The notes beneath the pieces are model-generated. The model saw only the letters and a list, made by a program, of their open reading frames with translations, searched no databases and was not told the DNA's origin. Positions 1 through 21,741 of a stretch of DNA of 21,741 nt are shown here, piece by piece; position 1 is the stretch's first letter; each line of letters opens with the position of its first letter. Location: the IMG/VR virus record IMGVR_UViG_3300050013_000100, positions 1 through 21,741 of that record; one strand, given 5' to 3'. A program made the position numbers and the translations under genes. Source of the stretch: a virus.

Positions 1-324
1 TATTCTATTGTTGGTAAAATAGATGAAGGAATTTTAAATACATTTGCGGATTCAAATATCAAATCATTGATTGAAGCTATGAAGGTGAAAGATTTTACTA
101 AGGTCCGTCGGTGGGTTGCAGATAATGTGGATAATGAGCCTACTAGAATTTATAGATTGTTGTATGATTCGATGTTAATTTATTTTGAGTCCTCATTTAT
201 TCCACAATTTGTTTTATTACTTGGGGATGCACTTGACCAGGCGAGTAGGTCATTGGATCAAGAGGTTTGTTTACTTGCTTTTCTTACTAGGACTATGGCT
301 GATGAAGATTTTAAAATTAAATAA
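1..324 (+). CDS. 44: Sliding clamp loader large subunit gp44, C-terminal part (partial)
   Basis: The reading frame is open from base 1 and ends at the TAA at 322-324, giving about 107 residues of C-terminus. The residues resemble the C-terminal collar domain of RFC/gp44-type clamp loaders: a helix with FADSNIKSLIEAM, a helix with TRIYRLLYDSM, and a final helix EVCLLAFLTRTMADEDF, which matches the usual NLLAFL-like ending of this family. In T4, gp44 forms with gp62 an ATPase that opens the gp45 ring and loads it onto primer-template DNA. The ATPase motifs are upstream of the window. The position just before gp62 and RegA supports the call. The last 23 bases overlap the start of the HNH gene. 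The extreme C-terminus may have been altered by that insertion (see findings). Confidence 0.85.
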   Translation, partial: YSIVGKIDEGILNTFADSNIKSLIEAMKVKDFTKVRRWVADNVDNEPTRIYRLLYDSMLIYFESSFIPQFVLLLGDALDQASRSLDQEVCLLAFLTRTMADEDFKIK

Positions 325-939
325 ATTTGGTTATTGGTTAGTTCTTTCAGAAATAGAAAAGAAACATAAAATTTTTTGTCAATGTAAGTGTGGAATTAAG
401 CGGTGGGTCTATAAATATGATTTGATAAGATCTAAGAGTAAATCGTGTGGTTGTTTGGGTGCAGAAGAATCATCTAAAAGATTTACTAAACACGGATTAT
501 ATAAATCAGTTAAAGGTATGGATCGCATCCTTTGGGAGGTACTTGGAGACAAATGATGTGTCGTTGTTACAATAAAACATCTATTAATTATAAAAATTAT
601 GGGGGAAGAGGAATAAAAGTTTGTCAGAGATGGCATGATTTTACTAATTTTGTTAATGATTTACCTCCAAAACCAAAAAGTAAAAAGAAATATACTTTAG
701 ATAGGATTAACAATAATGGAAATTATGAACCAAATAATGTTAAATGGTCTACAAGTAGAGAGCAAGCATTTAATAGAAATAAATGTAAATTTTATTTGTA
801 TAAAGGAAAAACACAACATCTTATAGAATGGTCTGAGGAACTCAAAATTAATATATCTACTTTATTTGAACGTTTAAAAAGAGGTATGTCTTTTGAACAA
901 GCGGTGACTATTCCTATACGAAGAAAAAGGATGATTTGA
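302..939 (+). pseudogene. HNH homing endonuclease gene, broken by a frameshift
   Basis: The ATG at 302 (inside the gp44 end) begins MKILKLNKFGYWLVLSE, followed by a CxC...CGC zinc-binding segment (CQCKCG, SCGCLG) typical of the N-terminus of phage HNH endonucleases. This frame runs to a stop at 556. The HNH half lies in another frame from about 520 to 939: SHPLGGTWRQMMCRCYN, YGGRGIKVCQRW, TLDRINNNGNYEPNNVKW and EQAFNRN, the standard motif series of this family. The join is near 515-522 and equals one missing base. A C-terminal helix-turn-helix-like tail (ISTLFERLKRGMSFEQAV) follows. This is either a decayed free-standing homing endonuclease or a sequencing indel in an intact one. It sits between genes 44 and 62, a conserved replication locus of the kind such elements target. 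Confidence 0.85.
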
Positions 940-986
940 CTTGGCTGCATTGGATCACGAAAAAGAGGAATTTGAGGTAATATAAA

Positions 987-1169
987 ATGAGTGTAAAGAA
1001 AACAACAGAAGAAAATCCGTTATTGAAAATGGTAGAATATTTATTGCGCGAAAGATGGGAATTTTCAATGGGAACATCTAAAGATGGAGAAAAAGCATCA
1101 TTGACGTTGGCTTTATTTGATGGTGCATTAGAATTTAATGGTGATGGTACTTTTAGATATATTGTTTAA
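987..1169 (+). CDS. Hypothetical protein, 60 aa
   Basis: The ATG at 987 follows a ribosome-binding site GAGG at 974-977, and the gene ends two bases before gp62, so the two are probably co-translated. The product is a small acidic protein (MSVKKTTEENPLLKMVEYLLRE...). The second half looks like two or three beta strands (KASLTLALFDGALEFNGDGTFRYIV). I see no catalytic motif, no membrane segment and no cysteine pair. I do not recognise the family. Its place between gp44 and gp62 is unusual for T4-type phages and suggests that it came in with, or was left after, the HNH insertion. Confidence 0.6.
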   Translation: MSVKKTTEENPLLKMVEYLLRERWEFSMGTSKDGEKASLTLALFDGALEFNGDGTFRYIV

Positions 1170-1171
1170 TT

Positions 1172-1585
1172 ATGCCTAGTCTTGGGGATTTTTTAAATTC
1201 CATCAATCGCAATAAAAATAATCTATTGGAGGATCCAAATTTGGATCCTTCTTTAGTGGAAAAAGATTATAAGAAGCTAGCCTTTATAGTGAACCGATGC
1301 CTTTCATATTTTCCAGATACCCTGTTATATTCACAGGAATTAAATATGCGGTCCGCTTTAGATGGAAAACCTCAATATTTATTTTATCTATATGGGGTTT
1401 CTAAAAAACCTAGATTTGCAAAAGGAATGAAAATTGAAAATTCGGAAAATTTAGGCATTGTAAAAGAATATTATAATTATAATTCTAAAAAGGCACGAAA
1501 GGCATTAGAGATCTTGACAGATGAGGATATAGAGTATATTAAGGACCGTTTGAAACAGGGTGGAGTAGGTAAAAAGAAAACATAA
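1172..1585 (+). CDS. 62: Sliding clamp loader small subunit gp62
   Basis: 137 residues. The core is FIVNRCLSYFPDTLLYSQELNM, then QYLFYLYGVSKKPRFAKGMK, then IVKEYYNYNSKKARKALEILTDEDIEYIKDRL. This series of motifs is that of the short gp62 seen in cyanophage-like relatives of T4; T4 gp62 itself is longer (about 187 residues). The protein is the non-ATPase subunit of the gp44/62 clamp loader and bridges the gp44 ATPases to the gp45 clamp. The Lys-rich end (GGVGKKKT) is unstructured. The gene starts two bases after the preceding stop and is followed after about 34 bases by regA, the T4 order 44-62-regA. Confidence is high from both motifs and synteny. Confidence 0.9.
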   Translation: MPSLGDFLNSINRNKNNLLEDPNLDPSLVEKDYKKLAFIVNRCLSYFPDTLLYSQELNMRSALDGKPQYLFYLYGVSKKPRFAKGMKIENSENLGIVKEYYNYNSKKARKALEILTDEDIEYIKDRLKQGGVGKKKT

Positions 1586-1619
1586 ATATTTTTATACTCC
1601 ACATATGAAGGAAGAGAAT

Positions 1620-2042
1620 ATGATAACATTTGAAGAAGTAGGAATTGAAATTGAATTACCTGATCCTGATTCGTTCTTGAAAACCAGAGAGACACTTACT
1701 CGTCTAGGTATTGTATCCAAAAAAGAACCAAAATTGTTTCAATCGTGTCATATATTACACAAAAAGGGAAAATACCGGATACTCCACTTTAAGGAATTAT
1801 TTTCTTTGGATGGGAAGCAAACCAATTTTTCTGAAGAGGATAAAGCACGCCGAAATACTATTGCGAACCTTCTTGCTGAATGGGAGTTGGTGAAACTTGT
1901 AGATCCTAGTAAATCAGCGTCTCCGGTGGTTCCGATTAATACAATTAAAATTATTCCCTTTAAGGATAAAGAGAAATACGAATTAGTAGCAAAATATAAT
2001 ATTGGTAAAACAAAATATACAGGAAGACAAAATTATGAGTGA
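1620..2042 (+). CDS. regA: RegA translational repressor of early genes
   Basis: RegA is the T4-type RNA-binding protein that covers the initiation region of many early phage mRNAs and blocks translation. The match is clear: T4-like blocks KTRETLTRLGI, LFQSCHILHKKGKYRILHFKELFSLDGKQ, EEDKARRNTIANLLAEWELV and a C-terminal FKDKEKYELVAKYNIGKTK. The start at 1620 (MITFEEVGIEIELPDPDSF) is preferred because AGGAAGAG lies 5-12 bases upstream. An in-frame ATG at 1605 would add five residues but has no ribosome-binding site, and that region would itself supply the site used by 1620. Length (140 aa) is slightly above T4 RegA (122). It overlaps the next start by eight bases. Confidence 0.93.
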   Translation: MITFEEVGIEIELPDPDSFLKTRETLTRLGIVSKKEPKLFQSCHILHKKGKYRILHFKELFSLDGKQTNFSEEDKARRNTIANLLAEWELVKLVDPSKSASPVVPINTIKIIPFKDKEKYELVAKYNIGKTKYTGRQNYE

Positions 2043-2307
2043 AGAACCTATTTTATTGACCGAAGAAAAGATGATTGAAACTGGAGAAATTAAACTTGAT
2101 GAAGACCCGGGACCAAAGATCCGTCCTCCTAAGCAAATAGGACTTAAAAAGTATTTTAAGATGCGAGAACAAGTATTTTTGGATCATGTTCAAGTGACTC
2201 AAAAGGTTGTAATGTCTGATAGACATTACACAAAAGCTTCTAATGGTTGGCGGCTTATTGGTTCTGTTTCAAAAAAGAATAGACTTTCCGAGAAAACTAT
2301 TGTATAA
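2035..2307 (+). CDS. Hypothetical protein, 90 aa
   Basis: The ATG at 2035 overlaps the end of regA and is preceded by AGGAAG, so it is translationally coupled to regA. The product starts with an acidic stretch (MSEEPILLTEEKMIETGEIKLDEDPG), then a basic-proline segment (PKIRPPKQIGLKKYFKMREQ) and a C-terminal part with VMSDRHYTKASNGWRLIGSVSKKNRLSEKTIV. The charge segregation suggests a small nucleic-acid or protein adaptor, but that is inference only. I do not recognise a family, and no enzyme motif is visible. Confidence 0.65.
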   Translation: MSEEPILLTEEKMIETGEIKLDEDPGPKIRPPKQIGLKKYFKMREQVFLDHVQVTQKVVMSDRHYTKASNGWRLIGSVSKKNRLSEKTIV

Positions 2308-2315
2308 TTAAAGAA

Positions 2316-2483
2316 ATGACAATTCAAAAAGCTATAGAAATTTTTTATTCGGGTGAAAAATTGAAATTTGGTTATGAACCACATATTGAAGCTCGGAATC
2401 TTTTGAGAAGTTTGAGACGGAATTCAAAATATTATAAACAATATCTTCAAGAAAAATCGTATTATGCGACAAAAGCAAGCTAA
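2316..2483 (+). CDS. Small hypothetical protein, 55 aa
   Basis: ATG at 2316, eight bases after the preceding stop, TAA at 2481-2483. The product is basic and Tyr-rich: it begins MTIQKAIEIFYSGEK and ends with an alternating pattern RRNSKYYKQYLQEKSYY. It overlaps the next gene by 20 bases in another frame, which is common in this compact operon. There is only a weak purine run (AAAGAA) upstream of the start. No family recognised. The coding call rests on position, codon content like its neighbours and close packing. Confidence 0.5.
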   Translation: MTIQKAIEIFYSGEKLKFGYEPHIEARNLLRSLRRNSKYYKQYLQEKSYYATKAS

Positions 2484-3129
2484 AGATTATCTGTTAGGAA
2501 GATCTTTCCAACGTTTTCTTGAATCTAATGTAGGTAGACCTTGGGATACAGTATATTCTCGGATATGTGAAATTGCCGATAATTGTTCTGATGTTGGAAG
2601 AGATCTTCGAAAAAGATTGGATTGGATGGTTGAAACATCTGGATTTTATATTGATTCTGAAGGAGTGGCGAGATCATTGAAGTATGGATATAACCATCCC
2701 TTGAGAAATATGTATGTAGATCCTAAAACTGGTATTCTTTGTGCTCCTCCTAAAGATAAAGGAAATTATCGGAGAGTTAGACCAGATGAACAAGAAATCG
2801 ATTTAATTATATTGGATGATTATAGATCTTATGAGAAAATTGAGGGTATTTGGTATTATTTGTGGTTAGAAGAAAAAGAAGATACTTATCCTGGTAATTT
2901 GGTAGAAGATGAAAAAGGAATACATTATAATGTAAATCTTATTAAAAGGCATATTCCTCATAAAAAACAATTAAGTAAAGAGGAAATTAAAAATTTAAAA
3001 GATTTGTTTCATTTAGGAATTAATAAAAATTATATGAGACGTATCGGATATGATAGATCTTCAAAATATCAAAATTGGAAAGTTTATTTTAAAACTTGGG
3101 GATTGGGAAAAGAAGTAAATGTCAAATAG
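2464..3129 (+). CDS. Conserved hypothetical protein (GRPWD-VYS motif family)
   Basis: 221 residues. A conserved block near residues 16-55 (FQRFLESNVGRPWDTVYSRICEIADN, then LRKRLDWMVE) and a second around residue 80 (MYVDPKTGILC) resemble a family of bacterial and phage proteins of unknown function with the signature RFL...VGRPWDKVYSEI...LYVDPxTGLL. The C-terminal third (IPHKKQLSKEEIKNLKDLFHL...) looks like helical linker sequence. There are no obvious catalytic residues, zinc ligands or membrane spans. The start at 2464 overlaps the previous gene; the stop overlaps the start of the next gene by 11 bases. I know of no assigned function. Confidence 0.7.
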   Translation: MRQKQAKDYLLGRSFQRFLESNVGRPWDTVYSRICEIADNCSDVGRDLRKRLDWMVETSGFYIDSEGVARSLKYGYNHPLRNMYVDPKTGILCAPPKDKGNYRRVRPDEQEIDLIILDDYRSYEKIEGIWYYLWLEEKEDTYPGNLVEDEKGIHYNVNLIKRHIPHKKQLSKEEIKNLKDLFHLGINKNYMRRIGYDRSSKYQNWKVYFKTWGLGKEVNVK

Positions 3130-3325
3130 AGATTTAAATGAAGCTCTTGAAGTGAAAGATGAAAATGAGTCCTACCGAGAAACTTTTTATTTATTAAAAA
3201 ATGAAATATTTCGGATTAGGAGGGAGTATTTTCTTGGTACAAAATTATTGAGTGAGGGTGCTTTAGAAGAAGTTGATGAGGAATTGGAGCAACTTGGAAT
3301 TACTATTGAGAATGTGCTTTATTGA
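3119..3325 (+). CDS. Hypothetical protein, 68 aa, helical
   Basis: ATG at 3119 overlaps the stop of the preceding gene, implying coupled translation. The product is strongly acidic and predicted from composition to be mostly helical, with a heptad-like pattern (YLLKNEIFRIRREYF, then LLSEGALEEVDEELEQL), so a short coiled coil or helical hairpin is likely. No family recognised. The last codons overlap the -35 box of the promoter at 3322, so the operon that began upstream of the window ends here. Confidence 0.6.
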   Translation: MSNRDLNEALEVKDENESYRETFYLLKNEIFRIRREYFLGTKLLSEGALEEVDEELEQLGITIENVLY

Positions 3326-3350
3326 CATTCTTTTATTTTTATGTTATACT
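3322..3350 (+). promoter_or_regulatory. Strong sigma70-type early promoter
   Basis: TTGACA at 3322-3327, exactly 17 bases, then TATACT at 3345-3350. The expected start of transcription is about 3357, some 15 bases before the ATG at 3372. The sequence after the -35 box begins TTC, as in several other promoters in this window. Confidence 0.8.
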
Positions 3351-3371
3351 TTAATTGAGTGAGAAAATATT

Positions 3372-3506
3372 ATGAGTGATTTTAAATGTGAAGTGGTTCC
3401 AGTTGTACTTGAAAACCATCCAAATGCAGAAAAATTAAGTATTGTAAGAGTATTTGATGGATATCAAGTTTGTGTCCATTGATTATCTAGAAGGTAAAAA
3501 GAAATG
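3372..3506 (+). pseudogene. Decayed N-terminus of an RNA-ligase-like gene (OB/tRNA-binding-type domain)
   Basis: The ATG at 3372 opens MSDFKCEVVPVVLENHPNAEKL, then SIVRVFDGYQVCV, which matches the N-terminal domain of DRB0094/Rnl5-type RNA ligases found in many phages (typical pattern: V..I..HPNADKLEIARVDGWQVVV). The frame meets TGA at 3480-3482. In another frame the next codons read IDYLEGKKK and stop at 3504-3506, which fits the following part of the same domain (DYLEGD...). Nothing of the ligase catalytic domain (KxDG) follows. So this is a remnant that still keeps a perfect promoter. A nucleotidyltransferase of an RNA-repair-type family occurs at 6242. Confidence 0.6.
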
Positions 3507-3860
3507 AGTCTACGTAAAGGTAGTAAAAATCTTCAAGCGAAAATGGAAAATGCTAAAAAAGGAATTCATCAATTAGTTTTTGAAGTCACTGGAACATATA
3601 ATCCTAAAGGTACCTCAAATTTTTTAGGTTCAGTTAAAGATGAAAAAGGAAAAGTTCTTCTTTTGATTAAGGAAGATGAAGATTATAATCAGCTTACACG
3701 TTTATTGAATACTTCTAAATATATGAATAAATTAGAAGATATGCGCGGGTTAGCTGAATATGTTTATGATCGTAATTTGATTACTATGGATGAAGAAGAA
3801 AAAGAGGAGTGGAGAAAAAAGAAACGTACTCCTGTTGAGATTACATTGAAGAGAATTTAA
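3504..3860 (+). CDS. Hypothetical protein, 118 aa
   Basis: The ATG at 3504 is preceded by AGAAGG about 10 bases upstream and overlaps the end of the decayed ligase fragment. The protein is highly charged. The N-terminal half has LVFEVTGTYNPKGTSNFLGSV and GKVLLLIKEDEDYNQL, which suggests a small beta-rich fold; the C-terminal half is helical and ends EEEKEEWRKKKRTPVEITLKRI. No catalytic or metal-binding pattern is seen. Not recognised. It is probably read from the promoter at 3322. Confidence 0.65.
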   Translation: MSLRKGSKNLQAKMENAKKGIHQLVFEVTGTYNPKGTSNFLGSVKDEKGKVLLLIKEDEDYNQLTRLLNTSKYMNKLEDMRGLAEYVYDRNLITMDEEEKEEWRKKKRTPVEITLKRI

Positions 3861-3861
3861 T

Positions 3862-4032
3862 ATGAATCACAATCATGAATTGGAAGAAATATATAGAGTA
3901 CAAGGATTTTTTGGTGTTGATGCTGTAGTAATGTGGTGCCCGACTTGTGGATGTGTTGTTATTGATGAAGAAGTTGATAATAGAACGTCTCCTGGTGCTA
4001 TTATGAAAATGAGGTTTCCTCATTCAAAATGA
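3862..4032 (+). CDS. Small zinc-ribbon-like protein, 56 aa
   Basis: ATG at 3862 directly after the preceding stop; TGA at 4030-4032. The product begins MNHNHELEEIYRVQGFFGVDA and has one CPTCGC knuckle at residues 26-31, then ends RTSPGAIMKMRFPHSK. The pattern of a single C-x-x-C-x-C with a conserved VVMW before it looks like a half zinc ribbon in a small phage protein. No partner ligands are obvious, so it may bind zinc as a dimer. The stop codon overlaps the next start (ATGA). Confidence 0.6.
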   Translation: MNHNHELEEIYRVQGFFGVDAVVMWCPTCGCVVIDEEVDNRTSPGAIMKMRFPHSK

Positions 4033-4292
4033 TACAAGAACCTAAACAGATATGTAGAGCTTGTGCAACAGGTATTGAGAAATTTGGACATAATTCAGAT
4101 CCAAAAACATGTATAAGGGGAAAGGAGGAATATATTAAACACCTTTCTGTTGATGAACAAATGGAACAGTTGATTATCCATGAACGTTTATCTCAGGAGA
4201 TGGCTTGTTTTATTTATTCTTTATCACAAGAGAGAAATAAGAGTCCCCTTGAAGTGATCCAGGAGGAAGGATTAAATTTATTAAATGAATGA
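4029..4292 (+). CDS. Hypothetical Cys-containing protein, 87 aa
   Basis: Starts with the ATGA overlap at 4029, so it is translationally coupled to the preceding small zinc-ribbon gene. The N-terminus has CRAC (residues 9-12) and a third cysteine in DPKTC, with a histidine between them (KFGHNSD), a plausible CCHC or CCC-H metal site. The remaining 50 residues look helical (LSVDEQMEQLIIHERLSQEMACFIYSL...). No family recognised. It could be a small nucleic-acid-binding or adaptor protein; that is inference from the cysteines alone. Confidence 0.6.
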   Translation: MIQEPKQICRACATGIEKFGHNSDPKTCIRGKEEYIKHLSVDEQMEQLIIHERLSQEMACFIYSLSQERNKSPLEVIQEEGLNLLNE

Positions 4293-4301
4293 GAGGAGCA
4301 C

Positions 4302-4667
4302 ATGATTGTAAAGAAAAAAGCGGCCGATTTGCGCGTGGGTGATAAAATTTTAGGCCAGACGAATTATTATAATGTTACTAGTGTTAAAAATAGTAGTCTT
4401 ACGGGATGTATGTATCCAGTAATTGAAGTTACAGATTCGAGAGGAATAAAAAAGATGATAGAGACCGGACAAAATGAAAAGTTCCAAGACCATGTTTATG
4501 AAGTGGATTTACCTGATCCAGAAGTAGTACCAGTAGTTGAGGAACCAGTTAAGGTAGCTAAGAAGAGGGTTGCTAAGAAAAAGACGGTAAAGAAAGTTGC
4601 AAAAAAGAAGGCTGTTGTTAAGAAGGCTGCCGTTTCAAAGAAGGTTGCCTCTAAGAAAAAGAAGTAA
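4302..4667 (+). CDS. Protein with histone-H1-like Lys/Ala/Val tail, 121 aa
   Basis: The ATG at 4302 follows GAGAGGAGC, a good ribosome-binding site. Residues 1-70 form a beta-like domain with AADLRVGDKILGQTNYYNVTSV and YPVIEVTDSRGIKKMI, reminiscent of a small barrel found in phage and intein-like proteins. After an acidic Pro/Val linker (DLPDPEVVPVVEEP), the last 40 residues are a low-complexity tail of KVAKKRVAKKKTV-type repeats. Such tails bind DNA non-specifically in H1-like and AlgP/Hc1-like proteins. The likely role is binding phage or host DNA. Function is inferred from composition only. Confidence 0.7.
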   Translation: MIVKKKAADLRVGDKILGQTNYYNVTSVKNSSLTGCMYPVIEVTDSRGIKKMIETGQNEKFQDHVYEVDLPDPEVVPVVEEPVKVAKKRVAKKKTVKKVAKKKAVVKKAAVSKKVASKKKK

Positions 4668-4674
4668 AACTTTG

Positions 4675-4768
4675 GGAGGGTTGGCAGAGTCAGGTTTATT
4701 GCATCTGCCTTGAAAGCAGAAGGACCCCGAAAGGGGTCCCCTGGGTTCAAATCCCAGGCCCTCCTCCA
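4675..4768 (+). tRNA. tRNA-Ser (UGA)
   Basis: The acceptor GGAGGGT pairs with GCCCTCC (one G-U). The anticodon loop CTTGAAA gives UGA with a normal U33. There is a long class II variable arm with GGACCCC/GGGGTCC pairing, a T-arm CTGGG-TTCAAAT-CCCAG, and an encoded CCA at 4766-4768. The discriminator reads T, whereas bacterial tRNA-Ser normally has G. Confidence 0.93.
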
Positions 4769-4806
4769 AGTTATTTTTGCTCCCGTTAGTAAAATGGTTT
4801 AAATTT

Positions 4807-4886
4807 GCAGGCGTATACCCTTTGCCTTCTAAGCAAGTGAAAGGTTAATTGGACCCATGTGAGTTCGACCCTCACCGCCTGTTCCA
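4807..4886 (+). tRNA. Aberrant tRNA-like gene with UCU anticodon (Arg-type), no D-arm
   Basis: Seen: acceptor GCAGGCG (4807-4813) pairing with CGCCTGT, discriminator T and CCA at 4884-4886; a textbook anticodon arm TTTGC-CTTCTAA-GCAAG (anticodon UCU); and a T-arm GTGAG-TTCGACC-CTCAC. Missing: only seven bases lie between acceptor and anticodon stem, so there is no D-arm, while the region between anticodon and T arms is about 21 bases. Just upstream (4779-4806) is a stretch GCTCCCGTTAGTAAAATGG that resembles the acceptor plus D-arm of another tRNA. The gene may be a recombinant of two tRNAs or a decayed one. The end of the antisense endonuclease gene overlaps it. Confidence 0.5.
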
Positions 4887-5635
4887 AGATTTTTACATTT
4901 AAATCCTTTATGATGTTTGTGTTTTCCTTGAGATACTAGACCCATACATTGTGGTATTAAATTATTTTCTTTACAAAATTTTCTTAAATTTTTAATGATT
5001 TTAATTGTTCCATTTGGATAGGTTATTTGCCAAGTTTTGGAAATTGATGCAACTCGTTTTCTTATATGTTCTTCGGTTTGAATTCTTCCAGTTTGATGAT
5101 TATCTCTTCCTTTTTTGGACTCAGATTTTTTCTTTTTGGTTTCTTCGGAATCTTTATGTCCTTTATGTGCTTCAGAATTTTTCTTATTTTGTTCTGGAGT
5201 ACGTGTTCTTCCGGTTTGATGATTATCAAGACCTTTATGTGATTCTGAAGATTTCTTTCTGGCTTCTTCGGAATTTTTTATTCCTTTACGAGATCCAGCA
5301 ATCCTACAGGTATTATAAAGGATTCCAGAATCCCAATATTTGTCAATTTCATCCTGTTCTGGTTGGATTACCATACATTGGTGCTTTTCTGACCACACCG
5401 GTGTTAAAGCATCCAAGGTGGTATATTTAACATGTATATATTTAAAGGCATTTTCTCCATATTTGTTCCATGCTCTTTGAAGATGATTACAGTGGTGTTT
5501 ATTATGATTTAAATCACTTTTATGTATACTCCAACGATTATATAAATTGACCGCCGATCCAGCATAAAAATGCAGATTTATTGTATTAAGAATATTATAA
5601 ATTCCAGTGTTATAAATAATTGTAGGCGTTTGCAT
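4829..5635 (-). CDS. GIY-YIG homing endonuclease with NUMOD-type DNA-binding repeats
   Basis: 268 residues. The nuclease domain is N-terminal: GIY at 11-13, YAG in place of YIG at 24-26, NRW with the catalytic-type Arg at 34, LQRAWNKYGENAF at 52-64, and EQDEID with a probable catalytic Glu at 93. Residues 115-200 are three NUMOD3-like repeats (SEEARKKSSESHKG, TPEQNKKNSEAHKG, SEETKKKKSESKKG), with DNHQTGR occurring twice. Residues 200-250 form a C-terminal DNA-binding module (NGTIKIIKNLRKFCKENNL, HKGFKC) like those of T4 Seg proteins. A perfect AAGGAGAACTT ribosome site precedes the start. The last 18 residues are read antisense through the adjacent UCU tRNA-like gene. This is a free-standing selfish gene next to tRNAs. 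Confidence 0.9.
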   Translation of the reverse strand: MQTPTIIYNTGIYNILNTINLHFYAGSAVNLYNRWSIHKSDLNHNKHHCNHLQRAWNKYGENAFKYIHVKYTTLDALTPVWSEKHQCMVIQPEQDEIDKYWDSGILYNTCRIAGSRKGIKNSEEARKKSSESHKGLDNHQTGRTRTPEQNKKNSEAHKGHKDSEETKKKKSESKKGRDNHQTGRIQTEEHIRKRVASISKTWQITYPNGTIKIIKNLRKFCKENNLIPQCMGLVSQGKHKHHKGFKCKNLGTGGEGRTHMGPINLSLA

Positions 5636-5659
5636 AAGTTCTCCTTTTGCTTTCGTTTA

Positions 5660-5695
5660 GGGATCTCTAGAAGGTTTAGAGCCTCTATAGGTCCC
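5660..5695 (-). promoter_or_regulatory. Stem-loop in the endonuclease leader
   Basis: GGGATCTCTAG (5660-5670) can pair with CTATAGGTCCC (5685-5695): ten of eleven positions pair, one as G-U, with a 14-base loop. It lies at the 5' end of the predicted late transcript of the GIY-YIG gene, 25 bases from its start codon. In T4, homing-endonuclease genes are known to be held back by leader hairpins; here this is inference. It could also stop transcription from either side. Confidence 0.45.
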
Positions 5696-5700
5696 GTTAT

Positions 5701-5708
5701 TATTTATA
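5701..5708 (-). promoter_or_regulatory. Possible T4-type late promoter for the GIY-YIG gene
   Basis: On the minus strand the sequence is TATAAATA, the T4 late -10 consensus, followed by ATAACGGGA. Transcription would begin near 5695, 60 bases before the endonuclease ATG. The 8-mer is expected several times by chance in DNA this AT-rich, so only the position and orientation give it weight. Confidence 0.35.
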
Positions 5709-5727
5709 CTTCCTAATATTTCACCGC

Positions 5728-5756
5728 TTGACATTCCTTGTTTGATTTGATATACT
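5728..5756 (+). promoter_or_regulatory. Strong sigma70-type early promoter
   Basis: TTGACA at 5728-5733, 17 bases, TATACT at 5751-5756. Start of transcription is predicted at about 5763, directly before the palindrome at 5765-5783. It drives the gene at 5814 with a leader of about 50 bases, the longest of the set. Confidence 0.82.
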
Positions 5757-5764
5757 GTAATTAG

Positions 5765-5783
5765 TTTGTAGTCAGACTACAAA
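5765..5783 (+). promoter_or_regulatory. 19-bp palindrome at the transcription start (operator or 5' hairpin)
   Basis: TTTGTAGTCAGACTACAAA: nine bases on each side of a central A are perfectly complementary. It begins two bases after the predicted start of transcription from the 5728 promoter. As DNA it has the size and symmetry of a dimeric repressor operator; as RNA the one-base loop cannot close, so a hairpin would have to open one or two pairs. Confidence 0.55.
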
Positions 5784-5813
5784 TAAATCTCAATAAATGA
5801 AAGAGAAATAAAA

Positions 5814-6158
5814 ATGATAAAGTTTAAAAATGAAAAACTTGGTGATATTACGATTAAATTTAGGCATCATTTACCATTTGTAGATATCCCCAATCTTAAT
5901 AATTCACTAAAATCTATTGTTACTGGAATTAAATTGCAAAAAGGATATACTGAATGTTTTTTGAATTTGGGGGTAGATGAAAATCGAGTCCCTTTATGGG
6001 AATTTTATGGATATAGCATTACCCATCCAAATGACCATTATCGCAAAGAAACAGGGAGGACTTTATCTCTCCAACGGGCCGTTGAGTCTATGATTCATTT
6101 GGGACACTTTACCGATGCGGATGGCCGTGCTATTATGGTTGGTTATTATTCTCGATAA
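5814..6158 (+). CDS. Hypothetical protein, 114 aa
   Basis: First gene behind the 5728 promoter. The start ATG at 5814 has only a weak purine run (GAAAGAGAAAT) upstream. The protein has a beta-like N-terminal part (MIKFKNEKLGDITIKFRHHLPFVDI), a central TGIKLQKGYTECFLNLGVDENRVPLWEFYGYSITHP, and a helical segment GRTLSLQRAVESMIHLGHFTDADGRAIMVGYY. The last block with ADGRAIM looks conserved in style, but I cannot name the family. No signal peptide or membrane span. It is followed by the long hairpin at 6167-6226. Confidence 0.65.
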   Translation: MIKFKNEKLGDITIKFRHHLPFVDIPNLNNSLKSIVTGIKLQKGYTECFLNLGVDENRVPLWEFYGYSITHPNDHYRKETGRTLSLQRAVESMIHLGHFTDADGRAIMVGYYSR

Positions 6159-6166
6159 ATAAAAGT

Positions 6167-6226
6167 TTGGCTTGAATGTTAAAACCCTCGTTAATGGTAC
6201 CAAGAGCACTATAGCATTCAAGCCAA
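6167..6226 (+). repeat. Long hairpin with perfect 12-bp stem between two genes
   Basis: TTGGCTTGAATG at 6167-6178 is the exact reverse complement of CATTCAAGCCAA at 6215-6226. The 36-base interval contains a second palindrome, TGGTACCA, and a possible CTC/GAG inner stem. No T-run follows, so it is not a standard terminator. It ends 15 bases before the start codon at 6242 and could control translation or processing, or be a DNA site. Confidence 0.6.
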
Positions 6227-6241
6227 TTTACCAGGTGTATC

Positions 6242-6994
6242 ATGATTGACATGGATATTTTCAAATTAGACAGCCATATAGGAAAATATATTCTAGTAGG
6301 TCAAGTGGGCTCCAAATCATATGGAACAGATACTCCAGAGTCCGATGATGACTTTATTGGAGTTGCTGTGGCTCCATTGTCTCATTATACTGGTTTAGAC
6401 CATTGGGAAAATGATGGCACATTAGAAATTAAAAGAAAAGAAACCCATAATTCCGAAATTACTATCTTTGAATTGAAGAAATTTCTAAAGTTATGTTTGG
6501 CATTTAATCCCAATGTAATACCTTTATTGTATTTGAGAGAACAAGATTATACAACTGTCTTGCCTGGTGGTCAAATGTTGATCGATCAACGGGATGCTTT
6601 TACTTCCAATCGAGCATATAAAACACTAATCGGATATGCTGAATCTCAAAGACACGCGGTAACGGAATGTAATACTGGTAAGTTAGGGGAAAAACGAAAA
6701 GAATTAGTTGCAAAATTTGGATATGATGTAAAATATGCAAGTCATACTATTCGTATTCTCCGAATGGGTATTGAGTTTTTTGATACTGGTAAATTAAATG
6801 TTTATCGCACATGGGATCAAGAGGAATTAAAGGAAATTAGAAGTGGAAAGTGGCCGCTCGATAAGTGGTTGAAATTGGTAGATTCTTTATTGAATGAAGC
6901 TAAATTTTGTGAATCTAGAAATATTCTTCCAGAGAAACCGGATTATAATAGAGTGAATTGGATGTGTATGCGATTAGTGGATTGTTATACTTAA
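6242..6994 (+). CDS. Predicted nucleotidyltransferase (DNA polymerase beta / RlaP-like superfamily)
   Basis: 250 residues. Residues 17-41 carry the nucleotidyltransferase signature: a strand, then GSKSYGTDTPESDDDFIGV, that is G-S followed by an Asp-rich DxD metal site (Asp35 and Asp37). This resembles the phage and bacterial group annotated as RNA-repair-pathway DNA polymerase beta family. A helical region (FELKKFLKLCLAFNPNVIPLLY) follows, with the typical NPNxxxLL motif, then a C-terminal helical domain (HTIRILRMGIEFFDTGKLNVYR). The start follows AGGTG just after the 6167 hairpin. The substrate is unknown; a role in tRNA or RNA 3'-end repair is possible given the many tRNA genes, but not shown. 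Confidence 0.8.
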   Translation: MIDMDIFKLDSHIGKYILVGQVGSKSYGTDTPESDDDFIGVAVAPLSHYTGLDHWENDGTLEIKRKETHNSEITIFELKKFLKLCLAFNPNVIPLLYLREQDYTTVLPGGQMLIDQRDAFTSNRAYKTLIGYAESQRHAVTECNTGKLGEKRKELVAKFGYDVKYASHTIRILRMGIEFFDTGKLNVYRTWDQEELKEIRSGKWPLDKWLKLVDSLLNEAKFCESRNILPEKPDYNRVNWMCMRLVDCYT

Positions 6995-6998
6995 AATT

Positions 6999-7328
6999 AT
7001 GTGGTATATTAATAGAACATATATGAAAGATGGTTGGTATGGACAATTATTATTGTTAGGTTTTGCATTTCATAAAGGACCTGGACAGTATTCAAAAGGA
7101 CATAATTTGGGACTGTGGAAATGGAAAATATGGTCTGCTTTTGATAAATTTGGATATAGTTTTATGTATAAGGGCGACGAAATTTATTGGGTTTGGCCTT
7201 GGCGTAGGAAAAGTTATAAACCGGATACAAAATTTATTAGCCTACTTTTAAATGATGATTTTGAATCATTAAAAAGTATTGATGACCGTTGGGATGAAAT
7301 AAATAAAAGATTGACATTTACAAAATAA
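6999..7328 (+). CDS. Hypothetical Trp/Tyr-rich protein, 109 aa
   Basis: ATG at 6999, four bases after the nucleotidyltransferase stop, with no clear ribosome-binding site, so coupling to the upstream gene is likely. The product is rich in aromatic residues (MWYINRTYMKDGWYGQLLLLGFAF, GLWKWKIWSAFDKFGYSFMY, EIYWVWPWRRKSY). The pattern looks like a small beta-sheet protein rather than a membrane protein, because charged residues are spread evenly. Not recognised. The final codons contain the -35 box of the promoter at 7311. Confidence 0.6.
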   Translation: MWYINRTYMKDGWYGQLLLLGFAFHKGPGQYSKGHNLGLWKWKIWSAFDKFGYSFMYKGDEIYWVWPWRRKSYKPDTKFISLLLNDDFESLKSIDDRWDEINKRLTFTK

Positions 7329-7339
7329 CGTGTTATACT
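7311..7339 (+). promoter_or_regulatory. Strong sigma70-type early promoter, short leader
   Basis: TTGACA at 7311-7316, 17 bases, TATACT at 7334-7339. Predicted start near 7346, only about eight bases before the ATG at 7354, so there is no room for a ribosome-binding site on the mRNA. Confidence 0.82.
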
Positions 7340-7353
7340 TTAAATAGTGAAAT

Positions 7354-7581
7354 ATGAAATTACAAAATTTACAACAAGCATTACATACGTTAGCAAAATT
7401 TTTTCAATTAGATGAAGAAGTCTTTTCCAAGTATTTAGGAAAAGAGAATATTATTGCATGGGCAGAACAAGTGAAAGCTGGAGAAATTAAGGGACCAGAT
7501 GGAAAGGATATTATTCCAAGTAAATACCGTTTAACACAAGAACAACATGCATTTTTAATTGGAGAGGTTTTAACTTTTTAA
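7354..7581 (+). CDS. Hypothetical protein, 75 aa
   Basis: The ATG at 7354 lies about eight bases from the predicted transcription start and has no Shine-Dalgarno sequence, so initiation would be near-leaderless. The product is helical in the first half (LQNLQQALHTLAKFFQLDEEVFSKYL) and has a KGPDGKDIIPSKYRLT loop before a last helix (QEQHAFLIGEVLTF). No motif identifies a function. It heads a unit that continues with the gene at 7590 and tRNA-Val. Confidence 0.6.
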   Translation: MKLQNLQQALHTLAKFFQLDEEVFSKYLGKENIIAWAEQVKAGEIKGPDGKDIIPSKYRLTQEQHAFLIGEVLTF

Positions 7582-7589
7582 GGAATATT

Positions 7590-7835
7590 ATGGCTCAACA
7601 TCGTTGTATGGATCCAGATTGCAATTGTGGTGGTAAAGCAATGGGAAAGAATTTGTTTTGTGCAAAGGCATGGTTCTCTATTCCACAGGAGCATAGGATG
7701 GATATTAGACAAGGAACTAAAAAGGGGGAGCATACTTTAAGGGCAAAACCCTCAAGAGAATGGATGACCAGAGCATTACGATATATTAGGGATCCCCGGA
7801 AGGTTCCATTGTCAAGTAGTGAAAGTTATATTTAG
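7590..7835 (+). CDS. Small Cys/His-rich protein, 81 aa
   Basis: ATG at 7590 with AAGGA eight to twelve bases upstream. The N-terminus has a cluster of metal ligands: HRC, DPDCNCGG and LFCAKAWF, a C-x5-C-x-C-x10-C arrangement that would fit a small zinc knuckle. The C-terminal part is basic (REWMTRALRYIRDPRKVP). The TAG stop at 7833-7835 shares two bases with the first two bases of tRNA-Val, so the gene runs straight into the tRNA. Not recognised. Confidence 0.6.
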   Translation: MAQHRCMDPDCNCGGKAMGKNLFCAKAWFSIPQEHRMDIRQGTKKGEHTLRAKPSREWMTRALRYIRDPRKVPLSSSESYI

Positions 7836-7910
7836 CCTGTAGGTCCGACTGGTTGAGGCGCTTGCTTTACAAGCAAGTTTAGTGGAGTTCAATTCTCCAA
7901 CAGGCTACCA
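7834..7910 (+). tRNA. tRNA-Val (UAC)
   Basis: Acceptor AGCCTGT/ACAGGCT is perfect. The D-stem is weak (GTC/GGC). The anticodon arm CTTGC-TTTACAA-GCAAG gives UAC with normal U33. T-arm TGGAG-TTCAATT-CTCCA, discriminator A, encoded CCA at 7908-7910. The first two bases are also part of the upstream stop codon. Confidence 0.93.
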
Positions 7911-7917
7911 AGGAAAT

Positions 7918-8048
7918 TAGAGAGGATAGTCATTAAAATCTTATATCGTCTAATGGTTAGGACACTCACCGTCAGGTTGGAAACTAGGGTTCGAATCCCA
8001 AGAGGTCATTTTAATGAAACGTAAAAATATAGTTTAAATCCCTCTCTA
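7918..8048 (+). other. Degenerate tRNA-like element inside two nested inverted repeats
   Basis: The middle has a tRNA-type D-arm (TCGTCTAATGGTTAGGACA) and a T-arm (GGG-TTCGAAT-CCC), and between them CTCACCGTCAGGTTGG in place of a normal anticodon arm: only a 4- or 6-base loop with GTC is possible. The acceptor would be AAATCTT/AAGAGGT with two mismatches, and there is no CCA. Around it lie a perfect 10-bp repeat, TCATTAAAAT at 7930-7939 with ATTTTAATGA at 8008-8017, and an outer perfect 8-bp repeat, TAGAGAGG at 7918-7925 with CCTCTCTA at 8041-8048. It may be a decayed tRNA-Asp or a folded RNA built from one. Confidence 0.5.
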
Positions 8049-8057
8049 CCGGTATAT

Positions 8058-8133
8058 GGGGTATTAGCTCATGTGGTAGAGCGCCTGGTCTGCACCCAGG
8101 AGGCGCGGAGTTCAAGTCTCCGATATTCCACCA
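8058..8133 (+). tRNA. tRNA-Ala (UGC) with C33
   Basis: Acceptor GGGGTAT/ATATTCC (two G-U), D-arm GCTC/GAGC, anticodon arm CCTGG-TCTGCAC-CCAGG, T-arm CGGAG-TTCAAGT-CTCCG, discriminator A, encoded CCA. The loop matches bacterial tRNA-Ala (TTTGCAC) except that position 33 (base 8090) is C instead of the near-invariant U. Reading it as Cys (GCA) would destroy the anticodon stem. Confidence 0.9.
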
Positions 8134-8147
8134 AGTTTAGAAGTATT

Positions 8148-8252
8148 ATGAAAGATAGTAAACCTTGTAAGAATTTTAAGAAATATAAAGGTGTATATCC
8201 ACCAAAATGTAATTGTAAACCATGTTTAGAAAAGTATAATAAGCTGCGTTAG
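8148..8252 (+). CDS. Cys-rich microprotein, 34 aa
   Basis: ATG at 8148, 14 bases after tRNA-Ala; the stop TAG at 8250-8252 is exactly U8-A9-G10 of tRNA-Cys. The peptide starts MKDSKPCKNFKKYKGVYPP and continues with KCNCKPC, giving a C-x13-C-x-C-x2-C arrangement typical of a tiny zinc-binding peptide, with a basic C-terminus. Similar short peptides of the PCKNF-KCxCKPC type occur in other phages, to my recollection. AGAAG lies upstream of the start. Being squeezed between two tRNAs with conserved cysteines argues that it is real. Confidence 0.55.
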   Translation: MKDSKPCKNFKKYKGVYPPKCNCKPCLEKYNKLR

Positions 8253-8316
8253 CCAAGTGGTAAGGCATGGGTCTGCAAAACCCAAACCGATGGTTCGAAT
8301 CCATCACGCGGTTCCA
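8243..8316 (+). tRNA. tRNA-Cys (GCA)
   Basis: Acceptor GCTGCGT/ACGCGGT (two G-U), D-arm GCC/GGC, anticodon arm TGGGT-CTGCAAA-ACCCA with normal U33 and anticodon GCA, T-arm GATGG-TTCGAAT-CCATC, discriminator T as expected for Cys, encoded CCA at 8314-8316. Positions 8-10 provide the stop codon of the upstream microprotein. Confidence 0.93.
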
Positions 8317-8346
8317 GAATGTATTTTAAATTAAAGTGAGGATGAA

Positions 8347-8706
8347 ATGACAAAATCGAGAGAACAATTAAAAGATGAGAATCAAGAATTGCGTGAAACG
8401 GTTCGTGAATTAAAGAAAGATGTTAGTTTATTGGAAACTAAAAATGTAAGTCTTTTGGATGAAAATGAAGTTCTTGAAGAGGAAAATAGGGAAATTCAAG
8501 AACAAAATGAAGATCTGGAACGGCAAGTGTCTGAATTGGATGTGGAGAATGATAAATTAATAGATCAAGTATCACTTTTAGAAACTGAGAAGAATAATCC
8601 AGAAACAGATGTTGAGTATTTGAAGGAACAAATCCTGAGACTTGAGGAGGAAGTTGAAGATTATTTTAATCAATTGCAAAAACTTCGGGATGTACTGGAT
8701 TCGTAG
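8347..8706 (+). CDS. Coiled-coil protein, 119 aa
   Basis: ATG at 8347 after GTGAGGATGA, a good ribosome site. Nearly the whole protein is one long coiled coil: repeated heptads of the form LKDENQELRETVRELKKDV, LLETKNVSLLDENEVLEEEN and LDVENDKLIDQVSLLETE. The phrase VSLLETxK/N occurs twice, so internal duplication is likely. A NNPETD kink precedes a last helix ending RDVLDS. It is strongly acidic. Such proteins act as scaffolds or dimerisation modules; no specific role can be read. The last nine coding bases form part of the structured RNA at 8698-8795. Confidence 0.7.
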   Translation: MTKSREQLKDENQELRETVRELKKDVSLLETKNVSLLDENEVLEEENREIQEQNEDLERQVSELDVENDKLIDQVSLLETEKNNPETDVEYLKEQILRLEEEVEDYFNQLQKLRDVLDS

Positions 8707-8795
8707 TCGTAAGGTCTATCCGCCGAGGTGAGACATTTAGGGTGACCGAAAATGTCAATGACCTTCCTGCCGACAGTCAGGGCCGCCGACGAATC
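8698..8795 (+). ncRNA. Candidate structured RNA, multi-stem, GC-rich
   Basis: Complementary segments seen: GATTCG 8698-8703 with CGAATC 8790-8795, extended by TCG 8707-8709 with CGA 8787-8789; AAGGTC 8711-8716 with GACCTT 8760-8765; GACATTT 8732-8738 with AAATGTC 8750-8756; CCTG 8766-8769 with CAGG 8778-8781. Together they make a closed multibranch structure. The outer strand skips only the TAG stop codon of the coiled-coil gene. GC content is far above the surrounding DNA. No T-run follows, so it is not a simple terminator. Next gene is at 8841. It could be a leader element, a small RNA or a processed 3' end. Confidence 0.55.
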
Positions 8796-8840
8796 GAAAG
8801 ATTTTAGAGGCTACTGTCATTAATTTTATTTTAGGTAATT

Positions 8841-9050
8841 ATGCCATATTTCGATTTTGAGTGTAAAGTTTGTAATAAAATATTTGAAGCATTTCAACAT
8901 ATGGATGAAAAAGAATTAGAATTTTATCCTCATTTCAATAATGGTACTATTTGTTATGGTCCAGTGGAACGGAAGATTTCTGCTCCTGCATTGAGATTTG
9001 TTGGAAAAGGATTTTATTGCAATGATTATCCAAAGGACACCAAGAGTTGA
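8841..9050 (+). CDS. FmdB-like zinc-ribbon protein, 69 aa
   Basis: The start MPYFDFECKVCNKIFEAFQHMDEKE matches the FmdB/CxxC_CxxC_SSSS zinc-ribbon family (typical MPxYxYxCxxCGxxFE), and the end KISAPALRFVGKGFYCNDY matches the usual xxSxxxFxGxGFYxTDY. The first knuckle CKVC is intact. The second, normally CPxC, is degenerate here (FNNGTIC), so zinc binding may be altered. Family members are small regulatory or nucleic-acid-associated proteins that are common in phages. The ribosome site is weak (TTAGGTAATT). The gene follows the structured RNA by about 45 bases. Confidence 0.8.
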   Translation: MPYFDFECKVCNKIFEAFQHMDEKELEFYPHFNNGTICYGPVERKISAPALRFVGKGFYCNDYPKDTKS

Positions 9051-9125
9051 ATTGGCAATAAGATTATTAACTATATGTTACGCATTTGATAATATAATTA
9101 AATTGATCGTTATAAAGGAGAACTT
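9051..9125 (+). promoter_or_regulatory. AT-rich leader with perfect ribosome-binding site
   Basis: TATAAT at 9093-9098 has no recognisable -35 box at 16-18 bases, so a promoter is only possible. AAAGGAGAACTT before the ATG at 9126 is an almost ideal Shine-Dalgarno region. The 15 bases AAAGGAGAACTTATG recur exactly before the GIY-YIG gene on the other strand (near 5633-5647). Confidence 0.4.
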
Positions 9126-9460
9126 ATGAAAATGTTATTGTTGGTATTTACGATGGCTCTATCTATTAGTCGGCCCATCCCTGCCGCACAACACAGCGTC
9201 ACGCTGGCTTGGACGGACACGGCCAATCCCGCGGGCACTACATACTCGGTCTACAAGGCCACGGCCTTTGCAGTGGGACACCGACATTTGCTAAGGTCGC
9301 CACTGCGCTAACGTTGTTGACCTACATGGATTCCGCAGTGGTCCCGGGCAATTACTGCTACGAAGTGACCGCGACCTCTGGAAGCGTTGAGAGCGCGCCC
9401 AGCAACACAGCCGACGCCCCTGTGCCGTCGTTTGCTCCGGCGATTTATTTGTTTATTTAA
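9126..9460 (+). pseudogene. Secreted fibronectin-III-like protein, GC-rich, frameshifted
   Basis: From 9126 the frame gives a signal-peptide-like start (MKMLLLVFTMALSISRPIPA) and the first half of an Fn3 domain (HSVTLAWTDTANPAGTTYSVYKAT). At about 9260-9266 the domain continues in the next frame (GLCSGTPTFAKVATAL, LTYMDSAVVPGNYCYEVTA, SVESAPSNTA) to the stop at 9458-9460. One missing base, probably a G in the ACGGCC run, explains the break. Codons are much richer in GC than neighbours, apart from the AT-rich first and last codons. The domain resembles Fn3 modules of soil bacteria. It looks like recent capture of a host gene piece; whether the break is real or a sequencing error cannot be told. 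Confidence 0.75.
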
Positions 9461-9479
9461 AATATAGAGGAACAAGAAA

Positions 9480-9695
9480 ATGAAAGCAAGACCTAAAATT
9501 GGTGACTTAATAGTAAGTGAAATAACAGTAAATGTTTGTTCTAAATGTGGATATTTATTGGATGAATTTGGTGATTGTGATTATAATTGTCCACTTGATC
9601 TGGTGCCGCTGGATTTGCGGAAGTATATTGTGTCCACTTGGAAGAGAGTGGATGAGTTTTTGGGTGATGAAGTTGTTGAATCGGGACAGTTATGA
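9480..9695 (+). CDS. Small zinc-ribbon-like protein, 71 aa
   Basis: ATG at 9480 after GAGGAACAAGAAA, a good ribosome site. The centre has CSKCG (residues 20-24) and CDYNCP (33-38), a C-x2-C-x9-C-x3-C set of ligands consistent with one zinc ribbon. A basic-hydrophobic region (DLRKYIVSTWKRVDEFLGDEV) follows. The family is not recognised. Base composition is again AT-rich in the first half and more mixed in the second. It lies 21 bases ahead of tRNA-Thr and may be in one transcript with it. Confidence 0.6.
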   Translation: MKARPKIGDLIVSEITVNVCSKCGYLLDEFGDCDYNCPLDLVPLDLRKYIVSTWKRVDEFLGDEVVESGQL

Positions 9696-9716
9696 GAAGT
9701 TTTTGAGCCGCTTTAA

Positions 9717-9792
9717 GCCACAGTACCTCAGTTGGTAGAGGGTTGGTTTTGTAAACCAATTGCCGCCGGTTCGATTCCGGCCTGTGGCTCCA
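9717..9792 (+). tRNA. tRNA-Thr (UGU)
   Basis: Acceptor GCCACAG/CTGTGGC perfect, D-arm CCTC/GAGG, anticodon arm TTGGT-TTTGTAA-ACCAA with normal U33 and anticodon UGU, T-arm GCCGG-TTCGATT-CCGGC, discriminator T, encoded CCA at 9790-9792. All stems are intact. Confidence 0.95.
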
Positions 9793-9802
9793 TATTTTCC
9801 AT

Positions 9803-9831
9803 TTGACATTCCTTTTAAAATTTGAGATAAT
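9803..9831 (+). promoter_or_regulatory. Strong sigma70-type promoter predicted to give a leaderless mRNA
   Basis: TTGACA at 9803-9808, 17 bases, GATAAT at 9826-9831. The usual start distance puts +1 at about 9838, on the ATG at 9837-9839 itself. It starts 11 bases after tRNA-Thr. Confidence 0.78.
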
Positions 9832-9836
9832 AGATT

Positions 9837-10076
9837 ATGAACATAAATACAAAAAAATTAAGGCAAAACCAAAAAGTTAAAGTCCATTCTTTCGGTGATG
9901 GATTGGTAGGAACAGGAAAAGTTGTAGGTGTATCGTTAGATATGTTTCCTATTTTGATGATTTATATTGTGGAAATGGATACTAATAATCCATGGAAGGA
10001 CAAAATGAATGGGTATTCCTGTATTACTATTCCCCATGGTTGTCTAGATCCAATTAGATACTCGGAGGTCTCTTGA
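9837..10076 (+). CDS. Hypothetical protein, 79 aa
   Basis: The ATG at 9837 coincides with the predicted transcription start, so translation would be leaderless; no Shine-Dalgarno is present in the DNA either. The sequence (KVKVHSFGDGLVGTGKVVGVSLDMFPILMIYIVEMD, then YSCITIPHGCLDPIR) has the look of a small SH3-like beta barrel: alternate hydrophobic strands with G turns and a VGTGKVVGV segment. No name can be given. It is followed directly by the GC-rich gene at 10078. Confidence 0.6.
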   Translation: MNINTKKLRQNQKVKVHSFGDGLVGTGKVVGVSLDMFPILMIYIVEMDTNNPWKDKMNGYSCITIPHGCLDPIRYSEVS

Positions 10077-10077
10077 T

Positions 10078-10524
10078 ATGGCAGAATCAATCCTAATCGC
10101 CGGCCGGCGCGCCGGCTACATGAATCTTGTCGTCGCCCGCAACCACGCCTGGTCCTTGATCCGGCGCGGCTATAGAGTATGGCTCGGCCCGATACCGGCG
10201 GATGAACTTGGGAGTGTGGAGATTTTTTATGAACCGAGCGCCATCTTCCCGCCTACCGACCCTTCCTTGATGCTCCTGGCTTGTGAGTCCCTTGCCCGTC
10301 GAGTGGCGATCTTCAATGTGGAGCTGGCGGCGGTAGAGACGGCCGTGTCCCCGTACATCAACGAGGTGAATGCGGAGGCCGTAAAGACGCATGATGTTGG
10401 GTACATGCTGGCGTGCAACAAGGTCATATGTGAGTTGGCCGACCTTATTTGTGCCCTAGGGGAGTTTGAGAGGTTGACATTACCGGCAATGTATATACTT
10501 CAAAAGAATGTGAGGTGTAATTAA
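10078..10524 (+). CDS. GC-rich hypothetical protein, 148 aa, foreign-looking
   Basis: ATG at 10078 after GGAGGTC. The gene differs sharply from its neighbours: GC-rich codons such as CGC, GCC, GGC and CCG dominate until the last 15 codons, where composition turns AT-rich again. The protein starts with a strand-helix pattern ESILIAGRRAGYMNLVVARNHAWSLIRRGYRVWLGPI that looks like the start of a Rossmann-type fold, and then is helical with many Ala/Leu (LLACESLARRVAIFNVELAAVE). It has no Walker or DxD motif. I do not recognise it. Its compositional contrast suggests recent transfer from a GC-rich genome. Its stop is followed at once by the ligase start. Confidence 0.75.
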   Translation: MAESILIAGRRAGYMNLVVARNHAWSLIRRGYRVWLGPIPADELGSVEIFYEPSAIFPPTDPSLMLLACESLARRVAIFNVELAAVETAVSPYINEVNAEAVKTHDVGYMLACNKVICELADLICALGEFERLTLPAMYILQKNVRCN

Positions 10525-11610
10525 ATGAAGTTCCCACGACTGTATCATAAAGGGAAGTCCGGCACCTTGGTTCAATGGGATATTTGGACTGAAGGAAATA
10601 CTATTTTTGTCCGGCACGGCCAGTTGAATGGGAAAATTCAATCCACTCCGGGTATTGTTTGTGAAGGTAAGAATACAGGAAAATCAAATGAAACTTCACC
10701 TGAGGAACAAGCAATTGCCGAAGCTAAAAGTATGTGGATTTATAAATTGGAAAGAAAGTATTCGGAGACTCAAGAGGACGCTCAAGAAGAAGTATTTTTG
10801 CCGATGCTGGCTGGTAAGTTTACATCAAGGAAAAATAAAATTAAGTACCCAGTATCGGTTCAAAGAAAAATTGACGGTCTTCGTTGTGTTGCTTCTTGGT
10901 CGGGAGATAATGTTAGGTTAATGAGTAGATCCGGTAAAGATTTAAATCTTCCACATATTCAAGAAGAATTGGAATCTTTTTTACCCAAAGGGGTGGTTTT
11001 AGATGGGGAACTGTATACACACGGGATTCCATTTCAAACTGTTACTTCTTGGATTAAGAGATTACAACCAGAATCAAAAAATATTCAATATTTAGTATAT
11101 GATTGTCCAGAATATGATGGAGTATCTAAAATATGGACAGATAGATTAAAAGATTTGAAATTGTTATTTAAAGAAAAACATAATCATATTGAATTATTAG
11201 AAACAAATTCGGCTTCTAATGAAGAAGAAGTTCAAAAATTACAAAAACAATTTGTTCAAGAAGGATATGAAGGTGCCATTATTCGTATTAATGATGGAAA
11301 ATATGCGTATGGTTTTAGAAGTAATGATTTACTTAAATTAAAATCTTTTGATGATGCTGAATTTAAGGTTATAGATTTTGATCGTGGTGTTGGTAAGTTT
11401 ATAAATATTCCTATTTTGATATGTGAGACTAAAGAAGGTAAAACATTTAAAGTTGCGCCAAAAGGTACTCAAGAATATAGAGAAAATCTTTTGAAAAATA
11501 TTAAAAAATTTATTGGAAAACAATTAACAGTTAGGTATTTTGGTGTTTCTCAAGATTTAATTCCTAGATTTCCGGTTGGTGTAGGTTTTAGAGAATCATT
11601 TGATATCTAA
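10525..11610 (+). CDS. ATP-dependent DNA ligase
   Basis: 361 residues. The nucleotidyltransferase domain has motif I KIDGLR with the adenylated Lys at 115, motif III DGE at 160-162, motif IV EG at 249-250, and motif V LLKLKSF at 269-275. The C-terminal OB domain runs from about 285 (VIDFDRGVGKFINIPILIC...RYFGVSQDLIPRFPVGVGFR). Residues 1-80 form an extra N-terminal module (LYHKGKSGTLVQWDIWTEGNTIFVRHGQLNGK) like the WGR-type start seen in other phage ligases. It seals nicks in lagging-strand and recombination intermediates. This small ligase type differs from T4 gp30. It starts right after the upstream stop (TAAATG), so it is probably coupled. Confidence 0.93.
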   Translation: MKFPRLYHKGKSGTLVQWDIWTEGNTIFVRHGQLNGKIQSTPGIVCEGKNTGKSNETSPEEQAIAEAKSMWIYKLERKYSETQEDAQEEVFLPMLAGKFTSRKNKIKYPVSVQRKIDGLRCVASWSGDNVRLMSRSGKDLNLPHIQEELESFLPKGVVLDGELYTHGIPFQTVTSWIKRLQPESKNIQYLVYDCPEYDGVSKIWTDRLKDLKLLFKEKHNHIELLETNSASNEEEVQKLQKQFVQEGYEGAIIRINDGKYAYGFRSNDLLKLKSFDDAEFKVIDFDRGVGKFINIPILICETKEGKTFKVAPKGTQEYRENLLKNIKKFIGKQLTVRYFGVSQDLIPRFPVGVGFRESFDI

Positions 11611-11630
11611 TTTTTGACATAAATATTAAT

Positions 11631-11888
11631 ATGAAATCTTTCAAAGATCTTTATAATGAAATTTATCAGAAGACTCCCTTAAACGATTACGGTTATAAAG
11701 GGCCATTTAAGGGTGCTGATAATCATATATCTTATATAAGGGGAGATAAAGAAATATTAATTGATCTCCCTGGAAATGAATGGCACTTTATGCTTGACGG
11801 TGTGGTTAATTCTGTGGGTCCATTGGATGATAGTTCATTATTGGATTTTTTGCGTGATGTACAAAATCCTAAAATAGAGAAGATATGA
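11631..11888 (+). CDS. Hypothetical protein, 85 aa, with MKSFKD-type N-terminus
   Basis: ATG at 11631 with no Shine-Dalgarno; the upstream CATAAATA at 11618-11625 is one base off the T4 late promoter box and would start transcription at the ATG. The N-terminus MKSFKDLYNEI resembles the T4 capsid-targeting peptide of internal head proteins (MKTYQEFIAE). The rest (GPFKGADNHISYIRGDKEILIDLPGNEWHFMLDG) is beta-like and unrecognised. The gene overlaps the start of its neighbour, which has the same first six residues. A head-packaged protein is an inference from the peptide. Confidence 0.65.
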   Translation: MKSFKDLYNEIYQKTPLNDYGYKGPFKGADNHISYIRGDKEILIDLPGNEWHFMLDGVVNSVGPLDDSSLLDFLRDVQNPKIEKI

Positions 11889-12109
11889 AATCATTTAAAG
11901 ACTTCTGCATAGATATAAATAAATCAGGGGACCCGTTGACGTGGCAGGAGAAATCTAATCTTGCTCAAGAGAACCAGGCACGCCAAAGAAATGAACAGAC
12001 TGAATTGTGGCGTAAAGAGAATGATAAAAAGCTTCACAAGAATGATTTAATAGAACCGGAGGGTTCTAACTGTGGAGGTTCTACGACGCCTTCAAGTCCA
12101 GGAGTTTAA
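11885..12109 (+). CDS. Hypothetical hydrophilic protein, 74 aa, with MKSFKD N-terminus
   Basis: ATG at 11885 overlaps the stop of the preceding gene (ATGA). The N-terminus MKSFKDFCIDINKSGD repeats the MKSFKD of the upstream protein; the rest is hydrophilic and low in structure: WQEKSNLAQENQARQRNEQTEL, then a Gly/Ser/Pro end (GGSTTPSSPGV). Beyond the first residues the two proteins are unrelated. Shared short N-termini on otherwise different small proteins are what is expected of a sorting signal. The stop is five bases from tRNA-Gly. Confidence 0.6.
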   Translation: MKSFKDFCIDINKSGDPLTWQEKSNLAQENQARQRNEQTELWRKENDKKLHKNDLIEPEGSNCGGSTTPSSPGV

Positions 12110-12113
12110 TTGA

Positions 12114-12185
12114 GCGGTTGTGGGCAAACGGTTAGCCACTGTCCTTCCAAGTCAGGTTACGCGAGTTCAACCCTCGCCGGCCGCT
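12114..12185 (+). tRNA. tRNA-Gly (UCC)
   Basis: Acceptor GCGGTTG/CGGCCGC (two G-U), D-arm GGC/GCC, anticodon arm CTGTC-CTTCCAA-GTCAG with a central T-T mismatch and normal U33, anticodon UCC, T-arm GCGAG-TTCAACC-CTCGC, discriminator T. CCA is not encoded (CTC follows), unlike most tRNAs here. Confidence 0.85.
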
Positions 12186-12232
12186 CTCTGAAATAAAATT
12201 TATGCCTTATTTATGTATAAATAGTTGTATGT

Positions 12233-12308
12233 TCCCCGGTAGCTCAATGGGTAGAGCGGCGCTCCGTTAAAGCGTTGGTTGGAGTTTCGAGTACTCCCTG
12301 GGGAGCCA
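12233..12308 (+). tRNA. tRNA-Asn (GUU) with C33
   Basis: Acceptor TCCCCGG/CTGGGGA, D-arm GCTC/GAGC, anticodon arm GCGCT-CCGTTAA-AGCGT, T-arm GGAGT-TTCGAGT-ACTCC, discriminator G as in bacterial tRNA-Asn, encoded CCA at 12306-12308. Everything is canonical except position 33 (base 12265), which is C instead of U (E. coli loop CTGTTAA). Confidence 0.92.
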
Positions 12309-12320
12309 AAATTTAATAAC

Positions 12321-12364
12321 GTGTGAAAGTATATCAACTTCATTTTCTGATATACTTTTCACAC
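12321..12364 (+). terminator. Long hairpin behind tRNA-Asn, probable terminator
   Basis: GTGTGAAAGTATATCA (12321-12336) pairs with TGATATACTTTTCACAC (12348-12364): 16 pairs with a single bulged T and an 11-base loop. It separates tRNA-Asn from the next early promoter. It lacks a true T-run (ATTTGACA follows), so termination is likely but not certain. Confidence 0.55.
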
Positions 12365-12366
12365 AT

Positions 12367-12395
12367 TTGACACCCCCACTTGAATTTGTTATAAT
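12367..12395 (+). promoter_or_regulatory. Perfect sigma70 promoter with a nearly absent leader
   Basis: TTGACA at 12367-12372, 17 bases, TATAAT at 12390-12395. Predicted +1 near 12402; the ATG is at 12405. Begins two bases after the hairpin at 12321-12364. Confidence 0.87.
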
Positions 12396-12404
12396 TATAT
12401 TGTT

Positions 12405-12818
12405 ATGTCATTGATGAAACTAGCGTTCAGTGGAACACGAAAGGGTATGTCAGATAATCAGAAAAAACAATTGATTAACCGGCTAGAAACTTTCCAAAAA
12501 TTAGGGTATGAATTTGAGTGGCACCATGGTTGTTGTGTGGGGTCCGATGTCCAATTTGATGGAATTGTGAGGCATTTTAAATCAAGTGGGCATTTACATC
12601 CATCTAATATAACTAGGACAACTGTTGATTGTTTTGAATTGGAAGATGTACTATATCCTTCTTTGCCTCCAATTATACGGGACCACATTATGGTTGATGT
12701 TTCGGATACTTTAATTGCGGCTCCAGATAGTGATACAGAAAAATTGAGAAGTGGAACTTGGGCCACAGTTAGATATGCTCGTAAGAGGGATATAAATATT
12801 TTTATGTTGGAAAGATGA
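12405..12818 (+). CDS. SLOG-family (cpYpsA-related) nucleotide-binding protein
   Basis: 137 residues. The start MKLAFSGTRKGMSDNQKKQL, then WHHGCCVGSDVQFDGIVR, then VDVSDTLIAAPDSDTEKLRSGTWATVRYARKR matches the cpYpsA-related SLOG family: a Rossmann-like fold with the GTR strand-loop, an HHGxCxGxD strand and a GTWxTxRYARK helix start. SLOG proteins bind nucleotides or nucleotide-derived ligands, and some act with defence or toxin systems; the ligand here is unknown. The internal Met4 (12414) is an alternative start. The upstream promoter leaves only a few bases of leader. TATAAATA occurs near its end (12791-12798), upstream of the next gene. Confidence 0.8.
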   Translation: MSLMKLAFSGTRKGMSDNQKKQLINRLETFQKLGYEFEWHHGCCVGSDVQFDGIVRHFKSSGHLHPSNITRTTVDCFELEDVLYPSLPPIIRDHIMVDVSDTLIAAPDSDTEKLRSGTWATVRYARKRDINIFMLER

Positions 12819-12819
12819 T

Positions 12820-12969
12820 ATGAAAAAAGAACGCCGGTTTGTAATAAATGGGCTCGAAAAGAAGATCTCTTTCGATACATATGAAGAATGCTGCAATTAT
12901 GTAGACCGCTTGTCGAAGGAAGAAATTCTAAAGTGTTCTGTAATTGATACTGAATTTATAGGGACGTAG
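12820..12969 (+). CDS. Small hypothetical protein, 49 aa
   Basis: ATG at 12820, two bases after the preceding stop, and preceded by GGAAAG. Product begins MKKERRFVINGLEKKISFDTYE, then ECCNYVDRLSKEEILK, ending EFIGT; it looks like a small alpha/beta protein. The stop TAG at 12967-12969 is exactly U8-A9-G10 of tRNA-Gln, so the last residues are encoded by the tRNA acceptor strand. Not recognised. Overlap with the tRNA is the notable point. Confidence 0.5.
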   Translation: MKKERRFVINGLEKKISFDTYEECCNYVDRLSKEEILKCSVIDTEFIGT

Positions 12970-13035
12970 CTTAATCTGGTAGAGCGGTGGGCCTTGGACC
13001 CATTTACCTCAGTTCAAATCTGGGCGTCCTTACCA
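12960..13035 (+). tRNA. tRNA-Gln (UUG) with C33
   Basis: Acceptor AGGGACG/CGTCCTT (one G-U), D-arm GCTT/GAGC, anticodon arm GTGGG-CCTTGGA-CCCAT, T-arm CTCAG-TTCAAAT-CTGGG, discriminator A, encoded CCA at 13033-13035. By stem geometry the anticodon is UUG with C at position 33 (base 12993) and G at 37. A Pro (UGG) reading would need a shifted loop that breaks the stem, but G37 is Pro-like, so identity is less sure than for the other tRNAs. Confidence 0.8.
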
Positions 13036-13038
13036 AAT

Positions 13039-13101
13039 TTATATAATTTTGGAACATTTAAATCCCTTATGGTGTTTTCTTTTTCCTTCCTTAATTTTCA
13101 A
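13039..13101 (-). pseudogene. Remnant of a homing-endonuclease C-terminus
   Basis: On the minus strand the sequence reads LKIKEGKRKHHKGFKCSKII and then stops at 13039-13041. This closely matches the end of the GIY-YIG protein at 4829-5635 (VSQGKHKHHKGFKCKNL). The nucleotide similarity is also visible (ACATTTAAATCC shared). It lies just after a tRNA, in the same antisense orientation as the intact gene. The rest of the endonuclease is gone, cut off near the promoter at 13105. Confidence 0.7.
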
Positions 13102-13104
13102 CAC

Positions 13105-13133
13105 TTGACATTTTGCATAAAATTTGATATAAT
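13105..13133 (+). promoter_or_regulatory. Perfect sigma70-type early promoter
   Basis: TTGACA at 13105-13110, 17 bases, TATAAT at 13128-13133. Predicted +1 near 13140, about 12 bases before the ATG at 13152. A TATAAATA at 13141-13148 lies between them. Confidence 0.87.
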
Positions 13134-13151
13134 TGAATATTATAAATATAT

Positions 13152-13481
13152 ATGAATAAAATAATACAAGGAACCAATGGTATGTTAGATCAACTTAATT
13201 GGGTCAAAATGTCAAAACAATGTTGGACTTTGGTCGACCCCGATTGCAAGGTGATGGCGGTAATTTATACTGCGTATGATGAATCCGACGGTGACGAAAA
13301 TTTTATTTGGGATGTTGAAATTGAGGGGGAAGAATTTGGTTCTTATGTGAGTCTTTATTGTGCTAAAATGGCCGTCCAAAAAGCGATTTATGAATTTGAA
13401 GCCAAGATGGCGGCATCCGAAAAAAGAGCCAAAACTCGAAAGAAAAAAGAGGTCAAGGTGAAAAGTGTTGCAAAAAAATAA
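13152..13481 (+). CDS. Hypothetical protein, 109 aa, with Lys-rich tail
   Basis: ATG at 13152, no Shine-Dalgarno, about 12 bases from the predicted transcript start. The main part (LNWVKMSKQCWTLVDPDCKVMAVIYTAYDESDGDENFIWDVEIEGEEFGSYVSLYCAKMAVQKAIYEFEAKM) has a beta-beta-alpha pattern typical of small phage proteins that carry a double-stranded-RNA-binding-like or similar alpha/beta fold; this is impression only. The tail EKRAKTRKKKEVKVKSVAKK is basic and resembles the tail of the protein at 4302. The end overlaps the dUTPase start by 17 bases. Confidence 0.65.
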   Translation: MNKIIQGTNGMLDQLNWVKMSKQCWTLVDPDCKVMAVIYTAYDESDGDENFIWDVEIEGEEFGSYVSLYCAKMAVQKAIYEFEAKMAASEKRAKTRKKKEVKVKSVAKK

Positions 13482-13977
13482 TTTAGGATTTTATAAATTG
13501 AGTAAAGAGGTATTGACACCTGAACGTGCAACACCAGGATCTGCCGCTTTTGATATTCGTGTTTGGTTGGATGGTTGTGCTGTTTCGGCATTCACCGATC
13601 ATAATGAACAGATTTTGGTTGATACAAACGATAATATCTTAATGCTTATGCCAGGTTTTCGGTATAAAATTCCTACCGGATTAATATTTGATATTCCAGA
13701 GGGATTTAGATTGGATTTGAATATCCGCGGTGGTACTGGACTCAAAAAGGGTTTGTGTTTGGCAAATGATACTGGGATAGTTGATTACGATTATGTCCAA
13801 GAACTTTTTATTTTAGTATTAAATACCAGTAAATCTGTTGTTAGTTTAGAAAACCATGAGAGAATTGCCCAAGTGAAATTAGAAAAAGTAGAAGATGTTA
13901 ATTTATTGGAGTTAGATGTTCCACCGGATCAAAAAACAATTCGTGATGGAGGATTTAATTCTACTGGAGTGAAATGA
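13465..13977 (+). CDS. dut: dUTPase (deoxyuridine triphosphatase)
   Basis: 170 residues with the five trimeric-dUTPase motifs in order: I PGSAAFDI (24-31), II NIRGGTGLKKG (86-96), III NDTGIVDYDY with the catalytic-type Asp at 107 (101-110), IV RIAQVKLEKV (133-142), V RDGGFNSTG (160-168). Motif II has RGGTG in place of the more usual PRSG/S. The enzyme splits dUTP to dUMP and diphosphate, keeping uracil out of phage DNA. The start is GTG at 13465 with AAGG about seven bases upstream; TTG at 13468 is an alternative. About 20 residues between motifs I and II (GCAVSAFTDHNEQILVDTND) are an insertion. The gene overlaps its upstream neighbour and the lysin start (ATGA at 13974). Confidence 0.93.
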   Translation: MLQKNNLGFYKLSKEVLTPERATPGSAAFDIRVWLDGCAVSAFTDHNEQILVDTNDNILMLMPGFRYKIPTGLIFDIPEGFRLDLNIRGGTGLKKGLCLANDTGIVDYDYVQELFILVLNTSKSVVSLENHERIAQVKLEKVEDVNLLELDVPPDQKTIRDGGFNSTGVK

Positions 13978-14534
13978 AATCACCAGAAACAATTAAACAA
14001 TTGGCAGAGGCAGCAGTCCATTGTGAATTACTTACTCCCACTTGTCCAGGAGAAATCCCTATGGGACAAGCGGCATTAGAGAGTGGATGGTTAGATCATG
14101 CACCAAATTATAATTGTTTTGGAATAAAATCTTATAAAAATGAATATGGCCGGCAGTTATTGTTTACTAAGGAATGGTTTACAGATAAAGAACTGAAATA
14201 TTTTTTGGGATTAGGAGATAGTAGGACAGCAAATTTAGTTGATCCTAGTGTACCTCCACGTCAAGATGGAAGACGAAAATATAAAGTACAAGATTGGTTT
14301 GCTACCTTTGCTTGTTTGGGAGATTGTTTTGCCAAACGAGCCCAATTATTCAGTGCAGGTCGGTATGCTCCAATAGCAGCCGCCTATGCTATTGATAAAA
14401 AATTGGAAAAATGTGTTAGATCATTTTCTCCGATTTATGCTACAGATCCCCATTATGCGGATACTTTGTTGCAAATAATTAATCAATCGGATATCCAGAT
14501 GGCATTGAAGACCGCTAGATCAAATAAAACTTAG
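13974..14534 (+). CDS. Glucosaminidase-type lysin (FlgJ-like peptidoglycan hydrolase)
   Basis: 186 residues. QAALESGW (32-39) carries the catalytic Glu36, followed by NYNCFGIKSY (45-54), the NxFGIK motif of the FlgJ/LytG glucosaminidase domain. The C-terminal half has the usual WFATFACLGDCFAKRAQLF and YATDPHYADTLLQII blocks. It cuts the glycan strand of peptidoglycan. No signal peptide and no membrane span, so it would need a holin or other export. Finding a lysin within the early replication region is unusual for T4-type phages and may mean horizontal gain. The start overlaps the dut stop (ATGA), so translation is coupled. Confidence 0.87.
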   Translation: MKSPETIKQLAEAAVHCELLTPTCPGEIPMGQAALESGWLDHAPNYNCFGIKSYKNEYGRQLLFTKEWFTDKELKYFLGLGDSRTANLVDPSVPPRQDGRRKYKVQDWFATFACLGDCFAKRAQLFSAGRYAPIAAAYAIDKKLEKCVRSFSPIYATDPHYADTLLQIINQSDIQMALKTARSNKT

Positions 14535-14553
14535 TTGTTCCTCAGAATGTTGC

Positions 14554-14582
14554 TTGACATTCATTATTTCATGTGTTATAAT
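14554..14582 (+). promoter_or_regulatory. Perfect sigma70-type promoter for DNA polymerase
   Basis: TTGACA at 14554-14559, 17 bases, TATAAT at 14577-14582. Predicted +1 near 14589, eight bases before the polymerase ATG at 14597. No ribosome-binding site fits in that leader. Confidence 0.87.
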
Positions 14583-14596
14583 TAAAAAGTATAATC

Positions 14597-16259
14597 ATGA
14601 ATAAATTCTACACAAATGTACAATGTAGTGGTAATAAAATCCTTGTAAAAGAAGTAGTAGACGGAAAAAGAAGAAGATTTGATGTCCCTTATAAACCTAC
14701 TTTATACGTTCAAGGAAATAAAAATAGTCAATTTCATACATTAGATGATGCCCCAGTTGAACCTTTAAAATTTGATTCAATTAAAGAAGCAAGAGAATTT
14801 CTAAAGATAAATGAAGGTGTTCAAGATTACCCGATTTATGGAAATACTCAATATCAGTATGCTTATATAGCGGATAATTATCCGGAACATGAAATAAATT
14901 ATAATTTAAAGGATATTGCCATTTACATTATAGATATTGAAAATGAAAATGAAAATACTTTTACGAAGGATGCTTCCGATAATGCGTTAGATAGGATAAA
15001 TGTCATTACATTAAAAAATCTTAATGAGGATTTTTATTACGTTTTCACTTTTGCTGATGATGAAATTTACAATAAAAATAATAGGTATAAACCAGGAAAA
15101 AATATCAAACATTATGAATTTGAATCTGAAGAGGAAATGCTCCTGGGATTCCTTGATATTTGGCGTAAATTGGATCCGGATATTATAACCGGATGGAATT
15201 CAAGGTTCTATGACCTTCCTTATTTGTATAATAGATTAGTTTTGTTGTTCAATGAAAAGACAGCAAAACGTCTTTCTCCATGGAATAATGTACAAGCGGA
15301 AACTGTAAATTTCATGAACCAGGATCGTAATTGTTATGCGATTGCTGGAATCTCTCAATTGGATTATTTGCAATTGTATAAAAAGAATGTGATGGATCCG
15401 AGAGAAAATTATAAATTGGATTTTATTGCAAAAACTGAATTAAAAGGTATAGGTAAATTAGATTGGCAAGAAAAATACAATACAATGAAGGATTTCTATA
15501 CTAAAGATTTCCAGATGTTTGTGGAGTACAATACTCAAGATGTACATTTAATTGATTTATTAGAAGAAAAACGCAAATTACTTGAATTGGTTATTGATGT
15601 TGCTTATATTGCTAAGGTTAATTATGTTGATGTTTTGGCACAAACACGAACATGGGATATATTAATTTATAATTGGCTTAAACAAGAAAATATTGTTATT
15701 CCTCAAAAAGATTTTCAAGAAAAAACAGATCAATTTGTTGGTGCATATGTTAAAGATCCTAAACCGGGGATGTATTATAATGTAGTTTCTTTTGACGTAG
15801 CTTCTCTATATCCTAATATTATTCGTGTTTTAAATATTGGTCCAGAAACTAAACAACCTAAATTTAAAACTTTATTAAATTCGGATGATGTTTTATCCCA
15901 AAATGTAAATTGGAAAAATGCTTTGAAAATTGCTACGGATAATGGTTGTACCTTAGCATCTAATGGAGTTTTTTATAGCAAGATTAAACAAAGTTTTTAT
16001 AGTCGAATGATTGCAGTTTTGTTTGATAAAAGAAAAGGATATCAAAAGAGGGTTAGAGATTCCAAAATAGAAATTGAGGAAATTAATTTGGAAATACAAA
16101 AAAGACTAAATGGTATTGATGAAACGAAAGGGGAATGTTTTTGAGAGATTATTCAAATTTGTCAATAAAACAATTAGAAGAAAAAAGAAAACAATTAGTT
16201 AATGATGTTTCAGCATATGACGTAAAACAAAAATCAACAAAAATCCTTATGAATTCCCT
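14597..16259 (+). CDS. 43: DNA polymerase gp43, exon 1 (with an internal -1 frameshift)
   Basis: T4-like family B replicative polymerase. Exonuclease motifs: Exo I DIE at 113-115, Exo II GWNSRFYD (199-206), Exo III YNTQD (311-315). Polymerase motif A is SFDVASLYPNIIR with Asp400. The frame from 14597 stops at 16142-16144 just after TTTTT at 16138-16142. The next frame continues in register with the protein (LRDYSNLSIKQLEEKRKQL, then VKQKSTKILMNSL) up to 16259, where the group I intron begins. One extra T would restore the frame. So the gene is broken here, is read by -1 slippage on TTTTTGA, or carries a sequencing error. The first half alone (515 aa) would have exonuclease activity but no motif B or C. 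Confidence 0.9.
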
Positions 16260-16494
16260 AAAATAAGTATGGGGCTTCAATAAGAAATTATTGAATGTGA
16301 AAGAGTATAAATTGCTGGAAACTCCTTAGAGCCATTTCTACCAAAGGTAACAATGAAATGGATTGGACAATCAGCAGCCAAATATCAAAAAATGATAGAG
16401 GTTCAGAGACTATAATTACTCCTTCTTTAAAAGAAGATGGTATAGTCCAGACTACAACGCATTAATTGCGGTTCATGAAAATGAAAGTAGTAAG
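16260..16494 (+). ncRNA. Group I intron (self-splicing), 235 nt, no ORF
   Basis: P1: exon CCCT at 16256-16259 pairs with GGGG at 16271-16274, giving the required U-G at the 5' splice site. P2: TTCAATAA/TTATTGAA around a GAAA tetraloop (16276-16295). P4 strands around GCTG (16314-16317) and CAGC near 16382-16388. P5 region CCATTTC/GAAATGG (16332-16361). R-like element GTTCAGAGACTATA (16401-16414) and S-like element AAGATGGTATAGTCC (16434-16448), with P7 formed by GACTATA/TATAGTC. P8: CTTCTT/AAGAAG (16422-16436). The intron ends in G at 16494. Splicing gives CT+G TAC GGC, that is Leu-Tyr-Gly, restoring polymerase motif B. These core elements resemble the T4 td/nrdB/sunY introns. Confidence 0.92.
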
Positions 16495-17581
16495 GTACGG
16501 CGCATATGGTTCTCAATGGTTCCGTTTTTATGATCTTGATAACGCAATTGCAGTAACACAAACTGGACAATTTATTATTCAATGGATTCAAAAAGGAATA
16601 AATAAACATTTTAATTCTTTGTTTGGAACAAAAAATGAAGATTATGTAATTTATTCTGATACAGATTCGGTTTATGTTACATTAGATAAAATTGTATCTC
16701 ACGTTTTTAAGGATAAAAATCCTACTAAAGAAAAAATAATTTCTTTTATGGATAAAATTTGTAAAGAAAAACTTGAACCAGAAATTGATAGATTGTTTGA
16801 GGAAATTACAGACAAACTTATTAATGGTATGAAAGCAGAAAAACCAATATTAAGTATGAAACGTGAAGTAATTGCCGATCGTGCTATATGGGGATCAAAG
16901 AAACATTACATTTTGCAGGTATGGAATTCAGAAGGTGATAATTATTTTGAGTGTTTAGAATGTCATAATAATTTTTCTGGTTATTCTGATATTGCTCCAC
17001 CTTGTAATGAATGTAAGAGTAAGAATACTAAACGCGCGTCCAAATTAAAAATTATGGGGTTTGATATGGTTAAATCTAGTTTACCCCAAGTCGTTAAGGA
17101 CGCCATGCGTAAAGCGGTCAATATTATTATGACAGGCACCCAAACTGAATTGGCAAAATTTATTGATGAAATACGAAACCAATTTATGAAATTGCCGGTT
17201 GAAGATATCTCTTTTCCTCGAAGTGTAAATAATCTGGATAAGTGGACCGATACGGTGGAAACATATACAAAGGGAACGCCAATACAAGTTAAAGCAGTTT
17301 TATTACATAATAATTATTTGAAGGAACTTGGTTTGGAATCTAGATATGCTCCAATCGCATCATCGGAAAAAATTAAATTTGTTTATTTAAAACAACCTAA
17401 TCCTATTCATGATAAAGTGATTGCATTTAATGGTAAATTTCCAAAAGAATTTAATCTTAACAAGTATGTTGATTATTCTGAAATGTTCAATTTATCATTC
17501 ATTAAACCTCTTGAGAAGATATTGGAACCTATAGGATGGACAAGTGATGAAATTGTAGATATGGAGAAATTTTTTATATAG
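16495..17581 (+). CDS. 43: DNA polymerase gp43, exon 2
   Basis: Begins with the third base of the split Leu codon, then YGAYGSQWFRFYDLDNA: the second half of motif B (KxxxNSxYG; exon 1 supplies KILMNSL). Motif C is YSDTDSVYV. Thumb motifs follow (PILSMKREVIADRAIWGSKKHYILQV, KIMGFDMVKSSLP) up to the C-terminal DIVDMEKFFI, the acidic-hydrophobic end through which gp43 contacts the clamp. Between KKHYILQV and KIMG there is an extra segment with CLEC (16952-16963) and CNEC (17003-17014), a probable zinc ribbon not present in T4 gp43. Without splicing this part would be read from ATG 16466 with ten unrelated residues, an unlikely product. Confidence 0.92.
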
Positions 17582-17582
17582 T

Positions 17583-18026
17583 ATGAAAAATAAAACAACA
17601 GAACGGCCCTCTAAGGAAGATATTGCTAAAATAGCAGATAAACTGGGTGCCACTTCAAATATAGGTAATAAGAGAAAATTTGAATCTGGTGCCACTAGGG
17701 ATTTAGATGAAGCCAAACATGATTATGAAGCATGTTTATCTCCACTGGTTTTAGAACGATACGGAGAATACATGTTACAATGTAGTTATTTATCCGATGG
17801 TACCAGGAGACCAGATGATAATTGGATGAAGGGTATACCCATTACATCATATATGAAATCGATGTTGCGGCATGTGTTTCATGTATGGAAATTACACCGT
17901 GGTTTTAAAGTAGAAGAAAAAGGAAAATCTGTAGATATTGAGACCGCTTTATGTGGGGTTTTATTTAATACGATGGGGTATCTTTTTGAATTATTGAAAG
18001 TAAAAAAGGAGTATAATGACAGGTGA
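17583..18026 (+). CDS. dATP/dGTP diphosphohydrolase-like protein (N-terminal-domain family)
   Basis: 147 residues. The core ESGATRDLDEAKHDYEACLSPLVLERYGEYM, SDGTRRPDDNWMKGIPITSYMKSMLRHVFHVWKLHRG matches the phage family (Pfam dATP/dGTP diphosphohydrolase N-terminal domain) with signature GA.RD...K.D....SP..LER.AEYM and DNW.KGI....Y..SL.RH. The member from a Z-genome vibriophage (MazZ) produces dGMP for dZTP synthesis, but many family members come from phages with ordinary DNA. It starts one base after the polymerase stop and overlaps the HD-domain gene. Acts in the cytoplasm on deoxynucleotides; substrate not certain. Confidence 0.75.
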   Translation: MKNKTTERPSKEDIAKIADKLGATSNIGNKRKFESGATRDLDEAKHDYEACLSPLVLERYGEYMLQCSYLSDGTRRPDDNWMKGIPITSYMKSMLRHVFHVWKLHRGFKVEEKGKSVDIETALCGVLFNTMGYLFELLKVKKEYNDR

Positions 18027-18666
18027 AGAATTACAAAAACAGGAATGTGAAGGAGTAACCAAAAATAGTTATAAATTAGGAACTTACATGGTTACATATA
18101 CAGGGAAATTATTTTATCTATTACAACCCAATATTGATGATATTGAGATTAAGGATATTGCTCAAGCATTAAGTAATTGTTGCCGATTTGCTGGGCATGT
18201 TAGTTCCTTTTTTAGTGTGGCTCAACATTCTGTGTTGGTTAGTTATCTTTGTGAACCGCAAAATGCTTTATGTGGTTTATTACATGATGCCTCGGAAGCT
18301 TATTTATCAGATATAGTGAGACCAATTAAATATACAGAAAGTATGGAAGGTTACAGAGATATTGAGGCCGGTTTGGAGAAAGCAATTTCTGAAAAATATT
18401 CTTTACCATATCCTCTTCCTAAAGATGTTAAATATGCAGATGATATGGCATTAATAGCTGAAGGATATCAATTATTTAAACCTGTTCCTGTTTGGGTATT
18501 TGATAGATTGAAAGCCGCTGGATTAGAAAAGCCATTAGTGACATTAGATGGTTGTTGGGTACCTGCTGTTGCAAAGGCAAAATTCATGATGCGTTTTATG
18601 GAATTAAATGGTGTCAAATTAGGAATACCAAAACCAGAAGAAATTAAAGAAATGGAGTCCTGTTAA
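18016..18666 (+). CDS. HD-domain nucleotide phosphohydrolase (YfbR/DatZ-like)
   Basis: 216 residues. Metal-site residues of the HD fold are visible: His61 (RFAGH), His71 (SVAQHSVLV), the HD pair His90-Asp91 (GLLHDASEAYLSDI) and Asp142 (KYADDMAL). The AYLSDIVRPIK segment is characteristic of the 5'-deoxynucleotidase YfbR / phage DatZ-like group. These hydrolyse dNMPs or dNTPs; DatZ of cyanophage S-2L destroys dATP. The gene starts 11 bases inside the preceding gene (AAAAAGGAG site) and is followed directly by uvsX (TAAATG). Its pairing with the neighbour suggests a two-step dNTP-pool module. Confidence 0.82.
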   Translation: MTGEELQKQECEGVTKNSYKLGTYMVTYTGKLFYLLQPNIDDIEIKDIAQALSNCCRFAGHVSSFFSVAQHSVLVSYLCEPQNALCGLLHDASEAYLSDIVRPIKYTESMEGYRDIEAGLEKAISEKYSLPYPLPKDVKYADDMALIAEGYQLFKPVPVWVFDRLKAAGLEKPLVTLDGCWVPAVAKAKFMMRFMELNGVKLGIPKPEEIKEMESC

Positions 18667-19797
18667 ATGGGAAGACCACGAAAAGATAAAGTTGTAAAAC
18701 CTAAAAAGGAACGAGTAGTTAAAAAGAAAGTGGAAACCAAACAAACGAAGAATGAAAATTTCTTTGCTAAATTGGCAGCATCAACTAATAATGAATTGGC
18801 TAAAGCGGTATCTGAAGGAACAACTGGTGATGTAGATAGATATATTGATACTGGAGTTTATATTTTTAATGGACAATTATCAGGATCATTACAAAATGGT
18901 GGTATTCCGGATAATAAAATTATTGTATTTGCGGGTCCATCAGCCACAGGAAAGACATTTTTCATATTGAGTATTATTAAATTCTTTTTAAATACTCATC
19001 CGGATGGTGGTGTAATGTTTTTTGAAAGTGAAAGTGCTATTGGTAAAGCTATGGTGACTGATAGAGGAATAGATCCTTCAAGAATCTATATGATTCCAGT
19101 TTCTACTGTACAAGAATGGCGATATCAAACCCTTCAAATTTTAGCCAAATACAAAGAGCATCCTGATCGTCCTATGTTATTAGTTTTAGATTCATTAGGA
19201 AATCTTTCAACAAATAAAGAAATGGAAGATAGTGAATCAGGTTCGGATAAAACCGATATGACGAGGGCCAGACTAATTAAAGCGGCATTCCGGACGATTA
19301 CATTGAAATTGGGAGTATTGGGTATTCCTTTATTGATTACGAACCACACATATGATACTCAAGGAATGTTTTCCACTAAAGTCCAATCTGGCGGAAGCGG
19401 CGTTTCCTACAATAATTCTATTTCTGTATTCCTTGGTAAATCAAAAGAAAAAGATGGCGATGATGTTGTTGGTGCTTTGATTCGCAGTAAGTTACAAAAG
19501 AGCCGGTTTACAAAAGAAAATACTCAGGTGGAAATGAAATTATATTATGATCGAGGATTAGATAGATATTATGGTTTATTGGATCTTGGATTAAAATATG
19601 ATATTATTACAAAATCAAAAGATAAGGGATATGTAATTGGTGGTCAAGTGGCCTCTGAGAAAGTAATCTATAAAAATCCAGAGAAGTATTTTACTCAAGA
19701 GGTTATGGATCAATTAGAGGTTGCTGCAAAGAAAGAGTTCTCATATGGAAGTGCATTAGAGGTACCTAATGAAGTGGAAAGTATTGAGTTGGAATAA
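18667..19797 (+). CDS. uvsX: UvsX RecA-like recombinase
   Basis: 376 residues. Walker A GPSATGKT at 90-97, the FFESE strand with the RecA catalytic Glu (118-122), Walker B LLVLDSL with Asp175, the L2-like NHTYDTQGMFSTKVQSGGSGVSYNNS loop, and a C-terminal beta region (YDRGLDRYYGLLDLGLKYDII). UvsX forms filaments on single-stranded DNA and drives strand exchange, restart and recombination-dependent replication. The N-terminus has 28 extra very basic residues (MGRPRKDKVVKPKKERVVKKK), not typical of T4 UvsX (which is slightly longer overall at the other end). The start follows the HD gene stop directly. Synteny with gp41 supports the name. Confidence 0.95.
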   Translation: MGRPRKDKVVKPKKERVVKKKVETKQTKNENFFAKLAASTNNELAKAVSEGTTGDVDRYIDTGVYIFNGQLSGSLQNGGIPDNKIIVFAGPSATGKTFFILSIIKFFLNTHPDGGVMFFESESAIGKAMVTDRGIDPSRIYMIPVSTVQEWRYQTLQILAKYKEHPDRPMLLVLDSLGNLSTNKEMEDSESGSDKTDMTRARLIKAAFRTITLKLGVLGIPLLITNHTYDTQGMFSTKVQSGGSGVSYNNSISVFLGKSKEKDGDDVVGALIRSKLQKSRFTKENTQVEMKLYYDRGLDRYYGLLDLGLKYDIITKSKDKGYVIGGQVASEKVIYKNPEKYFTQEVMDQLEVAAKKEFSYGSALEVPNEVESIELE

Positions 19798-19808
19798 ACT
19801 AGAGAAAG

Positions 19809-20126
19809 ATGAATAGAATATTACCAGAAGGTTATTACGTTCCTGATGAAAATAATCCCCATATTGTAAGGATCTGCCAAGGTCCTTACTTGGGTCTTAA
19901 AATACATATTTCTGAAAATATAAAAATAAGAGAAGATGTATTGACAAAGACACCTAACTTATGTTATTCTTATATGATATTAGATTATGCTACGTTTGAA
20001 AAAAATGAAGTTGATTTTTCTGTTTCACTGAAGAATATAGTTGGGGCAATTGCGGTAGAAATGTTATCTGAAGAAGTGTTATCTGGCGCAAAATTAGAAA
20101 GGTTCCATGGCGGAAAATCGAATTGA
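19809..20126 (+). CDS. Hypothetical protein in the gene-40 position, 105 aa
   Basis: ATG at 19809, 12 bases after uvsX, with GAGAAAG upstream. Pattern: YVPDENNPHIVRICQGPYLGLKIHISENIKI, then LCYSYMILDY, then a helix FSVSLKNIVGAIAVEMLSEEVL. Beta-rich with one final helix. In T4, gene 40 lies between uvsX and 41 at this place and has similar length; I see no direct sequence match to T4 gp40, so the link is positional only. Small proteins of this general pattern in the uvsX-41 gap are common in T4-like phages. It overlaps the gp41 start by 20 bases. Confidence 0.65.
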   Translation: MNRILPEGYYVPDENNPHIVRICQGPYLGLKIHISENIKIREDVLTKTPNLCYSYMILDYATFEKNEVDFSVSLKNIVGAIAVEMLSEEVLSGAKLERFHGGKSN

Positions 20127-21552
20127 AACAATCATCTTAAAAAATTTATTTCACAATGACGATTATTTACGTAAAGTTTTCCCTTATTTAAAAGAAGAAT
20201 ATTTTCGGGATGAAGAAAAGATTATTTTTCGACATTCCGCTAAATTTGTTTCGGAATACAATAAACTTCCATCAGTTTCTTCCATTGCAGTATCCATTAA
20301 TAATGATACAAAAGTAGATGAAACTTCCTATAAGGAAGTATTAAAATCTTTAGAACAATTAGAAACAAATGAAGTTGTTGATTTAAAATGGTTAATTGAT
20401 AAAACGGAAGATTTTTGTAAGGAAAAAGCTGTTGCTAATGCCGCTAGAAAAGCGGTTTCTATTCTTGAGGGTAATGAAAAGAAATTAACTTCTGGTGCAA
20501 TTCCTAAAATATTTGAGGATGCATTATCAGTTTCTTTTGATCCTTCGGTTGGTCATGATTATCTTTTGGATGCTGAAGGAAGATATGACACTTTACATGC
20601 AAATGAGTACAAATTACTTTTTGATATTGACATATGTAATAAAGCCACTAAAGGTGGTGTAGCCGGCAAGACATTGAATTTGATAGCCGGAGGAATTTAC
20701 GTAGGAAAAACTTTATGTCTTTGCCATTTAGCAAAATCATATATGTGTGCTGGTAAAAATCCTCTTTATATCACATTGGAGATTTCAGAAGAAAATATTG
20801 GATTACGAGTAGATTGTAATTTACTTAATACTAGTATTGATGATGTTGATAATATTCCTAAAAATGTGTTTATGTCTCGTGTTGAAAAAGCAAGAGAACA
20901 AACACCAGGGAAATTAATTATTAAAGAATATCCTGCTGGATCAGTTCATGTGAATCACTTGCGCGCATTGTTGCATGAATTGAGATTAAAAAAGAAATTT
21001 GTTCCTGATGTTATTCTTATTGATTATTTAAATTTAATGTCTTCTTGTAGAATTAAAGCAAGTGAAAATACTCATATTACTATTTTGGCTATTGCTGAAG
21101 AATTGAGAGCACTTGGGCAAGAATTTGGTATTCCTATTTGGTCTGCCACACAATTGAGTGCTGATGGAATAGAAAGTTCTTCTCCTGGTATGACAGATAT
21201 TGCTGGATCTAAAGTGGGATTGGGAGCAACTGTTGATTTATTGTGGATGATTGTATCAAGTGAAAAATTGAGAGAACTTGGACAATTATTGGTAATTCAA
21301 CATAAAAATCGTTATCGTGATATTTCAGATCATAGGAAATTTTATGTTGGGCTTGATCGTAAGAAATTTAGACTTTTTAATGTGGAACAAAAAGGTCAAA
21401 CGGACCCTGGTGATGATATTGAGGAAGAACAGACCAAACAACAAATATCCAAAAAATATGGGCAAGAAGCATATCAGTCGGCATATAAATCATCAAAGGT
21501 TGCAAAGTCCTTTGGTCCACGAAAGCCATCTTTTAAGGATTTTACAGTATAA
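20107..21552 (+). CDS. 41: Replicative DNA helicase gp41 (DnaB-like)
   Basis: 481 residues. N-terminal helical domain (ENRIETIILKNLFHNDDYLRKVFPYL), then the RecA-like motor: Walker A GGIYVGKT at 195-202, followed by LCLCHLAKSYM and YITLEISEENIGLRVDCNLL as in T4 gp41; Walker B VILIDYLNLMSS with Asp306; sensor-type WSATQLSADGIESSSPGMTDIAGSKVG; and QHKNRYRD near the C-terminal arginine-finger region. It is the hexameric 5'-3' helicase of the phage fork and works with a primase. The tail (FGPRKPSFKDFTV) is typical for the family. The start at 20107 is inside the preceding gene. Confidence 0.95.
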   Translation: MAENRIETIILKNLFHNDDYLRKVFPYLKEEYFRDEEKIIFRHSAKFVSEYNKLPSVSSIAVSINNDTKVDETSYKEVLKSLEQLETNEVVDLKWLIDKTEDFCKEKAVANAARKAVSILEGNEKKLTSGAIPKIFEDALSVSFDPSVGHDYLLDAEGRYDTLHANEYKLLFDIDICNKATKGGVAGKTLNLIAGGIYVGKTLCLCHLAKSYMCAGKNPLYITLEISEENIGLRVDCNLLNTSIDDVDNIPKNVFMSRVEKAREQTPGKLIIKEYPAGSVHVNHLRALLHELRLKKKFVPDVILIDYLNLMSSCRIKASENTHITILAIAEELRALGQEFGIPIWSATQLSADGIESSSPGMTDIAGSKVGLGATVDLLWMIVSSEKLRELGQLLVIQHKNRYRDISDHRKFYVGLDRKKFRLFNVEQKGQTDPGDDIEEEQTKQQISKKYGQEAYQSAYKSSKVAKSFGPRKPSFKDFTV

Positions 21553-21561
21553 ATATTATTG

Positions 21562-21741
21562 ATGCCAAAAAATAATCCGCCACCTACATGGGATGAATAT
21601 CAAGAAGGGAAAAAACTTATAACTAAGTTTTTAAGTGAATTAGTTGTTACCGTTTCTAAAGAATTTTTAGAAGCAAATTTTAAAAACGCATTAAATGTAT
21701 TAAGAATAACTTTTGAGGTTTTTAAGGAAGCTAAAAATAAA
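21562..21741 (+). CDS. Start of an unrecognised gene (partial, runs off the window)
   Basis: ATG at 21562, nine bases after the gp41 stop, open to the window end (60 codons). It begins MPKNNPPPTWDEYQEGKKL, then continues as a helical segment (FLSELVVTVSKEFLEANF). In T4 the gene after 41 is followed by the primase gene 61, but nothing here resembles the primase zinc finger. TATAAATA at 21548-21555 overlaps the gp41 stop and could be a late promoter that starts at the ATG; equally it could be chance. Function unknown. Confidence 0.6.
   Translation, partial: MPKNNPPPTWDEYQEGKKLITKFLSELVVTVSKEFLEANFKNALNVLRITFEVFKEAKNK

Follow-up and report, generated by a model that had tools for sequence, protein, structure and literature searches.

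An ORF-less group I intron in motif B of a split, T4-like phage DNA polymerase gene

A T4-like DNA polymerase gene that is naturally split most probably harbors, in its 43B half, a self-splicing group I intron that carries no ORF, a reading to which we assign a probability of roughly 0.9. That the 235-nt insert in motif B of gene 43 is an ORF-less group I intron, as the initial annotation had proposed, is confirmed by a covariance match, by empty sites in relatives, by an intron at the same site in a sister virus, and by compensatory changes between the two introns. The same annotation had taken gene 43 to be a single gene and needs revision on this point, as the gene is divided into 43A and 43B, with the break 119 nt before the intron and 43B in a different frame.

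Results

The window, by which we mean the entire 21.7 kb record of an uncultured, T4-like phage that was analyzed (positions 1-21741), encodes T4-type replication genes, namely the end of a clamp-loader gene, gene 43, a UvsX-like recombinase, and a DnaB-like helicase, together with eight tRNAs. Gene 43 occupies three coding stretches (Table 1). The product of 43A matches PHROG 262 and the N-part polymerase family 2062 and aligns to residues 1 to ~502 of T4/RB69 gp43. The alignment of 43B begins at RB69 residue 533, and its 3' exon matches PHROG 262 and the C-part polymerase family 1918. The predicted lengths are ~515 aa for 43A and ~401 aa for 43B.

Table 1. Features of gene 43, its intron, and the endonuclease genes in the window
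Feature	Position	Strand	Remarks
HNH endonuclease gene	185-939 (HNH ~325-939)		Directly after the clamp-loader gene; PHROG 374
GIY-YIG endonuclease gene	4829-5635	minus	With NUMOD3 motif
43A	14597-16144	+	N-terminal part of T4-like family B DNA polymerase (exonuclease domain, motif A), 515 aa; Pfam DNA_pol_B_exo1, DNA_pol_B
AAAGGGG	16127-16133	+	Putative ribosome-binding-like site for 43B, read from sequence
Alternative in-frame ATG for 43B	16135-16137	+
43B 5' exon	16141-16259	+	Putative TTG start (16141-16143) overlaps the 43A stop (TTGA)
43A stop TGA	16142-16144	+
Group I intron, no ORF	16260-16494	+	235 nt; RF00028; empty sites in relatives; same-site intron in L017
P1	16256-16274	+	Exon CCCU (16256-16259) and A16260 with U16270 and GGGG (16271-16274)
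P10, part in internal guide sequence (IGS)	16267-16270	+	GUAU pairs with 3' exon GUAC (16495-16498); in L017, AUAU with GUAU
P2	16276-16295	+	8 bp, GAAA tetraloop
P3	16303-16421	+	GAGUA (16303-16307) with UACUC (16417-16421), around P4-P6
P7	16408-16414 with 16441-16447	+	GACUAUA with UAUAGUC
P8	16422-16427 with 16431-16436	+	P7/P8 region spans 16408-16447
P9	16451-16491	+	16451-16455 with 16487-16491; P9.1 and P9.2 (GAAA loop) inside
43B 3' exon	16495-17581	+	YGAYGS, motif C YSDTDS, thumb; Pfam DNA_pol_B

When 451 bases were scanned, the Rfam model Intron_gpI (RF00028) matched positions 16246-16471 on the plus strand over its full length (1-253) with a score of 63.4 bits (E=6.7e-16), above the gathering score of 50, and the covariance search that had been suggested as a check thus came out in favor of the intron. 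A cmscan of the whole window did not detect it, apparently due to the speed filters of Infernal. The intron of the sister virus, L017 (IMGVR_UViG_3300050014_000377), was likewise missed in a 2.3 kb scan (2800-5100) but scored 65.8 bits when 341 bases were searched. In both cases, the Rfam scan of a long stretch lost a group I intron that exceeds the gathering threshold in a short one, and surveys run with default filters may undercount compact phage introns.

The minimum free energy of the intron with short flanks is below that of 198 of 200 dinucleotide shuffles (z=-3.1). Both splice sites are fixed by P1, P10, and the terminal G: U16259 is the last base of the 5' exon, where the pairing of CCCU with GGGG leaves a U-G wobble at the splice site, the last intron base is G16494, and the 3' exon begins at G16495. 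P4, P5 with an extension, and P6 were placed as well. The element combines a P3-P8 core scoring above the gathering threshold with the wobble, terminal G, and P10 of group I introns. Removal of the intron restores the 43B reading frame; motif B then reads NSL/YG (here and below the slash marks the insertion point), with a predicted spliced junction of AATTCCCT/GTACGG. The length, the P2 hairpin with its GAAA loop, the CT/GTAC junction, and the lack of an ORF had all been correctly read in the initial annotation. TCC and CTG, the codons at the junction, are both rare in the window genome (CTG accounts for 14 of 396 leucine codons and TCC for 27 of 241 serine codons), as expected if P1 constrains the exon. 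Helices P7.1 and P7.2, located between the 5' strand of P7 and the 3' strand of P3, are typical of IA2 introns. In the window intron, these strands are separated by 2 nt only (A16415 and U16416), and it is not assigned to IA2 because the P7.1/P7.2 region is absent.

Relatives without the intron are numerous. In 15 close relatives, whose polymerases are 62-69% identical to that of the window along their entire length and with which the rejoined window exons are continuous, gene 43 is one unbroken frame through motif B, and motif B is also uninterrupted in 2 more distant loci from the same search (17 loci together) and in 38 more loci from a wider search, so that the site is empty in at least 55 intron-less relatives. 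L017, found as two contigs with equal gene 43 alignment coordinates (L017 and L018), has an intron of 233 nt (3045-3277) at the position identical to that in the window, and its exon 2 is 74% identical to that of the window. The window and L017 form sister branches (support 100/99) and are the sole members of the tree with both intron and split; the two features were therefore probably each gained once, in their common ancestor. Viral contigs scanned with 25-mers yielded no carriers other than the two L017 contigs, none of the five further introns picked up with a core pattern lies in a polymerase related to that of the window by tblastn, and a scan of genome contigs found no relative. An insertion at this site was absent elsewhere among the records examined. 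Two other interruptions of polymerase genes were observed along the way. A cr3_1 crAss-like phage (L034, 1761-2830) has a family B DNA polymerase gene into which a group I intron-like core containing a GIY-YIG ORF is inserted, and in two loci (L088 and L089, 4900-5906), ~1 kb of stop-rich, non-coding-looking DNA interrupts the exonuclease part of a related gene 43 (query residue 298-305).

A single comparison, that between the two viruses, shows compensatory changes in five of the 8 pairs of P2 and in one pair each of P9.1, P9.2, and P10. The change in P10 ties the wobble base of the tyrosine codon (TAC/TAT) to the guide base of the intron (G/A). Ungapped identity between the two introns is 90.7%, compared with 72-84% for the exons. 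We do not take this as proof of recent transfer; since the outer helices vary freely, it may simply be the ribozyme core that is under constraint.

In L017, gene 43 is further divided, into four coding pieces (1334-5924). After its intron, 43B runs into an N-terminal intein half at DTD/S in motif C; this is followed by a freestanding endonuclease gene with an MTES_1575-like end and then by a C-terminal intein half fused to the remaining polymerase.

The division between 43A and 43B has the form of a T4-type split gene 43, with two ORFs encoding the N and C parts of gp43. The break maps between T4/RB69 residues ~502 and 533, which we take to be the fingers tip, and it coincides both with the ends of PHROG families 2062 (N part only) and 1918 (C part only) and with the region of the Aeromonas 43A/43B split. 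The simplest start for 43B is the TTG at 16141, which overlaps the 43A stop and lies seven bases after AAAGGGG, and separate translation of 43B would begin there. TTG is a weaker start than ATG. A different account would have a programmed -1 frameshift at TGT TTT TGA, with the phenylalanine tRNA slipping back to yield a single gp43, and a slip at window positions 16138-16141 would indeed give the in-frame peptide ECFLRDYS. We consider this quite unlikely, as the 43A stop of L017 lies ~66 nt upstream of the conserved TTG and the two viruses share no slippery site, so that slippage cannot be their common mechanism, and the ribosome-binding-like sequence (AAAGG, extended to AAAGGA in L017) and the TTG are retained at equal spacing. 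The frame change at 16140 might also be an assembly or sequencing error in an otherwise single, intron-bearing gene, given that it falls in a run of five T and that the HNH gene of the window is also frame-broken. Such an error is highly improbable, however, because L017, assembled as separate contigs, shares the split, changing frame at the same place with a different local sequence and in-between stop codons, and because the break matches the ends of the split-polymerase families and the Aeromonas split region. Separately translated halves are thus the preferred reading.

The HNH and GIY-YIG genes of the window had been put forward as candidate mobilizers of the intron, and this suggestion found no support. 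The HNH gene, encoding one PHROG 374 protein, is broken near 540 into two overlapping frames and is either a pseudogene or affected by a sequence error; the GIY-YIG gene is encoded on the complementary strand at a distance of 11 kb. The 3' end of the latter adjoins or overlaps a weak tRNA-like match (4807-4883) on the opposite strand. The HNH protein showed no resemblance to the ORF of the kvi motif A intron (E=2.5), and the GIY-YIG protein matched that of phage 25 weakly (E=0.013). Beyond this weak match, comparison of the two window proteins with the endonucleases of other gene 43 introns revealed no resemblance.

Discussion

Taken together, these features suggest how active polymerase would be produced. 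43A and 43B would be transcribed as one message in which the intron folds, and, following the standard chemistry of the class, P1 (CCCU with GGGG) and an external guanosine would release the 5' exon. P10 (GUAC with GUAU) would align the 3' exon, and ligation at CT/G TAC would restore NSLYG. Ribosomes would presumably finish 43A at the TGA ending at 16144 and begin 43B at the overlapping TTG, and the two polypeptides would combine into a single polymerase, for which Aeromonas phage 25 provides a reported example. Both splicing and two-chain assembly are drawn from the anatomy of the locus and from the phage 25 precedent. Splicing is predicted to be required for active polymerase, as had been claimed from the outset, because unspliced 43B would end two codons into the intron. 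The intron was most likely inherited with the split within a small lineage, after one earlier acquisition that would have depended on a homing endonuclease acting in trans.

Two other histories of the intron deserve consideration. If its fold were intact but splicing had decayed, it would be a defective relic, no 43B would be made, and the phage would be dead or would use another polymerase. The Rfam score is moderate (63.4 bits) and the record is a 21.7 kb fragment, as might be seen in such a case. It is nevertheless extremely unlikely, as all core helices are intact and the changes relative to L017 are compensatory, the frames of 43A and 43B are open throughout and their motifs intact, and two diverged viruses retain the same intron and exon pairing. 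It is also conceivable that the intron jumped from motif A of a T4-type polymerase, since both motifs encode Ser-Leu-Tyr at a target of TCCCT/RTAY, and the introns of phages JSE and PC3, at SL/Y in motif A, share the GGGG guide. In JSE (Straboviridae; L031, 2091-2513), ACTTCCCT precedes and GTAT follows the insertion point, and in PC3 (Ackermannviridae; L032, 1801-2240), AACTCCCT precedes and ATAT follows it; the exon end in both, TCCCT, is the same as that of the window motif B intron. A small, alignment-based tree of intron cores (159 columns) disfavors descent from these introns, however: those of phage 25, AS-gz, JSE, and PC3 cluster with an Acinetobacter phage intron, apart from those of the window and L017, which group with introns of other contigs. 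The window intron also lacks the long insertion between the 5' strand of P7 and the 3' strand of P3 that is found in the Aeromonas, JSE, and PC3 introns, and it possesses a P5 extension that they lack, and we therefore regard an origin in motif A as very unlikely. The best-supported interpretation of these sequence comparisons is that different group I introns were separately acquired at neighboring conserved codons. A more specific version holds that unrelated introns separately settled on the nine-base TCCCT/RTAY in motifs A (SL/YP) and B (SL/YG), which would make the Ser-Leu-Tyr codons a recurrent landing site, possibly reached through guide-directed reverse splicing between the motifs; this is a rather unlikely proposal, under which the split at the fingers tip, the intron in motif B, and the split intein in motif C would form a repeated syndrome of gene 43 colonization.

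The window represents a further lineage, far from the Aeromonas phages, whose replicative polymerase gene is not only divided at the fingers tip but also carries an insertion in motif B, and its sister virus adds a split intein in motif C. The recurrence of this arrangement in distant lineages suggests a hot spot in gene 43, with selfish elements of several kinds accumulating at catalytic codons. Assembly of the polymerase would then depend on RNA splicing, on the joining of fragments and, in L017, on protein splicing.

Comparison with known systems

Aeromonas phage AS-gz resembles L017 in having the same four-piece plan, annotated as an intein-containing split polymerase, and sharing with both L017 and the window the 43A/43B split and an ORF-less motif B intron. 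Its intron is at the site used in phage 25, whereas that of L017 is at the site used in the window. AS-gz and L017 both carry the split intein and a freestanding endonuclease (the two endonucleases are 39% identical), but the window lacks a motif C intein. In Escherichia phage JSE and its relatives (kvi and ECD7), gene 43 is likewise of the T4 type and interrupted by a group I intron, with the 5' exon TTCCCT, the GGGG guide, and the Ser-Leu/Tyr codons in common with the window. In these phages, however, the intron is in motif A (SLYPS) rather than motif B, and in some of them it contains an ORF, which is a truncated or full endonuclease ORF.

A split gene 43 with an ORF-less intron in 43B is a plan already published for Aeromonas phage 25 (intron 25.g43B, DQ529280; Petrov, Ratnayaka and Karam 2010, cited in PMC2993671 and PMC2988022). 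According to the accounts given in PMC2993671 and PMC2988022, its 43A and 43B products co-purify with polymerase activity, and its intron, described there as having no endonuclease of its own, is predicted to rely on a freestanding one. In phage 25, as in the window, gene 43 is T4-related and divided at the fingers tip, and 43B holds a motif B intron, but the GenBank annotation of phage 25 places a GIY-YIG gene between 43A and 43B and assigns the ORF-less intron to group IA2. The phage 25 intron is at NSLYGA(T/TG), 11 nt downstream of the site in the window; it is longer, with the P7-P3 insertion, and belongs to the other clade of the core tree, and the two polymerases are distantly related (~30% identical). 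The new elements in the present case are the phage lineage, the site of insertion, the gene split, and the four-piece gene of the sister virus.
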